A DNA stretch of 64,000 bases, from positions 310,001 to 374,000 of the forward strand of contig NZ_CP011267.1 of NCBI RefSeq assembly GCF_001006045.1, in the 5' to 3' direction. This stretch comes from Geoglobus ahangari (GTDB lineage Archaea; Halobacteriota; Archaeoglobi; Archaeoglobales; Archaeoglobaceae). This document shows positions 1 through 64,000 of this stretch, piece by piece (the first letter of the stretch is position 1; each line of letters starts with the position of its first letter). The notes below the pieces were generated by a model. That model was not told the DNA's origin and did not search any database. It worked only from the letters and a program-made list of their open reading frames with translations. The translations under genes were made by a program, and so were the position numbers.

Positions 1-62
1 GAGATGAGCTTAGGTACGTGCTTGACAGCTTCGAGGAAATAATAAACAAGTACTCTGGCTAA
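1..62 (+). CDS. C-terminal end of an unidentified protein (partial)
   Basis: The reading frame is open from the left edge and ends in TAA at 60-62. Only the last 19 codons are present (starting Asp-Glu-Leu-Arg-Tyr, ending Asn-Lys-Tyr-Ser-Gly), and they look helical and charged. Codon choice resembles the neighbouring genes. The stop overlaps the stop of the convergent KaiC-like gene by about 3 nt. Too little is present to name a family. Confidence 0.5.
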   Translation, partial: DELRYVLDSFEEIINKYSG

Positions 63-787
63 AACATCTCCTCCCTCGAGTGGACGATGATCCCCTCGGA
101 CGTTATGTCGTATGGGTGGATTTTCTTGCTGTGATTCGTTCCCCTCATCTTGTAGATCTCAAGGCTCCTTATCCTTACGTTCTCGCTTCTGGTGTAGTAC
201 AGAACAATCGTACCCTCAGTGACGAAGTTCTCAACCCCGAACCTAGAGATCATTCCGCTCTCGATAACTTCAGCCGTCATTATCGTGGTGAGCCCGAGGA
301 TCTCCAGCGTGGTTGAGATCTTGAGCAGCTCCACCCTGAACTTCGACGGATCCTGCATCGCGAACCCCATTGCAGTCGTGGAGTCGAGTGCAGCCCTCAA
401 AGCTCCTATCTCGTCCTGAATCGTGATTATGTTGTCTATCAGGCTCCTCGTGTCGAAGGGTCTTACGTCCACGTACTTCTCATCAGTCGGCAGCCCGATT
501 TTGGCCGAAGTGGCATCGATTATTGCGAGCATGTTCTCTTCCTCGAGCTTCTCCAGATCCCAGCCGAAGACCGAGAAGTTCTCCCTGAGGTTCTGCGGCC
601 TCTCCTCCGTCGCTATGAATATGCCCGGCTCGTTGTACTCCTTGGCGCCGTTGTACAGGAACTGCATTGCAAATATCGTCTTTCCGCTACCCGAAGGGCC
701 CGCTATCAGGTAGCTCCTGTCCCTTATCAGGCCCCCGTCACAGAGCTCGTCAAACCCCGGAATTCCCGTCGGACACCTCTCCAGCAT
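59..787 (-). CDS. KaiC-like RecA-superfamily ATPase
   Basis: A single KaiC/RadA-type ATPase domain of 242 aa. Archaeal single-domain KaiC homologues are ATP-dependent regulators or scaffolds, often linked to signalling or surface appendages; the partner here is unknown. The protein begins MLERCPTGIPGFDEL, typical of the family. Walker A GPSGSGKT is at residues 30-37, a catalytic-type Glu pair follows at 61-62 (ATEERP), and a Walker B-like segment lies near ALDSTTAM. I chose the ATG at 787 over upstream ATGs because GAGGGG sits six bases before it and homologues start there. The gene is divergent from the FBP aldolase/phosphatase gene. It could equally be called a GvpD/FlaH-type regulator, but nothing specific to those is seen. 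Confidence 0.85.
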   Translation of the reverse strand: MLERCPTGIPGFDELCDGGLIRDRSYLIAGPSGSGKTIFAMQFLYNGAKEYNEPGIFIATEERPQNLRENFSVFGWDLEKLEEENMLAIIDATSAKIGLPTDEKYVDVRPFDTRSLIDNIITIQDEIGALRAALDSTTAMGFAMQDPSKFRVELLKISTTLEILGLTTIMTAEVIESGMISRFGVENFVTEGTIVLYYTRSENVRIRSLEIYKMRGTNHSKKIHPYDITSEGIIVHSREEMF

Positions 788-840
788 GGTCATCCCCTCA
801 TCATGAAAGTAATGATACCTCACCCCATTATGATAATCAA

Positions 841-849
841 GTATATAAA
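841..849 (-). promoter_or_regulatory. TATA box of the KaiC-like gene
   Basis: GTATATAAA on the plus strand reads TTTATATAC on the minus strand. It would place the start of transcription near 820, giving a leader of about 33 nt that carries the GAGGGG ribosome-binding site. Confidence 0.5.
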
Positions 850-860
850 ATTAACCTGAA

Positions 861-872
861 AACTTAAAAAAC
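861..872 (+). promoter_or_regulatory. TATA box of fbp
   Basis: AACTTAAAAAAC is centred about 27 nt before the ATG at 893, so the mRNA is probably leaderless. It sits back-to-back with the KaiC-like gene's promoter. Confidence 0.45.
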
Positions 873-892
873 ATCAAAACCACTTACGAACC

Positions 893-2008
893 ATGAGCAA
901 GATTACTGTTAGTTTGATTAAGGCAGACGTTGGCGGTTTGCCGGGGCACGTGACTGTTGCTGACGAGCTTATAAAGGCTGCTGAGGAGAACCTGCAGAAC
1001 GCGAAGGATAGCGGGCTCATAATAGACTTCAGAGTCTTCAGAGCTGGGGACGACCTCGAACTTGTCATGACCCACACGAAGGGGGTTGACAACGAGGAGA
1101 TCCACAAGCTTGCCTGGGACACGTTCGAGAAGGCGACTGCCATCGCCAAGGATCTCAAGCTCTACGGAGCCGGTCAGGATCTGCTGAGCGATGCGTTCTC
1201 GGGGAACGTCAGGGGAATGGGCCCGGGAGTTGCGGAGATGGAGTTCACAGAGAGGGGGGCGGAGCCAGTAATCGCGTTCATGATGGACAAGACCGAGCCC
1301 GGAGCGTTCAATCTGCCAATATTCAGGATGTTTGCCGATCCTTTCAACACCGCCGGCTTAGTTATCGATCCGAACCTCCACAACGGATTTGTCTTCGAGA
1401 TATGGGACATCTACGAGCACAAGAAGGTGCTGATGAGGGCTCCTGAGGAGATGTACGACATCCTCGCGCTCATAGGGGCCAAGTCAAGGTTTGTCATCAA
1501 GAGGGTATTCCCGAAGGAGGGAGGAAAGCTTCCGGCAGACGAGCCTGTCGCGGTCATCAGCACGGAGAAGCTCTACCAGATTGCCGGAGAGTATGTGGGC
1601 AAGGATGATCCAGTCGCGCTTGTCAGAGCACAGAGCGGGCTGCCTGCAGTCGGAGAGGTTCTCGAGCCATTCGCGTTCCCGCACCTCGTCAGCGGGTGGA
1701 TGCGAGGTTCCCACAACGGCCCGCTGATGCCTGTGCCATTCAACTACTCGAAGTGCACGAGGTTTGACGGCCCGCCGAGGGTTATTGCCGCTGGCTTTCA
1801 GCTTGCCAACGGAAGGCTCGTTGGGCCTGTCGACCTCTTCGACGATCCGGCCTACGACTACACCAGACAGAAGGCTGTTGAGATAGCTGAGTACATGAGG
1901 AGACACGGCCCCTTCGAGCCCCACCGCCTGCCAATGGAAGACATGGAGTACACGACGCTGCCAAAGGTCATGGACAGGCTGAAGGACAGGTTCGAGAGCA
2001 TAGAATAG
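893..2008 (+). CDS. fbp: Fructose 1,6-bisphosphate aldolase/phosphatase (FBPase class V)
   Basis: The bifunctional archaeal gluconeogenic enzyme that condenses triose phosphates and removes the C1 phosphate, giving irreversible fructose 6-phosphate synthesis in the cytoplasm. The length of 371 aa is normal. The N-terminal motif KADVGGLPGH at residues 10-19 contains a conserved metal-ligand Asp. The acidic stretch GDDLELVMTHTKG and the lysine/tyrosine-containing loop around FVIKRVFPKEGG are characteristic of the family. The gene stands alone with its own TATA box and no clear Shine-Dalgarno sequence, suggesting a leaderless transcript. A bacterial class I FBPase is excluded because none of its motifs occur. 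Confidence 0.97.
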   Translation: MSKITVSLIKADVGGLPGHVTVADELIKAAEENLQNAKDSGLIIDFRVFRAGDDLELVMTHTKGVDNEEIHKLAWDTFEKATAIAKDLKLYGAGQDLLSDAFSGNVRGMGPGVAEMEFTERGAEPVIAFMMDKTEPGAFNLPIFRMFADPFNTAGLVIDPNLHNGFVFEIWDIYEHKKVLMRAPEEMYDILALIGAKSRFVIKRVFPKEGGKLPADEPVAVISTEKLYQIAGEYVGKDDPVALVRAQSGLPAVGEVLEPFAFPHLVSGWMRGSHNGPLMPVPFNYSKCTRFDGPPRVIAAGFQLANGRLVGPVDLFDDPAYDYTRQKAVEIAEYMRRHGPFEPHRLPMEDMEYTTLPKVMDRLKDRFESIE

Positions 2009-2060
2009 CCCGCAGCACCACATCAACCTCCATTTTTTCCCATGATGAGATGCAACAAGT

Positions 2061-2070
2061 TTTTTAATTT
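2061..2070 (+). promoter_or_regulatory. TATA box of the pilin-like gene
   Basis: TTTTTAATTT is centred about 28 nt before the ATG at 2094. A second AT-rich element (TTTATAAAA) lies nearer, at about 2075-2083, but is too close for the usual spacing. Confidence 0.35.
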
Positions 2071-2093
2071 CAATTTATAAAATACAACTTGCA

Positions 2094-3293
2094 ATGAAGA
2101 TACCGAAACCTGATGAGGCTGCCGTGTCCCCGGTACTCGGACTCGTGCTCGCTTTTGCGATAATTGTTGGAGGAATTGGGGTCGTTCAGCAGTTTTTCGT
2201 TCCTGCATGGCTTAAAAATGCTGAAGGAGATCACTACTCAAAGCTCCATTACGAGTTCGGCGGATTTCACGAAAAGGTTCTCGAGGCGATAAACTATGGC
2301 GAGGCTGTAGCGAGATTCGACCCGGTTATGAGGTATCCGAAATACCCCCTCCTTTTCACTCCGGAGGTTACCTCAAGCTCCATACTGGCCAAACGGATCG
2401 GGAAGGTGAACCTGACAGTTGATGGAGAGACGAGGAGCTTTGACCTGACGGTTCTCGAGTTCGATCCAAACTACATCTACCTGAAGCCATCTAAAGAGGC
2501 ATACATATGCGGGGAGTATTTCGCGCTCTCGAACAGTGGAGGAACGAGGATCTCCGATGAGTACATCTCAGGAGACGATGAGGTGAGGCTGATTATTCTC
2601 GACCTCAGAAATGAGAACATCAACAGCCCCCAGACCATAACTATGCGCGGGGCGAAAATGGAGAGAAGCGGGTCGATCACACTTGAGGTGAAGGTGATTA
2701 GCCCCGACTACAGGTGGTACCTCGAGTACCTCAACGAGACGTTTGGGGAGAAGGATTTTGCAACCGTGACTTTCTCCAAGGGTGAGAACAGAGTTCTCGT
2801 TCAGATGGACAACGTTACCTTCGTTCTCGGGATGGCAGGAGAAGGAGAGAGGAATGAGTACCTCAAAAACGTTTCCAGCGCTTTGAACAAGGAGGTTGGA
2901 GTGCTGAAAATAAGCAAGGGGGACGGCACGTACGATGAGATAGAAAATGGCGATTCAACAAAGGAAATTGACATCTCCAGCACGCTGAAGGTGGACGATG
3001 GTATCGTGACATCGCTGGTGTACTTCACAGGGTACACCAAGTATCCAAACGCAGATGCAGAGGTCACAATCGAGTACGTTTTCGAGGATGACACTGTGAC
3101 GGTCAACACCACATGGCGCACGAATCCGGACGGATACCTGCAGCTGCCTGTGTCCGTTTCAGGAGCAGTTGACGAGGGGTGGGGACATCATGGCGGCAAG
3201 GGCCATAGAGATATAGAGTTGCCAGAGCGCATTGATGTCACAATAACCGTGGTGGATGAGGTCTACTCGGCCTCGCTCAGGGTCTCCGACTGA
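2094..3293 (+). CDS. Large type IV pilin-like secreted protein
   Basis: The first 35 residues are a class III (archaellin/pilin) signal: a short charged N-terminus, the DEAAVSPVLG motif around residues 7-16, then a hydrophobic segment at about 11-31. In the archaeal pilin N-domain family such proteins are processed by a PibD/FlaK-type peptidase and assembled through the hydrophobic helix. The remaining ~365 residues are beta-rich and acidic with several N-glycosylation sequons (for example NLT, NVT, NTT), consistent with an extracellular domain. A His/Gly patch (GWGHHGGKGH) lies near residues 362-371. At 399 aa it is much longer than a structural pilin and could be a minor pilin, adhesin or S-layer-associated protein. 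It is monocistronic and converges on pelA. Confidence 0.7.
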   Translation: MKIPKPDEAAVSPVLGLVLAFAIIVGGIGVVQQFFVPAWLKNAEGDHYSKLHYEFGGFHEKVLEAINYGEAVARFDPVMRYPKYPLLFTPEVTSSSILAKRIGKVNLTVDGETRSFDLTVLEFDPNYIYLKPSKEAYICGEYFALSNSGGTRISDEYISGDDEVRLIILDLRNENINSPQTITMRGAKMERSGSITLEVKVISPDYRWYLEYLNETFGEKDFATVTFSKGENRVLVQMDNVTFVLGMAGEGERNEYLKNVSSALNKEVGVLKISKGDGTYDEIENGDSTKEIDISSTLKVDDGIVTSLVYFTGYTKYPNADAEVTIEYVFEDDTVTVNTTWRTNPDGYLQLPVSVSGAVDEGWGHHGGKGHRDIELPERIDVTITVVDEVYSASLRVSD

Positions 3294-3324
3294 AGTGCTT
3301 AAAAAAAGGAGCCTGAAGGACTCT

Positions 3325-4359
3325 TCACCCTATACTGAATCTCAGCAGACCTGCAATCCCCCCAAGAGCCATCAGCCTCTTTCCCGGCTCGAACTCGGAG
3401 CTCATTATGACTACCTTGGCCCCCATATTCTCTACATCCCTCAGAAAGCTGTCAATGTCCCACTTCTCCCTCTCCTGCCTTAAAAACTCGTCTGCGACCA
3501 GCAGAACCTCAAGTGCTCCGTACTCGTACGCCCTCTTCACCTCATCAATGCCATAGACTGCCTTTCCGTCCTTCGCGATCTCCTCGAGGAGCATGTCCAT
3601 GTACTCCGCGTCCTTCTTGATCCTGAGCTCGCCCACGATTCTGTCAACCACCCCCCTCTTCAGCACCTCTAGGAACCCCCTGACGCCTATGGATGATGTG
3701 TCCGTGAGTATGGCCTTATCTGCCATCTCCGGGTCCTTCTCCTTCAGGAACTCGTAGAAGTCGTTCTTCGTGAAGCCCGGGCCCGCTATGACCAGATAGC
3801 CAAAGTCATAGCCCTTAAGAACCGAGTAAACCTCCCCAAAGAACTCCCTCCTGCTGTTCCCCCTGTCCTTCCCGTAGCTCCCCTTCACAACCGCAACCTC
3901 GTCAACGCCCCACTGCCTCAGAATGCCCAGAGATGCTTCACCCTCCTCTATCGTCAGAATCAGCACCTCTGGTCTGTTTGAGCTCTCAACCGCAGTTTTT
4001 ATCCTCTCAAGCTGCTCGTCGCTCCACCTCTCCTTTATTATGCTGAGTTCCTTTCCCTCGGTGATGTTCAGGGTGTGATACCCCGAGTCCTCCACTCCGG
4101 CAACTATCCTGCCAGTGATCCTGAGCCTGTTGGCAAACTTGTGGAACTCCACCCTCTCAACCTGAATTCCCAGCCTCACCGTCACCATCTGCTTGTCGCT
4201 CCTCAGCTTGTCGCTGCTCTCGCTCGCCCTCTTCGTGAGAGAGAAGACCACATCACCGGGCTCAATTATGTACTTCAGGTGCCAGAGATCCTCCACAGAC
4301 TCGGGGATGAGCTTTATCTCTCCCTCACTTCCCTTCAGCCTTTCTTCCACGACCCTCAT
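3325..4359 (-). CDS. pelA: mRNA surveillance protein pelota
   Basis: The archaeal Pelota/Dom34 homologue, which with aEF1A (acting like Hbs1) recognises stalled ribosomes and promotes dissociation. The 344 aa length matches the family. The N-terminal Sm-like domain (about 1-130) begins MRVVEERLKG and includes DLWHLKYIIEPGD. A central eRF1-domain-2-like segment lacks the GGQ loop, as expected, and a C-terminal eRF1-domain-3-like segment follows. Its start overlaps the end of priL by 35 nt, with a Shine-Dalgarno GGAGGAGG inside priL, so translational coupling is likely. It is the last gene of the leftward information cluster. Confidence 0.96.
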   Translation of the reverse strand: MRVVEERLKGSEGEIKLIPESVEDLWHLKYIIEPGDVVFSLTKRASESSDKLRSDKQMVTVRLGIQVERVEFHKFANRLRITGRIVAGVEDSGYHTLNITEGKELSIIKERWSDEQLERIKTAVESSNRPEVLILTIEEGEASLGILRQWGVDEVAVVKGSYGKDRGNSRREFFGEVYSVLKGYDFGYLVIAGPGFTKNDFYEFLKEKDPEMADKAILTDTSSIGVRGFLEVLKRGVVDRIVGELRIKKDAEYMDMLLEEIAKDGKAVYGIDEVKRAYEYGALEVLLVADEFLRQEREKWDIDSFLRDVENMGAKVVIMSSEFEPGKRLMALGGIAGLLRFSIG

Positions 4360-5464
4360 ACAGCCTCCTCCTGTAAAGCTCCATGGGGTGCCTCACCCCA
4401 CACTCCGCAACGCAGTTGTGGTAGGTTTTCATGGTCGAGCACGAGGGTACGTCGTATTCTTTGCCTGCCCCCCTCTGGCCGGCTATGTGCTCTATCTGGT
4501 ACCTCGCCTTCTCCTCGTCGAAGTCCGGGGCGTTTCTGAACAGGTCGAGCACCTCCTCCACGCTGTAGCCGACGTTGAGCATGAAGGTCGTTATGGCAAA
4601 CCTCGCGGTGTGGGGAACGTTGGCCGAATCCTTTAGATCGGCGACAATCTTCCTCATGCAGGGAGGGAACAGGTCGAAGTCCTTGACCCCCTCGATCCTG
4701 CCGGCCTTTCTGCTCAGCTCGTACTCCGTGACGATGTTCATCAGGCTCTCCAGCCCCTCAATTTCTATGGTGAAGGGTTCGAAGAACGCGTCCCTCATCC
4801 TCTCCTCCACGACCCTGTAAAACCCCAGAGCGTCGAGCTCCACGTACCCCCTCCTGAGGTTTCTCGAAACCAGCTTCCACTCGGGGCTCTTTATCCTCGA
4901 CGCGGCTTTCAGGTAGTCGGAAACGTGCACCCACAGGCTCTCGTTCTTAATGATCTTAATCGAGAAGTTGGAGGCGAGAATCTCGGGCAGAATCTCGCTC
5001 TGATCACTCTCCATCGCATGCCTGTAGGATCTCGCGAGAGAGGTTGCGAACCTCCTCCTCACACCCTCTCCCGCTCTCGAGATTGCAGAGCGCATCATGA
5101 TGTACGAATAGACGGACACCTTCGCCCTTATCTCCATCTCCCTGTAGCTCTCCGGGCTTATGGAGTAGTCGCACCTAAGAAAGCACTCGCCGCAGAGGTT
5201 GCACCTGTCCCAGAGAAAGTCCTCGGCTATCGCATCCCTGTCACACGCGTCTCTGCACACCTTGTCGCACGCGGAGCAGTAGAAGGGCTTGTCCTCCGGT
5301 TTGAACTCGTAGTGGCCCCGTTTAAGCAGAGACTCGAGAATCTCCTCTGCCCTCTCGAGAGCCGCATTGAAGACCATTCCCCTCTGAATGTTCTCGGCGA
5401 GAAACTTGGCAGGTCTCAGAAAGGGGTAGTCCAAAATGAAAGGTAGAATGGGAAGTAACCTCAT
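4325..5464 (-). CDS. priL: DNA primase large subunit PriL, with extra N-terminal Cys motifs
   Basis: Regulatory subunit of the archaeal replicative primase PriSL. The canonical C-terminal iron-sulfur domain is present, with Cys269 (FPPCMRK), Cys342 (PSCSTMKTYHNC), Cys351 and Cys355, matching the four-Cys [4Fe-4S] pattern of the family. The N-terminus (LDYPFLRPA) is also family-like. Unusually, residues 63-98 carry eight further cysteines: C63-x2-C66-x3-C70-x3-C74 and C88-x2-C91-x2-C94-x3-C98. The second is a classic ferredoxin [4Fe-4S] spacing. I do not recall this from well-studied PriL proteins. The start overlaps the PCNA stop (ATGA), so the sliding clamp and primase subunit are co-translated. 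No priS is in the window. Confidence 0.93.
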   Translation of the reverse strand: MRLLPILPFILDYPFLRPAKFLAENIQRGMVFNAALERAEEILESLLKRGHYEFKPEDKPFYCSACDKVCRDACDRDAIAEDFLWDRCNLCGECFLRCDYSISPESYREMEIRAKVSVYSYIMMRSAISRAGEGVRRRFATSLARSYRHAMESDQSEILPEILASNFSIKIIKNESLWVHVSDYLKAASRIKSPEWKLVSRNLRRGYVELDALGFYRVVEERMRDAFFEPFTIEIEGLESLMNIVTEYELSRKAGRIEGVKDFDLFPPCMRKIVADLKDSANVPHTARFAITTFMLNVGYSVEEVLDLFRNAPDFDEEKARYQIEHIAGQRGAGKEYDVPSCSTMKTYHNCVAECGVRHPMELYRRRLYEGRGRKAEGK

Positions 5465-6198
5465 TCGGCCTCTATTCTCGGGGCCAGAATGTACTCGACC
5501 CTCGCCTTACCGTCGGCCGTTTCAAAAACAAGCCTGACCGGGTAGTTCGTGCCAAGGTGTATTGTGAGCAAGTCCCCAGTTCCCGCAACCTTCACGAACT
5601 CCTTGAGGTACTCAACGCTGAACATGCTCCTCGCCTCGGCCCTGTTGAACTCGATGAGCTCAGCCTCGCTCATGTGGAAGACGATCCTGTCCACGTCTCC
5701 CTCAGCCTCGATGTAAAAGCCCGTGGAGTCGCTCCTGAAGACGACGTGGTCGCTTATTTTGTCAGCCGCAGCTATGGCCTTCTTGAACTCCCCAGCATCA
5801 AGAACGATTTTCGCCGGAAGCTCGAGGTTCGGGATCTTGGGCTCCTTTCTGATGGCAGACGGATCTATGAGGGCCACGCTGTACTCGACGCTGCCGAACT
5901 TGACCTTCAGCGATGCATCGTCCTCAATCTTCAGCTCCACGAGCTCGTTCTTCTTTATGCTCTTCGCTATGTCGTAGACCCTGTTCACATCAACACCAAC
6001 AGTCTTCTCCTCGTCGATGCTGTAGGCCTCGAGGTTTTCCCTTGAGACGTCAACGATGACCATGGCAACGTTTGCGGGATCCACAGCCCTCGAGTGAATT
6101 CCCTCCTCCTTAAAGTGGAATCTGGCCTCGCTGACGAGGGCCACCATCGCCCTCGTGATGGATTTCAGCACATCGCCATCCATAATGACATCAATCAT
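5461..6198 (-). CDS. pcn: DNA polymerase sliding clamp (PCNA)
   Basis: A ring-forming homotrimeric processivity clamp for replication and repair. The 245 aa protein starting MIDVIMDGDVL is very close to the Archaeoglobus PCNA sequence as I remember it, including LVSEARFHF, HSRAVDPANVAM, VEYSVALIDPSAIRKEP, KKAIAAADKISD and the C-terminal ARVEYILAPRIE. I chose the ATG at 6198, three codons inside the longest frame, because GGTGGTAACG precedes it and homologues begin MID. It lies between cbf5 and priL; the 49-nt gap to cbf5 is AT-rich and may carry a secondary promoter. Confidence 0.98.
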   Translation of the reverse strand: MIDVIMDGDVLKSITRAMVALVSEARFHFKEEGIHSRAVDPANVAMVIVDVSRENLEAYSIDEEKTVGVDVNRVYDIAKSIKKNELVELKIEDDASLKVKFGSVEYSVALIDPSAIRKEPKIPNLELPAKIVLDAGEFKKAIAAADKISDHVVFRSDSTGFYIEAEGDVDRIVFHMSEAELIEFNRAEARSMFSVEYLKEFVKVAGTGDLLTIHLGTNYPVRLVFETADGKARVEYILAPRIEAE

Positions 6199-6247
6199 CG
6201 TTACCACCTTCTGGGAGTAATTAAGCGGAATATTATTTATATTTTTC

Positions 6248-7258
6248 TTAAATTTGTTTCTCAGCCCTCCCCTTCCAGTATGACGGATACGTGCCCCTTT
6301 CCATAATCACTCTGAGGGTTTCGGCCACCACGCCGCGCCTAACCTTCAGCATGTCCTCCGCCCCAATTTTTGCCCTCGCTATCGCCACAAGCTCGCTCTT
6401 CAGGGTGAAAAGGGCAATCACGTCTCCGGGCTCTATCGTCTTCTCCACGTAGTGTATGCCCTTTGCCGTTAGTGGTGCTCCGTGGCATATGGCATCCACT
6501 GCCGTGTCCTTCACAACCACCTTCTTCATGGTCTTGGCAGCCTCCTCCATCGGCATCACGATCTCCCTGAGGTACTTCTCCTCCCCGTCCTCCTTCCAGA
6601 ACACGTAAGCGTCGAGAAGGTCGTGCAGGGTGTATGCTCTGCTCTCATCGAAGATTCCCGTCCTCGTCCTCCTCAGCTCCTGCATGTGCGCCCCGGTGCC
6701 GAGCACCTCACCGATGTCAACGCACAGCTTCCTGATGTACGTGCCCGCCTCACACAGAACCCTGAACAGCACGTCTCTCCCGTCAATCTCGAGGATTTCG
6801 ATCTCCTTTACCTCCCTGACCCTGAGCCTCTTCTTGACCGCACTTTTCAGGGGCGGCCTCTGGTAGATCTTACCAACAAACTTCCCCATCACTCTCTCTA
6901 TGTCCTCTTTCCTCGCGTCTCCGTGGAGGTGCATGAGGGTGACATATTCCTTGTCGGACTCCTGCAGGTACTTGACGAGCTTCGTCCCGTCCTCGATCAT
7001 TACTGGCAGCACTCCCGTGACCCTTGGATCGAGGGTGCCCGTGTGGCCGGTCTTCTCAACCTCGAGGATCTTTCTCACCCAAACCACGACCTCGTGGCTG
7101 CTCGGGCCCATCGGCTTGTCAATGCAGACCATGCCCTTGCGGATGTAGTCACGGATGGGGCGGTTGTAGGGGTAAATGCCATGCTCCCCCGGCTCACCCT
7201 CCTCCTTGACGTAGAATACGTCCTCAAAGTTTTTCCTTGGAATTATCCTGTTCCTCAT
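6248..7258 (-). CDS. cbf5: rRNA/tRNA pseudouridine synthase Cbf5
   Basis: Catalytic subunit of archaeal H/ACA ribonucleoproteins (with Nop10, Gar1 and L7Ae), converting uridine to pseudouridine in rRNA under guide RNA control; it can also make tRNA pseudouridine 55. The TruB-type catalytic motif [12 protein letters not shown] has its nucleophile Asp at residue 77, [10 protein letters not shown] is at 48-57, and a C-terminal PUA domain covers about residues 245-325 (GAPLTAKGI through AIARAKIG). The 336 aa length is normal. Its start overlaps the end of cmk by 35 nt. The cmk-cbf5 linkage is the standard archaeal arrangement, though L14e, often between them, is absent. Confidence 0.97.
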
Positions 7259-7778
7259 CCCCTATCAGCTCCACAGCCCTCAAGATTATCTCAACTATCT
7301 GCTCGGCATTAAACCTGCCGGAGTTGATCATCAGGTGGTACAGGCGCTTGTCCTCGATGTCTATGCCGTAGATCTTGAGGTACCTCCTCTTCTCAATCTC
7401 TTCTCTAAGCCTCGTCTCCGCCTTAACCACCTCTAAAGGTTTCTTCTCCCTCCTCGCGATCCTCTGATACCTCACTTCCTCGTCTGCGTAAATCCAGACC
7501 TTCAGCTCCGCAGGCACCATCCATCCGGAGAGTCTGCCCTCCACGACCGCATTCTCGTGCCTCATAGCCTCCTCCTTCTGCCTCTGATCCACGAGGTTGT
7601 CTATGTCGGGATTGTTCTCCGCATACCTGCTGAACTCCTCGAGGCTCATGCCGTGCTCTCTTGCGAGCCTCCTGAAAATCTCTCCCGCAGAAATCATCGG
7701 AAATCCAAGTTTCTCGGCCAGCTTCCTCGCTACCGTCGTGGTTCCGCTACCCGGAGGACCAGAGATTGTTATCCTCAT
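7224..7778 (-). CDS. cmk: Cytidylate kinase, archaeal type
   Basis: Phosphorylates CMP/dCMP with ATP. A P-loop GPPGSGTTT at residues 7-15 directly follows the first strand MRITIS, an LVDQRQ segment follows, and ARREKK lies in the lid region, as in the short archaeal Cmk family (184 aa). It lies between the DUF106 gene and cbf5 in the usual archaeal order. Adenylate kinase is a less likely alternative because the archaeal Adk motifs are not seen. Confidence 0.93.
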
Positions 7779-7789
7779 TTCCCTGCAGT

Positions 7790-8374
7790 TTACTGTCCCA
7801 CTTTAAGAATTTTTCTTACGATCTGGCCGAACGCTATGGAGTTGAACATGTACCACCAGATCCACCAAGGGAATATCAGGTAGAACTGACCGACGTGAAT
7901 CTCGCCGGCAAACGGAACGTTCACCACCGGATTGAGAGTGGAGATGTGGTACATCCACATGAATATCGGGATCGTGACGACGACAGTGTAGAACATTGGG
8001 TCGAACTGCATGCTCATGAGCTGGGACTGGAGCCTCATAACCTCCTCCCTCTCCTTCTCGAGCCTCTTGAGCTTCTCCTGGTTGTTCTTCTTGACTGCGT
8101 CGCTGTACTCCTTGTTGAACTCCATGACCTTCTGCTGGATCTCCTTAAGCTTCTTGTAATCGACTGTCAGCTTCTGAATGAGGGTGCTGTATCCGGCTGT
8201 TATGAATGCAAGGATCATAACCGTGTACAGCACGCCAACCTTCGCGTAGAGGGGGTCAAAAACCGGAGCGAGGAGGTTTCCGAGCGCTGTTCTGAAGTCG
8301 TGGCTCACGAAGATGCCGATAAAAATTGTAATTCCGAGGGCCCTCAAAAAATTCTTGAGGATGTCCTTCATCAC
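7790..8374 (-). CDS. DUF106 membrane protein (archaeal YidC/EMC3-like)
   Basis: A 194 aa polytopic membrane protein of the EMC3/TMCO1/DUF106 group, the archaeal YidC-like insertase candidates that work beside SecY. One hydrophobic segment is near the N-terminus, another at about residues 45-65 ([16 protein letters not shown]), then a charged coiled coil at about 70-120 ([30 protein letters not shown]). Two or three further membrane segments follow ([28 protein letters not shown]). Its start overlaps the secY stop by 4 nt, which fits co-production with the translocon. Confidence 0.9.
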
Positions 8375-9849
8375 TCCTCACCGAGCACTCTTCTGATCAT
8401 GGGGTGCATCTCCGTGAGCTGCTCCTTGGCGAGGTCCTGGTAGAACCTGTAGGCTATGCTCACCGCAAGCAAAAGCCCAGTGCCGCTGACGTTTCCTATG
8501 GTTCCGAGCATGTTGGCGACGAGCGTGAGGATGCCGATGAGAGCACCGCCTATTATCGTCACCTTCGGGATGTACCTCTGCAGGATCCTCTCAAGAACCT
8601 GCGGGCTCCTCCTGAACCCCGGAACCTGCATTCCGCTCCTCGCTATCTGGTTCGCCACGGTCTTGGCGTCCATTCCGCTCGTCTCAACCCAGAAGACGGC
8701 GAAGAGGATGCCTCCGGCTATCAGTATCAGCGCGTCTATGAGCAGATGCAGGCCAATCATCCACGTGGGCAGGTCAGCGAAGTACGGGTTAGACTTCACC
8801 AGCGATGGCACCCAGTCGTAAGGGCTTCTGACCGGAGAGATCAGGTACATTATCCCGCTTATCGGCTGGCTTCCCACGTACTCTCCGAAGATCGTTATTC
8901 CGCGGTTGTAGAGCACCATACCGATAATCTGGATGTTGGCCTGAAGTGCCCTGACGAAGATCATGGGCAGAACGCTGGCGTATATGAGCTTTATCGGGAA
9001 CCTGCCCCTCGCACCCCTAACCGCAGCGTGAGCGAGCGGGATCTCAACCCTCGTTCCCTCAGCGTAGACGACGAGCAGGATGATGGCGACGGTCGTCATA
9101 AGGGCGAGAAGACCACCCTGAATCATCAGGAACGCAAGCCCATCTGCAGAGAGCAGCGCATCGATGCCGTAGTTCTGGGCTATCCAGAACCACCTCGGGA
9201 TTATGCCTGCCGGCATCTGAGCGTTTGGCGGAGTGACCCAGTTGAAGAGACCGGTTATTATGGACTGGGCAATTCCGGCAAGGATGAAGAGTGAGACACC
9301 GCTGCCGATACCCCACTTCGACACAACCTCGTCCATGTAAACGATGAGGACACCACCGATAAAGAGCTGGATGAATATGAGGAACGCGATGAAGCTGAGC
9401 GAGACACCAAGCTGCTCGGCTATGACGGGATTGGGCTTTAGAAATCCACCGAGTATCTGCGGGAGGGCCTCGAGAGCGATCATCACGAAGACGAGAAACC
9501 TCTGGAAGTCCTGATAGGCCGCCCTGTCATCCGGATTGGTGAGATCGAGCTTGATTATGCCAGCACCAACAAGCAGCTGGAGAATGATGCTGGCCGTGAC
9601 GATTGGCCCAATACCGAGAGCGATGATTGAACCAGTGGCCCCGGCAAAGAGGGCCCTGTACTGCTGGAATATGTCTATGGAGCTTGGATCGAGACCGAAA
9701 ACGGGAACGTTGGAGAGAACGAAATAAAGCAGCAGAACCGCGATCGTCCACATCAGCTTCTGGTTGAAGGGAACATGACCTACCGGTCTCGATACGCTCG
9801 GTATCCTCTCAAAGTAAGGCTGCAGTGCCCTGAGCACCTGATCTACCAT
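8371..9849 (-). CDS. secY: Protein translocase subunit SecY
   Basis: Central channel of the Sec translocon, with about ten membrane helices across 492 aa. Recognisable regions are the N-terminal FERIPSVSRPVGHVPF, the plug-adjacent GSIIALGIGPIVTASIILQL, the cytoplasmic loop with EIPLAHAAVRGARGRFPIKL, and the C-terminal GSGTGLLLAVSIAYRFYQ-like end of TM10. It directly follows L15, the usual spc-operon position, and is followed by DUF106 with a 4-nt overlap. The adenylate kinase gene often found after secY in other archaea is missing. Confidence 0.98.
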   Translation of the reverse strand: MVDQVLRALQPYFERIPSVSRPVGHVPFNQKLMWTIAVLLLYFVLSNVPVFGLDPSSIDIFQQYRALFAGATGSIIALGIGPIVTASIILQLLVGAGIIKLDLTNPDDRAAYQDFQRFLVFVMIALEALPQILGGFLKPNPVIAEQLGVSLSFIAFLIFIQLFIGGVLIVYMDEVVSKWGIGSGVSLFILAGIAQSIITGLFNWVTPPNAQMPAGIIPRWFWIAQNYGIDALLSADGLAFLMIQGGLLALMTTVAIILLVVYAEGTRVEIPLAHAAVRGARGRFPIKLIYASVLPMIFVRALQANIQIIGMVLYNRGITIFGEYVGSQPISGIMYLISPVRSPYDWVPSLVKSNPYFADLPTWMIGLHLLIDALILIAGGILFAVFWVETSGMDAKTVANQIARSGMQVPGFRRSPQVLERILQRYIPKVTIIGGALIGILTLVANMLGTIGNVSGTGLLLAVSIAYRFYQDLAKEQLTEMHPMIRRVLGEE

Positions 9850-9877
9850 TTGAACCCCCCAAAATAAATTTTAAAGG

Positions 9878-10411
9878 TTATTCAGCAACCTCAACCTTGC
9901 CTCCAGCGCTCTCAACCTTCTCGATGGCCTTTGGCGTGGCGTACTCCACAACGATGTGGAGCTTCTTGTCCACCTTTCCGCTTCCGAGGAGCCTGTAGTA
10001 ACCTATGTCGGCGAGGTTGATCCTGTAGACGTCACCATCCTTCTCCGCAAGCCCGTTTTCCACGAGCCTGTCTGCCACAGCATTTATGTCGCCAACATTT
10101 ATCTCGGGTCTCGCCTTGAAGTACGCGTAGAGGTAGTCGTCAATCGCGCCAACAGCCTTGAGCTCGATCAGCCTCTCCTTGAGCTCCCTCAGGAGCTTGT
10201 ACTCCCTCGTCACAACCTTCGGCCTCGTGAAGCCGCTCTTTCCGATCTCGTACTTGCCCTCCTTGACGAGCTTTATCGTCCTGAGGTACTTGTGCTTCAG
10301 CACACCAGCATTTCCCCTGCCGCCTCTGTGTCCAGCACCCCTCCTCTTCTTGGCACTTCCTCCGCCGCACGTCCTTGATCCCCTATACTTCTTGACCTTC
10401 TTTTTCGGCAT
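9878..10411 (-). CDS. rpl15: 50S ribosomal protein L15
   Basis: Large-subunit protein uL15, archaeal form. It starts MPKKKVKKYRGSRTCGGGSA; the KKRRGAGHRGGRGNAG glycine-rich region near residues 22-37 is diagnostic. I chose the ATG at 10411 over the upstream GTG because GGTGAT precedes it with normal spacing. About 177 aa. It lies between L30 and secY. Confidence 0.97.
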   Translation of the reverse strand: MPKKKVKKYRGSRTCGGGSAKKRRGAGHRGGRGNAGVLKHKYLRTIKLVKEGKYEIGKSGFTRPKVVTREYKLLRELKERLIELKAVGAIDDYLYAYFKARPEINVGDINAVADRLVENGLAEKDGDVYRINLADIGYYRLLGSGKVDKKLHIVVEYATPKAIEKVESAGGKVEVAE

Positions 10412-10416
10412 TGGCA

Positions 10417-10878
10417 TCACCTCATCTTGTAAATCAGCTTGGATATGTCCTTACCGTGGTACCCCAAATCTCCTCCGTAGCCGTAGTGCCACTTTATGCT
10501 CTTCAGCCCACCCCTCGGCGGGTGAAGCCTGAAGACCGGCTTGAGCTCCGGTATGTCCCTCAGGCTTGCCTTGCCCTCGATCACCGCTTTCGCGAACTCC
10601 TCTATGCTCTCGTAGCCCGTGGTCTCCTTGACGTATTCGTCCGTGAGCCTCCTGTTGCCCGTGAGCCTGCCCCTGTTTCTGAGCAAGAGCGCGAGCGTCT
10701 CTGCGTCTATCTCTCCGTATGCCACATAGTCCTTGACGACCTGAAGCATTCCCCTGTACGAGGGTGTGTCGGGAACGACAACGCAGTGGTATTTCTTGTG
10801 GAGCCTGAGGAGCTTCAGAGTCTCCTTAATCTTCCTGTGAACGTCAACCTCTCCCCTGAGCCTGATTACGGCAAACAT
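10417..10878 (-). CDS. rpl30: 50S ribosomal protein L30
   Basis: uL30, archaeal/eukaryotic L7-like long form (153 aa). It begins [17 protein letters not shown], the typical L30 start. The C-terminal [24 protein letters not shown] is the archaeal extension (only parts quoted). The start at 10878 follows GGTGATTGTG. Its TGA lies within the L15 ribosome-binding site. Confidence 0.97.
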
Positions 10879-10883
10879 CACAA

Positions 10884-11474
10884 TCACCTCTTGAGATATA
10901 CGGTCTGCTTGAGAGCCTCGAACGTGGCCTTGGCGAAGTTTATCGTCGTCTTGGTCTGCCCCCTTGTGAACGTCCAGACATCCCTAACGCCCGCAAGCTC
11001 GAGAACCTTCTTCGCCACGTCTCCTGCGACAAGGCCGAGTCCCTTGGGCCCGGGAATCAGCGTGACCCTGACACTCCCTGCAGAACCAGAAACCTTTGCG
11101 GGAATGCTGTGGTCTCCACCACATCCGCACTCCCAGGATCCGCAGCCCATGTTCACCTTGAATATATTTATCTTCGCATTCCTGATGGCCTTCTGTATTG
11201 CCGGGGCAACCTGACTTGCCTTGCCGACACCTATGCCAACGTACCCCTTCCTGTTGCCCACAACGGCGGTCACCCTAAACTTGAGCCTCCTGCCGCTGTC
11301 AGTCATCCTCTGAACGAGGTTGATCTCCAGAACCTCATCCTCCAGATCCGGGAGCAGGATGTCAACTATCTCCGGCTCTTTGATCGGCAGACCGCTTGCG
11401 ATCGCCTCGTCTATGGTCTTGATCTTCCCCTCAGCAACCAGTCTTCCGAGTCTTGTTCTTGGCGTCCACTCCAT
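10884..11474 (-). CDS. rps5: 30S ribosomal protein S5
   Basis: uS5, 196 aa. The double-stranded RNA-binding fold region includes [19 protein letters not shown] and [18 protein letters not shown]; the C-terminal domain has [23 protein letters not shown]. Archaeal S5 carries the extra N-terminal segment seen here ([14 protein letters not shown]). A Gly-Cys patch ([14 protein letters not shown]) near residues 110-123 is also typical of archaeal/eukaryotic forms. Its function is small-subunit decoding accuracy. Confidence 0.98.
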
Positions 11475-11478
11475 TCAA

Positions 11479-12036
11479 TCACCCCATTATCTTGGATTTT
11501 ACCTCATCAACATGATCTGGCAGGTCTGAAGGCTTCAGTCCTCTCTTCTCGTACTCCGAGAACCTCTCCGAGTTCTGCTCGTAGTATGATGCGATATGCT
11601 CTCCCCTGAGCCTCGACTCGTCTGGCAGTATCTCCTCGCTGTGCGGCACCTCGAGCCCAGCCTCAACTGCGCCCTTGAGCACAGCAAACACCCTCGCACC
11701 CCTCGACGGTGTCCTGAGGCCGATGTCCAGTATTGCCTCCTCAATTCCTGCCTCTCTCGCCTTCTTTCCGACGAGGAGGCCGGTTAGATAAGCTGCAGGC
11801 GTGTTGTTCAGGTCACCCTTCCATCCGAACTTCTCGAGCTCCTTTGAGTCAGCATACACCAAAGTCCTGTCCCCATCCGGGTGGTACTCGACAACCTGAG
11901 CGATTACCCTCCTGTTCGTGACCCTCACAACGAGCCTCGGCTTTCTTGAGAGCAGAAGCTTGAGCCTCTTCCTGTAGTTGGTCTTGCCCTCTCTCCTCCT
12001 CCTGTACGGAACCCTATACCTCGGTCCTCTCGCCAT
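11479..12036 (-). CDS. rpl18: 50S ribosomal protein L18
   Basis: uL18, which binds 5S rRNA. It begins [20 protein letters not shown], the archaeal/eukaryotic L5-type start; [21 protein letters not shown] and [15 protein letters not shown] are recognisable. The start at 12036 follows GGTGATACAG. About 185 aa, followed by S5 five bases on. Confidence 0.97.
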
Positions 12037-12041
12037 CTGTA

Positions 12042-12488
12042 TCACCTCAGCAGCCCGTGGGCCTCCATATACTGGTTGAGGTGAGCCACGCTCCTGAACT
12101 CACCACCCTTGGCCTTCCTGTAGAGCATCCTGTATGTTCTGCTGTCAATAACGCCCTCCTCCTTGAGCTTCCTGAGCCTCTTCCTGAGCGCCCTGATCCT
12201 CATTATCCACTGCCTCTTCCTCGGCATTCTGGCTGTAGCCCTTCCCTTTCTCCTGCCGTGACCCCTTCTCCTTCCCTTTCTCCTCTGAGCCTTCCTCTTG
12301 TTGATCCTCGCCCTGCTGATGCCCTTGACGGGCTTCCTCTTTATCAGCCCTCTCTCGATCAGCTCCCTCACATCATCCTTAGTTGCGGCGCTCGCTATCT
12401 CGTCAAGCGCGTTGGGGTCGAGCCAGACCCTGTTAACGCCACACTCAAGGATTTTGGCCGCCATCTCCCTCTGAAACTTCAGATTCAT
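12042..12488 (-). CDS. rpl19e: 50S ribosomal protein L19e
   Basis: eL19, specific to archaea and eukaryotes. It begins [20 protein letters not shown]; the very basic central helix [18 protein letters not shown] and [18 protein letters not shown] are diagnostic. About 148 aa. I moved the start to the ATG at 12488, after GGTGATCGGA. Confidence 0.98.
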
Positions 12489-12493
12489 TCCGA

Positions 12494-12904
12494 TCACCTT
12501 TGCACGGGATTAAGTATCTTCAAACCCATCTCCTTTGCCTTCTCCTCAATCATGAGCCTCTTCTTCATCCCGACCTTCGAGGAGATCCTGATCGCCTGCG
12601 TTTCGGGGTTTACTTTCTCAAGGTCTTTAACGCTGAACACGAGCACCTCCTCGTATCCAGAGGGGTGCAGCCCCCTGACGGCCTTTGGAGATGAGAATCC
12701 AGGGCTCGGGAGGATTCTGCCACTCCACTTTCCGCCGTACCTCTCCCTCCACTTGTTGTGCCTGCCTCTTGGCCTCCTCCAGCCAAGGTCTCTCAGCCTG
12801 AGCTTCTTGTGAGCCTCAAAGTGTCTGAACTCGGGCTTCCTCGACTTGAGCCTCCTCCTGAGCCTGAGAAGCCTGACCTTTTCTTTCGGAAGGTTTGGAT
12901 TCAT
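12494..12904 (-). CDS. rpl32e: 50S ribosomal protein L32e
   Basis: eL32. Diagnostic motifs are PEFRHFEAHKKLRLRDLGWR, RRPRGRHNKWRERYGG and the PSPGFSSPKAVRGLHPSGY segment. About 136 aa with the start at 12904 after GGTGGTATGG. It lies in the archaeal L6-L32e-L19e-L18 order. Confidence 0.98.
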   Translation of the reverse strand: MNPNLPKEKVRLLRLRRRLKSRKPEFRHFEAHKKLRLRDLGWRRPRGRHNKWRERYGGKWSGRILPSPGFSSPKAVRGLHPSGYEEVLVFSVKDLEKVNPETQAIRISSKVGMKKRLMIEEKAKEMGLKILNPVQR

Positions 12905-12914
12905 CCATACCACC

Positions 12915-13451
12915 TCACGGTTTCTCCACTATGTAAATACCGTCCTGGAACACCCTCACATCCAGATTCTTCTTTTTCGTCGCCTGCTCCAGATTTGCTG
13001 CCGTCTGTCCGCACTCCTCCTTGTCAATTCCGCTCACGATGATCTCGTTGCCGGATATCTTGACCTCTGCCCTTCCGAATATCTTGACCCTCCTGGGGTG
13101 CTTCTCTCCGAGGAAGTTCTCGATCACAACCTCCCTACCCTCGACCCTCACCTTCATCGGGAAGTGAGAGTAGAGGATCTTGAGCTTGTACTCGAAGCCC
13201 TCGGTAACCCCCCTGATCAGGTTGTTGATGTGCGCCGCGAATGTCCCCACCATCGCCTTTACCTTCGACTTCTTCTCCGGCGTGTAAACCCTGACCTTGC
13301 TGTCCACCTTCTCGATGAAAACGCCCCTGTACTTGAGGAACCTCTCGTTCTCGCCCTTCGGGCCCGATACCTTGATGGTGTAACCGCTAACGCTATCTCC
13401 TGAGATCTCGAGGGTGACGTTTTCTGGAATCTCTACAAACCTCTCCTCCAT
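12915..13451 (-). CDS. rpl6: 50S ribosomal protein L6
   Basis: uL6, located at the sarcin-ricin/GTPase-associated region. Two L6 repeats are visible: [19 protein letters not shown]-like and [20 protein letters not shown]. The C-terminal segment includes [16 protein letters not shown]. About 178 aa; the start at 13451 follows GGTGGTGGAC. Confidence 0.97.
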
Positions 13452-13461
13452 GTCCACCACC

Positions 13462-13851
13462 TCAGTAGACGTAAGCGAGCAGGACTCCTCCGAGTCCCCT
13501 CTCCATGGCCTCTTTCTGGGACATCACTCCCTCTGTAGTTGAGACGATGAGTATCCCGAAGTCCCTCGCCGGCAGGTACCTCTTCTCGAACCTCTCGTAC
13601 TCAGTCCTCTTAACCGAGAACCTCGGCCTGACTGCTCCGCAGTCGTTTATCCTGCCGCTGAGCTCAACGATTATCACTCCACCCTTGTGGTCGTCCTTCA
13701 CCTCGAACCCCTTGATGTAGCCGTACTCCTTCATCACGTTCAGGACCTTACCTATGAGCTTCGAGGCCGGCCTTATCTCAACCCTGTGCTTTCCCACGAG
13801 CTCCGCGTTCTTTATCGCTGACATCGCGTTTGAGAGAGTATCGCTCTGCAT
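13462..13851 (-). CDS. rps8: 30S ribosomal protein S8
   Basis: uS8, which binds the central domain of 16S rRNA. It begins [20 protein letters not shown], with [19 protein letters not shown] and the C-terminal [19 protein letters not shown]. The archaeal-type length of about 129 aa is normal. The start at 13851 follows GGTGGTGGCG. Confidence 0.98.
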
Positions 13852-13861
13852 CGCCACCACC

Positions 13862-14017
13862 TCACCAGTACTTCTTAAACCCGAGCTCCTTGGCTACCTC
13901 TCTGAAACACTGCCTGCAGAGGTAAAGGCCATACTTCCTGACCACTCCCCTCTTCCTTCCGCATCTCCTGCACGGGTTAGCGTTCCTACCAAACTTCTTT
14001 GTTCTTTCCTTCGCCAT
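13862..14017 (-). CDS. rps14: 30S ribosomal protein S14, zinc-binding type
   Basis: A 51 aa gene read directly from the sequence between S8 and L5. It begins [20 protein letters not shown] and ends ELGFKKYW. The zinc ribbon is Cys16-x2-Cys19 and Cys34-x2-Cys37 (PCRRCGRK and LCRQCFRE). The ATG at 14015-14017 lies just before the L5 stop, and the TGA at 13862-13864 precedes the S8 ribosome-binding site. Its position between L5 and S8 is the universal spc-operon location. Confidence 0.97.
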
Positions 14018-14019
14018 AA

Positions 14020-14520
14020 TCATTCAACCTCCACACCCAACGATTTGAGAAATTCTATGGTATCCTGCTTTGTAACGCGATGAGCCTTACCAACCTTGCT
14101 CTTTGCAATCTTCCTCCTCGCAACCCTGTAGCCCCTCCTCTTAAGCGAGACCGTCACGTCCATGCCGAATATACCCATGTCAGGGTCGTACTCAACACCC
14201 GGGAGGTCTATGTGCTCCTGAATTCCGAAGGAAAAGTAGCCGTCTCCGATCTGCCTCGCGCTGAGCCTGTTCTCCTTGACCACGAGCGCCCTCTTGAGGA
14301 ACTCGAGGGCGTCATCTCCCCTCAGGGTCACCTTGGCTCCGATGGCCTCTCCCTTCCTGATGCCGAAGTTCCTTATCGTCTTCTTGGCATAGGTTGAGGT
14401 GGGCGTTTTGCCGGTCAGCTCCTCAAGGAGCTGGAGGGCCTTCTTCTGCCTCTCTCCGCTCTCTCCAACGCCGATGTTGATCACGACCTTGTCAATCAGC
14501 ACCTCCCTCATTGGGTTCAT
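14020..14520 (-). CDS. rpl5: 50S ribosomal protein L5
   Basis: uL5, which contacts 5S rRNA and P-site tRNA. Motifs include [39 protein letters not shown] and [20 protein letters not shown]. 166 aa from the ATG at 14520. A second ATG three codons in (14511) is possible; the upstream GGGGGTG fits 14520 slightly better. Confidence 0.97.
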
Positions 14521-14523
14521 TCA

Positions 14524-15222
14524 CTACACCCCCAGGTCAATCACAGGCTTCTCATCATCCTTCGAGCCAACGACGAAGATGTACTGCTCGATTGTGGTGT
14601 ACTCCTTCCCGTCGATCTCGATCGTGACGAGGTTCGGTGCAGAACCCCTGACGACCTTGTAGCTCTTCAGCCTCCCGATTTCACCGGCATGGGTTCCACC
14701 GGTGACCATCACGAGCGCACCCTCTTCAAACTTGAGGTGCTGGAGGATCTCCTTCTCGGGGATCTTGAGGAGTATGCTGTCCTTCGTCTTGTACTCGTTG
14801 CTCGCGAGGATGTTGGTGCCGTCGAAAAGGTTGAGCTGAACCTTGCCGCCCTTGACGATTGTCTTGTTGTTGATTCTGTAGAGCTTCCTGTCGTGATCCT
14901 CAACCTCTATGGGCACATACCTGCCCTTCTCGTCGAAAACTATCCTGTAGTTGAGCTCCATCTTCGGGACGCTGATTATGTCGAACAGCCCAACGGGGAA
15001 CTTGTAGTCCTTCCTGACCACTCCATCAACCAATATCTCTCCCTTCGCAATTACCCTCCTCGCCTCTCTCGCCGTGTCGGCAAGCTCGAGGAAGTCCCTC
15101 ACGATGACGAGCAGCGGAACCGCATCTTTATCGTGAGGGCCCGGTGAGGGCTTGACTATCCACTTCTTAACCTTTCTGGGAACCTTGTAGGTTCTCGGGG
15201 CGCTTAATCTCTTCTGATGCAT
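14524..15222 (-). CDS. rps4e: 30S ribosomal protein S4e
   Basis: eS4, archaea/eukaryote-specific. It begins MHQKRLSAPRTYKVPRK, contains an S4-like RNA-binding region (AREARRVIAKGEILVDGVVR) and a KOW-like segment (VTGGTHAGEIGRLKSYKVV). 232 aa. The start is preceded by GAGGTGATTGA. Confidence 0.98.
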   Translation of the reverse strand: MHQKRLSAPRTYKVPRKVKKWIVKPSPGPHDKDAVPLLVIVRDFLELADTAREARRVIAKGEILVDGVVRKDYKFPVGLFDIISVPKMELNYRIVFDEKGRYVPIEVEDHDRKLYRINNKTIVKGGKVQLNLFDGTNILASNEYKTKDSILLKIPEKEILQHLKFEEGALVMVTGGTHAGEIGRLKSYKVVRGSAPNLVTIEIDGKEYTTIEQYIFVVGSKDDEKPVIDLGV

Positions 15223-15226
15223 TCAA

Positions 15227-15574
15227 TCACCTCTTGAGGATTTTTTCTCTAACCTCGTCCTCCTCCCCAAGCTCGACGATCATGACGTTTGACGGATGCA
15301 CGGGCATCGCAACCTCAGTTCCGTCGGCCTTCTTCACGACAACACCATCAACGTAAATCCTGAGCTTCTTCATGTCCACCTCGAGCACCTTGCCCGTGTG
15401 GCCGGCGTAGCTGCCCCTCATCACCTTGACCTTGTCACCCTTCCTGACCCTAATCGACCTCTTGCCGTACTTCTCCCTGAGCTCCTTGGAGAGGGTTGCA
15501 TGCAGGAACCTGTGCCTCTGGTGGAGCTTCGCGGTGTAGATCCTCTTCCTCTGCTTCCTCGGCTGCTTAGACAT
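15227..15574 (-). CDS. rpl24: 50S ribosomal protein L24
   Basis: uL24 (L26e-like archaeal form). It begins [20 protein letters not shown], with [20 protein letters not shown] and [20 protein letters not shown] forming the KOW motif. About 115 aa. The start is at the ATG at 15574, following GGTGATCGGG. Confidence 0.98.
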
Positions 15575-15584
15575 CCCGATCACC

Positions 15585-15983
15585 TCACACGATTATGGTG
15601 GCTATTGAGCCGATTTTGCTGAACCTCTCAGCCGCCTCCCTCGCAACCGGCCCTCTTATCTCGCTGCCCTTCGGGTTGCCGTTTGGATCGGTGATTACGG
15701 CAGCGTTGTCCTCGAACTTGACCCTCGTTCCGTCAGGCCTGCGGTACTCCTTCCTCTGCCTGACAATCACCGCATAGTGAACCTGCTTCCTGATGTCCGG
15801 GGCACCCTTCTTCACGGAGACGACCACTATGTCTCCAACTCCTGCAGCAGGGTACCTCCTCCTGACGCCCTTGTACCCCTTCACCGCAATGATCTCGAGC
15901 TCCCTCGCACCCGTGTTGTCTGCGCACACGAGCCTCGCTCCGGTCGGCAAAGCCCTCGGAACGACAGCCTTCTTCGCCCTCAT
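15585..15983 (-). CDS. rpl14: 50S ribosomal protein L14
   Basis: uL14, 132 aa. Diagnostic segments are [40 protein letters not shown] and the [21 protein letters not shown]-terminus. The start overlaps the S17 stop by 4 nt and has GGTGGTGGAAGA upstream. Confidence 0.98.
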
Positions 15984-16303
15984 TCTTCCACCACCTTCTC
16001 CACTATAACAAAGCTCTTGGTCTTGCTAATCGGCCTGCACTCCGCGATCGTTACGATGTCGCCCGGCTTCGCGTCAATGCACGGAGGATTGTGAGCATGC
16101 ATCTTGCTCCTCTTCTTCAGGTACCTCTCGTACTTCGGCACGTACCTTATCAGCTCCCTCTCGATTACCGCAGACTTCTCGTACGTCTTCACAACCCTGC
16201 CCCTGAATATCTGACCTCTCACGGAGAGGTTACCGTGGAAGGGACAGTTCTTGTCCGTGCATTCCTTCTCAGGAGCCTTAACATTAATTCCGATATCCCT
16301 CAT
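15980..16303 (-). CDS. rps17: 30S ribosomal protein S17
   Basis: uS17, archaeal form of about 107 aa. It begins [20 protein letters not shown]. The core has [20 protein letters not shown], the basic [18 protein letters not shown] and the [19 protein letters not shown] end. The start is the ATG at 16303 after GGTGATCGGT. Confidence 0.98.
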
Positions 16304-16308
16304 ACCGA

Positions 16309-16581
16309 TCACCCTTTTATCCTGTTAACGAGCATCATACCCTTCATTATCCTCTCCTCGGGCCTGAAGGCTATCAGCCTTCCATCCACCCTGTACCTTC
16401 TGCCGTCAATCTCCACCGCAAACACCCTGTGCATCTTCGCAACCACCTTCACGCCCCTCTCTGTCTCAATTCTGAGGGTGTTCATGGTCTCGTCGACCAC
16501 CACGCCCTTCAGGCCCACTTCACATGGATTGGGACTTTCCATAACCTCCACTCTCAGACCTATCCAGTCCCTCGCCAGCAC
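16309..16581 (-). CDS. rnp1: Ribonuclease P protein component 1 (Rpp29/Pop4)
   Basis: Protein subunit of archaeal RNase P, working with Rpp21 in 5' maturation of tRNA. 90 aa. Typical segments are [34 protein letters not shown] and an Sm-like barrel ending RPEERIMKG. It starts at a GTG (16581) that follows AAGGTATAAAG. In many archaea a SUI1/eIF1 gene precedes this gene in the operon; here it directly follows L29. Confidence 0.94.
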
Positions 16582-16583
16582 CT

Positions 16584-16775
16584 TTATACCTTGTAGCCTT
16601 CTTCTCTGAGCGCGAGCTTTATTCTGGCGATGTCCTTTCTCACAGCCCTTATCTGGCCGGGGTTCTCGAGTGCTCCTCCGCTCCTCACCAGCGTTCTCAG
16701 CCTCAGCAGCTCGTTCTCCAGCTCCGTCAATTTTTTTAGCTTCTCCTCCTTACTCATTTCCCTGATCTCCTGCAT
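16584..16775 (-). CDS. rpl29: 50S ribosomal protein L29
   Basis: uL29, about 63 aa. It begins MQEIREMSKEEKLKKL, with the typical LENELLRLRTLVRSGG and PGQIRAVRKDIARIKLALRE. The ATG at 16775 lies inside the end of rps3 (26-nt overlap), with GGAG seven bases upstream. An ATG six codons later (16757) overlaps the S3 stop but would remove the conserved EIRE segment. Confidence 0.96.
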   Translation of the reverse strand: MQEIREMSKEEKLKKLTELENELLRLRTLVRSGGALENPGQIRAVRKDIARIKLALREEGYKV

Positions 16776-17454
16776 CTTCACTCTCCTTCACCTCCTTCTC
16801 CTGCTGCTCCTGTTCCTGAGGTTGCTCAACCTGCTGCTCGACCTGCTCTTCCTTCTTGAGGTCAACGTCCTTCACGTGAATCTCATCCGGGAGCTCCACG
16901 TCGGGCGGGATTATCCTGACCCTCACTCCGTAAACTCCAAGCTTCTTGATCGCTATGTCGAATCCCTCGTTCACCATGCTCTCCGCCGGCTCTCCCGTGT
17001 GCACTATCGTGCCGGCAACGAACTTCTCAGTCCTCGCCCTCTCGCTCGTGAGCTTGCCGCTTATCTCGATCTCACATCCCTTGGCTCCGGACTCCATGAT
17101 CCTGTAGAGGAACCTGTAGCCAGCTTTCCTGAAGTACCAGCCCCTCTCAAGGGCTCTTGCAAGCAATGAGGCCATGAGCTGTGCGTTGAACTCCGGCTTC
17201 TCTATCTCGTCAACTGCAACCTGCGGGTTGTCGAGGCCGAACTCCTTGAGCTTCTCTGTGAGCTTCCTGATTCTCCTTCCTCCCCTTCCGATGACGAGGC
17301 CCGGCCTCTCTACGAACAGCGTCACCTGCGTGCCAAGGGGAGTCCTTACTATGTCGATGCCTCCGAACCCTGCGTTCCTGACCTCATCAACTATCCATTC
17401 CTTGACCCTGAGCTTCCTAACCCTCTCCTCAACAAACTTCCTCTCCACCGCCAT
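16750..17454 (-). CDS. rps3: 30S ribosomal protein S3 with Gln/Glu-rich tail
   Basis: uS3, at the mRNA entry site. The N-terminal KH type 2 domain includes the GRGGRRIRKL loop, preceded by ERPGLVI; the C-terminal domain has RFLYRIMESGAKGCEIEISG. After the conserved domain (about residue 200) comes a low-complexity tail of Glu, Gln and Lys (EEQVEQQVEQPQEQEQQEKE) to residue 234. The tail is also the region that overlaps L29. The start ATG overlaps the L22 stop. Confidence 0.97.
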   Translation of the reverse strand: MAVERKFVEERVRKLRVKEWIVDEVRNAGFGGIDIVRTPLGTQVTLFVERPGLVIGRGGRRIRKLTEKLKEFGLDNPQVAVDEIEKPEFNAQLMASLLARALERGWYFRKAGYRFLYRIMESGAKGCEIEISGKLTSERARTEKFVAGTIVHTGEPAESMVNEGFDIAIKKLGVYGVRVRIIPPDVELPDEIHVKDVDLKKEEQVEQQVEQPQEQEQQEKEVKESEDAGDQGNE

Positions 17455-17915
17455 TATCGCACCTCGGCCACAACTTCTACAGTTGTCAGAACCTTAAACC
17501 TCGGCGTGGCTCTACCATACGCCCTCGGCATGTACCTCTTGATCACCCTGCCCTTCTTGGCCTGTGCGTGGGTTATGATGAGCCTGTTCACCTCAAGCCC
17601 CTTGTACTCGGCGTTGGCCTTGAGGTTCTTCAGCACCTTGATTATTGCCTTCGAGGCCTTTACCGGGTATCTACCAGCATACCACTTCTCGAGTCCCTTC
17701 CTGTGGGCCACCTTCTTCTTGTGGTTCCTGAAAGGCACCGCCTTCTTCATCGCAACCACGTCCTCAAGGTAGGCTATTGCGTCATCGATCTTCTTCCCCT
17801 TGATCGCCCTGCATATCTCGACGGCGTGCTTGAAGCTTATGTCCATCTCGTAGCCCATCGCCTTCGCGGCGTTCAGCTCATCCTTCGGCTGGTAAGCGTA
17901 CTTCACCCTCGCCAT
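17454..17915 (-). CDS. rpl22: 50S ribosomal protein L22
   Basis: uL22, lining the exit tunnel. It begins MARVKYAYQPKDELNAAKAM, an archaeal L17-like long form. VPFRNHKKKVAHRKG and GRVIKRYMPRAYGRATP (the tunnel hairpin) are diagnostic. About 153 aa; start at 17915 following GTGATGCCT. Confidence 0.98.
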   Translation of the reverse strand: MARVKYAYQPKDELNAAKAMGYEMDISFKHAVEICRAIKGKKIDDAIAYLEDVVAMKKAVPFRNHKKKVAHRKGLEKWYAGRYPVKASKAIIKVLKNLKANAEYKGLEVNRLIITHAQAKKGRVIKRYMPRAYGRATPRFKVLTTVEVVAEVR

Positions 17916-17920
17916 AGGCA

Positions 17921-18322
17921 TCACTTCAGCGGCACGAATTTACTGCTCCTCGTAGCTCCAACACCAGGCCCGGAGTGCTTCTCGAACCTCCTCGTCTGGG
18001 CGAATTCGCCAAGCCTGTGACCGATCATCTCTGGCTTCACTTCCACCCTCACGAACTCCTTGCCGTTGTGCACGAAGATTACCTTGCCCACCATCTCGGG
18101 CAGAACCACCATGTCCCTGCAGTGGGTCCTCGCCTGTCCCTTCTTCCTGAGCTTCCTCAGCAGCTTCTCCTCCTGCTCGGTGAAGCCCCTCTTTATCTTC
18201 CTCCTCTCTCTCGCAGGCAGGAGCTCCGCAAACCTGTCGAGAGGCATGTTCTGGAGCTCCTCAAGCGTGTAACCGCGATACCTGAACTCCTTCGGCCTGA
18301 TAACCTTACCCTTCATCGCCAT
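17921..18322 (-). CDS. rps19: 30S ribosomal protein S19
   Basis: uS19, archaeal S15-like. The N-terminal extension [20 protein letters not shown] is typical; the core has [20 protein letters not shown] and [20 protein letters not shown]. 133 aa. GAGGCGAT precedes the ATG. Confidence 0.98.
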
Positions 18323-18324
18323 AA

Positions 18325-19038
18325 CTATCGCCTCACACCCGTTCTTCTTGCAGCAATACTACCAACCTTCCTGCCCGGAGGAGCGTTCCTGCTTACAGTC
18401 TTGGGCCTTCCAACGTGCTGGTGCTTACCACCACCGAACGGGTGGTCAACTGCGTTCATCGCAACACCTCTGACCCTCGGCCACTTGGCAGCCTTGCTCT
18501 TCATCTTGTGGAACTTCTTTCCGGCCTTGACAAACGGCTTGTCCGTCCTTCCCGCTCCGGCCACAACTCCGATCATGGCCCTGCAGTTGGGGTGGAACCA
18601 CTTCATCGTGCCCGATGGCAATTGAACGAGAACCCTGTCCTCTTCATGAGCGACAACGAACGCGTAGGTGCCACTCGCCCTCGCAAACTTTCCACCATCC
18701 CCCGGAACGCTCTCAATGTTGCAGACCGGCGTTCCCTCGGGGATGTTTCTGAGGAGAGTTATGTTGCCCACATCAATTTCCACGCTCTCTCCAGCCTTTA
18801 TCGTGTCTCCGACTCCCTTGCCCTCCACGGCGAGAACGTACTCCTTCCTGCCGTTGGGCAGCCTCACGAGGAACAGCGGCCCGTTCCTTGCAGGATCGTG
18901 GACCACATCCTCAATCTTCGCCTCAATCACTCCATCTCCGAACTTCAGGTGCCTTACGTCAGCCTTATACTTGTGAGACGGGGCTCTGTAAGTGGGAGTT
19001 CCCCTTCCCCTGTTCTGGGAGATTATTCTCTTACCCAT
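18325..19038 (-). CDS. rpl2: 50S ribosomal protein L2
   Basis: uL2, near the peptidyl transferase centre. It begins [20 protein letters not shown]. The peptidyl-transferase-proximal loop [19 protein letters not shown] contains the essential His in DHPFGGG. 237 aa. Confidence 0.99.
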
Positions 19039-19048
19039 TCAGACCACC

Positions 19049-19294
19049 TCAGAACACACCCAGATTTGAAAGCAGCTCTTCAGCCGAATACTCTGGCTTC
19101 AGCTTGATGTACGCCTTCTTCTCACCCTTGGGGGTTATCAGAGTGTTCACCTTTTCAACCTCAACGCCGAATCTCTTCTCCACTTCCTTAGCGATCTGCT
19201 TCTTGTTGGCCCTGATGTCAACTATCGCCGTGAGAACGTTCTTCTCCAGAAGCATTGTGCTCTTTTCCGTGATGAGAAACGCCTTCAGGATCAT
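19049..19294 (-). CDS. rpl23: 50S ribosomal protein L23
   Basis: uL23, at the tunnel exit and a docking site for SRP, NAC and the translocon. About 81 aa. It begins MILKAFLITEKSTMLLEKN; ANKKQIAKEVEKRFGVEVEK and NTLITPKGEKKAYIKL are family motifs. The ATG at 19294 overlaps the L4 stop. Confidence 0.98.
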   Translation of the reverse strand: MILKAFLITEKSTMLLEKNVLTAIVDIRANKKQIAKEVEKRFGVEVEKVNTLITPKGEKKAYIKLKPEYSAEELLSNLGVF

Positions 19295-20046
19295 AACCAC
19301 TCCCCCAGATAGTTTATCGCGGACTTGGTATAGACAACGAGCCTTCCAGCATGCCCGCCCGGAGCGAGCAGCTCGACATTCAGGTTCCTTGCAGCCACAA
19401 CGTCAACGCCGGGAAGGTTCTTCGCCGCTTTCAGCACGTCGGAGTCATTTCCGGTTACTATGAGCACGCTCTTCTTCATCTTGTACCTTCTGCCCCTCAT
19501 CTTGCCCTTTCCGGCCCTGACCCTTTTCCTCTCCTTTGCCCTCTCTACATCCTGATAGACTCCAAGAGCCTTGAGGACATCCACGACCTCCTTGGTTCTC
19601 TTGATCCCCTCGAAGTCGTCCACGACAATCTTGGGAAGGTCTCCCTCAAAAACGTGGTTCCTCTGCCTCACGATCTCCGCATTCACCGTTGCCGCAAGTG
19701 CCGACCTGAGGGCCTTCCTCATCTCCTTCCTGTTGATCTTCTCCTCCCACTTCTTCTGAACCTTTGGTGGGTGGGCTCTCCTTCCACCAACAGCCTGAGG
19801 AACCTTAACAGCCCTGCTGCCGATCTTCCACCTCGGCACTCTCGCGTATCCGTGTCCCGGTCCCCAGTTCTCGGCAGCGTAGTTTGTCCCGGCAAGCGGG
19901 TTGGGGCCGTAGGGCTGCCTCCTGTGGCTCTGTATTGCGTGAACTGCCTTCCTAATTATGTCCGGTCTGAATTCCTCGCTGAATGCAGCTGGAAGCTCGA
20001 TCTCCTCCACAACCTCGCCATTGAGACCGTAAACGTTAGCCTTCAT
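19291..20046 (-). CDS. rpl4: 50S ribosomal protein L4
   Basis: uL4, archaeal L1e form, about 251 aa. It begins MKANVYGLNGEVVEEIELP. The tunnel loop YGPNPLAGTNYAAENWGPG and GYARVPRW-like region is diagnostic. I moved the start to the ATG at 20046, the fourth in-frame codon of a run of ATGs. Confidence 0.98.
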   Translation of the reverse strand: MKANVYGLNGEVVEEIELPAAFSEEFRPDIIRKAVHAIQSHRRQPYGPNPLAGTNYAAENWGPGHGYARVPRWKIGSRAVKVPQAVGGRRAHPPKVQKKWEEKINRKEMRKALRSALAATVNAEIVRQRNHVFEGDLPKIVVDDFEGIKRTKEVVDVLKALGVYQDVERAKERKRVRAGKGKMRGRRYKMKKSVLIVTGNDSDVLKAAKNLPGVDVVAARNLNVELLAPGGHAGRLVVYTKSAINYLGEWL

Positions 20047-20051
20047 CATCA

Positions 20052-21041
20052 TCACCTACCCTGCTTGGAGGATGTGCTGACGTAAATGAGGTTGACGCCC
20101 TCATACTGCTCGAACGGCGGCCTTATCGCGTCCCTCATCCTGACAAGCCTCTTCACAGGCCCGGGAACGCTCCCAGCGACGAGCACGTACTCGTTCCTGA
20201 CGACGCCGTAGTGCGGGAACCCGCCGTCCGGGGTTATCTCCTCCCCATTTTCTCCAATCTTCAGTATCCTCTTGTTGTACTCCGTCCTCTGGTGGAAGCC
20301 CATCTGACCTGCCTGCGGAACTGTCCACCTGACGTGGTGGGGGTTCCACGGACCGAGTGTTCCGACCCTCCTGTGCTTGCTGCTCCTCGCGTGCTTTGCG
20401 TTGAGCGTGATGACTCCCCACCTCTTGACAGGCCCCTGAAAGCCCTTGCCCTTGGTTATGCTCAGTACGTCGATGAACGCCCCCTCGCCGAAAACCTCTG
20501 AGACCTTTATCTCCCCGCCGAGCTTGGATATCGCGTAGTCGAGGGCCTCAGCCGCATCTCCCCCGACCTTCTGCTCCATAACGTCCGGAACCTTCTTGGG
20601 AACACCGGTTATCCTGTAGGGCTGGGTGTACGTTATCAGCCTGACCTCCGCGATGTCCTCGATCTGCTTGAGCTCCTCAGGATCCTTGCCGTTCTTGGGC
20701 AGGTTGAGCCTCCTCGCAAGGTGCTCGTCGAGGTTGGTGGCCCAGACCTCTCCGGCTATCTGCAGGCCGTACTGTGTCTTCCTGTAAACCCTGACTCCCA
20801 TGACCTTCAGCGGCGGAGTCTCTATAACGGTCACCGGCACCACTATCTCCTCTCCGTACGTCGGGGAGTTCTTCCTATCATCAACCATCACAACATGCGT
20901 CATTCCCGCCTTATACCCGGCAAAGCCAAGTGCCTTGACCTCACTGGTTACGGGCCAAGCCCTTATCCTTGGAATGATGCTGGACGCTCTCTTTCTGGGA
21001 GAAAACCCCAGCGAACCCCTTCTTGGCCTGTGTTCCTTCAT
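20052..21041 (-). CDS. rpl3: 50S ribosomal protein L3
   Basis: uL3, 329 aa, archaeal form. It begins MKEHRPRRGSLGFSPRKRA. GFAGYKAGMTHVVMVDDRKN, VLSITKGKGFQGPVKRWGV and HHVRWTVPQAGQMGFHQRTE are diagnostic. The start overlaps the stop of the methyltransferase gene upstream. Confidence 0.99.
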   Translation of the reverse strand: MKEHRPRRGSLGFSPRKRASSIIPRIRAWPVTSEVKALGFAGYKAGMTHVVMVDDRKNSPTYGEEIVVPVTVIETPPLKVMGVRVYRKTQYGLQIAGEVWATNLDEHLARRLNLPKNGKDPEELKQIEDIAEVRLITYTQPYRITGVPKKVPDVMEQKVGGDAAEALDYAISKLGGEIKVSEVFGEGAFIDVLSITKGKGFQGPVKRWGVITLNAKHARSSKHRRVGTLGPWNPHHVRWTVPQAGQMGFHQRTEYNKRILKIGENGEEITPDGGFPHYGVVRNEYVLVAGSVPGPVKRLVRMRDAIRPPFEQYEGVNLIYVSTSSKQGR

Positions 21042-21811
21042 CTTATACCACCCTCAACATACCTCAGATAGTTTGTTATCGCAAGGCTCCCCATTACCGC
21101 TTCCTCAAGCCTCACGGTCTGAGTACCCTGATCTGGGAACATGTTCCACACATCCACTCCATTCAGGCTCACTCCGAGCCTTTCAGCTATTTCGTGCACG
21201 CCCTCACTTGGACTGCCGAATATCAGCAGTCCCTTGCGCGCAACCTCTACCGGTTCGGGGACCTTCCCCCGACGGGACGTTACCACCGCGTCCCTTCTCT
21301 TCACCAGATCCTCAAGCCGGGCCTTCCTGACCCGGTATCCCCAGTACCCCTCGGGCTGGGCGTCTTCTACCACCAACGGCTTCTTCGAACAGACCCTGAC
21401 GGTCACGCGGGCCCTCTCCTTGGCCTTTCCGCGGTAGAGGGCCAGGGCTTTCATTCCGATATCAGCCCACGCGGTGCCGTCAGGAGCAACCCTGACGATT
21501 ACCCCCTCTCTCACTTCACCGATTTTTAAATCTTTTGGCTTATGGGATGGGATGCGGAGTGGGGGGAGAACCCCTGCGTACCTGAGAGACCCCTTTATGG
21601 GAAACAGGTACTTCCGCAGGTACTGGGGGGTTTCCAGATACTCCAGAACCTCCCTGATCAGCCCGCTCTCGTCGAGGGCCGGATCTTTGTAGATGTGAAT
21701 CACCTTCACCCTGAAAATGGCTGCAGCCCTCGCTATCATCCCGATCTTGTACACCTTTATCTTCTCGTCCCTCTCATTTATGAGCGAGCTTGACGGTATT
21801 GCTATCTCCAT
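21038..21811 (-). CDS. SPOUT-class RNA methyltransferase (COG2106)
   Basis: A 257 aa protein of the archaeal COG2106 group, predicted SAM-dependent RNA methyltransferase with a trefoil knot; eukaryotic relatives bind large-subunit rRNA. An OB-fold-like insertion is suggested by REGVIVRVAPDGTAWADIG (about 100-118). The C-terminal SPOUT knot is suggested by GLLIFGSPSEGVHEIAERLG and the end VRLEEAVMGSLAITNYLRY. It is the first gene of the ribosomal supercluster, directly before L3, the usual archaeal position. A TATA box 28 nt upstream suggests a leaderless start. The exact substrate is not visible from sequence. Confidence 0.88.
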   Translation of the reverse strand: MEIAIPSSSLINERDEKIKVYKIGMIARAAAIFRVKVIHIYKDPALDESGLIREVLEYLETPQYLRKYLFPIKGSLRYAGVLPPLRIPSHKPKDLKIGEVREGVIVRVAPDGTAWADIGMKALALYRGKAKERARVTVRVCSKKPLVVEDAQPEGYWGYRVRKARLEDLVKRRDAVVTSRRGKVPEPVEVARKGLLIFGSPSEGVHEIAERLGVSLNGVDVWNMFPDQGTQTVRLEEAVMGSLAITNYLRYVEGGIR

Positions 21812-21835
21812 CCCCAGTCCCTTGACGGCAGGGCC

Positions 21836-21842
21836 TTAAAAA
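21836..21842 (-). promoter_or_regulatory. TATA box of the ribosomal supercluster
   Basis: TTAAAAA on the plus strand (minus TTTTTAAGG with the flank) is centred about 28 nt before the ATG at 21811. It is the only strong promoter I see for the 17-kb leftward run, so most or all ribosomal genes may depend on it. Confidence 0.5.
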
Positions 21843-21891
21843 TCCTCCTACCCGCAGCAGATGTGAGAGAGCCCTCAGCGGAACAAAAAGG

Positions 21892-21899
21892 TTAAATAT
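21892..21899 (+). promoter_or_regulatory. TATA box of the small ORF before hisA
   Basis: TTAAATAT would put transcription start near 21920, about 30 nt before the TTG start of the small ORF. Confidence 0.4.
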
Positions 21900-21950
21900 T
21901 GATTCAGCACCATGTTCTGACAAAAAACGGAAAAGAGGGGCAGATCGGGC

Positions 21951-22070
21951 TTGAAGGGCAGGAAGAGGTTCGACGAGTTTGACGATTTCAAGCCTCTGAG
22001 CGATGAGGAATTTGAGGAGCTCCTGAATGCGCCGAGGAAGAAGTACAGGAAGCCGAAAATAAAGTACTGA
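21951..22070 (+). CDS. Small charged protein, 39 aa, TTG start (unknown)
   Basis: An open frame too short for routine calling. It begins TTG (MKGRKRFDEFDDFKP) and ends RKPKIKY before TGA at 22068-22070. The product is highly charged: a basic start, an acidic middle (LSDEEFEELL) and a basic tail. GAGGGGC lies upstream, and a TATA box sits about 55 nt before the start. No ATG or GTG is available in the frame. It lies between the divergent ribosomal supercluster and hisA. I do not recognise it; conservation would decide whether it is real. Confidence 0.45.
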   Translation: MKGRKRFDEFDDFKPLSDEEFEELLNAPRKKYRKPKIKY

Positions 22071-22092
22071 GTCGTTTTTTGACGAAAACTTT
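22071..22092 (+). terminator. T-rich terminator-like region
   Basis: Two T-runs (GTCGTTTTTTG, then ACTTTTTT) follow the small ORF stop, with a short TCGT/ACGA inverted repeat around the first. Archaeal polymerase terminates at such T-runs. The region also merges into the hisA promoter. Confidence 0.3.
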
Positions 22093-22100
22093 TTTATTTA
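22091..22100 (+). promoter_or_regulatory. TATA box of hisAB
   Basis: TTTTTATTTA is centred about 25 nt before the ATG at 22121, consistent with a leaderless hisAB transcript. Confidence 0.45.
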
Positions 22101-22120
22101 TTTTCGCAGACTGAGTCCGG

Positions 22121-22831
22121 ATGTTCAGGGTCATTCCGGCCGTCGATATCAAGGACGGGAAGTGCGTTCAGCTCAGACAGGGTAAAGAGGATGACGTGAT
22201 TTTCGAAGGCGACGATCCGGTGATCGTTGCGAGGTCGTGGGTTGAAAAAGGAGCGAGAGTTCTGCATGTGGTAGACCTGAGCGGGAGCTTTAAGGGAAGG
22301 CTTGCCCACGAAGATGTGATACTGGAGATCTCGGAGCTTGCAGAGGTGCAGGTCGGAGGGGGGATAAGGGACGCCGAGACGGCAAGAAGGCTGCTCGACC
22401 TTGGAGTGGAGAGGGTCATAGTAGGGACGATGGCGATAGAGAGGTCGGACGAGGTCAGGAGGCTGGCAGAGGAGTACCCAAAGAGAATCATGGTGGCGGT
22501 TGACTCGAGGGGAGGGAATGTGGTCGTGCGGGGCTGGAAGAAGAACACCTGTCTGAGCCCCGTAGAGGTTATGAAAATGTACTCAGACCTTGATGTCAGC
22601 TTTCTCTTCACCAACGTGGACGTCGAGGGGCTGATGAGGGGGATTGATGAAGTGGCAGTAAGGCGGGTCGTGGAGTCCACAGATAAGCCGGTGATAGTGT
22701 CGGGAGGGATAACGAGCAAGGAGGACGTGGAAAAGGTTAAGAATGTTGGTGCGGCTGGGGTGGTTGTGGGGAGTGCCCTCTACACAGGAAAGCTCAGATT
22801 TGAGGAGCTCCTAAGTTTGGAGGAGGATTGA
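22121..22831 (+). CDS. hisA: ProFAR isomerase HisA
   Basis: Phosphoribosylformimino-AICAR-P isomerase, fourth step of histidine synthesis, a TIM barrel of 236 aa. It begins MFRVIPAVDIKDGKCVQL, with catalytic Asp in AVDIKDGK (residues 7-14). The phosphate-binding loops QVGGGIRD and VSGGITSKED and the second catalytic Asp region MVAVDSRGGN are all present. HisB follows two bases after the stop. Confidence 0.97.
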   Translation: MFRVIPAVDIKDGKCVQLRQGKEDDVIFEGDDPVIVARSWVEKGARVLHVVDLSGSFKGRLAHEDVILEISELAEVQVGGGIRDAETARRLLDLGVERVIVGTMAIERSDEVRRLAEEYPKRIMVAVDSRGGNVVVRGWKKNTCLSPVEVMKMYSDLDVSFLFTNVDVEGLMRGIDEVAVRRVVESTDKPVIVSGGITSKEDVEKVKNVGAAGVVVGSALYTGKLRFEELLSLEED

Positions 22832-22832
22832 G

Positions 22833-23387
22833 ATGGTCAGGGTTGAGAGGAAAACGAAAGAGGTTGAGGTTGTGGTCAAGCTCTCCCTCGAGGGTGGAGA
22901 GATTGCGATAGATACTGGAATAGGCTTCCTCGACCACATGCTCACAAGCCTCGCGTTCCACTCGGGAATTGGGCTTGAGGTCAAGGCCAGAGGAGACCTG
23001 CATGTTGACGAGCACCACACCGTGGAGGATGTGGCAATAGCTCTCGGAAGGGCGTTCAGAAAGGCAATTGAGGGGAAAAAGATTTCCAGATTTGGCTCGG
23101 CCATCGTTCCCATGGACGAGAGCGTTGCGATTTGCGGAGTGGATGTCAGCGGAAGGGGCTACTTCGTCCTCGAAGGCGAGTTTGGAGATGCCAGGATAAG
23201 GGGAGAGAATGTGCTCCACTTCCTCGACACCTTCTGCAGAAACTCTGGAGTGAACGTGTACCTGCAGGTGAAGGGAAGGAACGAGCACCACAAGATAGAG
23301 AGCGCATTCAAGGCCCTCGCTCTGGCATTGAGGCAGGCTCTTAGAGAAGCTGAGGACGTGAGGAGTACGAAGGGAGCGCTGGATTGA
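22833..23387 (+). CDS. hisB: Imidazoleglycerol-phosphate dehydratase HisB
   Basis: Removes water from imidazole glycerol phosphate in histidine synthesis. 184 aa, monofunctional. The metal-binding His motifs are present: DTGIGFLDHML, DLHVDEHHTVEDVAIALG and GRNEHHKIESAFKALALAL. GGAGGAGGATTGAG precedes the start. No other his genes are nearby, so the pathway is dispersed apart from hisA. Confidence 0.97.
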   Translation: MVRVERKTKEVEVVVKLSLEGGEIAIDTGIGFLDHMLTSLAFHSGIGLEVKARGDLHVDEHHTVEDVAIALGRAFRKAIEGKKISRFGSAIVPMDESVAICGVDVSGRGYFVLEGEFGDARIRGENVLHFLDTFCRNSGVNVYLQVKGRNEHHKIESAFKALALALRQALREAEDVRSTKGALD

Positions 23388-23402
23388 CCCCCTGCAAAAG
23401 CA

Positions 23403-23880
23403 CTACAGCCGTAGCGTTGGATTGTATCTGATATCCACTATTTCGAGGAAGTCGACCTTTTTGAAGTCATCGTCGAAAGTGGCTATTTTCTTTATTGCCG
23501 TAGTGCTTGCAGGTTGCGGCTATAAGAGCGTCATTTGGAAGTAAACCGTAAGCCGTGGTTGCATCAAACATCTCTTGATACGTTGCAGGAGGCAAGACTT
23601 TAATCTCCCAGTAGTCGAGAACACTCGAAACATCAGAAATAACCTCCTTTGCTATTTCCACTGTAATGTTTGGATTCTCTCTAAGGTGGCGCAGGAGATC
23701 GTAGTGCTTTTCAATTCCGGTCACATCACTCGCCTTTATTTTCACAAGCACGTACACGACCTCTTCAATGACATTCGTTGATGTAACCAGCAAAGCATCA
23801 ATCCTTTCAAAAACATCCACACCATCTACAAAAAAAGCCAAAAAGGCTGAGCTATCCACGAAAATGTGTTCTTCTGTCAT
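23403..23880 (-). pseudogene. vapC: PIN-domain toxin VapC, frameshifted near the C-terminus
   Basis: PIN-domain endoribonuclease of a VapBC pair. The intact frame runs from the ATG at 23880 ([20 protein letters not shown]) to a TGA at 23467. The expected continuation lies in another frame and ends at 23403: IKKIATFDDDFKKVDF and onward, which contains the last conserved acidic patch (TFDDDF). One extra base near 23495-23497 (reading GGCAATAAAG instead of GGCATAAAG) accounts for the shift. The in-frame product ends abnormally (NKENSHFRR). Earlier PIN residues (FVDSSAF; NDALIAATC) are intact. GAGGGATG sits seven bases before the chosen ATG, inside the antitoxin gene. A sequencing error is possible. 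Confidence 0.8.
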
Positions 23881-24055
23881 GAATTTCATCCCTCAGCTTT
23901 AGCAGTTCATCTCCCTTCATTTTTCCGTATTTCCCTTTAAGGTGGTCTATCTCCCTCTTTATTTCTACCTTGATTTTTTCTCCTTCTTTTAGATTTACTT
24001 TTTCGAGGAGTCTAAGAACTCCATTCTCATAAACGGCTTCAACTACTTTAGGCAT
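23852..24055 (-). CDS. vapB: Antitoxin of the VapBC pair (AF2212/DUF104-like)
   Basis: A 67 aa protein beginning [20 protein letters not shown], typical of the AF2212/DUF104 antitoxin family: a short beta-rich N-terminus of the form '[17 protein letters not shown]', then [10 protein letters not shown] and a charged helix. It should neutralise the PIN protein encoded immediately downstream, with which it overlaps by 29 nt. AT-rich TATA sequence at about 24073-24085 suggests a leaderless start. Confidence 0.85.
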
Positions 24056-24143
24056 TAAATCAGAATTTGTCGTTTTAATTTTAAAATTCTTTCTTTCAAA
24101 CTTTTGGAAAAATGGTGTGTTTGCATCAATTCAATTTACAACA

Positions 24144-25439
24144 TTAATCCATGCTCACGCACTTCTCAACTATTCCGCTCCACTCCTCTCCATAGCCCCT
24201 TTCAAGCGGGATTATGCAGTAGATTGTGAACGTTCCCTCCTCTACGCCCCCACTGATGTATCCGAAAGCGCCAGAATAGGAGTTGTCCACAATCATGTAG
24301 ACTCCCGGAGAGATCTCGTTCCCGTAAACGTCCCTCGCCCCTTCAAGCTCGTAGTAGAGCAGGTTTCCGAGGGTTTCTCTGAAAGCCTCAGCGTTGTCAC
24401 CTATTCTGACGATTGCCGCAGCGTGATCGACGATGCCGGGAACTGATGTATCCACTCCAACCACGTATGCTTCAATGCCGAAGTGTCTGTAAAATGCTAC
24501 CTCAAGCGTCGCCATGTCCTCGCAATCTCCAGCTTTTTCGCTGAGCGTCTCGGCTGGAGTCTGCCTGTAATCTTTCCCTTCCCTGCCGTCACCCACCTCA
24601 AGCCCGACAATCGTGTTTTCAGCCTCCTCATCGTCATACCTGTAGGCAACGTTGTTCTCCACCCAGTAGAAAAACTCCTGAGCCTCCCCAATGCTGAGCT
24701 TCCCGTTCCTGTCAGCATCAAAGCTCTCGAAGAATTCTGCAACGCTGTCGGGGATCAGCTCAGAGCTCGTGCTTTCCTCGCTGACGATTTCCCTCTCAGC
24801 AAGGGGTGTGTAGCCCTCAACCTGAGACACGAGGTTTTCCCTGTACTCAGAGAGGGTGTCGGCAAGCTGCTGAGTTGCGCTGGAGAGGGCGTAGATCGTC
24901 TCAACCTCAGCCTCGTCAATCCCAGCCCTCTGCAGGGTGTTGAGATTTGCGTTCAAAAAATCCGCAAGCCCCTTCCAGTCGTCGGCATTTTCTCTGTAGG
25001 CCCTTTCAAGGAGTTCGACCTTCGGAAGTGCAAGCTCTGCGCTTTCATCAAGCATTTTGTCAAGGAGGGAGCTTCCGAGCTCCCTGACGTTTGCCGTCTT
25101 GTAGGAGAGGGTCGCCCACCTGTCCTCATACTCAATGAGCGTTCCGAGGAATTTGGCGTCTTCGTCGCTGAGATGGGGCTTTACCTCCCCGTACACCTTC
25201 CTCGCCTCGCTCACGTACTCCTTAGCCATTATTGCAGAGTTTCTCGCACCATCGTAATCGTCGTTGATTATAGCTTGCATGCTCTCCTCGACGCTTCTGT
25301 CTGCAGCGCTAATAAGCTCCGCAATTCTGTCCACGCTTCCCTGAACATCTCCCTGAACGTTCTTCTCATCCTCGCTGCAGCCGAGTGAGAGTATGCTGAG
25401 GAGCAGGAGGGAGAGAATAATAAATGAGGGGGTTTTCAT
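24144..25439 (-). CDS. Transglutaminase-like lipoprotein with EF-hand
   Basis: A 431 aa exported lipoprotein. The signal peptide ends in the lipobox LSLGC with Cys21. A helical region follows (about 30-210), then an EF-hand-like calcium loop DADRNGKLSIGE at 241-252. A transglutaminase/papain-like core comes after it: Cys306 in KAGDCEDMA, His339 in IVDHAAAI, Asp385 in MIVDNSYSG. This is the complete Cys-His-Asp set of archaeal transglutaminase-like proteins, which are often proteases or crosslinking enzymes on the outer cell surface. The gene begins five bases after the caspase-like gene ends, so the two form an operon. Its substrate is unknown. Confidence 0.82.
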   Translation of the reverse strand: MKTPSFIILSLLLLSILSLGCSEDEKNVQGDVQGSVDRIAELISAADRSVEESMQAIINDDYDGARNSAIMAKEYVSEARKVYGEVKPHLSDEDAKFLGTLIEYEDRWATLSYKTANVRELGSSLLDKMLDESAELALPKVELLERAYRENADDWKGLADFLNANLNTLQRAGIDEAEVETIYALSSATQQLADTLSEYRENLVSQVEGYTPLAEREIVSEESTSSELIPDSVAEFFESFDADRNGKLSIGEAQEFFYWVENNVAYRYDDEEAENTIVGLEVGDGREGKDYRQTPAETLSEKAGDCEDMATLEVAFYRHFGIEAYVVGVDTSVPGIVDHAAAIVRIGDNAEAFRETLGNLLYYELEGARDVYGNEISPGVYMIVDNSYSGAFGYISGGVEEGTFTIYCIIPLERGYGEEWSGIVEKCVSMD

Positions 25440-25444
25440 TCACA

Positions 25445-27718
25445 TCATCCCAGAAGGTCGCTTATGATGAAGTAGATCTTCACGATGACCTTCACGACCT
25501 CAACCTTGACGCTCTCCACAAAGCCCACACCTGAGTACTGGATCTCCCCGTTGCTGTAGGCCTTCTGAACCTCTGCCACGGGGTCGTCGGAGCTTATGAT
25601 TCTCCTCACAGTCTCCTCGCTCAAACTCGCTCTCGCAGTGGCGTCGTTCAGCTTCCCCTTCTCGAATTCGTTTATGTAGGCGTTCTCCACAACCATGTAG
25701 ATGTCCATCACGCTGCCATCGTCCATCAGGATCTCCACGTTCACCCTCGTGTTGCCGAGCCAGTCCTTCACGAACCCCGGAACCAGATGCGTGTTGTTGT
25801 TGTACCAGTCCTTCTTCTCAACCATCAGGGCGAACAGGTCTCCCGAGGCGATCAGCTCCGAAATCTCGTCCTCACTCAGGATGGGGCTGTCGGAGAGAAT
25901 CAGGGTTTCGTTCGCCACGTCAAAGACGGGAGTGAGCTCCAGCACCAGCTCTGGACGGGGTGGCTCTTCCACAACCGGCTTTTCAGCGTCTATCACCCTC
26001 GGGATGCTGCCCGTGGATATTAACAGCATCTCGACGGTGAACGGTCTGAACATCTCCGGCTGGTCGAAGGACAGCTCTATGACGTTCTCCCTGCCCAGAA
26101 TTCCTTCGTCATAGATTGGAAAGACTACCTCGTATGCGTCAAGGTCTGGCAATTCGTCAAGAGCGTAAACAGGCTCGATTATCTCCGGTTCGAGCTCGAA
26201 TTCGTTCAGATGGAGTGTGACGTTCCCCAGAAACTCGTAAGTCAGATCCTCCTCGATTATTTCCGTTGGCGGTAGGATCATCAGGCTGATGTAGGGCACG
26301 TTGTCGTCTGTGGTGTTCAGAACTTCCAGAAAGTCCTCATCGAGAATCCACACATCCTCATTCTCCAGCTCCTCGTTTTTAACCGGGACTGGCTGCTTTA
26401 CCGGGTCATTTATGAGCAGATCGAGTGCCTTTTCCGTCTTCTCAAGGTTGCCGTGATCCGTGACGAAGATCACAAGCTGCTCATCCTTGTTCATCTTCCC
26501 GGAGAGATCCTTTATGGCGTTCCACAAGGCCTGCTTCGTTCCGGGCCCATCCACATAGGGATTGGCAGCGCTTCTCCCTGAGCCTGCCAGCACAACGATG
26601 TCCTCATCAGAGAAGCCCTGTCCCTTCAGCATGTCCACGAAGCCCTTAATCTCAGTCCAGTCGTAGGTGTCGTCGGGGTCTCCGGCGAAGACTATCGCGT
26701 GCTTGCTCTTCACCTCACTCCCATCGGCATTCTTCCCAAGCCGCACCTTGTCCCCCTCACCCTTAGCCTTGTACTGGGTGTGCTCGCTTCTCTTGTCCAC
26801 ATATCCATTGTACCTTTTATTCGCATACACGCCATACTCGTCCTTTTTCTCCACATTTCTGGCAATCTCCTTCGCAGACTTTCCGCTCTTGAGTCCCTCA
26901 ATTACTTCCCTCGAAAACGGATCTACCTTCACGCCCACACTCGACTCGTTGTAGCCGTAGGCAACCTCATCATGCTTCGCAGCAGATACAACTGCAATAT
27001 CACCATCGATCTTCTTCAGAATGTCGTCAGTCATTCCTCCCCCAAAGCACTGCTGGAAGAAGATGAGCATGTTGGCAAACCCCTTCTCGGCTATCCACAT
27101 CTTGAGCATGTTGGCAAGCTCGAAGTCGTAGATGTTGGCTCCACTCTTCGTAACAATGCTGCTCGACTTCGTCTCAGGCTGATCGAAGAAGTAAGAGCAC
27201 TTGTCTGAATCCTCCTTAACAGGCACAGCCTCAACGTAAACGTTCACAACGAACTTCCCCGGAATCACGACGCTGTAAAACCTCTTTTTCAGCGTTTTGT
27301 CAACCGTGAACTTCGCACTGCCGAGATAATCGTCGGGATCGACTGGCGGGTTGTCCACGTCCGTGGCCTTGATCTCAACCTCCAGATCCACAGGCCAGCA
27401 CTCTCGCACCCTGTAAAGAATCTGCATGACCTCCTTGCCCTCCTTGCTCTTCGGAACGATCTTTCCGCTCACAGTGTCATGATCGTACTCAAAGTAGGTG
27501 TAGTAGCCCTGCCCATCCTTCGCACTGCCAGTGGCTTCGAAGCGAATGTCGGACTTGCCGTTCCACCCATCATCGAAGTTGTCGAGAGGTGTGAAGCTGA
27601 GCAGCCACACCCTCACCTCAACCGCAGGAGGGCCGGGAGGGTCATACTCAGCGTTTCCAACACCTGCCAAGCTAACAAGGAGAATTGCAGAAGCGATAAA
27701 CAAAACAATACCTCTCAT
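25445..27718 (-). CDS. Secreted caspase/legumain-like (C13-type) protein, permuted motif order
   Basis: A 757 aa exported protein. The signal peptide MRGIVLFIASAILLVSLAG ends near GNA, and the ATG at 27718 is chosen with GGGGTG just upstream. Residues about 33-150 look like a C2-type beta-sandwich. The caspase-fold motifs then appear in reversed order. First a Cys segment, MLIFFQQCFGGGMTDDIL (Cys224), followed by DIAVVSAAKHDEVAYGY. About 115 residues later come the first strand KHAIVFAGDPDDTYDW and the His segment QLVIFVTDHGN (His422). In canonical C13/caspase domains the His precedes the Cys. The C-terminal ~320 residues are beta-rich and acidic, with no further Cys. It is the first gene of an operon with the transglutaminase-like lipoprotein. 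Confidence 0.78.
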   Translation of the reverse strand: MRGIVLFIASAILLVSLAGVGNAEYDPPGPPAVEVRVWLLSFTPLDNFDDGWNGKSDIRFEATGSAKDGQGYYTYFEYDHDTVSGKIVPKSKEGKEVMQILYRVRECWPVDLEVEIKATDVDNPPVDPDDYLGSAKFTVDKTLKKRFYSVVIPGKFVVNVYVEAVPVKEDSDKCSYFFDQPETKSSSIVTKSGANIYDFELANMLKMWIAEKGFANMLIFFQQCFGGGMTDDILKKIDGDIAVVSAAKHDEVAYGYNESSVGVKVDPFSREVIEGLKSGKSAKEIARNVEKKDEYGVYANKRYNGYVDKRSEHTQYKAKGEGDKVRLGKNADGSEVKSKHAIVFAGDPDDTYDWTEIKGFVDMLKGQGFSDEDIVVLAGSGRSAANPYVDGPGTKQALWNAIKDLSGKMNKDEQLVIFVTDHGNLEKTEKALDLLINDPVKQPVPVKNEELENEDVWILDEDFLEVLNTTDDNVPYISLMILPPTEIIEEDLTYEFLGNVTLHLNEFELEPEIIEPVYALDELPDLDAYEVVFPIYDEGILGRENVIELSFDQPEMFRPFTVEMLLISTGSIPRVIDAEKPVVEEPPRPELVLELTPVFDVANETLILSDSPILSEDEISELIASGDLFALMVEKKDWYNNNTHLVPGFVKDWLGNTRVNVEILMDDGSVMDIYMVVENAYINEFEKGKLNDATARASLSEETVRRIISSDDPVAEVQKAYSNGEIQYSGVGFVESVKVEVVKVIVKIYFIISDLLG

Positions 27719-27734
27719 CCATGGCACCCCAATT

Positions 27735-27749
27735 TTTCACAGTGTGAAA
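27735..27749. promoter_or_regulatory. Palindromic operator candidate
   Basis: A perfect 15-bp inverted repeat TTTCACA-G-TGTGAAA. It lies between the TATA-like box (27756-27762) and the predicted transcription start (near 27733) of the caspase-like/transglutaminase operon, the classic place for an archaeal repressor to block polymerase. Confidence 0.5.
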
Positions 27750-27755
27750 TTCATA

Positions 27756-27762
27756 GTATTTA
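27756..27762 (-). promoter_or_regulatory. TATA box of the caspase-like operon
   Basis: TATTTAA on the plus strand (CTCTTAAATAC on the minus strand) lies about 41 nt before the start codon, predicting a leader of about 15 nt. Confidence 0.45.
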
Positions 27763-28002
27763 AGAGTTTCGAGTTTGTTCGATTTTGGAACAGATAAATT
27801 AGAAATTAGAACTAAAAACATCCAATAAAAGGAGCTTGCTATCTCAAAATTATAATCATAAGGCTCAACAAAAAACCAATGTGCTCACATAATACAACTC
27901 AAGCAGTCAGAAGTGAACAGCCGCTGGACGGCCACCTCTATGGAGCCAATACCACACGAACAGATGGAGAGCGTTCAGAGGAAACCATGACTTATTGAGT
28001 AG
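27763..28002. other. Intergenic region, no gene seen
   Basis: About 240 bp between the operon promoter and tRNA-Arg. The half near the promoter is AT-rich, and the half near the tRNA has more GC. I see no convincing ORF, repeat or C/D box pair. T-rich termination for the leftward tRNA transcript is not obvious. Confidence 0.4.
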
Positions 28003-28074
28003 CGCCCCCGCCGGGAATCGAACCCGGGTCGAGGGTTCCGGAGACCCTCAGGATGTCCACTACCCTACGGGGGC
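28003..28074 (-). tRNA. tRNA-Arg (anticodon CCG)
   Basis: A 72-nt cloverleaf read on the minus strand. The acceptor is GCCCCCG pairing with CGGGGGC and discriminator G. The D-loop has AGUGGACA. The anticodon stem AGGGU/ACCCU encloses loop CUCCGGA, giving anticodon CCG (plus-strand 28039-28041). The T-arm CCGGG/CCCGG has loop UUCGAUU. U8, A14, A21 and U33 are in place. No intron, and CCA is not encoded. Confidence 0.95.
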
Positions 28075-28120
28075 CGCTTGCGGTAGAACCTCTCAGACTC
28101 AGTAATATGAACCTTTTCAT

Positions 28121-28702
28121 GTGAAGCTTGGCGAGGTGGGAAAAGGTAATATCCGCTGCGCGACACCTTCTCCCGTGAGCCGCAGAATCCTGTCAGTTCC
28201 CCACCACATGTTCGAGGTTGAGGGAAGAGTGTTCTGGGTGGATGCGCACTTTCCCCCCTACCTCTCGGAGAAGTTCAGGGTTTCCGCGCTGATACGGGCT
28301 GAGGTTGGTGAGAGGCCGGAAGGGGAGGTGTTGAGCGTAGCTATCTCACCTCAGGAGCTTCTCGAGCTCTTCAGAAGTTTGAGGAAATCGGTGGAGGAAG
28401 ACCTGAGGTCGGTGAGATCGGAAAGGGCGAAGAAGATGGGCAGGTGGTCTCTCGCGAGAATCCTCCTCATCCCCAGAGGACATTCGAGGAAGATTGCAGA
28501 GGACGAGGTGCTCGCGAAAAGGGAGAGGGAGCTAAGGATGTCGCTGGAGATTCTGAAAAAGGTCAGCAAGAGCGGGCATCTCGGCAAAACAGGATACCTG
28601 AACCTGACGGTTGAGGAGCAGCGCCCTGCAGACCCGGTATACTCGGAACTACTCGAGGTTGACGAGGGATTTAAAAAAAGGTTTCTGGAGCTGATTCAGT
28701 AA
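28121..28702 (+). CDS. Conserved-looking hypothetical protein
   Basis: A 193 aa soluble protein that I cannot assign. The N-terminal part contains RRILSVPHHMFEVEG and FWVDAHFPPYLSEKFRVSAL. The middle is a charged helical region (SPQELLELFRSLRKSVEEDL). The C-terminal half is basic and helical (RGHSRKIAEDEVLAKRERELR) and ends VDEGFKKRFLELIQ. Codon use matches the neighbours and there is no signal peptide. The start is uncertain: GTG at 28121, GTG at 28136, or ATG at 28208. It is divergent from tRNA-Arg and convergent with oppF, overlapping its end by 7 nt. Confidence 0.7.
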   Translation: MKLGEVGKGNIRCATPSPVSRRILSVPHHMFEVEGRVFWVDAHFPPYLSEKFRVSALIRAEVGERPEGEVLSVAISPQELLELFRSLRKSVEEDLRSVRSERAKKMGRWSLARILLIPRGHSRKIAEDEVLAKRERELRMSLEILKKVSKSGHLGKTGYLNLTVEEQRPADPVYSELLEVDEGFKKRFLELIQ

Positions 28703-29655
28703 AGCCAGCAGGCAACGCTCCTGTCGCCACCCATGTCCTTCAACGGAGGTTCCTTCTCCCTGCACACGTCCATGGCGTACCTGCACCTCGGGTGGAATCT
28801 ACACCCGGACGGCGGGTCTATCGGGCTTGGCGGTTCGCCCACAAGCTGTTCTACCTTCTTACCCCTCTCGTATTCAGGATCGGGGACGGGAATTGCCGAG
28901 AACAGCGCCTTGGTGTACGGGTGGAGGGGTTCTGCGAATATTCTCTCCGCATCACCAACCTCAACAAGCTTTCCGAGGTACATCACCCCTATCCTGTGGC
29001 TCATGTACTCAACAACCGCCAGATCGTGGCTGATGAACAGGTAGGTGAGATCCATCTCCCTCTGTATGTCCCTGAGCATGTTGAGGATGTTGGCCTGCAC
29101 GGAAACGTCCAAAGCTGAAGTTGGCTCGTCGAGGACTATGAAGTCCGGATTCACGGAGAGTATCCTTGCGAGGGCAATCCTCTGCCTCTGCCCGCCGCTG
29201 AACTCGTGGGGATAGCGATACAGGTGCATCTCGTTTAGGCCCACCCTCTCAAGCAGCCTCACCACAAACTCTTCCGGATCACCCACGTCAATACCGTAGT
29301 GCCTCACGGGCTCGATGACAATCTGAAAGACAGTCTTCCTCGGGTTGAGCGAGGAGTACGGATCCTGAAACATTATCTGAGCCTTTCTCCTGAACCACAG
29401 GAGCTCCTTACCGCCCATCTCGACTACGTTCTTGCCCTCAAACACAATCTCCCCGGAGTCGGGCTCGATCAGCCTGAGGATTGTCCTCCCAACCGTCGTC
29501 TTGCCACACCCAGACTCCCCGACGAGACCAAATGTCTCTCCCTTCTTTATCGAGAAGCTCACCCCATCCACAGCCTTAACATGGCCTTTGGTGAAGAATA
29601 TGCCCTTCACGGGGAAGTACTTCCTCAGCTCCCTAACCTCCAGCAGCTCGGTCAT
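28696..29655 (-). CDS. oppF: Peptide ABC transporter ATP-binding protein OppF-like
   Basis: Second ATPase of the Opp/Dpp importer, 319 aa from the ATG at 29655 (MTELLEVRELRKYFPVKG), preceded by GGTGAGTGAG. Walker A GESGCGKT is near 46-53, the signature FSGGQRQR and Walker B FIVLDEPTSALD follow. The C-terminal oligopeptide-transporter extension has DPPSGCRFHPRC and another Cys near the end (ACWLY), the known region for an iron-sulfur site in DppD/DppF proteins. It follows oppD directly. Confidence 0.95.
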   Translation of the reverse strand: MTELLEVRELRKYFPVKGIFFTKGHVKAVDGVSFSIKKGETFGLVGESGCGKTTVGRTILRLIEPDSGEIVFEGKNVVEMGGKELLWFRRKAQIMFQDPYSSLNPRKTVFQIVIEPVRHYGIDVGDPEEFVVRLLERVGLNEMHLYRYPHEFSGGQRQRIALARILSVNPDFIVLDEPTSALDVSVQANILNMLRDIQREMDLTYLFISHDLAVVEYMSHRIGVMYLGKLVEVGDAERIFAEPLHPYTKALFSAIPVPDPEYERGKKVEQLVGEPPSPIDPPSGCRFHPRCRYAMDVCREKEPPLKDMGGDRSVACWLY

Positions 29656-29656
29656 C

Positions 29657-30640
29657 TCACTCACCCGGGTTGTGGCACGCGACAAAGTGCCCTTCCTCCA
29701 GCTCCTCAAGCTCGGGAACCCTCGACCTGCAGATCTCGCTCGCCCTGCTGCACCTCGGGTGGAACCTGCACCCGGACGGCGGGTTTATCAGGTTGGGAAC
29801 AACTCCCGGAATCGTCTCAAGCCTGTCGACCTTCTTGAGCGGGTTAGGAACGGACTTCAGCAGACCGATGGTGTAAGGATGCATTGGTCTGTTGAATATA
29901 GTGTAAACATCCGAGAGCTCAACGATCTTCCCGGCGTACATCACCGCAACTCGATCAGCCATGTCCGCAACTATACCCATGTCGTGGGTGATTAGCAGCA
30001 CCGAAAGCCCGTACTCCCTTTTCATCTTCTTCAGGAGCTCGAGGATCTGCGCCTGCACTGTGACATCAAGAGCGGTTGTGGGCTCGTCGGCGATCAGCAG
30101 CTTTGGGTCGTTGGCGATGCCCGAGCCTATGACCACCCTCTGCTTCATGCCTCCGCTGAGCTCGTGCGGGTAGTTCTTAACCCTCCTCTCGGGATCGGGG
30201 ATCAGAACCCTCCTGAGTATGTCTATCGCCCTGACAATTCCGTCCTTTATCGTTCTCACCCTCCCGTGCACATACATTGCCTCGCTTACCTGATACCCGA
30301 CGGTGTAGAGGGGATCGAGGGAGGACTGGGGATCCTGAAAGATGTAGGCGATGTCCTTGCCCCTGATGTCCCTTATCTCCTCATCGCTCATTCCGAGGAG
30401 CTCGAGCCTCTCACCGTTCCTGTAGAAGTACACCTTCCCTCCCACGATTCTTCCGGGTGACTCTATGAGCTTGGTAATCGCCCTGCTCGTCACACTCTTA
30501 CCGCATCCTGTCTCACCAACAAGGGCGAACGTTTCGCCGGTGTAAACATCAAACGACACGTCCTCTATGGCCTTCACGACTCCGGCGTAGGTGTAAAAGT
30601 GAACCGTGAGGTTCCTAACCTCGAGAAGCTTCTCACTCAT
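29657..30640 (-). CDS. oppD: Peptide ABC transporter ATP-binding protein OppD-like
   Basis: First ATPase of the importer, 327 aa from the ATG at 30640 (MSEKLLEVRNLTVHFYTYAG). Walker A is GETGCGKS at 42-49, signature LSGGMKQR at 161-168, Walker B LLIADEPTTALD from 181. The C-terminus carries four cysteines (SGCRFHPRCSRASEIC and a final FVACHN), as in DppD proteins with a [4Fe-4S] cluster. AAGGTGAG precedes the ATG, which lies 8 nt inside oppC. Confidence 0.95.
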   Translation of the reverse strand: MSEKLLEVRNLTVHFYTYAGVVKAIEDVSFDVYTGETFALVGETGCGKSVTSRAITKLIESPGRIVGGKVYFYRNGERLELLGMSDEEIRDIRGKDIAYIFQDPQSSLDPLYTVGYQVSEAMYVHGRVRTIKDGIVRAIDILRRVLIPDPERRVKNYPHELSGGMKQRVVIGSGIANDPKLLIADEPTTALDVTVQAQILELLKKMKREYGLSVLLITHDMGIVADMADRVAVMYAGKIVELSDVYTIFNRPMHPYTIGLLKSVPNPLKKVDRLETIPGVVPNLINPPSGCRFHPRCSRASEICRSRVPELEELEEGHFVACHNPGE

Positions 30641-31739
30641 TTTCACTCACCTTCTCGGTCTTCTTCACCTTGAACTCTATGCTCCTCCTTAGCTTCGGAT
30701 CGAGGATGTCTCTCAGCGAGTCTCCCAGCAGGTTCCAGCCGAGGACGTTGAGCATGACCACGAGTCCCGGAAAGATAATCAGCCACCAAGCGTTCGGGAA
30801 GAACTGAGAGCCGTCGTAGACGATTCTGCCCCAGTCGGCTATTGGAGGTGTCGCTCCGAGCCCGAGGAAGCTTAAACCAGCCTCGGTCAAAACGACGCTT
30901 CCGAAATCGAGGGTCACGTAAACCAGAATGGGCCCGAGGATGTTGGGGAGCACGTGTCCTGCCATTATCTTTCTGGACGGGAGGCCTATAGCCCTTGCAG
31001 CCTCAACGTATAGCGCTTCCCTCTCGGTGAGAGTAGATCCCCTCGTTATTCTGGCGTACCCCGGCCACCAGACGATTGCAAGGGCGATTATGACCGCAAG
31101 CAGCCTGCTGATGTTTCCGGCCTCTCTCCTGTCGAGGGCGAACACCCACAGCAGAAAGTCCCTCAGGTAGGCGTTGGTCTGTATCAGGTCAGACAGCCTC
31201 TCAGGAAGGACGGCAGCGAAGGCAATGGCGAGGATGAGGGGTGGGAAGGCGAGAAACACGTCCGTGAATCTCATTATGAACTCGTCCACCTTTCCACCGA
31301 AGTATCCGGCTATGAGCCCGAGGGTTATGCCTATGGGCACGCCGATGGAGATGACGATTATCGCAATAACGAGTGACGTCCTCGCGCCCTGCAGAAGAAG
31401 GCTCAGGAGGTCTCTTCCGTAATGATCGGAGCCAAGCAGGTAGTACTTGCCCGGAGGCGATAGGTAGGTATCCGGATTCTCGAATATGGGGAAGTAGTTG
31501 TACTTGTACGGGGCGATCATCGGCCCGAATATACCTATGAATGTGAAGATCAGGACTATGAACAGGCCGGCAACACCAATTGGGCTCCTGTTGAGGGCGT
31601 AGAACATTAGCCTCCACTCTGAGATCCTCGACCTGTTCTTCTCCCTCCAGCCCTTTCTGAAGAGGGAGATCAGAAAGACCACGAGGTCTATGACCTTGTC
31701 CGAAACCCTGTCCAGCAGCTTTCTCTGATACTCCTCCAT
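30633..31739 (-). CDS. oppC: Peptide ABC transporter permease OppC-like
   Basis: A 368 aa permease with an N-terminal cytoplasmic segment, a first membrane helix at about 55-75, a periplasmic-type loop (YLSPPGKYYLLGSDHYGRD, typical of OppC/DppC) and about five further helices. The EAA coupling motif is in TEREALYVEAARAIGLPSRK. It pairs with OppB to form the channel. GAGGTGGTGAA precedes the ATG. Confidence 0.95.
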   Translation of the reverse strand: MEEYQRKLLDRVSDKVIDLVVFLISLFRKGWREKNRSRISEWRLMFYALNRSPIGVAGLFIVLIFTFIGIFGPMIAPYKYNYFPIFENPDTYLSPPGKYYLLGSDHYGRDLLSLLLQGARTSLVIAIIVISIGVPIGITLGLIAGYFGGKVDEFIMRFTDVFLAFPPLILAIAFAAVLPERLSDLIQTNAYLRDFLLWVFALDRREAGNISRLLAVIIALAIVWWPGYARITRGSTLTEREALYVEAARAIGLPSRKIMAGHVLPNILGPILVYVTLDFGSVVLTEAGLSFLGLGATPPIADWGRIVYDGSQFFPNAWWLIIFPGLVVMLNVLGWNLLGDSLRDILDPKLRRSIEFKVKKTEKVSENE

Positions 31740-31748
31740 TTCACCACC

Positions 31749-32750
31749 TCAGTACCTCACCCTCGGGTCTATCAGCGCGTAGACGACATCCACGATAAGA
31801 TTGGCTATGACGTAGATTATGGCGAAAACGAACGTGACAGCAACTATTGCGGGAAAGTCGAGGGCGCTTATGGCAAATATCGCGTAAAGCCCTATCCCCG
31901 GAAGGCCGAAGACCGTCTCGGTTATGGGTGCTCCGCTCAGAAGTCCTCCAAACTGAAGTCCGAGAACCGTGACAACAGGAACGAGGGCGTTTTTGAGGGC
32001 GTGCCTGTAGATCCTCATCTTCGGAACGCCCTTGGCCTTGAGAAACTCTATATAGTCCCCACTCATCGCCTCGAGGAACGAGTTCCTGACGAACCTCGCG
32101 ACAACGCCCGCCCCCATGAAGCCCAGAACGAAGCCGGGAAGCCAGAACCTGCTCACGTGCTGCTTTACGAGCTCGAAGTTTCCGGTGAGGAGGGAGTCGA
32201 TGATCGGAATGCCCGTTATCGTCGTGTCGGGGGATGGAGGCACCCCGGCAAGGGTTATGATCCTGTGCTGAACGAAGAACACGTAAATGAGAATGTAACC
32301 GAGCCAGAAAACAGGGGTTGAGACGCCGAAGAGGGCGAATACTCTTACGAACGTGTCTATCACCGTATCCTTCTTAATCGCCGACAGGATCCCGAGGGGG
32401 ATGCCTATCAGGAGAACGAAGAAGTAGGCAAACAGGGCGAGCTGAAAAGTGACCGGGAAACGCTTGGCAATGTCGTCCATCACGGGGTTTGATGTTCTCG
32501 GATCTATTATCTCGTTCTTCAGCAGACCCTTGACGAGGAACACGTACTGAACATACCACGGATCGTCCATGTGGTACTGCTCCCTTATCATCTCTATGGC
32601 CTTCTGGCTCGCCTTCTCTCCACCGGCCCACGCCCTTGCAGGGTCGGCAGGGATCGCGTAGGCAATTATGAAAACGATGAAGGTGACGCCAATTATCGTG
32701 GGGATAAACGTGAGCAGCCTTCTGACGAGAAACTTTTTCAGCTCTGCCAT
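31749..32750 (-). CDS. oppB: Peptide ABC transporter permease OppB-like
   Basis: A 333 aa permease with six predicted helices. The N-terminal signature VRRLLTFIPTIIGVTFIVF is typical of OppB/DppB, as are DDPWYVQYV and the EAA loop with MSGDYIEFLKAKGVPK. GGAGGTCGAGAG precedes the ATG. The gene has its own promoter, separate from the binding-protein gene. Confidence 0.95.
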   Translation of the reverse strand: MAELKKFLVRRLLTFIPTIIGVTFIVFIIAYAIPADPARAWAGGEKASQKAIEMIREQYHMDDPWYVQYVFLVKGLLKNEIIDPRTSNPVMDDIAKRFPVTFQLALFAYFFVLLIGIPLGILSAIKKDTVIDTFVRVFALFGVSTPVFWLGYILIYVFFVQHRIITLAGVPPSPDTTITGIPIIDSLLTGNFELVKQHVSRFWLPGFVLGFMGAGVVARFVRNSFLEAMSGDYIEFLKAKGVPKMRIYRHALKNALVPVVTVLGLQFGGLLSGAPITETVFGLPGIGLYAIFAISALDFPAIVAVTFVFAIIYVIANLIVDVVYALIDPRVRY

Positions 32751-32790
32751 CTCTCGACCTCCGGAGTTTTTGTGCTACTAAATGCCAGGT

Positions 32791-32799
32791 TTATAAAGC
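32791..32799 (-). promoter_or_regulatory. TATA box of oppBCDF
   Basis: TTATAAAGC on the plus strand (minus CTTTATAAACC with the flank) would start transcription near 32770 and leave a short leader with the oppB Shine-Dalgarno sequence. This would let the membrane and ATPase genes be transcribed apart from oppA. Confidence 0.45.
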
Positions 32800-32837
32800 T
32801 TTATTATTGCCACTTGGGAGCAAATAGCAAGCCAAGA

Positions 32838-32858
32838 CACAAAAATAAAAAAATTTGG
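32838..32858 (-). terminator. T-rich terminator after oppA
   Basis: The minus strand reads a run of T-rich sequence (ATTTTTTTATTTTTGTG) just after the oppA stop. No hairpin is needed for archaeal termination. Partial read-through into oppB remains possible. Confidence 0.4.
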
Positions 32859-32863
32859 AAAGA

Positions 32864-34984
32864 TTACTCAACCGTTACGGTCACCTCCTTGAAGGCGGTG
32901 GCTCCGTAGTAGAGCGGTCCGACCCAGTTGTCGGTGTCAAGGTAGTCCGGCACCCATCCGATTATGTAGAAGTCGAACTGTCCGTGCTCACCCTTGCTGA
33001 GGTACACTGGCCACTCGAGTCCGTTTACGGTGACCTGGAATCCGAGCTGGCTCCAGGTGTTCTGCAGGAGCGTCGCGATCTTCTCTCTCGCGGAGTTACC
33101 GGTGTTGTACGTTATCTCGATGGAGTACTTGGTTGGATCGATGCCAGACTTCTCGATGAGCTCCTTGGCCTTGTTCATGTCGAACGTGTACTTCTTGATT
33201 CCGTACTCCGTGTAGCCTGGCCATCCCTTCGGAATTGCCGCGTAGTTCCTCTCAAGCAGTCCGGAGTAGACGTTCTTGGATATCGTGTCGTATGGCGTCG
33301 CGTAAGCCAGCGCTTCCCTGACGAGCTTGTTGTTGAACGGCTCCTTGTAGGTGTTGAAGACACCGTAGGTTATAACGGGCTGCAGCAGGTCGGTCTTCAC
33401 CACTGACTCATAGCCCTCGAGGGTGAGTCCCTTGGCGTCCTCGAGCCTCTCCGGCGGGAGGGCAACGACGTCAACCGTTCCGGTCTTGAAGAGGTTGACC
33501 CTCGAGACGGCGTCGTTGTTTATGATCCAGATCACGGTGTCGTGCATTGCCTTGTCTCCGCCAGAATACATCTCATCCCAGAGCGACTTGCCCCAGTAGT
33601 ACGGGTTCTTCTTCGCAACTATGTAGCTGTTCTCCTCGTACTCGGCGATGTAGTACGGCCCGGTTCCAACCGGCTTCTGGTGCATCAGCTGGTGGGTAGC
33701 ATCTTCTTTACCCTCGCTGACGTAAGCCTCCCAGGCAGACGGGTTCTTGCCGTTGTCCGATGCCTGCAGTGCCTCCTCATACTTGTCTCCAAGCAGGTAC
33801 TCCATTGGAAGCACAGACAGGAACGGATCTGCCAGAATTCCGAGTATCGGTGAGTACGGCTCCGGGAGCTTGAGCTTGTAGACTCCTGCCGTCTCGCCGC
33901 TGTATCCGAACATGTTCAGCAGCTCGTCAAGGGACTTGACCTCTCCTGCCTTGCCCTTGAACTCGGCGTAGAGCTTCTCATTGGCGAGCACGTTCTTGAA
34001 CTCCTCCTCGGTCATGGCGGTGGAGTTGTCAACGTCAACAAAGTCGAGCATCCAGCTGACGGAGTGGCCGATCCTCTTGACCCTCCAGATGCTGAACGCA
34101 ACGTCTGTGGCATCTATCGGGTATGTCTTGTCATTCCAAGGATCATAAGCGACAACTCCTCCCCTGATGACGAAGTACCACTCCGTGCCGTCCTCGTTGT
34201 GTGCCCAGGCAACGGCGAGGTCGGGCGAGACCTCCTCAGTCTCCTCCTTCCAGTAGGTCACGAGCGTGTCGCCAATCTGGTGCCAGATCTCCCATCCGAA
34301 TGTCTCGTAGGTCGTTGCCGGATCGAAGCTCTCTGGCCAGCCGATGGTTCCTATGACATAGGTGTTCGGATCGTTCACGTAGTCCTTGACACCGATCTCG
34401 ATGGACGGTGCGTTCGGATCCTCCCAGAGCAGGTCGTACCTCTCGGCAAGGGTCGGGTGGTAGTACCTGCCCTCAAGCCAGCTCCAGTAGACTCTCAGCT
34501 GCTTGTTCTGTCCGAATGTCAGGAGCGGTGACTCGTCGTTGGCAATTATGTACATGGCCTCGAAGAGTGCTGTCCTTATCTCCGGGTTGGTCTCCTTCCT
34601 TGCAGCCTTCACAAGTGCGTCAAAGGCGGTGTCCCTCCAGAAGGCGGGGTTTATTGCTCCAAATCCGAGACCCTTCTCCATGAGTTCCTCGATGCTCGGG
34701 GTGTTCTCCTCGTCAACCACGTAGCTAACCCTTATGACCTTCTTGCCACCCGGAGCGCTCACACTCTCAACTTTACCCTTCTCTCCAACGATCACGTAGT
34801 ACTTCTCAGTCTCAACAATCCTCACGCCCTCCGGTATCGAGGGAGTCTCCGTTGGCGCGGGAGTTGCTGTCTTCTCGGGAGTCGGTGTTGGTGTCGCTGC
34901 AGGCTTCTCTTGCTGCTGTGTACAGCCTGCAAATACCAGCCCCAGTGCCACAAGCACGAAGAGCACCAATACAATCTTTCTCAT
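32864..34984 (-). CDS. oppA: Peptide-binding lipoprotein OppA-like, apparently circularly permuted
   Basis: Extracellular binding lipoprotein of the Opp importer (SBP_bac_5 family), 706 aa from the ATG at 34984, preceded by GAGGTGGATGTAAG. The signal peptide ends in the lipobox GLVFAGC (Cys21), and a Thr/Pro linker covers 31-50. Residues about 119-190 (TAFDALVKAARKETNPEIR ... NKQLRVYWSWLEG ... YDLLWED) are what normally forms the C-terminal end of the family. The usual N-terminal start, IGWPESFDPATTYETFG, comes only at about 215. The protein then runs to GWVPDYLDTDNWVGPLYYG and stops, just where the FDALV segment would normally follow. All parts seem present but in permuted order. It heads the opp cluster. 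Confidence 0.85.
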   Translation of the reverse strand: MRKIVLVLFVLVALGLVFAGCTQQQEKPAATPTPTPEKTATPAPTETPSIPEGVRIVETEKYYVIVGEKGKVESVSAPGGKKVIRVSYVVDEENTPSIEELMEKGLGFGAINPAFWRDTAFDALVKAARKETNPEIRTALFEAMYIIANDESPLLTFGQNKQLRVYWSWLEGRYYHPTLAERYDLLWEDPNAPSIEIGVKDYVNDPNTYVIGTIGWPESFDPATTYETFGWEIWHQIGDTLVTYWKEETEEVSPDLAVAWAHNEDGTEWYFVIRGGVVAYDPWNDKTYPIDATDVAFSIWRVKRIGHSVSWMLDFVDVDNSTAMTEEEFKNVLANEKLYAEFKGKAGEVKSLDELLNMFGYSGETAGVYKLKLPEPYSPILGILADPFLSVLPMEYLLGDKYEEALQASDNGKNPSAWEAYVSEGKEDATHQLMHQKPVGTGPYYIAEYEENSYIVAKKNPYYWGKSLWDEMYSGGDKAMHDTVIWIINNDAVSRVNLFKTGTVDVVALPPERLEDAKGLTLEGYESVVKTDLLQPVITYGVFNTYKEPFNNKLVREALAYATPYDTISKNVYSGLLERNYAAIPKGWPGYTEYGIKKYTFDMNKAKELIEKSGIDPTKYSIEITYNTGNSAREKIATLLQNTWSQLGFQVTVNGLEWPVYLSKGEHGQFDFYIIGWVPDYLDTDNWVGPLYYGATAFKEVTVTVE

Positions 34985-35027
34985 CTTACATCCACCTCTC
35001 AATAACAACCCTCAACAACTTCGGAGG

Positions 35028-35040
35028 AAATTTATAATAA
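35028..35040 (-). promoter_or_regulatory. TATA-like region of oppA
   Basis: The minus strand contains TTATAAATTTCC, and further upstream CTTAAATATTTG (plus-strand 35042-35053). Either could drive oppA with a leader of about 20-40 nt containing the Shine-Dalgarno sequence. Confidence 0.35.
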
Positions 35041-35090
35041 CAAATATTTAAGAGTTCCTCCTTGCCAAAGCGAAGCAAACACCATTACCT

Positions 35091-35100
35091 TTTTTAATTC
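35091..35100 (+). promoter_or_regulatory. TATA box of nac-trmI
   Basis: TTTTTAATTC is centred about 26 nt before the ATG at 35121, consistent with a leaderless start. Confidence 0.45.
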
Positions 35101-35120
35101 CCCTGCCAGAGTCCAGACCA

Positions 35121-35450
35121 ATGATGCCGATGAACCCCAAGCAGATGAAGAAGATGATGAAGCAGATGGGTATAGAGATGGACGAAGTGGAGGCCGAGGA
35201 GGTCATCATAGTCACGAAGGGGGAGGAGTGGGTCTTCAAAAACCCGTCAGTTGTGAGGATAACCGCTAAAGGAGTTGAGACGTTCCAGATATCCGGGAAC
35301 TACGAGGTCAGGGAGAGGATCGTCATAAGCGATGAAGACGTTGAGCTCGTTGCGGAGCAGGCTGGAGTTAGCAGGGAAGAGGCAAGGAAGGCTCTGGAGG
35401 AGGCGAAGGGAGACATAGCAGAGGCTCTGATGAAGCTCACGGAAGAATGA
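35121..35450 (+). CDS. nac: Nascent polypeptide-associated complex protein
   Basis: The archaeal homodimeric NAC, a ribosome-associated chaperone that binds emerging chains near L23. 109 aa. The N-terminus is Met/Lys-rich (MMPMNPKQMKKMMKQMG), then the NAC domain (WVFKNPSVVRITAKGVETFQ) and a C-terminal UBA domain (VELVAEQAGVSREEARKALE). The TrmI start overlaps its stop. Confidence 0.97.
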   Translation: MMPMNPKQMKKMMKQMGIEMDEVEAEEVIIVTKGEEWVFKNPSVVRITAKGVETFQISGNYEVRERIVISDEDVELVAEQAGVSREEARKALEEAKGDIAEALMKLTEE

Positions 35451-36187
35451 GACCTCCGGTAGTTCTGAAGAGCGGGAGGAACTTCTACCTCGTGAACGAG
35501 TTCGAGGGAGAGCTCCACACCCACAAGGGGATAGTCAGGCTCGACGAGCTAAAAGAGAAGAGGTACGGCGATTCTGTCACAAGCCATCTCGGCGTGGAGT
35601 TCAAGATCCTCCCCTTCAGCGCTGCAGACTTCTTCAGGCTCTTCAGGAAGAAGGCCACACCCGTGATGCCCAAGGACATAGGGATGATTATCGCGCACAC
35701 CGGCCTGCAGCCCGACTCTCTCATCCTCGACGCAGGAACTGGGAGTGGAGTTACAGCAGCCTACTTCGCATACTTCAACAAGTACGGAGAGGTTGTAACA
35801 GTGGAGAAGAGACCCGAGTTCGCTGAGGTTGCGAGGGAGAACTTCAGGATGGCTGGTTTGAAGAACATTCACCAGATTGTCGGGGATGCGGTTGAGGTGG
35901 CCGAGGGCTTTAAGAGGGAGTTCGACCTCGTGTTTCTGGACATGAAGAACGACGTGGAGATGGTGCCCGTTGCCTACAGAATTCTGAGAGAAGCGGGCTT
36001 TCTTGCGGTCTACAACCCCTACATCGAACAGACCAAGGCTGTCTACGAGAGGATGCTCGAGGTGGGGTTCAGAGACGTTGAGAGCTTCGAGCTGATAAAG
36101 GTGAACCTCGAGTTCAGGAGGGTCGGGACGAGGCCCTTCACAGACATATTCCACACGGGCTTCATTGTCGTGGGCAGGAAGATTTAG
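35447..36187 (+). CDS. trmI: tRNA (adenine-N1)-methyltransferase TrmI family
   Basis: SAM-dependent methyltransferase making m1A in the T-loop of tRNA (positions 57/58 in archaea). 246 aa. An N-terminal beta domain (HTHKGIVRLDELKEKRYGD) is followed by a Rossmann fold with motif I LDAGTGSGVTAAYFAYF and motif II VEKRPEFAEVARENFRMAG. Typical segments are MPKDIGMIIAHTGLQPDS and NPYIEQTKAVYERM. The start overlaps the nac stop by 4 nt, and the stop overlaps the convergent speE stop. Confidence 0.93.
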   Translation: MRPPVVLKSGRNFYLVNEFEGELHTHKGIVRLDELKEKRYGDSVTSHLGVEFKILPFSAADFFRLFRKKATPVMPKDIGMIIAHTGLQPDSLILDAGTGSGVTAAYFAYFNKYGEVVTVEKRPEFAEVARENFRMAGLKNIHQIVGDAVEVAEGFKREFDLVFLDMKNDVEMVPVAYRILREAGFLAVYNPYIEQTKAVYERMLEVGFRDVESFELIKVNLEFRRVGTRPFTDIFHTGFIVVGRKI

Positions 36188-37011
36188 CCCTTCAAGGCTT
36201 TCTCCACAACCATTTTCAGCCATTCCGGCAGGGCGAAGCTTGCAACGTGCAGTTCTGGGTTGTAGTGTACGACCTCCACCTTCCTCTCCTCAAACCTCCT
36301 TCTCAGCTCCTCCAGATCCGGGAAGCTGGGAGAGTGGAGCATGTAGCTCCACAGGCCGAGAGGGTAGGTGGGAACGAAGTTCACGTAAACCCTCACGTCC
36401 ATAACCCTCGAGATGTTTCTGAGCATTGTGGAGAAGTAGTCCTGCTGAACGAAAGGGGACTGGCTCTGGGTGGCGAAGATCTCAGAAATCTTCCTGCACA
36501 TTTTGTAAAACTCCTCGGAGATTATGTGCTCGCTGTAGGGGTTGGGGTCGGTGCCGTCAACGATCATAACGTCGAACCTCTCTCCCGCATTCCTCACAAA
36601 CTCTATCCCGTCCTCGATCAGCAGGGTCACTCGAGGGTCGTCAAAGGCTCCGCGGTCAATGCCGATGAACTCTCTCGAAACCCTGACCACCTCCTCGTCC
36701 AGCTCCACCACCACGACATCGTCAACATCGTGCTTCAGCACCTCTCTCAGGCTACCCCCATCTCCGCCTCCAACAATCAGAACCTTCTTCGGACTTGGGT
36801 GTGAGAACATGGGAACGTGAACGAGCATTTCGTGATAGAATGGCTCGTCCCTCTCGGTGAGCTGGATTTTGCCGTCAAGAACGAGCATCTTTCCAAAATC
36901 GTAGGTGTCAAAGACCTGAATGTGCTGGTATCTGCTGTGGAAGTCCACCATCTTTTCACGAACCCTTATCTTTATCCCCGTGTTGCCGTAGAGCTCCTCG
37001 AACCACTCCAT
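36184..37011 (-). CDS. speE: Polyamine aminopropyltransferase (spermidine synthase)
   Basis: Transfers aminopropyl from decarboxylated SAM to putrescine or a related amine. 275 aa from the ATG at 37011 (MEWFEELYGNTGIKIRVREK). The core has LDGKIQLTERDEPFYHEMLV, VLIVGGGDGGSLREVLKH and the catalytic-loop region IVDGTDPNPYSEH. I chose this start over upstream ATGs because a TATA box lies about 25 nt before it and homologues begin here. Agmatine is an alternative acceptor in some archaea. Confidence 0.93.
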   Translation of the reverse strand: MEWFEELYGNTGIKIRVREKMVDFHSRYQHIQVFDTYDFGKMLVLDGKIQLTERDEPFYHEMLVHVPMFSHPSPKKVLIVGGGDGGSLREVLKHDVDDVVVVELDEEVVRVSREFIGIDRGAFDDPRVTLLIEDGIEFVRNAGERFDVMIVDGTDPNPYSEHIISEEFYKMCRKISEIFATQSQSPFVQQDYFSTMLRNISRVMDVRVYVNFVPTYPLGLWSYMLHSPSFPDLEELRRRFEERKVEVVHYNPELHVASFALPEWLKMVVEKALKG

Positions 37012-37032
37012 GCCAGCCACACTCCCTTCAGG

Positions 37033-37040
37033 ATTTAAAT
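37033..37040 (-). promoter_or_regulatory. TATA box of speE
   Basis: ATTTAAAT is centred about 25 nt before the chosen speE ATG and supports a leaderless start there. Confidence 0.45.
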
Positions 37041-37093
37041 CATGCCCCTCAGATTGGCGACTTGTCATCACACCTCAGTGGCGGGAGTAGTCA

Positions 37094-37927
37094 TCATCGG
37101 GGCTGTAGCGAGAGGACGATGACGGATGTGAAGACCAACGCCATCGCAATCCCGTGCCTGAGGGTAAGCTTTTCCTTAAGAAATACCTTTCCGACCATCG
37201 CACCTATTACCGGGGAGGTGGCGGAGATGGGCGAGACCATGTTGCTCCCTATCAGGCTCACCGACGTCACGAAGGAGAGTATCCCCGTGACCGAGATCAG
37301 GCCCCCGAGCAGGCCCATGTAGACGAGGGTGTTCCTGTCAACCTCAAACCTCCTGACCATCGCGTACAGCATCGCCGAGTTCAGCAAAAGCCTGAGAAAG
37401 GCGAGAGTTACCGGAGAGAGGTGGTCGGTCAGGTAGTCGAGGGTGACTATGGAGATTGCCCACGAGAGGGATGCGAACAGGGCCGTGAGGCTTTTCAGCG
37501 TGAACTTCCCGCCTTCCTTAGGAAGTGCGATCACCGCGAGGAGAGTGAGGAGAGATGCTGCTATTACGTTGGCCGTGACAGCATAGCCGTAAAGAAGGTT
37601 GTCCATCACCGCCACAAAGACGGGATATGTGGAGGCAAGCGGCAGGGCGTAGCTGACGGGGGAGTTCCTGAGGGCGTTGAAGTAGAGCAGATCCCCTATG
37701 AAGAATGAAAAGATGGTGGAGAAGATGAGCAGCAGGACGAGCTTCAGGTTGAGGGGCTCTATGCCGTTCACCAGCACGAGAGGCAGGAGAAAGAGAACCG
37801 CGAACGAGCTCCTGATGAGGTTTCCGGAGTACTCGCTAACATTTCTCAGTCCGAGCTTGAAAACCACACCTCCGGCTCCCCAGCAGATGGCTGAAAGCAG
37901 AGCGAGTGCTATGCCGAGAATCACCAT
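37094..37927 (-). CDS. EamA/DMT-family transporter
   Basis: A 277 aa integral membrane protein with about ten helices arranged as two EamA repeats. The first repeat begins MVILGIALALLSAICWGAGG, and the second begins near LKSLTALFASLSWAIS. The conserved late motif PVIGAMVGKVFLKEKLT is at the end of the second repeat. The substrate (amino acids, sugars or other metabolites) cannot be told from sequence. It lies between speE and the HD gene. Confidence 0.9.
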   Translation of the reverse strand: MVILGIALALLSAICWGAGGVVFKLGLRNVSEYSGNLIRSSFAVLFLLPLVLVNGIEPLNLKLVLLLIFSTIFSFFIGDLLYFNALRNSPVSYALPLASTYPVFVAVMDNLLYGYAVTANVIAASLLTLLAVIALPKEGGKFTLKSLTALFASLSWAISIVTLDYLTDHLSPVTLAFLRLLLNSAMLYAMVRRFEVDRNTLVYMGLLGGLISVTGILSFVTSVSLIGSNMVSPISATSPVIGAMVGKVFLKEKLTLRHGIAMALVFTSVIVLSLQPR

Positions 37928-37965
37928 GAAATCTCAGAGGAAGGGAGTAAAAAAATTAGCGCGTG

Positions 37966-38505
37966 TTAGCTGAGGCCGAGGTCGTCCTTTATCTCCTGCA
38001 AACTTTTTATTCCAACCTCGTAGAGCTTCTCCAGCGGCATTAGCTTCTCAATCAGCCTTATCCTGTCCCTGTCGCAACCAGCTGCAAAGCTCTTCTCCTT
38101 GAACTTCTTCTTCACAGTCTTTGGAGTCACCTCGGTGATCTTCCCGCCCTTGACGAGGGCGCAGGCTATGATCAGGCCGGAAACACTGTCCGCAGCCTGC
38201 AAAGCCACCTCAACCGGTTCCTCGTAATTCATCCCGTGTCTCATGTGGTTGTGCCTCGCAACAACGTCTGCAATCTCCCCGTAACCCTCCTTCCTGAGTA
38301 TCTCAGCCCCAACCTCGCCGTGCCTCTCCATGTCCTCCCCAACAAGCTCGTAGTCGATGTCGTGCAGAATCCCGATCCTCCACCACAAGTCTTCGTCCTC
38401 CCCAAGCTCCCTCGCTATGCCCCTCATCACCGCCGCAGTGGCGAGGCAGTGCTTTATCAGCTTCTCGTCCTTAACGTACTTCTTCAGAAGCTCGAGTTCG
38501 CTCAA
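37966..38505 (-). CDS. HD-domain hydrolase
   Basis: A 179 aa metal-dependent phosphohydrolase of the HD superfamily (COG2316-like). Metal ligands are visible: His19 in LIKHCLATA, His48-Asp49 in IGILHDIDYE, His62 in DMERHGEVG, His85 and onward in VARHNHMRHGMN, and Asp105 in QAADSVSG. The substrate is unknown; nucleotide or tRNA-related substrates are common. The start overlaps the proC stop by 4 nt. Confidence 0.88.
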   Translation of the reverse strand: MSELELLKKYVKDEKLIKHCLATAAVMRGIARELGEDEDLWWRIGILHDIDYELVGEDMERHGEVGAEILRKEGYGEIADVVARHNHMRHGMNYEEPVEVALQAADSVSGLIIACALVKGGKITEVTPKTVKKKFKEKSFAAGCDRDRIRLIEKLMPLEKLYEVGIKSLQEIKDDLGLS

Positions 38506-39221
38506 AGTTCATCAGCCCTCCTGCTCGCAGCTATGAGAGAGTCAATCAATGCCTTTTCAGCATCAACAACCTTCCTGAGACCCTCAGCGGTCGTGCCACC
38601 CGGCGTAGCGACCTTCCTCACAACCTCCTCAAGCCCGTACTTCTCGTAGAGGTAGGATGCTGCCTCGAAGGCTGAGATGGCTGCTTTTCTGGCGTTGTCG
38701 TAGCCAACCCCCTGATGAATCGCGGAAAGCACAAACGCGTTTATCAGCTTGGCCAGTATTGCCGGGGAGCTTCCGAGGAAGGAGGTCATGGCCTCCAGCT
38801 CCCTCTCATCCTCGCAGAATATGAAGTCAGCCTCAAGGAACCTGAGGTGCTCCGCGGTTTCGGGAGGATAGCAGGCGACCACCCCTCTCCTCTCGATTGC
38901 AAGGTTCGTCATCGCCCTGAAGGGGTTGTCTATGTGCCTGAGCATCTCCTCCAGCTTCACCCCTGCAGCGAAGCTTATGAGCGGCTTGCCCTTCGCCACG
39001 CTCCCGATTAGCTCCATGTTCTTCCTGAAGACGGAGGGCTTGAGGGTGACGACGAATATGTTCGCGTCTTTCGCAGCCTCAATCTCAGAGACCACCTCAA
39101 CACCCTCAATCTCGGGAAACAGATCCTTCCTCCTCCTGACCGCTATTACTTCAGCGTTCCTCACAGCGTTTCTGATAATGGCAGTGCCCAGATTTCCAGC
39201 ACCTATTACCGCAACCTTCAT
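38502..39221 (-). CDS. proC: Pyrroline-5-carboxylate reductase-like protein
   Basis: NAD(P)H-dependent reductase of proline synthesis. 239 aa. The Rossmann motif GAGNLGTAI is at residues 7-15, with FVVTLKPSVFRKNMELIGS and ISFAAGVKLEEM in the first domain. The dimer/active-site segment is SAIHQGVGYDNARKAAISAF and VATPGGTTAEGLRKV. Slightly shorter than bacterial ProC. It is coupled to the HD gene downstream. Confidence 0.9.
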   Translation of the reverse strand: MKVAVIGAGNLGTAIIRNAVRNAEVIAVRRRKDLFPEIEGVEVVSEIEAAKDANIFVVTLKPSVFRKNMELIGSVAKGKPLISFAAGVKLEEMLRHIDNPFRAMTNLAIERRGVVACYPPETAEHLRFLEADFIFCEDERELEAMTSFLGSSPAILAKLINAFVLSAIHQGVGYDNARKAAISAFEAASYLYEKYGLEEVVRKVATPGGTTAEGLRKVVDAEKALIDSLIAASRRADEL

Positions 39222-39230
39222 GCTTTCACC

Positions 39231-39413
39231 TCAATCGCACACGAAACCCATAACCTCGACCACTTCCTTATCCGCAGCTTCCTCAGGCCTGATGGCCGAG
39301 TTATCATAGAGAAGAACCATTCCGCTTTCATAAAGCTTACTGGCGTATTCAACCGCCCTCTCAGCATCAACCTCAACCTCTTTCCCATCCTCCACGAACC
39401 TGAAAATCACCAT
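39231..39413 (-). CDS. Small acidic protein, 60 aa (unknown)
   Basis: A 60 aa protein starting MVIFRFVEDGKEVEVDAERA and ending VVEVMGFVCD. The longer frame upstream overlaps the lipoprotein gene and is not used. It looks like a compact alpha/beta domain with YASKLYESGMVLLYDN in the middle. It lies between a LolA-like lipoprotein gene and proC. I do not recognise a family. Confidence 0.6.
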   Translation of the reverse strand: MVIFRFVEDGKEVEVDAERAVEYASKLYESGMVLLYDNSAIRPEEAADKEVVEVMGFVCD

Positions 39414-39426
39414 AACGAAACTGGTC

Positions 39427-40056
39427 TCAGGAGAGATATATCGCTTTCCTTGCATCGCCGCACGGCATGAAGAGGGATGGGCTGAGATCGGGATTGAACT
39501 CAACCTCAAGCACCTCGACCGTCTGTTTGGCCGTGACGTTGCCCTCAGGAGTTTCAAGCACCGCCCCCACCTCAGCCCTCACGATGTACCACTCATTCCT
39601 GTCCACCCAGACCCTCTCAACCCATTCGGCAGTATTTTCTTTTTCAAACTCGATCACAACACAGTTTCTGCCGAGCACGGTCTCGTACCCAGACACCCTG
39701 CCCTCCTGCCGCTTCATCAGCTCGAGGTAGTGGGTGAAGAAGTCCACCGCCTCATCTTCACCCCTGTTTGAGTGAAAAACGTGCCTGTCGTCGCACATCC
39801 ACCTCTCGGAGCCGTTTACGACAATAACGGACGAGTTCTGCTCCAGCCTCATCCTGTCCGGCTTCACGAAGTACATCCTGAACTCGAAGCTGCCGCTCTC
39901 ATTCCCCACGCTCCAGTTAATCCTCCCCACGATCCTGTAAGAATTAACGGACTCGAGCCTCTTCTCCACGTTCTCGATAATCGCTCTCTCATCCTCCTGA
40001 GCGCACATGAGGAGGAGCAGGGAGGTGACGAGCAGGATGGGCAAAGTTTTTCGCAT
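39427..40056 (-). CDS. LolA/RseB-like lipoprotein
   Basis: A 209 aa exported protein. A signal peptide with a lipobox-like LLLMC (Cys18) is followed by a beta-rich domain of the lipoprotein-carrier type: YRIVGRINWSVGNESGSFEF, MYFVKPDRMRLEQNSS, IVVNGSERWM and WVERVWVDRNEWYIVRAE. This fold is common in archaeal surface lipoproteins (DUF4367/LolA-like) and may bind hydrophobic ligands. It has several N-glycosylation sequons. A TATA box about 26 nt before the ATG suggests a leaderless start. It is divergent from another lipoprotein gene, with an inverted repeat between them. Confidence 0.75.
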   Translation of the reverse strand: MRKTLPILLVTSLLLLMCAQEDERAIIENVEKRLESVNSYRIVGRINWSVGNESGSFEFRMYFVKPDRMRLEQNSSVIVVNGSERWMCDDRHVFHSNRGEDEAVDFFTHYLELMKRQEGRVSGYETVLGRNCVVIEFEKENTAEWVERVWVDRNEWYIVRAEVGAVLETPEGNVTAKQTVEVLEVEFNPDLSPSLFMPCGDARKAIYLS

Positions 40057-40077
40057 ACATAAGTCATGGATTGAAAG

Positions 40078-40085
40078 ATAAAAAT
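40078..40085 (-). promoter_or_regulatory. TATA box of the LolA-like lipoprotein gene
   Basis: ATAAAAAT is centred about 26 nt before the ATG at 40056. Confidence 0.45.
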
Positions 40086-40096
40086 CTTTTCGCCTT

Positions 40097-40125
40097 AGCT
40101 TAGGTTAGGTTTCTTAACCATAGCT
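40097..40125. promoter_or_regulatory. Imperfect inverted repeat between divergent lipoprotein promoters
   Basis: AGCTTAGGTTA, a 7-nt spacer, then TAACCATAGCT: 9 of 11 positions pair. It sits upstream of both TATA boxes (40078-40085 leftward; 40139-40147 rightward), so one regulator could control both genes. Confidence 0.4.
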
Positions 40126-40138
40126 TACGAGAAAAAAA

Positions 40139-40147
40139 CTTAAATTC
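40139..40147 (+). promoter_or_regulatory. TATA box of the DUF4350-like lipoprotein gene
   Basis: CTTAAATTC is centred about 25 nt before the ATG at 40168. Confidence 0.45.
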
Positions 40148-40167
40148 ACAGAATTCAAACCGAAGCC

Positions 40168-40836
40168 ATGGGTTCAAGAACGCTCGCTTTCGTGATCCTG
40201 ATCGCTCTCACAATCCCCGCCCTGCTCTCGTCCGGATGCGCGGACAAACAGGAGGCCAAGGTTGTTTTCGACACGCAGCACAGACCAATATTCTCGAGCT
40301 TCGAGAAGATGAAGGGCGTGTTCACAGAAAAGGGGCTGGAGGTTGTTGAAGGAGGTATTGACGATCTCGGAGATGCGAGGGCATACATCCTCACAGGGCC
40401 GGCGCACAGGGTTTACGAGAGGGAGATTGTGGACTTTGTGAAGGGTGGCGGGGTGCTGGTGATCATGATCCACATCCCTCCCACCAACCTGATGCCGCTG
40501 CTTAAGGCGTTCGGCATGAGCGCTGACACGAGCCCGATAGAGCACAACGTCGTTAAGGCCATCCCTTCTGTTGAAACCGAGCTATCCAGAGATGTGGAGA
40601 GCATAGTTCTTTACGGGGCGTTCAGAGTTAGCAATCCAGTTTTCGTTGAGGATAAGAGCGTCATCAGGCTCTCGGGCGAAGAGAAGGGAGTGGTGGGGAT
40701 GAAGAGGTTTGGAGAAGGCTACGTGATACTCATAGGCGATGACGCTGCTTTCATGGACACATACATAGACAGCGCAGACAACCTGAAATTCGTTGAGAAC
40801 CTCGCCGAGTTCATACTGAAGAATGGCAAAGGTTAA
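40168..40836 (+). CDS. DUF4350-like lipoprotein with GATase-type fold
   Basis: A 222 aa exported lipoprotein: signal peptide, then LLSSGC with Cys24. The mature part resembles the DUF4350/ThuA-like alpha/beta fold, with VVFDTQHRPIFSS at the start, AYILTGPAHRVYEREIVDFV, the turn KGGGVLVIMIHIPP and the late GEGYVILIGDDAAFMD, where IGDDAAF resembles the conserved 'GDSDF' of such domains. The role is unknown. The AOR promoter overlaps its stop codon. Confidence 0.72.
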   Translation: MGSRTLAFVILIALTIPALLSSGCADKQEAKVVFDTQHRPIFSSFEKMKGVFTEKGLEVVEGGIDDLGDARAYILTGPAHRVYEREIVDFVKGGGVLVIMIHIPPTNLMPLLKAFGMSADTSPIEHNVVKAIPSVETELSRDVESIVLYGAFRVSNPVFVEDKSVIRLSGEEKGVVGMKRFGEGYVILIGDDAAFMDTYIDSADNLKFVENLAEFILKNGKG

Positions 40837-40840
40837 ATTT
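40831..40840 (+). promoter_or_regulatory. TATA box of the AOR gene
   Basis: GGTTAAATTT is centred about 28 nt before the ATG at 40864 and overlaps the stop codon of the upstream lipoprotein gene. Confidence 0.4.
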
Positions 40841-40863
40841 TCCCGCTTTTCAAATTTTAAATT

Positions 40864-42675
40864 ATGAGCTTTACTGGCAGGATGCTCGAAATAGATCTCG
40901 CTGAAAGGAGACATGAGGTTCACGAAATCGAACCGGAGAGATACGAGAGGTGGCTCGGAACCATAGGAATCGCATACGAAATCGCAGACTCCCTCTCGGG
41001 AGATTTCGACCCGCTAAGCGAGGACAACTTCATAGTTTTCTCGGCAGGAATTCTCGCCAACACGCCCGTTCCGGGTGCGACGAAGGTTGTTGCGGTCACG
41101 AAGAATCCACTGAACCGCACGTATGGCCCTTCCGTCGGGGGAGGGGCGTTCGCGAGGGACATGAAGAGGGCAGGGTTCGACTTCATCGTGATAAGGGGCA
41201 GAGCGGATAAGCCTGTGTGGATAGACGTTTTCGACGGAGAGGTGGAGATCAGAGATGCCGGCTTCTGGGGGAAGGATGCGCTTGAGAGCTACGAGCTGCT
41301 GAAGGAGAAGGGAAGGAGCGTTCTCACAATAGGGCAGGCTGGAGAGAACCTCGTCAGATACGCTCTCGCGCTGATAGACGGCATACACCACCTCGGCAAA
41401 GCTGGACTCGGGGCTGTGATGGGCAGCAAGAACCTGAAGGCGATAAGGGTTGGAGGGACCGGAAAAGCAGAGATAGCGAACGAAGATGGCTTCAGAGAGG
41501 CCGTGAAGGAGTTCAGGGAGAGCGTGATGAGGGACAAGGTGACCAAGATCTACGCGGAGATGGGTATAATGGCCGCGTGGGACAGCTGGGCGAAGCACGG
41601 GTATCTGGCAAGGAGGATGAAGAGCGAGGCCGTTGACGAGGGCACAGCGAAGGAGTTTGGAGTGGAGAAGTATTTGAAGGAGATTAAGCTCAGGAGCACC
41701 GGCTGCCATGGCTGTCCGTCACCATGCAAGGCGATTCTGAAGGCCGAGGTGGATGGAAGAGAGGTGGTCACCCCCGCATCCCTCTACCTCGGCGTTGCCT
41801 ACGAGTTCGGAGTCAAGTGCGGGGTTGAGAGCGCGGAGAAGGCTGTTCTCTGCCACGATGTCGCCAACAGGCTGGGAATAGATGCGATGATGTTCGCGGA
41901 GCTCTTCGACATCCTCGCCACCCTGAAGGAGGAGGGCAAAGCTGACGTGGACATCGAAAGGAGCGCAAAATCCGTTATCGAGCTCATGGAGAAGACTACT
42001 AAGCAGGAGGGCATTGGAGAGCTGCTCGCCAAGGGGATTGACGGTCTGAAGGAGAGGTACGAGTTCGAGGACTACTTCATAAAGAAGATGGAGCCCCTGT
42101 TCGACCCGAGGGTGGCTTCCGGGAGCGAGGCATTCGGCCTTCTGACCAACCCGCGAGGGGCTCAGGAGGGGCCTGTCACCATCACCGTGCTCCCGGGGAG
42201 AAGGAAGGAGAGCATCGAGAGGTACATGAGGAGCATAGGCGCGAGCGAGGAGCTGATAGCCGAGACGTTCAGAGACGGCTTCAACCCTGCCCTCTTCACG
42301 CTCGCTGCTGAGAACTGGCTCTGGGCCCTGAACGGCCTTGCCCTTTGCAGGAGGGAGAGCATAGCGAGGAGCCTGAACGTGGACATGCTCTCCAAACTCT
42401 TCTCCAATGCCACCGGAATAGAGGCGAGCGGGCAGGAGATAGTCGAGGCGGGAGGGAGGGCCTTCACCCTCGCAAGGAAGCTCAACTGCTCGGAGGGCTA
42501 CAGCTTTGAAGACGACTTGCCCCCCAAAAAGTTCTTCGAGCCGCTCAGAACGTGGGAGGGCGAAAAGGTGTGGAGAGACTACCTCACGGGCAGGGTTTAC
42601 AGCTACGAGGACGTCGTGGAGATGCTCAGGCAGTACTACAGGATGAGGGGATGGGGAGAGGGAGGCTGCCCTTAG
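40864..42675 (+). CDS. aor: Tungsten aldehyde:ferredoxin oxidoreductase family protein
   Basis: An AOR-family enzyme oxidising aldehydes to acids with a bis-pterin tungsten cofactor, passing electrons to ferredoxin. 603 aa. It begins MSFTGRMLEIDLAERR. Pterin-binding segments include GPSVGGGAFARDMKRAGFDF and GKAGLGAVMGSKNLKAI. The [4Fe-4S] ligands fit Cys281, Cys284 and Cys288 (GCHGCPSPC), with Cys542 as the fourth (LNCSEGY). The C-terminal DDLPPKKFFEPL is also typical. The substrate class (AOR, FOR, GOR or other paralogue) cannot be fixed. No ferredoxin gene is adjacent. Confidence 0.93.
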   Translation: MSFTGRMLEIDLAERRHEVHEIEPERYERWLGTIGIAYEIADSLSGDFDPLSEDNFIVFSAGILANTPVPGATKVVAVTKNPLNRTYGPSVGGGAFARDMKRAGFDFIVIRGRADKPVWIDVFDGEVEIRDAGFWGKDALESYELLKEKGRSVLTIGQAGENLVRYALALIDGIHHLGKAGLGAVMGSKNLKAIRVGGTGKAEIANEDGFREAVKEFRESVMRDKVTKIYAEMGIMAAWDSWAKHGYLARRMKSEAVDEGTAKEFGVEKYLKEIKLRSTGCHGCPSPCKAILKAEVDGREVVTPASLYLGVAYEFGVKCGVESAEKAVLCHDVANRLGIDAMMFAELFDILATLKEEGKADVDIERSAKSVIELMEKTTKQEGIGELLAKGIDGLKERYEFEDYFIKKMEPLFDPRVASGSEAFGLLTNPRGAQEGPVTITVLPGRRKESIERYMRSIGASEELIAETFRDGFNPALFTLAAENWLWALNGLALCRRESIARSLNVDMLSKLFSNATGIEASGQEIVEAGGRAFTLARKLNCSEGYSFEDDLPPKKFFEPLRTWEGEKVWRDYLTGRVYSYEDVVEMLRQYYRMRGWGEGGCP

Positions 42676-42686
42676 CTCAAGTAAGT

Positions 42687-42696
42687 TTTTAAAGCC
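42687..42696 (+). promoter_or_regulatory. TATA box of gyrB
   Basis: TTTTTAAAGC predicts transcription start near 42717, just before a short ATG frame at 42718. Confidence 0.45.
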
Positions 42697-42717
42697 TTCC
42701 GCCCTATTTTCTCCATC

Positions 42718-42735
42718 ATGCTTCTCTCAACCTGA
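42718..42735 (+). other. Possible leaderless mini-ORF before gyrB
   Basis: ATG CTT CTC TCA ACC TGA encodes MLLST. Its ATG coincides with the predicted 5' end of the mRNA, and its stop lies inside the GAGGTGAC Shine-Dalgarno sequence of gyrB. It could couple translation or be coincidental. Confidence 0.3.
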
Positions 42736-42744
42736 GGTGACGGT

Positions 42745-44607
42745 ATGGAGTACTCAGCGGAGCATATAGAGGTTCTTAGCGATCTCGAGGCTGTGAGAAA
42801 GAGGCCCGGAATGTACATTGGCGGAATAGGTATCCGCGGGCTTCACCACCTTCTCTGGGAGGTCGTGGACAACGCGATAGATGAGGCCCTCGCAGGATAC
42901 TGCGACAGGATAAAGGTCGTGCTCCACGAAGATGGGAGTGCGAGTGTTGAGGACAACGGGAGAGGGATACCAACAGAAAGGCACCGCCTCGGCAAGTCGG
43001 CGCTCGAGATAGTGATGACGAAGCTCCACGCAGGAGGAAAGTTCAGCAAGAAGGCCTACAAGGTGTCAGGAGGTCTGCACGGGGTGGGAATCTCGGTCGT
43101 CAACGCTCTCTCGGAGTGGCTTGAAGTGTATGTGAAGAGGAACGGAAAGGTGTACTACCAGAGGTACGAGAGGGGAAAGCCTGTAACGGAGCTGAAAGTC
43201 GTTGGAGAGACGAATGAGACCGGGACGCTCGTCAGATTCAAGCCTGACGAGGAGATATTCGAGACCACAGAGTTCAGGTACGACATAGTCGCCCACAGGC
43301 TCAAGGAGCTGGCGTTCCTTACAAAGGGTGTCAGGATAGAACTCATTGACGAGAGGAAGAACAAGAGGGAGGTCTTCTACTCCGAGAACGGCATTCTGGA
43401 CTACATAAAGCTCCTGAACAAGGGAAAGACCAAGCTGCACGAGCCGATTTACATCCACGAGAAGGTGAACGACGTTGAGATTGAGATCGCCCTGCAGTTC
43501 ACCGACACCGACCACGAGGTTGTTTTGGGGTATGCCAACAACATACACAACGACGAGGGCGGGACGCACGTTGTCGGGTTCAGGGCAGGGCTGACGAGGG
43601 CCATAAACGAGTATGGAAGGAAGCACATCAAGAAGTATACGCCAATAACAGGTTTGGACGTCAGAGAGGGGCTCACGGCCATAATCTCGGTCAAGGTTCC
43701 AGAGCCACAGTTCGAGGGGCAGACCAAAACCAAGCTGAGCAACAGTGAGGTCAAAACCGCAGTCGAGAGTGTTGTCTACAGGAGGGTTCTGGAGTGGATG
43801 GAGGAGAACCCCGATTCAGCCTCAAAGATCATCGAGAAGTGCCAGACTACGAGGAGGGCGAGGGAGGCTGCAAAGAGGGCGAGGGAGCTCGTGAAGAAGA
43901 AGAGCGAGGTCGCAACTCTCCCCGGAAAGCTGGCGGACTGCTCCTCCAGAAATCCTGCTGAGAGGGAGCTGTTCATCGTTGAGGGAGAATCCGCTGGCGG
44001 CTCAGCGAAGCAGGCGAGGGACAGGAGGTTTCAGGCCATACTCCCCATCAGGGGGAAGATAATCAACGTTGAGAAGGCCGGGCTGATGAAGGTTCTCAAG
44101 AATGAGGAGGTCAAGGCCATAATCTCGGCCATAGGTGCTGGCATGGGCAAGGACTTCGACATCAACAGGATAAGGTACGGGAAGGTCATCATCATGACCG
44201 ACGCGGACGTGGATGGCGCCCACATAAGAACCCTACTCCTGACGTTCTTCTACCGCTACATGAAGCCACTGATCGAGTACGGGCACCTCTACATAGCCCA
44301 GCCACCCCTCTACAGGGTGAAGAAAGGGAAGAAGACGTACTACGTCTACTCCGACAGCGAGCTTGAGGATCTGCTGAAGAGGATTGGCGATGCCGAGGTG
44401 CAGAGGTACAAGGGTCTGGGAGAGATGAACCCGGAGCAGCTGTGGGAGACGACCATGAACCCCCAGAACAGGATCCTCATCAAGGTTACGATCGAGGACG
44501 CCTCGATGGCCGAGGAGCTGATAACCGTCCTCATGGGGGAGGACGTGGAGGACAGGAGGAAGTTCATAATCGAGCACTCCAAGGAAGTGAGGAATCTGGA
44601 CGTGTGA
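42745..44607 (+). CDS. gyrB: DNA gyrase subunit B
   Basis: ATPase subunit of type IIA topoisomerase, which introduces negative supercoils with GyrA. 620 aa, the short form without the long insert of some proteobacterial GyrB. The GHKL ATPase has DNAIDEA at 42-48, DNGRGIP at 70-76 and GGLHGVGISVVNALS. The TOPRIM domain has EGESAGGSAKQARDR from 413 and DADVDGAHIR from 486. A C-terminal RYKGLGEMNPEQLWETTM is diagnostic. GyrA is not adjacent. Archaeoglobales are known to have acquired gyrase from bacteria. Confidence 0.97.
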   Translation: MEYSAEHIEVLSDLEAVRKRPGMYIGGIGIRGLHHLLWEVVDNAIDEALAGYCDRIKVVLHEDGSASVEDNGRGIPTERHRLGKSALEIVMTKLHAGGKFSKKAYKVSGGLHGVGISVVNALSEWLEVYVKRNGKVYYQRYERGKPVTELKVVGETNETGTLVRFKPDEEIFETTEFRYDIVAHRLKELAFLTKGVRIELIDERKNKREVFYSENGILDYIKLLNKGKTKLHEPIYIHEKVNDVEIEIALQFTDTDHEVVLGYANNIHNDEGGTHVVGFRAGLTRAINEYGRKHIKKYTPITGLDVREGLTAIISVKVPEPQFEGQTKTKLSNSEVKTAVESVVYRRVLEWMEENPDSASKIIEKCQTTRRAREAAKRARELVKKKSEVATLPGKLADCSSRNPAERELFIVEGESAGGSAKQARDRRFQAILPIRGKIINVEKAGLMKVLKNEEVKAIISAIGAGMGKDFDINRIRYGKVIIMTDADVDGAHIRTLLLTFFYRYMKPLIEYGHLYIAQPPLYRVKKGKKTYYVYSDSELEDLLKRIGDAEVQRYKGLGEMNPEQLWETTMNPQNRILIKVTIEDASMAEELITVLMGEDVEDRRKFIIEHSKEVRNLDV

Positions 44608-44609
44608 CC

Positions 44610-45470
44610 ATGAGGATGTCAGCAAAGTGTCCGGCGTGCCTCCTCAACAGGATATACCAGGAGTGCAGGATGGTCAGCGATGATGAGGAGAAGATAGGCA
44701 GGATAATCGAGAGGGCCATGGAGATGATCCTCGAGGAGTTCAGGAGGAGAGAGGTGAACGCCATCGCCTCTACAAGAGTTCACAGGATGGTCTACAGGAT
44801 GCTGGACAATGACGACCCGTACAGGGAGCTGAAGAGGAGAGCGAATGAGGAGACTGCGAGAATCCTGCCCCTCGCGAGGAGGTACGTGGAGAGGGGGGAC
44901 AGGTTCAGAAACGCTGTGGTGGCAAGCATTATAGGCAACAGCTTCGACTACGGGGTTCTCGGGCACGAGGTGAACGACAGCAACTTCAGGGAGTACTTCG
45001 AGAGGGAGTTCAGGAGGGGGCTTGCGATTGATGATGTCGACGAGATAAGGCACCTCTGCAGGGGGAGGGTTGTGTACCTCGCTGACAACGCCGGAGAGAT
45101 CGTCCTCGACAGGCTGCTGGTGGAGGAGATAAAGAGGCTGGAAGGCAGGGTGAGCTTTGTCGTGAGAGGCAGGCCTGTTCTGAGCGATGCGACTATCGAG
45201 GACGCGAGGTTTGCCGGGATAGATGAGGTGGCAGACGAGATCCTGACCAATGGGCAGGGGGCGATTGGGATAATCGAGGAGGAGCTTCCAGAAGATACGA
45301 GGGAGAGGATGGAGAGCGCCGACATCATAATCTCGAAGGGCATGGCGAACTACGAGTGCCTCTCGGAGGGCAGCTTTGACAGCATAGCCTTCCTGCTCAA
45401 GGCCAAGTGCGAGCCGGTGGCGAGGGATGTGGGTGTCAGGGTTGGAGACATGGTGGCGATGCTGAGATGA
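44610..45470 (+). CDS. DUF89/ARMT1-like protein
   Basis: A 286 aa protein of the DUF89 damage-control phosphatase family. It starts at ATG 44610 (MRMSAKCPACLLNRIYQECR), right after the gyrB stop. The N-terminal CPAC pair is typical of archaeal members. The metal/phosphate site region is VYLADNAGEIVLDRLLVEEI and VVRGRPVLSDATIEDA, followed by ISKGMANYECLSE. In the family these are Mn/Ni/Co-dependent sugar- or cofactor-phosphate phosphatases. Its ATGA overlap with the next gene suggests coupled function. Confidence 0.88.
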   Translation: MRMSAKCPACLLNRIYQECRMVSDDEEKIGRIIERAMEMILEEFRRREVNAIASTRVHRMVYRMLDNDDPYRELKRRANEETARILPLARRYVERGDRFRNAVVASIIGNSFDYGVLGHEVNDSNFREYFEREFRRGLAIDDVDEIRHLCRGRVVYLADNAGEIVLDRLLVEEIKRLEGRVSFVVRGRPVLSDATIEDARFAGIDEVADEILTNGQGAIGIIEEELPEDTRERMESADIIISKGMANYECLSEGSFDSIAFLLKAKCEPVARDVGVRVGDMVAMLR

Positions 45471-45952
45471 GCCTGAGGGAGAGAACACTCCAAGAGCTGT
45501 TCCAGACGCTCACTGGCATTGAAAAGGGGGACTGCGAGTACTACCCGTGCCACTTTGAGGGACAGGACTGCTCCTTCTGCTTCTGCCCGTTCTACCCCTG
45601 CCTGATTCACGAAACTGGTGGAATGCTGAAGGACGATAGAGTCTGGAGCTGCCTGAGGTGCGAGTTCATCCACAAAAAGGAGAACGCCGAGGAGCTGAAG
45701 GGTATCCTGTCAAGCTACCCGTTTCAGGTTCTTGCAGAAGGAGACTGGAGGTTCTACAACGAGATACTGCAGGAGTTCCTTTTCGGGGATGTTAGAGGAA
45801 GGGAAATCGGGGAGAGCTACACCATCTACAGAAGTGACGACGGTGAGGAGTGCTACCTCGTGGTTCTGGACGGCTTCGAGATAAAGCAGGTTGAAAGGGG
45901 AAGGTGCGGGGAGCTTAGGGGAAAGAGAGGAGTCCTGCTTCCCGTTCGCTAA
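45467..45952 (+). CDS. Cysteine-rich small-domain protein
   Basis: A 161 aa protein. The N-terminal ~75 residues contain about ten Cys in a metal-binding arrangement (CEYYPCHFEGQDCSFCFCPF, then YPCLI, then WSCLRCEFIHKK), which resembles the Cys_rich small domain found beside CbiZ in archaeal cobalamin salvage proteins. The rest is an alpha/beta segment without known motifs. The ATG overlaps the DUF89 stop. Its role is unclear; a metal-binding partner of DUF89 is an inference from coupling. Confidence 0.72.
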   Translation: MSLRERTLQELFQTLTGIEKGDCEYYPCHFEGQDCSFCFCPFYPCLIHETGGMLKDDRVWSCLRCEFIHKKENAEELKGILSSYPFQVLAEGDWRFYNEILQEFLFGDVRGREIGESYTIYRSDDGEECYLVVLDGFEIKQVERGRCGELRGKRGVLLPVR

Positions 45953-47022
45953 GCCACTCCAGTTTTCTCGAGGACGAGCTCGAACTCCTCCTTGGACGGA
46001 TCAACGTCCTCGAGTATCGTGTACCTCTTCCTCCTTATCTTCTTGGCGAACATCAGCGCCTCAAGAACCTGCTCCCTCGTAAGGCCAATCTCCTTCGCCG
46101 TCGTTGGGGCCTGAACCTTCTCGAGTGACTGCTTTATCCTCTCCCAGTCCCCGATTCCGTAGTGCTTTTGGTGGAGGTACTCCATTATTATCGCTCCAAT
46201 CCCGACCTGCTCCCCGTGAAGCCCATTTCCGTGGCCGAGGTAGTCAAGGGCGTGGCTGAACTTGTGCTCGGCCCCGCTTGCAGGCCTGCTCGAACCAACG
46301 AGGCTTATGGACACTCCGCTCAGGATGAGGCCCCTGATGAGCATCTCCAGGTGCTTGATGTTTCCTATGTCGAGGTTGGCTGTTGTGAGCATTAGGTTTG
46401 CTGGCATCACAGCCATTGATGCCGCTACCTCGTTGTACTCCTCGTCGACCTTCTCCTTCGCCAGTATCCAGTCCTTCACGGCGGTGATGTTGGATATCAG
46501 ATCGCCGTAGCCCGACCTGAGGTACCTGACGGGACTCTTCCTGAGAATCGTCAGGTCTGCGAGGACTGCTGTCGGGGGGTTGGTGGAGATGGAGATGGGC
46601 CTGTTCTCCTCCTTGAAGCTCGCCACTGGGGAGGCTATGCCGTCGTGTGATGCCACAGTTGGGATGCTGATGTACGCCACGTTCAGCTCGGATGCGAGAA
46701 CCTTGCCAACATCGAGGACCTTCCCACCGCCAATGCCTATCACCGAGTCCACATCCGTGTAACCCAAGTTGAACTCGATCCTCCTTACCTCCTCCATCCT
46801 CGCCTTCTCGACATAGAAAACATCCACAACATAGTCCGAGATTTTCTCGTGAATCTTCTGTCCCACCATCTCGTAGCTCGTCCTTCCGGAAATCAGAATG
46901 ACGCTTGACAGGTCAAACTCCATTATCACCTTCTCAACGTTCTTTCTCGCATTTTCGCTAATCTCAACAAGGCTTGGCAACTCTGCGAGCTTGAGATATT
47001 TCCTCCTGTACCTTCTCAACAC
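45949..47022 (-). CDS. egsA: sn-Glycerol-1-phosphate dehydrogenase
   Basis: Makes the sn-glycerol-1-phosphate backbone of archaeal ether lipids from dihydroxyacetone phosphate with NAD(P)H; zinc-dependent. About 357 aa. VIGIGGGKVLDVGKVLA is the cofactor-binding loop. PTVASHDGIASPVAS is diagnostic, and metal ligands are in EHKFSHALD and HGNGLHGEQVG. I start at a GTG (47022) after GGAGGTGGGA; a TTG one codon later (47019) is equally possible. The longer frame upstream is unlike homologues. Converges with the Cys-rich gene. Confidence 0.95.
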   Translation of the reverse strand: MLRRYRRKYLKLAELPSLVEISENARKNVEKVIMEFDLSSVILISGRTSYEMVGQKIHEKISDYVVDVFYVEKARMEEVRRIEFNLGYTDVDSVIGIGGGKVLDVGKVLASELNVAYISIPTVASHDGIASPVASFKEENRPISISTNPPTAVLADLTILRKSPVRYLRSGYGDLISNITAVKDWILAKEKVDEEYNEVAASMAVMPANLMLTTANLDIGNIKHLEMLIRGLILSGVSISLVGSSRPASGAEHKFSHALDYLGHGNGLHGEQVGIGAIIMEYLHQKHYGIGDWERIKQSLEKVQAPTTAKEIGLTREQVLEALMFAKKIRRKRYTILEDVDPSKEEFELVLEKTGVA

Positions 47023-47115
47023 TCCCACCTCCAGAAGTGAGAAAGGGAACCGCAGTGAGAATACGGTTAACGTAAAAAATTCGGTGCGGCTCAATAAAAA
47101 GTTTTGGGGGAATTG

Positions 47116-47544
47116 CTAAACACCGATTCTCCTAAGAAAGTCCTGCTTCGGCATGTATCCAACCCACCCGTCAACGGGCTTTCCTGAAGGTGAGTAGATT
47201 ATGAACGCTGGCGTGGCGAAGTCCCCTCCAAAAAGCGCGGCTATCTGCATAACAGCCTCCCTGTCCTTCGTGGTGTCAACGTAGGCGGGGACGTATTTGG
47301 TCTCGAGTCTCTCCATCACCTCCGGGTCGCTGAACACGTCGCTCTTCATCCTCTCACACCAGACGCAGGTTGGAGAAGCCACGAAGACCAGAACGCTCTT
47401 GTTCTCCTTCTTCGCGACCTCAAAAGCCTTGTCGAATGAGTACCACCTGCTCTCATCAAAGCCACCTGAGTTGGGGAGGAGACCGTAGAGAATGAGCACA
47501 ACTCCGGCCGCAATTATAGCGCCGTAGATGAGCCTGTTGTCCAT
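47116..47544 (-). CDS. Membrane-anchored thioredoxin-like protein
   Basis: A 142 aa protein with an N-terminal membrane anchor (LIYGAIIAAGVVLILYGLL) and an extracytoplasmic thioredoxin-fold domain of the DUF255/thioredoxin-7 kind. The redox motif is CVWC in SPTCVWCERMK, and the cis-Pro region is DFATPAFIIYSPSG. It probably reduces or shuffles disulfides outside the membrane. I chose the ATG at 47544 because a TATA box is about 25 nt upstream; the much longer frame is a shadow over hel308. The promoter is divergent from hel308. Confidence 0.85.
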   Translation of the reverse strand: MDNRLIYGAIIAAGVVLILYGLLPNSGGFDESRWYSFDKAFEVAKKENKSVLVFVASPTCVWCERMKSDVFSDPEVMERLETKYVPAYVDTTKDREAVMQIAALFGGDFATPAFIIYSPSGKPVDGWVGYMPKQDFLRRIGV

Positions 47545-47565
47545 GAGCCTGAATGATTTAACCAG

Positions 47566-47574
47566 CATAAAGCT
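47566..47574 (-). promoter_or_regulatory. TATA box of the thioredoxin-like gene
   Basis: CATAAAGCT (minus AGCTTTATG) is centred about 25 nt before the ATG at 47544. Confidence 0.4.
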
Positions 47575-47622
47575 TTTTTGCGTTTTGGAGAACACCTGAA
47601 AAAGCACAGAAGGTAGTGAGAG

Positions 47623-49710
47623 ATGCAGGTGGACGAGCTTAAGGAGCACATTTCCAGCTATGCCGTGGAGCTTCTGAAGGAAAGGGGAATCTCGAAGCTG
47701 TATCCCCCTCAGGAGGAGGCAGTCAGGAGGGGGCTTTTCTCGGGCAGGAACATGGTGATCGCCATACCTACTGCGAGCGGGAAAACCCTCATCGCCGAGC
47801 TTGCCATGATCCACGAGGTGATCAGGGGCGGGAAGTGCCTGTACACCGTCCCTCTCAAGGCCCTTGCAAGCGAGAAGTACAGGGAGTTCAGGAAGTGGAG
47901 CGACATAGGCGTTGAGGTTGGGATATCAACGGGAGACTACGACAGCAGGGACGAGTGGTTGGGCAATGCTGACATAATCGTCACAACCAGCGAGAAGGCA
48001 GACTCGCTTGTGAGGAATCAGGCCGGGTGGATAAGGAACATAAGCATGCTCGTGATAGACGAAGCCCATTTAATAGACTCGGCCAAGAGGGGTGCGGTCA
48101 TAGAGGTTCTCGTGGCCAAGCTAAGAAAAATCAACCCCTCCCTCAGGATCCTCGCCCTCTCGGCAACCATCCCCAACGCGGACGAGATCGCGGAGTGGTT
48201 GAACGCGGAGCTTGTTGAGAGTGAGTGGAGACCCATACCGCTCTATGAGGGGGTTTTCTACCCGGGAAAGATCCTGAAGCTGAATGAGGGAGGTGTGATC
48301 GAAGTCAAGGCTGGCAGAAACGTGGAGAGCGTTGTGAAGGAGACGCTCGAGGAGGGGGGACAGGTTCTCATCTTTGAGTCCACGAGGAGGAATGCTGAGT
48401 CGCTTGCCGAAAAGCTCTCTTCGGTCGTCAGGGATTACGCCGAAGATTGCTCGGACCTCGCAGAGGAGGTGCTGATCGAGAACGAGGGGGAGATGAGCCA
48501 GAGGCTCGCGAGGTGTGTGAGGTACGGCTCGGCCTTCCACCACGCGGGGCTGCTGAACTACCAGAGGGAGCTGATCGAGAGGGCGTTCAGGGAGAGGAGG
48601 GTGAAGGTGATATGCGCCACCCCGACTCTTGCTGCAGGAGTGAACCTGCCGGCGAGGAGGGTGATAGTCAAGGGTATTCGCAGGTATGAGTCTGGAATGG
48701 GCAGCGTGTTCATAAAGGTGAGCGAGTACAAGCAGATGGCCGGCAGAGCTGGAAGACCGGGCCTCGACAGCTACGGGGAGGCACTGATAGTCGCCAAAAC
48801 GAGGAACGAGGCAGTTGAGATGATGGAGAGGTTCGTTCTTGGAGAGCCGGAGAAGGTCACGTCCAAGCTCGGCAGCGAGAACCACCTCAGGTTCCACACC
48901 CTCTCTGTGATAGCAGAGGGGATAGCCAACACGCTCGAGGGGATTGAGGACTTCTTCTCCTCAACCTTCTTCGCCTACCAGAACGAGTTCACGATGAGAT
49001 GGGAGATCCAGAGGATCGTCCTGCAGCTGGAGAAGTGGGGGTTCGTGAGGTCAGACGGCACGATCGTGGCGACCGAAATTGGTGACCTGATCTCAAGGCT
49101 GTACATTGACCCGCTCACCGGGTACATATTCAAGGAGGCCGCGAGGAGGTTTGACAACCTGACTGAAATGGCCCTGCTGCACCTGATCTGCAGAACTCCA
49201 GACATGGAGCTCCTCTACCTCAGAAAGAGCGACGAGTGGGTGGAGGAGGAAGCCTACGCGTTCAGGGACGAGCTCACATACTTCCCCTCCTACTACTCCT
49301 CCGAGTACGACTGGTTCCTGAGGGAGTTCAAGACCGCCCTGTGCCTCCACGACTGGGTGAACGAGAGGGATGAGGACGTGATATGCTCAAAGTACGGCAT
49401 CGCGCCCGGAGATCTGAGGAGGGTTGTTGAGACCGCAGAATGGCTGTTCCACGCGCTCGAAAGAATTATGGAGCACCACGGAAACGGGCTCTCTGTGGAG
49501 GTCGGGAGACTCGGAGAGAGGATAAGGCACGGAGTGAGGGAGGAGCTCGTCGAGCTCGTGAAGCTCAAGTGGATAGGAAGGAAGAGGGCGAGGAAGCTGT
49601 ACAACGCCGGGATAAAGAGCCTGGACGATCTGGTGGAGAAGAGGAGTGTGGCGGAGAGGCTGATAGGGAAGAGGATAGTGGAGAGAGTTCTCGCGGAGCA
49701 CCGCAGGTGA
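47623..49710 (+). CDS. hel308: Ski2-like DNA helicase Hel308
   Basis: A 3'-5' superfamily 2 helicase that unwinds stalled replication forks. 695 aa. The Q-motif region is LYPPQEEAV. Walker A PTASGKT is at 49-55 and DEAH at 146-149, followed by the SAT motif LALSATIPN. Motif VI QMAGRAGRPGLDSYGEA is present. The winged-helix and ratchet domains follow, and the C-terminal helix-hairpin-helix includes IGRKRARKLYNAGIKSLDDL. AGGTAGTGAGAG precedes the ATG. Confidence 0.97.
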   Translation: MQVDELKEHISSYAVELLKERGISKLYPPQEEAVRRGLFSGRNMVIAIPTASGKTLIAELAMIHEVIRGGKCLYTVPLKALASEKYREFRKWSDIGVEVGISTGDYDSRDEWLGNADIIVTTSEKADSLVRNQAGWIRNISMLVIDEAHLIDSAKRGAVIEVLVAKLRKINPSLRILALSATIPNADEIAEWLNAELVESEWRPIPLYEGVFYPGKILKLNEGGVIEVKAGRNVESVVKETLEEGGQVLIFESTRRNAESLAEKLSSVVRDYAEDCSDLAEEVLIENEGEMSQRLARCVRYGSAFHHAGLLNYQRELIERAFRERRVKVICATPTLAAGVNLPARRVIVKGIRRYESGMGSVFIKVSEYKQMAGRAGRPGLDSYGEALIVAKTRNEAVEMMERFVLGEPEKVTSKLGSENHLRFHTLSVIAEGIANTLEGIEDFFSSTFFAYQNEFTMRWEIQRIVLQLEKWGFVRSDGTIVATEIGDLISRLYIDPLTGYIFKEAARRFDNLTEMALLHLICRTPDMELLYLRKSDEWVEEEAYAFRDELTYFPSYYSSEYDWFLREFKTALCLHDWVNERDEDVICSKYGIAPGDLRRVVETAEWLFHALERIMEHHGNGLSVEVGRLGERIRHGVREELVELVKLKWIGRKRARKLYNAGIKSLDDLVEKRSVAERLIGKRIVERVLAEHRR

Positions 49711-49729
49711 GGAAATCTGTCATTATAGT

Positions 49730-49741
49730 AAATTATAAATA
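49730..49741 (+). promoter_or_regulatory. TATA box of the acyl-CoA ligase/dehydrogenase pair
   Basis: An ATTATAAATAGG-like element centred about 27 nt before the ATG at 49763, consistent with a leaderless start. Confidence 0.45.
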
Positions 49742-49762
49742 GGTTGGAAATCGCCTGAATAC

Positions 49763-51232
49763 ATGAGAACCTTCGGATACATTGTGGAGAGAGCCTCGAA
49801 GCTCTATCCAAGCGCTGAGATTGTCGGTCCTGAGAGGAGGACCAATTACCGGGACTTTTTTGAGGATGTGAAGAGGACGGTAGGGTGGCTTAAGGACGAG
49901 CTTGGGCTGAAGAAGGGCGAGGTTGTTGCAGTCGCGGACTGGAACACTCTGCGCTTCATGGAGCTCGTCTACGCGATTCCCATGGCCGGAGGGATAATCT
50001 ACCCGGTGAACATAAGGCTGCCCCCTGAGCAGATATTCTACACACTCGAGAAGGCCGATGTCAGGTATCTGATATACTCCGACGACTTCTCCGCCCTCGC
50101 AGGGAAGTTCGATGGTGTGAAGATGAGCATTGATGAGGTTGGAAAGGGAGAGGAGGCTGAAGAGGAAGTCAACGAGGACGATGACGCGGTGATAATGTTC
50201 ACCAGCGGAACCACCGGGCTGCCAAAGGCGGTCAAGTACACCCACGGTAAGTTCATAGACGGTGCCTTAAGCATAGCACATCAGCTTGCAATGCACGAGA
50301 CCCCGGCGAAGCTTGAGAGGAGTGACGTGATGTTTCCGCAGATACCGATGTACCACATAGTCTCGTGGGGTTCGGTTCTCATAGCACCCTACCTCGGCCT
50401 CAAGCTCGTTCTCGGCGGGAGGTTCGAGCCTGCCGAAGCTGTCAGAAAGATCAAAGAGGAGGGGGCCACGTGGATAAACGCCGTGCCGACCATGATCCAC
50501 ATGCTCATCGAATCTGACGAGAACTTTGGAGGCGTGAAGGTGCTTGTTGGTGGCAGCGCGGTTACTCGGAGGCTTGCTGACAAGATGAGGGAGAGGGGGA
50601 TTCGATTCACCACGATATACGGTGCCACTGACATGCTCGCCGCCTCGATAGCCGTGTTCACGGAGTACACAACAAGCGAGGAGATGATAAGGGAGATAAC
50701 CCACCCGGTACCCTTCGCGAGGTTCCGGATAAGGAGGTTCGAGAGCTCTGAGATAGGCGAGATACTGTTCAAGGCACCATGGCTCCCGATGGGATACTAC
50801 AAGGATGAGGAGAAGACGAGGCAAAGCTACACCGAGGACGGGTGGTTCATCACGGGCGACATAGGAGTGGAGATGCCGGACGGGGGAATCAAGATACTTG
50901 ACAGGTTCAAGGATGCCATAAAGAGCGGTGGGGAGTGGATTCCGACAAGCATCCTCGAGAGCGTGATTTCCGAGGTGCAGTGGGTTGAGTTCGTGGCGGT
51001 GATAGGCAGGAAGAACGAGAAGTGGGATGAGAGGCCAGTTGCGGTGATAAAGCCGTTTGATGCCCAGAGAGCGAGCAAGGAGGAGGTGCTCGAGCACCTG
51101 AGGAAAGCTGCTGAGGAGGGCAGGATTGCCAAGTGGTGGATTCCGGACGACATCGTGTTTGTTGAGGATATGCCGTTAACGAGCACGGGAAAAATAAGTA
51201 AACTCGAACTCAAGAATAAACTGGGGTGGTAA
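49763..51232 (+). CDS. Acyl-CoA synthetase (AMP-binding)
   Basis: Adenylate-forming ligase activating a fatty or other carboxylic acid to its CoA ester. 489 aa, on the short side for the family. The AMP signature is IMFTSGTTGLPKAVKYTHG. A5 is replaced by IYGATDMLAASI, A7/A8 are WFITGDIGVEM and ILDRFKDAIKSGGEWI, and the A10 catalytic Lys lies in STGKISKLELK. The next gene is an acyl-CoA dehydrogenase three bases after its stop, so the pair likely starts beta-oxidation of a particular acid. Confidence 0.92.
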   Translation: MRTFGYIVERASKLYPSAEIVGPERRTNYRDFFEDVKRTVGWLKDELGLKKGEVVAVADWNTLRFMELVYAIPMAGGIIYPVNIRLPPEQIFYTLEKADVRYLIYSDDFSALAGKFDGVKMSIDEVGKGEEAEEEVNEDDDAVIMFTSGTTGLPKAVKYTHGKFIDGALSIAHQLAMHETPAKLERSDVMFPQIPMYHIVSWGSVLIAPYLGLKLVLGGRFEPAEAVRKIKEEGATWINAVPTMIHMLIESDENFGGVKVLVGGSAVTRRLADKMRERGIRFTTIYGATDMLAASIAVFTEYTTSEEMIREITHPVPFARFRIRRFESSEIGEILFKAPWLPMGYYKDEEKTRQSYTEDGWFITGDIGVEMPDGGIKILDRFKDAIKSGGEWIPTSILESVISEVQWVEFVAVIGRKNEKWDERPVAVIKPFDAQRASKEEVLEHLRKAAEEGRIAKWWIPDDIVFVEDMPLTSTGKISKLELKNKLGW

Positions 51233-51234
51233 AG

Positions 51235-52482
51235 TTGCTGGAGAACAACTTTCTGCTGGATGATGGGATAGCCGAACTCAGGGAGGAGGTAAAGAGGTTC
51301 GTCAACTCCGTGGATCCGGAGCTTCTGAGGAAGATGGACAGAGATGAGATCGATTACCCCTTCGAGTTTGTCAGAGAGGCGGGCAAGAGGGGACTTCTCG
51401 GGCTGAGGTTCCCGGAGGAGTATGGAGGAAGAGGCTTGACGTGGCTTGCCGAGAGCGTTGCCGTTGAAGAGGTTGGCGTGCTGGGAAACGGGCTTGCGTG
51501 CTCTTACTCCATGGTGAGCATTGTCGGCGAGGCGATATACCGCTTCGGCCAGGAGTGGCAGAAGGAGGAGTTCCTAAAGCCGATAATTAAGGGCAAGAAG
51601 ATATCCGCTGAGGGCCTCACGGAGCCGAGGGGAGGAAGCGACTTCTTCGGCACGACGACGAGGGCGGAGAAGAAGGGGAACAAGTGGATACTGAACGGCG
51701 TGAAGAGGTTCATAGCCGGAGGAAAGGTCGCCGACTTTTACCTCATCTACGCGAGGACTGATCCAAACGCCCCAGGACACAAGGCCCTGACAGCATTTCT
51801 GGTTGAGGGGGACATGGGAGTCGAGATCGAGGATCTGCACAACCTCATGGGGTTCAGGGGCATGGGGACAGCAAGAATAGCCTTCAACAACCTCGAGGTG
51901 CCGGATGAGTACAGGATCGGAGAGGTGAATGGAGCCAGAAAGATATTCAACAGGATGATGATTCCGGAGAGGCTCACCTCAGCCGCAGGTGCGGTGGGGC
52001 TTGCGAGGGCCGCAATAGAGGTGGCGATGAGGTACTCGGCCAAGAGGAAGGCGTTTGGCAGGATGATAAGGGAGTTTCAGGGCGTGAGCTTCAGGGTAGC
52101 CGAGAGTGTGGCGAAGCTTGACGCTGCGAGGGCGCTGGTTTACACGGCCGCGAGGGCTGTTGACGAATATGACGCTGGAAAAAGCCAGATGGACCCCAGA
52201 AGGCTCGTGAGCGAGGCGAAGTACCTCGCAACAGAGTTTGGATGGGAGATCGTCAATCACGCGATGCAGATTCTCGGAGGGATAGGGTACACTCAAGTCT
52301 ACCCCGTGGAGAGGATGCTCAGGGACATGCGCCTCGCCCCGATATGGACGGGGAGCAACGAGATAATGAAGCTCCTCATCCAGCACGAGGCATACAAGAT
52401 GCTGAACCTTCCATCAAGTGACAGAGACTACGAGAAGGATGCGATGGACTGGTACAAAGAGTTCGAAAAAGTTTATGAGTGA
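51235..52482 (+). CDS. Acyl-CoA dehydrogenase
   Basis: FAD-dependent enzyme catalysing the first oxidation of acyl-CoA. About 415 aa. Motifs are AEGLTEPRGGSDFFGTTTRA, GVKRFIAGGKVADFYLIYAR, and the C-terminal RKAFGRMIREFQGVSFRVAE and HAMQILGGIGYTQVYPVERM with RDMRLAPIWTGSNEIMK. I start at a TTG (51235) because GGGGTGGT lies four bases before it; the GTG at 51226 falls inside the ligase gene. No ETF genes are nearby. Confidence 0.93.
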   Translation: MLENNFLLDDGIAELREEVKRFVNSVDPELLRKMDRDEIDYPFEFVREAGKRGLLGLRFPEEYGGRGLTWLAESVAVEEVGVLGNGLACSYSMVSIVGEAIYRFGQEWQKEEFLKPIIKGKKISAEGLTEPRGGSDFFGTTTRAEKKGNKWILNGVKRFIAGGKVADFYLIYARTDPNAPGHKALTAFLVEGDMGVEIEDLHNLMGFRGMGTARIAFNNLEVPDEYRIGEVNGARKIFNRMMIPERLTSAAGAVGLARAAIEVAMRYSAKRKAFGRMIREFQGVSFRVAESVAKLDAARALVYTAARAVDEYDAGKSQMDPRRLVSEAKYLATEFGWEIVNHAMQILGGIGYTQVYPVERMLRDMRLAPIWTGSNEIMKLLIQHEAYKMLNLPSSDRDYEKDAMDWYKEFEKVYE

Positions 52483-52487
52483 GGTTA

Positions 52488-53648
52488 TCATACCTCTAAA
52501 TCCCTTTTTTCAAGCTCCTCATCCTTCGGCAGCATCAGGGCGAATAGCATCGCGAGCAGAATCACTGCAGTCAGGAAGGCGAAGTAAGCCCTTGCGCTGT
52601 AGATGAACGATGTCGCGAGGAACATCAGCGCTACAGAGATAGCCCTGCTTACAAGGCCGACGAAGCCCGCCGCACTCCCGTGGACGGCCTTTTCATGGAA
52701 CCTGCCTATCCAGTCCATTATTATGGGGTAGGCGGGGAGCATCAGGAAGCCAGCTATGGCGAGGAAGGCGAAGAGGAGGATTGAGCTCACAGAGAACGTC
52801 AGGATTATGAAGAGCACTGCAATAACGGGGATTATCGTTCTCATGTACCTCGTTCTCGCCTGCATCCTCGAGATCCTGTCGGGGATGAACGCCACGCCAA
52901 TGAGACCCGCGATTATTGACACCGCCACGGCATCCCCAGCTATGCCCTCGAGCCCCACAGACCTGAGAGCCGGCTGAAGCCACGTTGCGAGGTTGTCGAA
53001 AGCTGCCACTCCAAGCCCGAGGAGTATGCCGATGACCCACAGATCCCTCCTCCTGAGAACGGATGCGAGGCTAGCCCTCACCTCAACCCCAGAAATCTCC
53101 GGAACCGTGGATATGCTGAAGAGCATCAGCGCGATGCCTGCGGTGGAGATCAGCGCTGCCGGAAGTGAGAGGAACGCGAGCCCCCCAGCCCTGTAAAGCT
53201 CGACTCCCGCGATCAGGGCGAATATCGTGCCGAGGTACATCGACAGGCTGAAGACTGAGACGAGCAGGGCCCTCCTGCTCTCGTCAATCCTCGTGGCGAG
53301 CGGTACGAATGCGTTCAGCAGGAAGGGCTGGCCTACGGCTCCGAAGAGCTGGCAAATCAGGAGCCAGTAGTACGAGCTCAGGTTCAGGAGCCTCCCTGCT
53401 CCTGCAAGAAAGGTAAGGGCTGCGCCGAAGATCAGCCAGAGCTTAAAGTTCCTGTCGAGCAGAATCCCGGAGGGCATTGTTAGGAGAAGGAAAAAGAGGG
53501 GATAGGTGACGGCCAAATAGCCCACGAACTCCACGGAAGTGCCGAGCTCCTCCGCGACGTGGGTCACGACCGGAGAGAACGTTACCCAGATGGCCTGAGA
53601 GGCGAAGACCGTCAGAATGAAGCCCGCGATCAGGGCGGGTTTCCTCAA
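52488..53648 (-). CDS. Major facilitator superfamily transporter
   Basis: About 386 aa with twelve predicted helices in two halves. Loop 2-3 shows the MFS motif A pattern (PSGILLDRNFKLWLIFG). Typical helices are ALIAGFILTVFASQAIWVTF and AAGFVGLVSRAISVALMFL. The start is a TTG (53648) following AGGGTGGTACAG. It overlaps the PLP-decarboxylase stop by 4 nt, so it may export that enzyme's product or exchange substrate and product; this is inference from context. Confidence 0.88.
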   Translation of the reverse strand: MRKPALIAGFILTVFASQAIWVTFSPVVTHVAEELGTSVEFVGYLAVTYPLFFLLLTMPSGILLDRNFKLWLIFGAALTFLAGAGRLLNLSSYYWLLICQLFGAVGQPFLLNAFVPLATRIDESRRALLVSVFSLSMYLGTIFALIAGVELYRAGGLAFLSLPAALISTAGIALMLFSISTVPEISGVEVRASLASVLRRRDLWVIGILLGLGVAAFDNLATWLQPALRSVGLEGIAGDAVAVSIIAGLIGVAFIPDRISRMQARTRYMRTIIPVIAVLFIILTFSVSSILLFAFLAIAGFLMLPAYPIIMDWIGRFHEKAVHGSAAGFVGLVSRAISVALMFLATSFIYSARAYFAFLTAVILLAMLFALMLPKDEELEKRDLEV

Positions 53649-55006
53649 CTGTACCACCCTACAACAATCTGCTTCACGATCTCCTCGGCTATCTCCGCAG
53701 GTATGCCCTCGAGGAGCATGGGAACTATGCTCGAGTCAATCCTGCCCTCCTCGAAGTCCCTGAGGATTGAGGAGAGGTCTCCCCTCTGGGCGAGCTCTAT
53801 CATGCTCTCGAGGCTTATCCCACTCCTCTCGCCCACACACCTCTCAGCATCCTCCAGAAACTCATCAGCAACCTGATCGTGTATGGGTGAGAGGGTCATG
53901 TGGATGTTTGGAGGGACGCCGTATTCAGCAAGCCCCTTCTGGAGGTGGAAGTGCCACCCCCTCTCCCTCATCGCCGTTACAAAGCCGAGCAGATCGACTT
54001 CCTCGCTGGACATGGTGAGAACCATGGACTCCACCGGGGCTATTGGCCTGAACCCGAGCTCCTCAAGGCCCCTCAGCATCTTCCTCCTTGCCGACAGGAT
54101 CTTCTTTGCGAGCCTGACATAGCCATCCTCCCCGAGGTACTTCATCACCGCCCATGCTGCGGCAAGCGGCCCCACTGATCTCGTGGAGAGCACGGCCGTG
54201 TTCACGAATATGTACCCCGGAGACGTCACGTCCACGTACATCGAGTGCTTCTTGAGCTCCTCATTTCTAAAGAGCACCACCGAAGCTCCCTTCGGAGAGT
54301 AGCCGTACTTGTGAGCGTCCATCGATATCGAGGTTACTCCATCCACCCTGAAGTCGAATTTGGGGATGCTCTCCCCAATTTTCTCGAAGAACGGCAGTGC
54401 GAACCCGCCGAGACACGCATCAACGTGAAGCAGGGTGCCTGAGTCTGAGGCAATTTCGGCCACATCACTTACAGGATCCACCGTCCCGTAAGGCCAGTTT
54501 GGTGCGGATAGCGCTATCAGAGCCGTCTTCCCCCCAACCGCCTCCTTCAGCTCCTCCACGTCAGCCTTCCTGCTCTCATCTATGCCAATCCTCCTCACCC
54601 TCAGCCTGAGGTAGTGGGCGGCCTTGTAGAAGGAGGGGTGGATGGTCACCGGAACCACGAGCTCTGGAACCTCAGAGCTCCCATGCTCTTTCCTGAAGTG
54701 ATCCCTCGCAGCCTTGACTGCGAGCATTATGCTCTCAGTCCCACCGTAGGTGTAGCTCCCGACCACACCTTCTCCAGCGTTCATCAACCCCCTGCAGAAC
54801 GAGACGAGCTCCTTTTCGAAGTAAATCGCACTCCTGAAAACCGTGAAGTCCAGAATGTTCTTGTCGTAGAACCTGAGCAGCGCCTCCTTGGCAACCCTCT
54901 TGAGTTCCTCATCCCCGGTTTCGTAAACGTAAGCAAACAGCCTCCCCGTGTAGGGGTTCAAATCCTGCCTCTCAATCTCTGCAAGAAGTTCGAGAACATG
55001 TGTCAT
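53645..55006 (-). CDS. PLP-dependent group II decarboxylase-like enzyme
   Basis: A 453 aa fold-type I enzyme of the glutamate/tyrosine decarboxylase and sphingosine-1-phosphate lyase group. The phosphate-contact GGTES is at 88-92, the PLP-stacking region HPSFYKAAHYL follows, DAC at 196-198 includes the ring-N Asp, and the Schiff-base Lys233 is in SMDAHKYGYSPKG. The later STRSVGPLAAAWAVMKYLG and HMTLSPIHDQ fit the family. The start at 55006 is chosen because a TATA box lies 26 nt upstream. The substrate is unknown: an amino acid or a phosphorylated amino alcohol. Operon partner is an MFS transporter. Confidence 0.87.
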   Translation of the reverse strand: MTHVLELLAEIERQDLNPYTGRLFAYVYETGDEELKRVAKEALLRFYDKNILDFTVFRSAIYFEKELVSFCRGLMNAGEGVVGSYTYGGTESIMLAVKAARDHFRKEHGSSEVPELVVPVTIHPSFYKAAHYLRLRVRRIGIDESRKADVEELKEAVGGKTALIALSAPNWPYGTVDPVSDVAEIASDSGTLLHVDACLGGFALPFFEKIGESIPKFDFRVDGVTSISMDAHKYGYSPKGASVVLFRNEELKKHSMYVDVTSPGYIFVNTAVLSTRSVGPLAAAWAVMKYLGEDGYVRLAKKILSARRKMLRGLEELGFRPIAPVESMVLTMSSEEVDLLGFVTAMRERGWHFHLQKGLAEYGVPPNIHMTLSPIHDQVADEFLEDAERCVGERSGISLESMIELAQRGDLSSILRDFEEGRIDSSIVPMLLEGIPAEIAEEIVKQIVVGWYS

Positions 55007-55028
55007 GAAAAATGCTGATAAATCCAGG

Positions 55029-55036
55029 ATATAAGG
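55029..55036 (-). promoter_or_regulatory. TATA box of the decarboxylase-MFS operon
   Basis: ATATAAGG on the plus strand (CCTTATAT on the minus) is centred about 26 nt before the ATG at 55006. Confidence 0.5.
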
Positions 55037-55049
55037 TTTGTCCAGAAAC

Positions 55050-55067
55050 TTGTGCATATTTGCACAA
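55050..55067. promoter_or_regulatory. Perfect inverted repeat upstream of the decarboxylase promoter
   Basis: TTGTGCA-TATT-TGCACAA, two 7-bp arms around 4 nt, lies about 15 bp upstream of the TATA box, a usual position for an archaeal activator or an upstream repressor site. Confidence 0.5.
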
Positions 55068-55182
55068 AAAAGAGGGTTACAGTAAGAGATTGTTCTGAGT
55101 CTTGCTGAGCCAGTACAATGTCCTAATCGCACCCTACTTTTAAAGTGACTATCTGTAAATCCGTAAAGGTTGAAGGCAAGTC

Positions 55183-55190
55183 TTAAATAA
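55183..55190 (+). promoter_or_regulatory. TATA box of the second vapBC
   Basis: TTAAATAA is centred about 28 nt before the ATG at 55214. Confidence 0.45.
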
Positions 55191-55213
55191 ATGCATACGC
55201 CTACACAAATATT

Positions 55214-55423
55214 ATGACAAAGGTAATTTCAATCTCAGATGATGTTTATGACATGCTCAAGTCACTGAAAAGAGACGATGAAAGTTTCAGTGAAGTTATC
55301 AGAAGGTTGATCAAAAAATCGTCCATCAGAGAGTTCTCTGGAACTCTCAGCAGAGAGACAGCTGAAACAATAATTGCATCAAGAAAGAAGCTTAACGAGG
55401 AGATCAGGAGGAGTCTCGAATGA
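55214..55423 (+). CDS. vapB: VapB antitoxin (DUF217-like)
   Basis: A 69 aa antitoxin. The N-terminus MTKVISISDDVYDMLKSLKR forms a ribbon-helix-helix-like DNA-binding start as in DUF217/VapB proteins. FSEVIRRLIKK follows, then a charged toxin-binding helix at the C-terminus (ASRKKLNEEIRRSLE). It overlaps vapC by 4 nt (ATGA). Autorepression is expected from the family. It sits next to the leader-distal end of the CRISPR array. Confidence 0.88.
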   Translation: MTKVISISDDVYDMLKSLKRDDESFSEVIRRLIKKSSIREFSGTLSRETAETIIASRKKLNEEIRRSLE

Positions 55424-55806
55424 TATGCCTCGATACCAACATCCTTGTTGACATTCTCCGAGAGGATGTGAGCTCATCAGACATCGAGTCCAAAATCGAG
55501 GGAGAAGAGATCTGCATAACCTCAATATCTCTATTCGAGATCTGGCATGGGATTTTTCTCAGCGGCAAAAGAAAGAAGGAGATTAAAGTTATTGAAGCAC
55601 TTGAAAAGTCTGTAGAAGTTCTGAGCTTTGACTCTAAAGCCGCAAGACTCTCTGCGGAGATTTACACTGAATCAAAGAAAAAAGGATTTGAAATCCCGCC
55701 CTTAGACGCTCTGATAGCAGGCACAGCAAAAAGACATGGTGCCAGATTGCTGACAAGAGACAAGCACTTCACAAAAATAGAGGGGCTTGAGGTTGTTATT
55801 CTCTGA
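55420..55806 (+). CDS. vapC: VapC PIN-domain toxin
   Basis: A 128 aa PIN-domain ribonuclease. Acidic residues fit the family: Asp5 in CLDTNILVDIL, Glu in SLFEIWHG, Asp in PPLDALIAGTA, and Asp in LTRDKHFTKIEGL. Unlike the vapC near 23.5 kb it is complete, ending IEGLEVVIL. Length and motif order are typical. Confidence 0.92.
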   Translation: MICLDTNILVDILREDVSSSDIESKIEGEEICITSISLFEIWHGIFLSGKRKKEIKVIEALEKSVEVLSFDSKAARLSAEIYTESKKKGFEIPPLDALIAGTAKRHGARLLTRDKHFTKIEGLEVVIL

Positions 55807-55810
55807 CAAT

Positions 55811-55840
55811 TCCCAAATTTTAATCTGGGTGGAGTTTAAC
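55811..55840 (-). repeat. Degenerate terminal CRISPR repeat
   Basis: A 30-nt unit ending in GTTTAAC, lying exactly one spacer length (36 nt, 55841-55876) before the first good repeat. About 15 of 30 positions match. The retained part corresponds to the 5' end of the repeat in transcript orientation, as commonly seen for the oldest, leader-distal repeat. Confidence 0.5.
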
Positions 55841-55876
55841 ATATTGATACCCTGCTTGGAGAGTGGGCTGGAGCGT

Positions 55877-56577
55877 CTTTCAATCCTATCTTAGTCTGAT
55901 TTTAACATGTACTCGGCTGGGGAGGATCTGCTCAACGACTCGCCTTTCAATCCTATCTTAGTCTGATTTTAACATAGCTGATGCGACATATTCGTCCCCA
56001 ATCAGAGTGATCTTTCAATCCTATCTTAGTCTGATTTTAACTACGTCTTCGTTCCTGAAAACTCCCTCGACAGGGAGCTTTCAATCCTATCTTAGTCTGA
56101 TTTTAACGAACGTACCCGAGAACTTCAGCAGCCTTTAAAAGATCTTTCAATCCTATCTTAGTCTGATTTTAACGCTCGAGTGTGTCAACCCTTTTCATCG
56201 CAGAGTCAAGTCTTTCAATCCTATCTTAGTCTGATTTTAACACTCCAGTTGGTGCGGTGGTCTCATCAGGAATCGTCGCTTTCAATCCTATCTTAGTCTG
56301 ATTTTAACTCAGCTTGGTCACGAATTCGTCAAGGAACCTGAACTCCTTTCAATCCTATCTTAGTCTGATTTTAACTTTTCAGAGGCTAAAACTAAGCTTC
56401 AAGCCTGTATTGCTTTCAATCCTATCTTAGTCTGATTTTAACATGTTCAGCGTCTCGTGCTTCTCCAGTGGTGTGAACGGCTTTCAATCCTATCTTAGTC
56501 TGATTTTAACCGTTGACGAGGTAGCTCTGGTTCTCCTGCTTGTACTCCTTTCAATCCTATCTTAGTCTGATTTTAAC
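55877..56577 (-). CRISPR. CRISPR array, 11 identical 30-nt repeats and 10 spacers
   Basis: Repeats start at 55877, 55944, 56012, 56078, 56144, 56212, 56279, 56346, 56413, 56481 and 56548. On the plus strand they begin CTTTCAATCC and end GATTTTAAC, with no variation seen. Spacers are 36-38 nt. The reverse complement begins GTTAAAATC and ends ATTGAAAG, the usual archaeal orientation with the 8-nt handle ATTGAAAG. Transcription should therefore run leftward from a leader at the right end, next to cas4. Several spacers read as open frames on one strand, as expected for coding protospacers, but no target was identified. Confidence 0.98.
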
Positions 56578-56976
56578 TACCGCTAATATTCCTCTCGATC
56601 CCTATAAAACGCTTTCTCCCGCCTTTTTCAGTTTAAATACTGCAGCGAAAGTTGAGTGGTGTATGAAGTATATAAAGATCTGCGGAAAGCACCTTTGCGT
56701 TTATATCGTATTTCGCAAATAAATGACGCTCTATATGGCCCCAGAGAGTCTGTACAATTTTCTGAGACACTACTAAAAGCGAACTAAGAACAAACCAAAA
56801 ATCCCCCAATCGAAAAATAATTAACTGCGCTGCATAAACGAGCACGACTGTAAAACGAAAAAGCAGATGGTAAAATGGACACCGAACCCTGAAAACTGCA
56901 GCATTCTCTTCCAAACCCCACAAATTGTTCTTTAACAGCAAAAATCTTTTATCTTCTCAAAAACCATTGCAGATAA
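56578..56976 (-). promoter_or_regulatory. CRISPR leader and divergent cas4 promoter region
   Basis: About 400 bp with no convincing gene. A TATA-like CCTATAAAAC at 56601-56610 would start leftward transcription almost at the first repeat; another (GTTTAAATAC, 56631-56640) lies further back. On the right, CTTTTATC at 56946-56953 is centred about 27 nt before the cas4 ATG. The middle is AT-rich with A-runs, as in archaeal leaders. Several short frames across it are not credible proteins. Confidence 0.65.
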
Positions 56977-57474
56977 ATGATAGATGAAATGTACATAAGA
57001 GGAGTGCAGGTAAACTACTACTTCGTCTGCAAGACCAAGCTCTGGCTTTTCAGCCACAATGTGGGCATGGAGAACGAGAGCGATGCTGTAAAGCTGGGAA
57101 AGCTCATTCACAGGAGTGTTTTCGACAGAGATGAGAAGGAGATCAGGATCGGGCCCATTGCGATAGACGCGGTGAGGAAGGGAGATGTGGTCGAGATAAG
57201 GGAGGTGAAAAAGAGCAGAGCGTTCGAGAAGGCCAGCTACTACCAGCTCCTGTACTACCTCTACTACCTGTCCAAGCTCGGGATAAGGGCTGTTGGGAAG
57301 CTGAGCTATCCAAAGCAGAGGAAAAACGTGGAAGTTATACTCGACGAGAGTTCCGCGAGGGAGATGGAGAGCGTTCTGGATGATATCCCACGCGTTGTGA
57401 ATGGGGAGATGCCAAGGCCTGTTTATAAGAAGCACTGCAGGAAGTGCGCGTATTTCGAGTTCTGCTTCACGTGA
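56977..57474 (+). CDS. cas4: CRISPR-associated exonuclease Cas4
   Basis: A 165 aa RecB-type nuclease used in selecting and trimming new spacers. Visible are the iron-sulfur cysteines Cys18 (YFVCKTKLWLF) and Cys154, Cys157, Cys163 (HCRKCAYFEFC), the nuclease residues His45 (GKLIHRSV), Asp64 (AIDAVRKG), Glu76 and Lys78 (REVKKS), and the QLLYYLYYLSK motif near 90-100. It is followed by cas1 after 9 nt. Confidence 0.95.
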   Translation: MIDEMYIRGVQVNYYFVCKTKLWLFSHNVGMENESDAVKLGKLIHRSVFDRDEKEIRIGPIAIDAVRKGDVVEIREVKKSRAFEKASYYQLLYYLYYLSKLGIRAVGKLSYPKQRKNVEVILDESSAREMESVLDDIPRVVNGEMPRPVYKKHCRKCAYFEFCFT

Positions 57475-57483
57475 GGGGTTGGA

Positions 57484-58452
57484 ATGAGGAGGAAGAACTT
57501 CTACATTGTCTCGGACGGCAAGCTCAAGAGGAAAGAGAACACGATATACTTCGAAAATGAGGAGGGGAGAAGGCCGATCCCCATCAGCGCGATATATGCC
57601 ATCTACGCCCTTGGCTCCCTGACCGTCACGTCCAAGGCCCTCTCCTACCTCGCAAAGGAAGGAGTTTGCGTCCACTTCTTCAACAGGTATGGCTTTTACG
57701 AGGGGTCGTTTTACCCTCGGGAAAGCCTCGTTTCTGGAGAGGTCGTGGTGAGGCAGGCCGAGCATTACCTCGATCGGGACAAAAGACTCTATCTGGCCAA
57801 GGCTTTCGTTGAGGGAAGCATAATGAACATGGCGAGGGTGCTGAGAAAGAACGGCGAGGACGATACAGAAGTTATTTCAGCGCTACAGGCACTCTCCGAG
57901 GCTGAGAAGATTGACGAGGTGATGGGTGCAGAGGCCATAGCGAGGAACGCCTACTATTCAAAATTCGACACCATCCTGAAGAACATGAAGTTTGAAAGGA
58001 GGAGCAGGCAGCCTCCGGAAAATGAGGCGAACGCGATGATCAGCTTCGGCAACTCGCTGCTGTATTCTGCAGTTCTTTCGGAAATCTACCACACCCAGCT
58101 CCACCCTGCAATAAGCTTCCTGCACGAACCCCTAGAGAGAAGGTTCAGCCTCGCACTGGACATAGCGGAGCTGTTCAAGCCCGTGATAGTTGACAGGCTT
58201 GTGTTCAACCTCGTCAACAGGAAGGTGGTGACGGAAAGCGACTTCGACGATCGCTTTAACGGGGTTCTGCTCAACGAGAACGGCAGGAAGAAGTTCGTCA
58301 AGGCGTTCAACGAGAGGCTCGAAAAGACGGTAAAGCACAGAAAGCTGAAGAGGAACGTTTCCTATCAGAGACTGATAAGGCTGGAGTGCTACAAGCTCGT
58401 GAAGCACATCCTCAACGCCGAGAAATACAGGCCGTTCGTGATGTGGTGGTAG
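57484..58452 (+). CDS. cas1: CRISPR integrase Cas1
   Basis: Metal-dependent integrase that inserts spacers with Cas2. 322 aa. The N-terminal beta domain ([19 protein letters not shown]) is followed by the helical catalytic domain with Glu in [13 protein letters not shown], His in [19 protein letters not shown] and Asp in [18 protein letters not shown]. The family subtype fits I-B/HMARI-like Cas1. GAGGGGTTGGA precedes the ATG. Confidence 0.97.
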
Positions 58453-58453
58453 C

Positions 58454-58717
58454 GTGTATGTGATCATAGCCTACGACGTGAACGTGGAGAGGGTGAACAG
58501 GGTAAAGAAGTTTCTGAGGCAGCACCTAAACTGGATCCAGAACTCGCTTTTTGAGGGAGAGATTACCCCCGCCGACCTCGAGGAGATAAAGATGGGGCTG
58601 AAGAAGATCATAGATGAAGACGAGGACATGATCGTGATTTACAGGCTGAGGAGCGCTGATGCTATGAAGAGGGAGGTTATTGGTGTGGAGAAGAGCAGCA
58701 TGGAGGAGGTGATCTGA
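58454..58717 (+). CDS. cas2: CRISPR adaptation protein Cas2
   Basis: An 87 aa ferredoxin-fold partner of Cas1. It begins at a GTG (58454) one base after the cas1 stop: MYVIIAYDVNVERVNRVKKF, with the conserved Asp8 in AYDVN. SLFEGEITPADLEEIK and MIVIYRLRS are diagnostic. Confidence 0.96.
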   Translation: MYVIIAYDVNVERVNRVKKFLRQHLNWIQNSLFEGEITPADLEEIKMGLKKIIDEDEDMIVIYRLRSADAMKREVIGVEKSSMEEVI

Positions 58718-58951
58718 TAACTAAAACGGCACCTTAGTAAACTACATACTAGCTCACAACAAATCATATTAACGGTTATGGCAACAGTAAGAGAAAATAG
58801 AAACTTTAACGTTTTACTTCTTACCTAAACACACTTCAACAAACCTGCTATGGAATTAGAATTTTCAGCTTGCTGTGCTTAGCGCTCTTTCCCTCGAGTT
58901 AGTAGAATAGGGTTCCTCACAAAGCCTTAACACAAAGATGTTGCCCACAAA
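58718..58951. other. Convergent intergenic region, no gene seen
   Basis: An AT-rich stretch of 234 bp between the ends of cas2 and cas3. No repeat, RNA gene or ORF stands out. It separates the adaptation and effector operons. Confidence 0.4.
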
Positions 58952-61150
58952 CTAAATTACCTCTGCAGATTGTTCAATTTCGTCCAAAAGTCCAACATCT
59001 TGGCTATATTTTAGGTCGGCAATCAGTATTCGATGGTTTCTGTCATAGCTGAGAATCTCTCCGAATTTGTTTTTGAGAGCATAATACTTCCAATAGGGAA
59101 GGGGTATCAGATACCGATAAACTTCAATACCTCTTCCATGCTCGATCAATTCAATAGCTTTATTAGCAAATCTAATCGGAACAACTTCCAAACCCTGAAA
59201 CATTCTGTAAAACTGTTGCTCGCTTTCGGTCTTTTTGAGAGGTTGAAGACCTTCAAACAATTCAAGAGCAATTTGTTTGTAATTATTTATTTCGCCAACG
59301 AGTTTGTCCGTTACTTCTGAATAAGCCTCACTCACAAGGTCTGAGATAAGCGATTCCCTGAGAGCCTCTCCATCCAAACTTTTTAAAATTTTAACACTAT
59401 GTTTCACAACATCATAAGGTTCGTAAATTTTCTTATCATTTTCAGAACCCTTCGTCAAAACAAATACATCAGCAATTCTCTTTTCTTTCCATCCCTGTCG
59501 GTTAACTCTCCCAAATCGCTGAATAAGAGCATCGAGAGGGGCTGGTTCTGAAAGAATGGTCTTGAAACTTACATCTAAAGATACTTCAACCACCTGCGTT
59601 GCCACTACAAAATCATAACTCCCCAAATCCCCTTTCAGCTGTCTTTCAAGGCTCTCTCTATCCCCATAAGTAAACCGGCTGTGAAGAAGCATAACTTTAT
59701 AACCATGATTTTTGAGGTATTTGTAAGTCTCAACTGCCCTATCTACAGTATTGCATGCTATTAGCGCGGGCGTAAGACCGTTCTCTTTAAATTCCTGAGC
59801 AAAGGTTTGAATATTACTCTCCATGTTCCCTTCAACAATTTTAATTCGATGTCTTATGAAGCGATCAGCCTCCATCTTCGAAATTTTTAACTTCTCGGGT
59901 TTCAGAAGTTCGATAAAGAGATCTTCGACAAAGTCTGGCAGGGTAGCAGACATAACCAATGCTTTCGTTTTGTACTCACTCAGCATTTCCAACATTGCCA
60001 AGATGATACCCAGAATATTTGATTCATATGCATGTATTTCATCAAAAATTAGCAAAGCGTTTTTTAGCTCACTCAAAGCCATTTCAAAGAAACCAACACC
60101 AAAGAATGCCTTCATTATTTGAAATGGGGTTGTCACTTTAAGAGGAGTAAATATTTTTCTGTACAGGCTTGAAAGACGCTGATATTCAAGATTCGAAGCA
60201 TAAAGATAATAAGAAGACGAACTATGTAAAACTCCAACTAATTCAGGGTTCTTAAAATACTCCAGCATACGATCATACATCGCATTAATGCTTGCTTTAT
60301 AAGGCAGGACATAAAAAATTCTATTTGAAATTCTATTTCCGCTGTGATGGCCATTAGCATCTGCCCATAATAAAGCAGCTTCAGTTTTCCCATATCCAGT
60401 AGGTGCCCTAAGTAAAAGATTGCCTTTGACTTGAATTGCCTGTTTCTGTAATGATCTCCATGCATCTCTTGGAATAGTGAGTGCCAAAGTCTCGGATATG
60501 GTCGGAAGAAGTTTCACTGAGTTCTCGCCCGCGGAGGAAAGGTGATCACATGCATTCAGCAAACCCTTGAGAAAAATTAATTCCTTCCTATATCTCTTCC
60601 AATTTTGATCATACCAGTTTAGCAATCCATCAAAATCATATTCCTTGATATCTTCAATCCATTTATCCGAGAGCCTAAGCTTTCCGAGAGGTTTTCCAAA
60701 AACGTAGATTTCCCAATAGGGAACTTTAGGCACGAGGACTTCGTCAATATAGTCGGAATTTACAAGGAGTTCATCAATTTTTTCGAGATAACTTCTCCAT
60801 ACAAATTTTTCAACTTTGGTTGGCACAGGAAGTTCAGAAAGATATTTATGGTGAGTTAAAATGGACAGCGCAATCAAATTTCTTTCATTTTCAAAATAAT
60901 CCAAAAACTGAGTAAACGCCGTTGAAAGAATTTCATGTCTGTATCCCCAGATTTTTCCTTTTGCTCCAGCTTTTTGAAATCCTATCGAACACTTTCCAAG
61001 ATCGTGTAATAAAATGGAATAAAAAAGAAGTTCCCAAAAGTTTTCGTGCACATCAGAAATCCATGGAAATACCTCTTTCAGACTCTTCATCACATTGAGA
61101 GCGTCGTTGATATGGCATTCAAGAAAATCATTTGGGTTAAACTTTGCCAT
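58952..61150 (-). CDS. cas3: CRISPR helicase-nuclease Cas3 (HD fused)
   Basis: The type I effector nuclease-helicase that degrades target DNA after Cascade binding. 732 aa from the ATG at 61150 (MAKFNPNDFLECHINDA). The N-terminal HD nuclease has His13, His49-Asp50 (LLHDLGKCSIGFQ) and His72 (GYRHEIL). The helicase has Walker A APTGYGKT at 249-256, DEIH at 370-373, SAT at 401-403 and the C-terminal VVATQVVEVSLDVSF and QRFGRVNRQG. The chosen ATG is inside the end of cas5, preceded by AAGGT. Confidence 0.95.
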   Translation of the reverse strand: MAKFNPNDFLECHINDALNVMKSLKEVFPWISDVHENFWELLFYSILLHDLGKCSIGFQKAGAKGKIWGYRHEILSTAFTQFLDYFENERNLIALSILTHHKYLSELPVPTKVEKFVWRSYLEKIDELLVNSDYIDEVLVPKVPYWEIYVFGKPLGKLRLSDKWIEDIKEYDFDGLLNWYDQNWKRYRKELIFLKGLLNACDHLSSAGENSVKLLPTISETLALTIPRDAWRSLQKQAIQVKGNLLLRAPTGYGKTEAALLWADANGHHSGNRISNRIFYVLPYKASINAMYDRMLEYFKNPELVGVLHSSSSYYLYASNLEYQRLSSLYRKIFTPLKVTTPFQIMKAFFGVGFFEMALSELKNALLIFDEIHAYESNILGIILAMLEMLSEYKTKALVMSATLPDFVEDLFIELLKPEKLKISKMEADRFIRHRIKIVEGNMESNIQTFAQEFKENGLTPALIACNTVDRAVETYKYLKNHGYKVMLLHSRFTYGDRESLERQLKGDLGSYDFVVATQVVEVSLDVSFKTILSEPAPLDALIQRFGRVNRQGWKEKRIADVFVLTKGSENDKKIYEPYDVVKHSVKILKSLDGEALRESLISDLVSEAYSEVTDKLVGEINNYKQIALELFEGLQPLKKTESEQQFYRMFQGLEVVPIRFANKAIELIEHGRGIEVYRYLIPLPYWKYYALKNKFGEILSYDRNHRILIADLKYSQDVGLLDEIEQSAEVI

Positions 61151-61784
61151 GCAGACCTTCATAGATCCATACTCCAATGTTTATCTCGGAGTCGTAAAGC
61201 AACTTACCACCATATGTTTGTCTTTTCCTCTGAGCATTATTTCTTGGAAATGGTAGAACGGTAAATGGTCTCGCCATCCTTGCCCTCCTTGGAATTGTTG
61301 AGTAGTCGAATTCTACTGGGAGTGCATGAACCAAACCCGGTAAACCAGAAGTTGCTGGAACAATAGTTCCACCAACAGGAACATTAGTTTTTTCTTCAAG
61401 TTTAACTTTCTCTACACTTTCTACCGTGGCCATGTCACTTGAACGTCCAAGCAATAGCTGATATCTCGGCCGTCTGAAGTAGTTTTCCCACTCATCAGGT
61501 AGGTAGAGGTATAGTGTGTTGTCAAACAGCACCTCTCGCTTTATTACATCAGTTTCGGTTTTCCCCAATGCATATATTCTCTCCAGATCGACCCCCCTGC
61601 CTCCACTCTTGAAGACGTATCCAACAAAAGGAATTTCGGTGAAAGACACTACTTCGCCTCTCGCAGCAGACAATATGCCCTGAATCGTTGATAGCGGTGG
61701 AACTGGCAATGTGGGCTGATAGCCCGACTGAAACGTCGGATACCTGAAGCTTGCAGTCCAGCTTTTTATTTTTACGCGTATCAT
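61137..61784 (-). CDS. cas5: Cascade subunit Cas5
   Basis: A RAMP protein that caps the 5' handle of crRNA in the Cascade complex. 215 aa. The N-terminus MIRVKIKSWTASFRYPTFQS and the motif TLPVPPLSTIQGILSAARG are typical of Cas5 (I-B/I-A Tneap-like Cas5t). No catalytic His pattern of a Cas6-like processing Cas5 is evident, though this cannot be excluded. It lies between cas7 and cas3; the cas3 start is inside its end. Confidence 0.9.
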   Translation of the reverse strand: MIRVKIKSWTASFRYPTFQSGYQPTLPVPPLSTIQGILSAARGEVVSFTEIPFVGYVFKSGGRGVDLERIYALGKTETDVIKREVLFDNTLYLYLPDEWENYFRRPRYQLLLGRSSDMATVESVEKVKLEEKTNVPVGGTIVPATSGLPGLVHALPVEFDYSTIPRRARMARPFTVLPFPRNNAQRKRQTYGGKLLYDSEINIGVWIYEGLHGKV

Positions 61785-61787
61785 AAA

Positions 61788-64000
<2,213 letters not shown>

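Follow-up and report, generated by a model that had tools for sequence, protein, structure and literature searches.

A probable natural circular permutant of the peptidase C13 (legumain)-like domain in an exported archaeal protein

Clan CD of the cysteine peptidases takes in caspases, metacaspases, legumain, gingipains, separase and the GPI transamidase, among others. In every description known to us the chain order of the catalytic domain is strand 1, then His, then Cys. One gene of the window (the whole 64,000-nt stretch of DNA analysed, from a heat-loving archaeon) encodes these elements in another order, with the Cys first, and the question is whether its product carries a circular permutant of this fold, as the initial annotation proposed. 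The features discussed are as follows.

25445..27718, minus strand: putative permuted-protease gene, 757 aa from the ATG at 27718
27650..27718, minus strand: putative signal peptide, residues 1-23 (ending GVGNA, followed by EY), assigned by eye; predicted helix at 2-18
27212..27628, minus strand: C2-like domain, residues 31-169, by VIA-align and Foldseek on the structure model
26705..27163, minus strand: Cys half, residues 186-338, corresponding to the canonical C-terminal half and first in the chain (HMM positions 119-250; PF01650 positions 125-214; hhalign)
27047..27049, minus strand: TGC codon of Cys224, candidate nucleophile (QQCFGGG), aligned with the canonical catalytic Cys and invariant in 18/18 rows
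26447..26704, minus strand: His half, residues 339-424, corresponding to the canonical N-terminal half from strand 1 to His-Gly and second in the chain (HMM positions 78-122; hhalign)
26453..26455, minus strand: CAC codon of His422 in DHG, candidate catalytic base, aligned with the HG His at canonical HMM position 112 and invariant in 18/18 rows
25994..26401, minus strand: beta-rich region, residues 440-575, from strands in a low-confidence model
25448..25858, minus strand: SCP2-like (sterol carrier protein 2 fold) domain, residues 621-757, by VIA-align and Foldseek on the structure model
24144..25439, minus strand: next gene downstream, transglutaminase/DUF553 lipoprotein-like with an EF-hand-like stretch (PF04473, 6.1e-9; PF01841, 1.8e-7)

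The open reading frame begins at a GTG at 27727; the aligned homologue starts agree with the ATG at 27718, from which residues are numbered here; the residue numbers of the initial annotation prove correct on this count. Along the chain come QQCFGGG, VVSAAKHDEVAYGY, the strand-1 stretch SKHAIVFAGD and VIFVTDHGN, so that all the motifs are present and in the order initially described. Cys occurs at positions 107, 174 and 224 alone, leaving none after His422. The sole His N-terminal to Cys224 is H80; it lies in the C2-like part and its column holds W in another genus. No His ahead of Cys224 is invariant among the homologues, of which we found 18 distinct full-length proteins, and a second conserved His before the candidate nucleophile is thus absent. 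Every one of the 18 has its Cys half before its His half, and the usual order of strand 1, His-Gly and Cys occurs in none.

Three sequence methods were applied (our own canonical HMM, hhalign, and Pfam PF01650), with no permuted sequence added to the references. The closest canonical relatives found are secreted C13-like proteins from a Muribaculaceae MAG (our loci L043/L050) and from the phylum of that MAG (L074, L075, L078 and L079), and archaeal ones (L032, L094 and L106). Of these, all but L043 were the 8 canonical-order seeds of the HMM, which has 262 positions; its consensus places the His of HG at 112 and the Cys at 157. In 18/18 full-length homologues this HMM matches in two pieces that overlap by a few positions at most, the Cys piece preceding the His piece; two of the 18 add a third, negative-scoring piece that was ignored. 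The first piece runs from profile position ~119-122 to 187-250; the second begins at 3 (in the window genus, at 77-78) and ends at ~117-124, so the pieces are complementary, covering ~3-118 and ~119-250. For the window protein the values are 119-250 at an iE of 6.1e-11, then 78-122 at 1.9e-8. The match of the His half begins at HMM position 3 in the 15 homologues outside the window genus, while in the 3 proteins of that genus its first ~75 canonical positions fall under the reporting level. Real halves of the 18 proteins score 22.9-45.9 bits and 1,800 shuffled halves reach 5.4 at most; these scores, together with the iE values, put the match beyond chance.

When the trimmed halves were rejoined with His before Cys, all 18 proteins gained more than 5 bits and the median rose from 34.8 to 72.3. 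A cut-point scan of the window protein started from 35.0 bits in the native order and reached a plateau of ~57 for openings anywhere from about residue 322 to 386, while the best of 200 shuffled copies scored 4.5. Simple rotation with the end pieces left on joined the two halves into one match in the window protein only, and not in the other 17, in our view because ~35 residues at the new ends then sit as an insert. In the converse control, rotating canonical domains at this point cost all 8 of them about half of their best score for a single match.

In hhalign, the alignment of permuted proteins matched the canonical alignment twice with confidence: query 179-268 with template 3-113 (Prob 98.0, E 1.5e-13; the His half) and query 13-158 with template 122-252 (Prob 95.9, E 5.3e-9; the Cys half). 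The two jointly span the template once, and a third alignment has a Prob of 0.1. Pfam gives a compatible picture. Rotation raised the PF01650 scores of the three proteins sent, out of 18, from 36.2 to 45.8, 36.9 to 48.1 and 30.9 to 42.0 bits, the best stretch crossing the join. A Thermococcus fragment without the first half matches PF01650 positions 2-44 (E 0.0076). In a PF01650 scan of the genomes, six homologues scored 15.7-23.2 bits, two of them above the cut-off. The full window protein matches PF01650 (Peptidase_C13) at 1.3e-7, its 31.9 bits exceeding the cut-off of 22.8, over profile positions 60-212; the domain alone matches over 125-214, which is the Cys half. We regard the extension over 60-125 as a chance alignment, as it falls on the C2-like domain and vanishes when the permuted domain is scanned alone. 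The window protein had no NCBIfam match, and a sequence search of the PDB returned only legumain (6xt5) at E 0.024.

Alignment also locates the join. The canonical chain reads DHGG, a loop, ESYICLWGN, LYDYNLANLL, then QCYSGGF and ETPQYISTPVSVGDD to its end; that of the window protein reads SSIVTKSG, ANIYDFELANML, QQCFGGGM and EHTQYKAKGEGDKVRLG, followed by KNADGSEVKS and then KHAIVFAGD through VTDHGN. The LYDYNLANLL to GQCYSGGFIDDL stretch and the tail of the canonical relatives align with the Cys half of the window protein, and their YAVILSGG to IDHGG stretch with its His half. In this order the ancestral tail adjoins strand 1 of the ancestor, and the loop that follows the catalytic His-Gly holds the new ends. 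To judge from the alignment, this succession of a canonical C-terminal tail (ETPQY and onward), a short linker and strand 1 has the look of joined ancestral termini. The canonical relatives have the usual order, other flanking domains and a DxDGxG-like stretch missing from the permuted proteins, and their CxSG is CFGG in the permuted proteins. Invariant in the 18 rows are C224, D421, H422 and G423, as well as H249 and H340; Q-C-F-x-G-G is conserved throughout, and the joining linker is mostly invariant (D, G, S, V, S), although identity falls to 42-45% between the rows that lie furthest apart. The motif filter had kept every full-length match, so these counts for Cys and His do not stem from it.

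The proposal of a circularly permuted C13/clan CD domain is thus borne out by three sequence methods and by conservation in 18 distinct proteins. Our main reading, to which we assign a probability of roughly three in four, is of an exported cysteine peptidase with a catalytic domain that is a circular permutant, of natural origin, of a C13 (legumain)-like domain. A short linker (about KNADGSEVKS) would connect the former C terminus to the former N terminus, and new termini would have been opened in the loop right after the catalytic His-Gly, most likely after a canonical domain had been duplicated in tandem and the outer halves lost. Homology, together with a reversed order that departs from a defining feature of the family, makes the protein a permuted offshoot of C13 and not an ordinary member.

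The alternative that survives best, though unlikely, is that the halves are leftovers of two C13-like domains that fold apart, in a pseudoprotease with a structural or binding role. Each half does keep its own homology, and the structure models are of modest confidence. The domain model (6 sequences, a 297-residue slice) has a pLDDT of 62.5 and a pTM of 0.69, with 99 of the 297 residues under 50. Foldseek of this model against the PDB gave no match at E <= 0.001 and no clan CD structure among the 50 matches listed, where unrelated ones dominate. VIA lists clan CD structures at low Z, mixed with unrelated alpha/beta folds that score equally: a SAVED-CHAT protein (8tl0, Z 5.2, slice 31-176), OaAEP1 (5h0i, Z 4.3), metacaspase 9 (8a53, Z 3.9, slice 27-176) and metacaspase 4 (6w8s, Z 3.7, slice 185-297), all weak. 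Separate matches of the Cys half and of the His half to clan CD structures would fit a permutation, but the unrelated folds do as well. Against two leftovers, the pieces are complementary with one breakpoint in 18/18 proteins, the Cys, the Asp-His-Gly and most of the linker are invariant at such low identity, and either half alone would expose an incomplete sheet. The model, moreover, folds both halves as a single alternating alpha/beta unit. Its six strands (63-68, 87-92, 163-166, 186-193, 221-224 and 261-269 in slice numbering) stand where b4-b5-b6-b1-b2-b3 would be expected in legumain numbering, the naming being ours and the model mediocre. The full-length model (pLDDT 54.8, pTM 0.39) has only the C2-like and SCP2-like domains recognised.

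Swapping the large and small subunits of caspase-2 does not part His from Cys, both of which stay in the large subunit. Such a swap has been engineered by joining the ancestral termini, and the accessible part of the report describes the man-made enzyme as active (PMC7760212); the window protein, in contrast, is cut between His and Cys. As far as that source goes, the fold tolerates permutation, if with another cut, and permutation is compatible with activity. A natural precedent for a changed His-Cys order is offered by circularly permuted papain-like peptidases, which, from the portion of the source available, have the papain-like and not the caspase/legumain fold (PMC10318531). A natural permutant of the caspase/legumain fold was not found in the literature searched, which is weak evidence of absence since most subscription papers lay outside its scope; nor was one found in the literature searched on archaeal C13 or on this combination of domains. 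In the searchable text of individual papers, 'circularly permuted' does not occur in PMC3482391, neither 'caspase' nor 'legumain' is mentioned in PMC12667903, permutation concerns ribosomal proteins in PMC8580257, 'circular permutation' appears only in a reference title in PMC9098846, and the permuted fold named in a reference title of PMC2900308 is papain-like.

The window protein comprises a putative signal peptide, the C2-like domain, the permuted C13-like domain, the beta-rich region and the SCP2-like domain. Export, claimed in the initial annotation, is supported by the putative signal peptide, judged by eye and from the predicted helix only; a lipobox Cys is absent from it. The C2-like domain said to precede the protease domain is seen as a predicted beta-sandwich, matching the cPLA2 C2 domain (1rlw) in VIA-align (Z 10.8, rmsd 2.9, 120 aligned residues) and Munc13 C2B (6nyc) in Foldseek (E 8.7e-5). 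Its acidic residues D49, D50, D57, D79 and D81 are invariant in the 18 rows; the acidic loop DVDNPPVDPDD is kept, among five aligned proteins, in the window genus only. C107 and C174, the only other invariant Cys residues, could form a disulfide linking the C2-like domain to the start of the permuted domain. As for the long beta-rich tail, strands are predicted in the low-confidence model at 456-459, 476-482, 500-504, 513-518, 527-534, 545-551 and 561-568, and Pfam has no match for region 440-575, but the last ~137 residues are SCP2-like, and the tail is not simply beta-rich. This predicted fold resembles 3bdq (VIA-align Z 11.1, rmsd 3.2, 106 aligned), the C-terminal part of alkylsulfatase 4axh (VIA-align Z 11.3) and 4jgx (Foldseek E 1.7e-4). 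The predicted folds are thus like those of C2 domains (of cPLA2, Munc13 and ferlins) and of SCP2 domains, with Z of 9-11; neither has a Pfam match of its kind, so the relation to known C2 and SCP2 domains is distant. Since Pfam with E up to 10 yielded no SCP2 family, only DUF3834 at 0.0081 and under its cut-off, we use the name SCP2-like and do not assign the domain to the SCP2 family.

The SCP2-like domain has relatives of its own (loci L008-L031): in a search with the whole protein, 88 of 294 genomes of the phylum match at E <= 0.001, in most cases over residues ~620-755 only. Of six relatives examined, the majority are separate proteins of ~160-180 aa that seem to carry a signal peptide; a Pfam scan of one (L008) was without a match. 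A secreted archaeal SCP2-like family is possible. The window's own genome holds a second such relative, at G000:C1:580359-580634 within a 274-aa frame.

In the permuted domain as we picture it, the two halves would close into one alpha/beta domain and bring Cys224 and His422 together. His422 would activate Cys224, with the backbone of the Cys and Gly forming the oxyanion hole as in legumain, and peptides would be cut, or ligated as legumain can, outside the membrane. In the accessible part of PMC9098846, the base and the oxyanion pocket of legumain come from D147-H148-G149 and C189, and D147 is also involved in ligation. With Peptidase C13 (legumain and the GPI transamidase subunit PIG-K; PF01650) the window protein shares the aligned Cys and Asp-His-Gly, and both halves are homologous; it differs in the reversed order, the new ends after His-Gly, the C2-like and SCP2-like fusions and a changed pocket residue. 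Retention of the complete DHG triplet makes both hydrolysis and ligation conceivable; as the pocket position differs (E187 of legumain is a variable Q/N/S), Asn specificity should not be assumed. The C2-like domain would enter before the first half and the beta-rich and SCP2-like parts leave after His-Gly; with the new ends beside the active site, these flanking parts would be anchored at the catalytic face. The protein is probably a lipid- or Ca2+-associated, predicted active cysteine peptidase, and the binding of lipid or Ca2+ probably serves to place its active site or to gate it.

Slightly less favoured than two leftover halves is a permuted clan CD domain that folds but is no peptidase, its Cys and His being used otherwise in a lipid- or glycan-handling or regulatory protein. 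Lipids are suggested by the C2-like and SCP2-like domains on either side, CxSG has become CFGG, and the position two before the Cys is the variable one (that of E187 in the legumain pocket; PMC9098846). We consider this improbable given the conservation of the Cys, the Asp-His-Gly and Q-C-F-x-G-G in all 18 rows, QCxSGG being common to most canonical relatives. Far more speculative, and very improbable, is a lipid-directed transpeptidase of permuted caspase/legumain fold, an archaeal counterpart of the GPI transamidase of C13 type, in which the C2-like and SCP2-like domains, fused at the active-site face, would present a lipid or lipid-linked acceptor to which exported proteins would be cut and joined. 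Least probable of all is an ordinary-order C13 peptidase with its first His in the C2-like part and an unrelated later DHG: the full-length Pfam match does start at profile position 60, in the C2-like part where H80 sits, but this reading is contradicted by the start of the domain-only scan at 125, by the unconserved H80, and by the independent match of the DHG half to the profile start.

A natural permutation of the caspase/legumain fold would be unusual. If the permutation is real, the clan CD fold can accommodate chain termini in its active-site loop, and the family would provide a thermostable natural template for permuted proteases. It would also explain why searches that assume the usual order report only half of such an enzyme, as Pfam does here. 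The fused domains of lipid-binding type make control of an extracellular archaeal protease by lipid or Ca2+ a testable idea.

A scan of the genome contigs with the single protein gave 9 pattern matches and no relative; the domain alignment then gave 7 loci. Searched with this alignment, 392 genomes of the phylum yielded 6 matches, 5 of them full-length: the window genome, two of the same genus and two of another genus of the family. The sixth (G198) is a partial match, at E 2.7e-4, to a canonical-order protein. The gene is present in 3 of the 7 genomes listed for the window genus. Among Thermococcaceae, 16 of 94 genomes match, 13 with full-length proteins, and widening the search to 115 genomes of their phylum returned the same 16. 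The remaining copies, kept outside the 18 full-length proteins, are a frameshift-split gene (G467; L070/L073), one truncated where its contig stops (G397) and a remnant of 33 aligned positions (G476; L072); the frameshift and the remnant indicate loss of the gene in some Thermococcaceae. In the midpoint-rooted tree, the window genus (100/100), whose identity to the rest is 42-45%, stands apart from a group (100/100) of two Archaeoglobales MAG proteins and the 13 Thermococcaceae proteins. From its sequences this appears to be one old permuted family with a patchy distribution. Viral contigs gave 53 pattern stretches and no relative, and tblastn against plasmids gave no match, so these searches lend no support to a viral or plasmid origin.

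Canonical C13-like domains were met along the way. Another genus of the same family has one in a 2,314-aa frame with Ig-like-looking repeats (L032; G291:C48). One archaeal family (f13) has canonical C13 domains scoring 155-191 bits (L083-L092, L104 and L105), and the three of its proteins examined in full have a periplasmic-binding-protein-like region ahead of the C13 domain.

The transglutaminase-like gene adjoins the permuted-protease gene in all three loci of the window genus, where it is a possible operon partner; it is not beside the gene at the other 16 of the 19 loci compared. The Thermococcaceae neighbours form two sets of shared surroundings and not one operon, and by eye they resemble metabolic and transport genes. 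A conserved partner gene was accordingly rejected, and with no general partner the permuted protease probably acts alone or with dispersed partners. Elsewhere in the window, a PIN-domain gene at 23470-23889 (PF01850, 3.3e-10) is possibly the toxin of a toxin-antitoxin pair.

Follow-up and report, generated by a model that had tools for sequence, protein, structure and literature searches.

The locus analyzed here raises two questions: whether the chain of a peptide-binding lipoprotein is truly circularly permuted, and how such an arrangement could have arisen. It lies in a window (the whole 64,000-nucleotide stretch analyzed) from Geoglobus ahangari, whose genome is a single complete contig of 1,770,093 bp. 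The gene encodes a 706-aa, DppA/OppA-like lipoprotein of the SBP_bac_5 type, and occupies positions 32864–34984 on the minus strand, with the ATG at 34984 and the stop codon at 32866–32864. The original prediction, made from sequence alone, had placed an OppA-type protein at these coordinates, which held, and had proposed that its C-terminal lobe was moved to the N-terminus.

Order of segments in the window protein

The chain (all coordinates on the minus strand) begins with a signal peptide and lipobox, LVFAGC, ending at Cys21 (residues 1–21, 34922–34984); the signal peptide and cysteine are also conserved in the Archaeoglobus and Thermococcus homologues. A Thr/Pro-rich linker follows (residues 22–53, 34826–34921), and such a linker precedes the body of the solute-binding protein (SBP) irrespective of permutation type. 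Residues ~54–99 (34688–34825), assigned with the junction profile described below, form the N-terminal half of an opened S4-S1 junction. Next comes S1 (residues 100–198, 34391–34687), which is the canonical C-terminal piece of SBP_bac_5 proteins and here stands before the N-terminal part. The canonical C- and N-termini are fused at residues ~186–210 (34355–34429), where the window protein reads '..YDLLWEDPNAPS...NTYVIGTIGWP', and this S1-S2 fusion is common to every permuted type. S2, the canonical N-terminal and middle part, spans residues 205–475 (33560–34372), and S4, the canonical later part, spans residues 478–697 (32894–33553) and ends in GWVPDYLDTDNWVGPLYYGATA. The remaining half of the opened S4-S1 junction ends in the C-terminal strand FKEVTVTVE (32867–32893), and the chain terminates ...GWVPDYLDTDNWVGPLYYGATAFKEVTVTVE. 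The motifs typical of the canonical C-terminal end, FDALVKAARKE (residues 121–130), RVYWSWLEG (164–172) and YDLLWE (183–188), thus precede the canonical N-terminal motif FDPATTYETFG, which begins at residue 220, an arrangement well past anything expected by chance. Accordingly, the claims that the C-end motifs lie at residues 119–190, ahead of an N-terminal start at about 220, and that the lipobox and Thr/Pro linker were retained both held.

The window protein matches the Pfam SBP_bac_5 domain (PF00496) with 219.7 bits against a cut-off of 32.4, but does not follow the canonical order of N-terminal part, middle and C-terminal piece, as S1 comes first. In a phmmer search against the PDB, Yersinia DppA (5f1q) was matched in three out-of-order pieces, with residues 214–303, 430–692 and 113–160 of the window protein corresponding to 5f1q residues 36–126, 199–448 and 459–506, respectively. 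Similarly, positions 142–263, 384–631 and 60–132 of a profile of the type A family (the window protein's own type, defined below) matched residues 36–151, 199–446 and 455–527 of canonical archaeal SBPs; the moved piece scored 14–26 bits in four of five such proteins and 3.5 bits in the fifth. We then searched 177,635 PDB sequences and all fetched loci with a profile of S1 only, built from 22 sequences. Twenty PDB entries matched at E ≤ 1 (best, 3e-4); all 20 were SBP_bac_5-type proteins, binding peptides, nickel or haem, and all 20 were matched at the C-terminal end. In the fetched loci, just four proteins outside the family were matched (E from 7e-8 to 2e-4); all were canonical archaeal SBPs, one of them from the window's genome, and each was matched over its final ~70 residues. 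The window protein carries this piece only in front of its N-terminal part, without a second copy at the end. Because DppA and other SBPs are matched in out-of-order pieces and the S1 profile is specific to SBP_bac_5 C-terminal ends, this sequence evidence shows that the window lipoprotein is truly a DppA/OppA-type binding protein (SBP_bac_5, cluster C) in circularly permuted form. The predicted permutation is thereby supported, both by the out-of-order profile matches and by the conservation of the segment order in relatives. A PDB search with the sequence restored to canonical order (109.5 versus 108.9 bits) was uninformative, since HMMER gives each local piece its own score whichever order is used. 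Domain databases conceal such permutations: the Pfam domain seems intact in the window protein because the moved piece falls outside the model.

Structure prediction, which had been proposed as a check, gave a partial answer. An AlphaFold2 model made with nine A-type homologues was not usable (pLDDT 52). With type A homologues plus fragments of types B and C as the alignment, the mature protein was modeled with a mean pLDDT of 75 and a pTM of 0.69, and the best PDB matches found by Foldseek were DppA and relatives, including OppA (E down to 1e-19; target-normalised TM ~0.43–0.59, sequential alignment only). This model, of middling confidence and compared only by order-dependent alignment, agrees with the DppA fold, but by itself does not prove that S1 closes the C-lobe.

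One closed chain, five openings

We sorted the homologues, about 107 distinct proteins, by the order of five segments. Type A, S1-S2-S4, comprises 80 distinct proteins, including the window protein. The 26 proteins of type B have the order S4-S1-S2 and are opened at the loop after NPYYW, which corresponds to residues ~464–480 of the window protein (after NPYYWG; 33545–33595). Type C, known from one genome (L011), is cut about 50 residues into S4, at the equivalent of residues ~520–524 of the window protein (33413–33427). Among the classified homologues, the canonical order was met solely in distant paralogues, and the genomes sampled yielded no member of this family itself in unpermuted form. 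In types B and C, the Pfam SBP_bac_5 domain is found as two pieces with the later part of the model first, which independently confirms their segment order.

Types B and C have a closed S4-S1 junction. We ran a profile of the closed junction, 111 columns long, against the tails of the type A proteins, and found that each tail holds the columns that the other lacks. Columns 1–26 fall in the C-terminal tail, and the rest, minus a few lost residues, in the N-terminal tail, both in the window's group and in another Thermococcal group; the window protein itself is cut at column 26, with residues ~54–99 and the start of S1 representing columns 39–111. In most type A proteins of Thermoproteota, columns 1–38 lie in the C-terminal tail and columns 40–111 in the N-terminal tail. 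In a divergent third group, the C-terminal tail extends to column ~55 and the N-terminal tail holds the rest. The junction helix is N-terminal in one type A group and C-terminal in another, a placement at opposite ends that simple insertion or deletion cannot produce. From the complementary tails and the opposite placement of the helix, it follows that type A comprises three openings, making five topologies in all: three within the S4-S1 junction (including that of the window protein), one after NPYYW and one about 50 residues further on. As to whether relatives share the arrangement, a check that had also been proposed, the type A order is shared in dozens of genomes, and relatives carry four other openings as well. 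One genome of Thermoproteota (G330) contains both a type A protein with the opening at column ~55 (L137) and a type B protein (L131), each with its own dppB–F. We considered B-like residues in the loops of type A proteins as scars of a former B topology, but did not adopt this reading, as the loop insertion may predate the B opening.

Homologues that match over the full length in this order were found in Archaeoglobus (six further genomes of the class), Thermococci and some Thermoproteota. A family member is present in 64 of 115 genomes of the phylum that includes the Thermococci and in 39 of 398 Thermoproteota genomes. The gene is absent from six other genomes of the window's genus, and so has either disappeared from them or been gained in the lineage of the window. 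A search of viral contigs for relatives returned none. In Thermoplasmatota, one of 293 genomes has a homologue, the sole type C protein (L011). It lies on a 4.9-kb contig labelled Thermoplasmata, its nearest relatives are Thermococcal, and the contig may have been mis-binned.

Recurrence and route of the permutation

For phylogenetic analysis, the segments of the SBPs were placed in one register (65 rows). The A, B and C states require four changes on the resulting tree. When the three A openings are separated, five changes are needed among the permuted forms and six if the canonical form is included, the latter number also being obtained in 498 of 500 bootstrap trees. The AU test rejected a single clade for all type A proteins (without A55; p = 4e-4) and for all type B proteins (p = 2e-7), and a single clade for euryarchaeal type A was likewise rejected (p = 2e-6). 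The tree of the neighboring permease, DppB, carries no information on the permutation and likewise requires four A/B changes. The type B proteins of Thermococci (L010, L127 and L128) are 84–85% identical to Thermococcal type A proteins, versus 55–57% to the nearest type B proteins of Thermoproteota. Since the branch point of this Thermococcal B clade differs among the SBP, DppB and concatenated trees, the direction of change, from A to B or from B to A, is unsettled. Whatever the tree, five distinct openings require at least four events. It is thus very likely that re-permutation has been recurrent, with at least five topologies arising by at least four and probably five changes within a conserved operon, some of them between 85% identical proteins, while the anchor and linker served as a fixed adaptor.

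Three points can be read directly from the sequences. The canonical C- and N-termini are joined; the opening of the body lies in the junction that links the last two canonical segments, with the new N-terminus placed on the lipobox and Thr/Pro linker; and the closed chain has been opened in at least five ways in related archaea, the gene being kept with dppB or dppBCDF. From this persistence of the gene beside its transporter genes despite the openings, we infer that the fold and the transport function tolerate permutation. How the openings arose is a matter of inference. Of the two standard models, permutation by duplication and fission-fusion (PMC3320104), we regard the former as the likelier route, although no intermediate was seen. 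In this scheme, the mature part would first have undergone tandem duplication or fusion, the 5' piece behind the linker and the 3' piece would then have been lost, and the cycle of duplication and truncation would have been repeated several times at exposed loops. Duplication followed by truncation fits because the re-opening was repeated with the signal peptide and linker kept. The route is not demonstrated, however, because no tandem-duplicate or half-truncated intermediate was present among the classified homologues and no remnants of a former tandem copy were recognisable in the 3' flanks of the A and B genes.

Several other explanations were considered. The first holds that there were fewer events, part of the alternation between A and B having come about through horizontal transfer or through recombination of A with B genes. 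The shifting place of the Thermococcal B clade between gene trees speaks for it. Nevertheless, it is improbable, because transfer leaves the topology on the gene's own tree unchanged, the minimum of four events holds on any tree, and the Thermococcal B proteins are far closer to Thermococcal A than to the B proteins of Thermoproteota.

The second, fission-fusion, would have the gene split into two co-transcribed halves that were later fused in the other order. The recurrence of breaks at the same loops favors it, as do two broken copies (G101/L129 and G150/L130). We consider it an unlikely route, given that L129 represents a deletion with a frameshift, not a functional split pair, that L130 too reads as a frameshifted copy, and that no functional split gene was found among the classified homologues. 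The locus in G101 had been a candidate for a functional split gene and was rejected on this ground. Copies broken by a frameshift, deletion or internal stop occur in several Thermococci (L129, L130, L140 and genome G115); at L130, intact transporter genes adjoin the broken copy.

In the third, the re-openings would be adaptive: by attaching the tether on a different face of the protein, they would alter permease docking or ligand release. What shifts among the inspected members is the attachment point alone, the N-terminal anchor and low-complexity linker being retained, and a tether argument of this kind was made for TpMglB-2 (PMC4990184). Against it, the topology differs between close relatives with the same operon, and no trait was found that tracks topology; we consider this reading unlikely.

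The fourth, domain capture, would have S1 derive from a different SBP gene and be joined on at the front instead of moving within one gene, a possibility also weighed for TpMglB-2. The resemblance of S1 to canonical SBPs is indeed weak (14–30 bits in clear cases), but capture is very improbable: no second S1 remains at the C-terminus, the junction columns are complementarily divided between the two tails, and the same S1 comes after S4 in types B and C, just as in canonical proteins.

Finally, several homologues come from metagenome-assembled genomes, but an assembly or annotation artefact, the former of which the original prediction had named as a possible refutation, is all but ruled out by dozens of independent genomes with the same order, among them the complete window genome and many single-contig genomes of Thermococci and Archaeoglobi in which the frame is unbroken and the operon follows, and by type B genes that also lie on very long contigs (G089, G195 and G348).

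Operon, function and known systems

The window gene lies in an operon on the minus strand with genes for a DppB-type permease, which is the next gene (31749–32750), a DppC-type permease (30633–31739), a DppD-type ATPase (29657–30646) and a DppF-type ATPase (28696–29709); with two permeases and two ATPases, the criterion for a Dpp/Opp ABC importer is met. dppB is found directly 3' of nearly all A and B genes, and dppBCDF is complete in nearly all loci with sufficient flank. At two type A loci with the opening at column 38 (L072 and L073), no dppB is directly downstream and one is instead located on the opposite strand at a distance of about 3.4 kb, and a second copy, L111, has no dppB nearby. 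A lipobox or membrane anchor and a low-complexity linker precede the body in the members inspected. The window protein thus very likely serves a Dpp/Opp-type ABC importer as its membrane-tethered binding subunit, with a cluster C circular permutant as the body. A conserved GWxPDYxDxDN motif lines up with GWTGDNGDPDN in DppA, the Asp of which binds the amino group of the peptide. Because this Asp aligns and the operon is dppBCDF, we infer that the ligand is probably a peptide and the function peptide import, without ligand-binding data. The score against the DppA equivalog model (NCBIfam NF043070) was 109.9 bits and did not reach the cut-off of 1005; the protein might act like DppA but is not an equivalog.

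The original prediction had also linked the permutation to a similar event in a nearby caspase-like protein; beyond proximity, this link has no support. The latter is a secreted C13/caspase-like protein (25445–27727, minus strand), of which residues 126–278 match positions 60–212 of the Pfam Peptidase_C13 profile. Its motif 'QQCFGGG' lies ahead of 'KHAIVFAG...FVTDHG', the reverse of the usual order, so a second permutation is plausible there, on motif order alone and without comparison with relatives. Adjoining it is a lipoprotein (24144–25439, minus strand) in which a weak EF-hand-like stretch stands ahead of a transglutaminase-like domain (DUF553/Transglut_core). A small lipoprotein with a DUF4350 domain is encoded at 40168–40836 on the plus strand.

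Natural circular permutations are usually regarded as single, ancient events that separate distant proteins. In this family, permutation distinguishes close orthologues whose genomic neighbors are the same, so that the origin of permutations, the loops that tolerate them, and neutrality versus a tethering effect become directly testable. DNA methyltransferases, saposin/swaposin and transhydrogenases are known natural cases (reviewed in PMC3320104). Like the present family, they are naturally permuted, some with more than one arrangement, but they are not solute-binding proteins, and the relevant passages of that review describe no case of several openings among ~85% identical orthologues in one conserved operon.

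With the canonical DppA/OppA-type SBPs of cluster C, the window protein shares homology over the whole body (PDB DppA 5f1q/1dpp), the dppBCDF operon partners and the lipoprotein anchor. It differs in its order of C-terminal piece, N-terminal part and middle, in the fusion of the canonical termini, and in an S4-S1 junction longer than the canonical one. In the open-access literature searched (subscription papers excluded), we found no permuted OppA or cluster C proteins and no SBP family with several permutations; within that literature, multiple openings in one SBP family appear to be new. The nearest precedent for this permuted SBP_bac_5 family is TpMglB-2 (Tp0684), which with its relatives forms 'cluster Bc', a natural circular permutant of one topology (PMC4990184) for which no permutation series has been reported. 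TpMglB-2 is likewise a permuted, membrane-tethered binding protein of an ABC importer, but it has the cluster B sugar-binding fold and a single topology, with the chain cut elsewhere.
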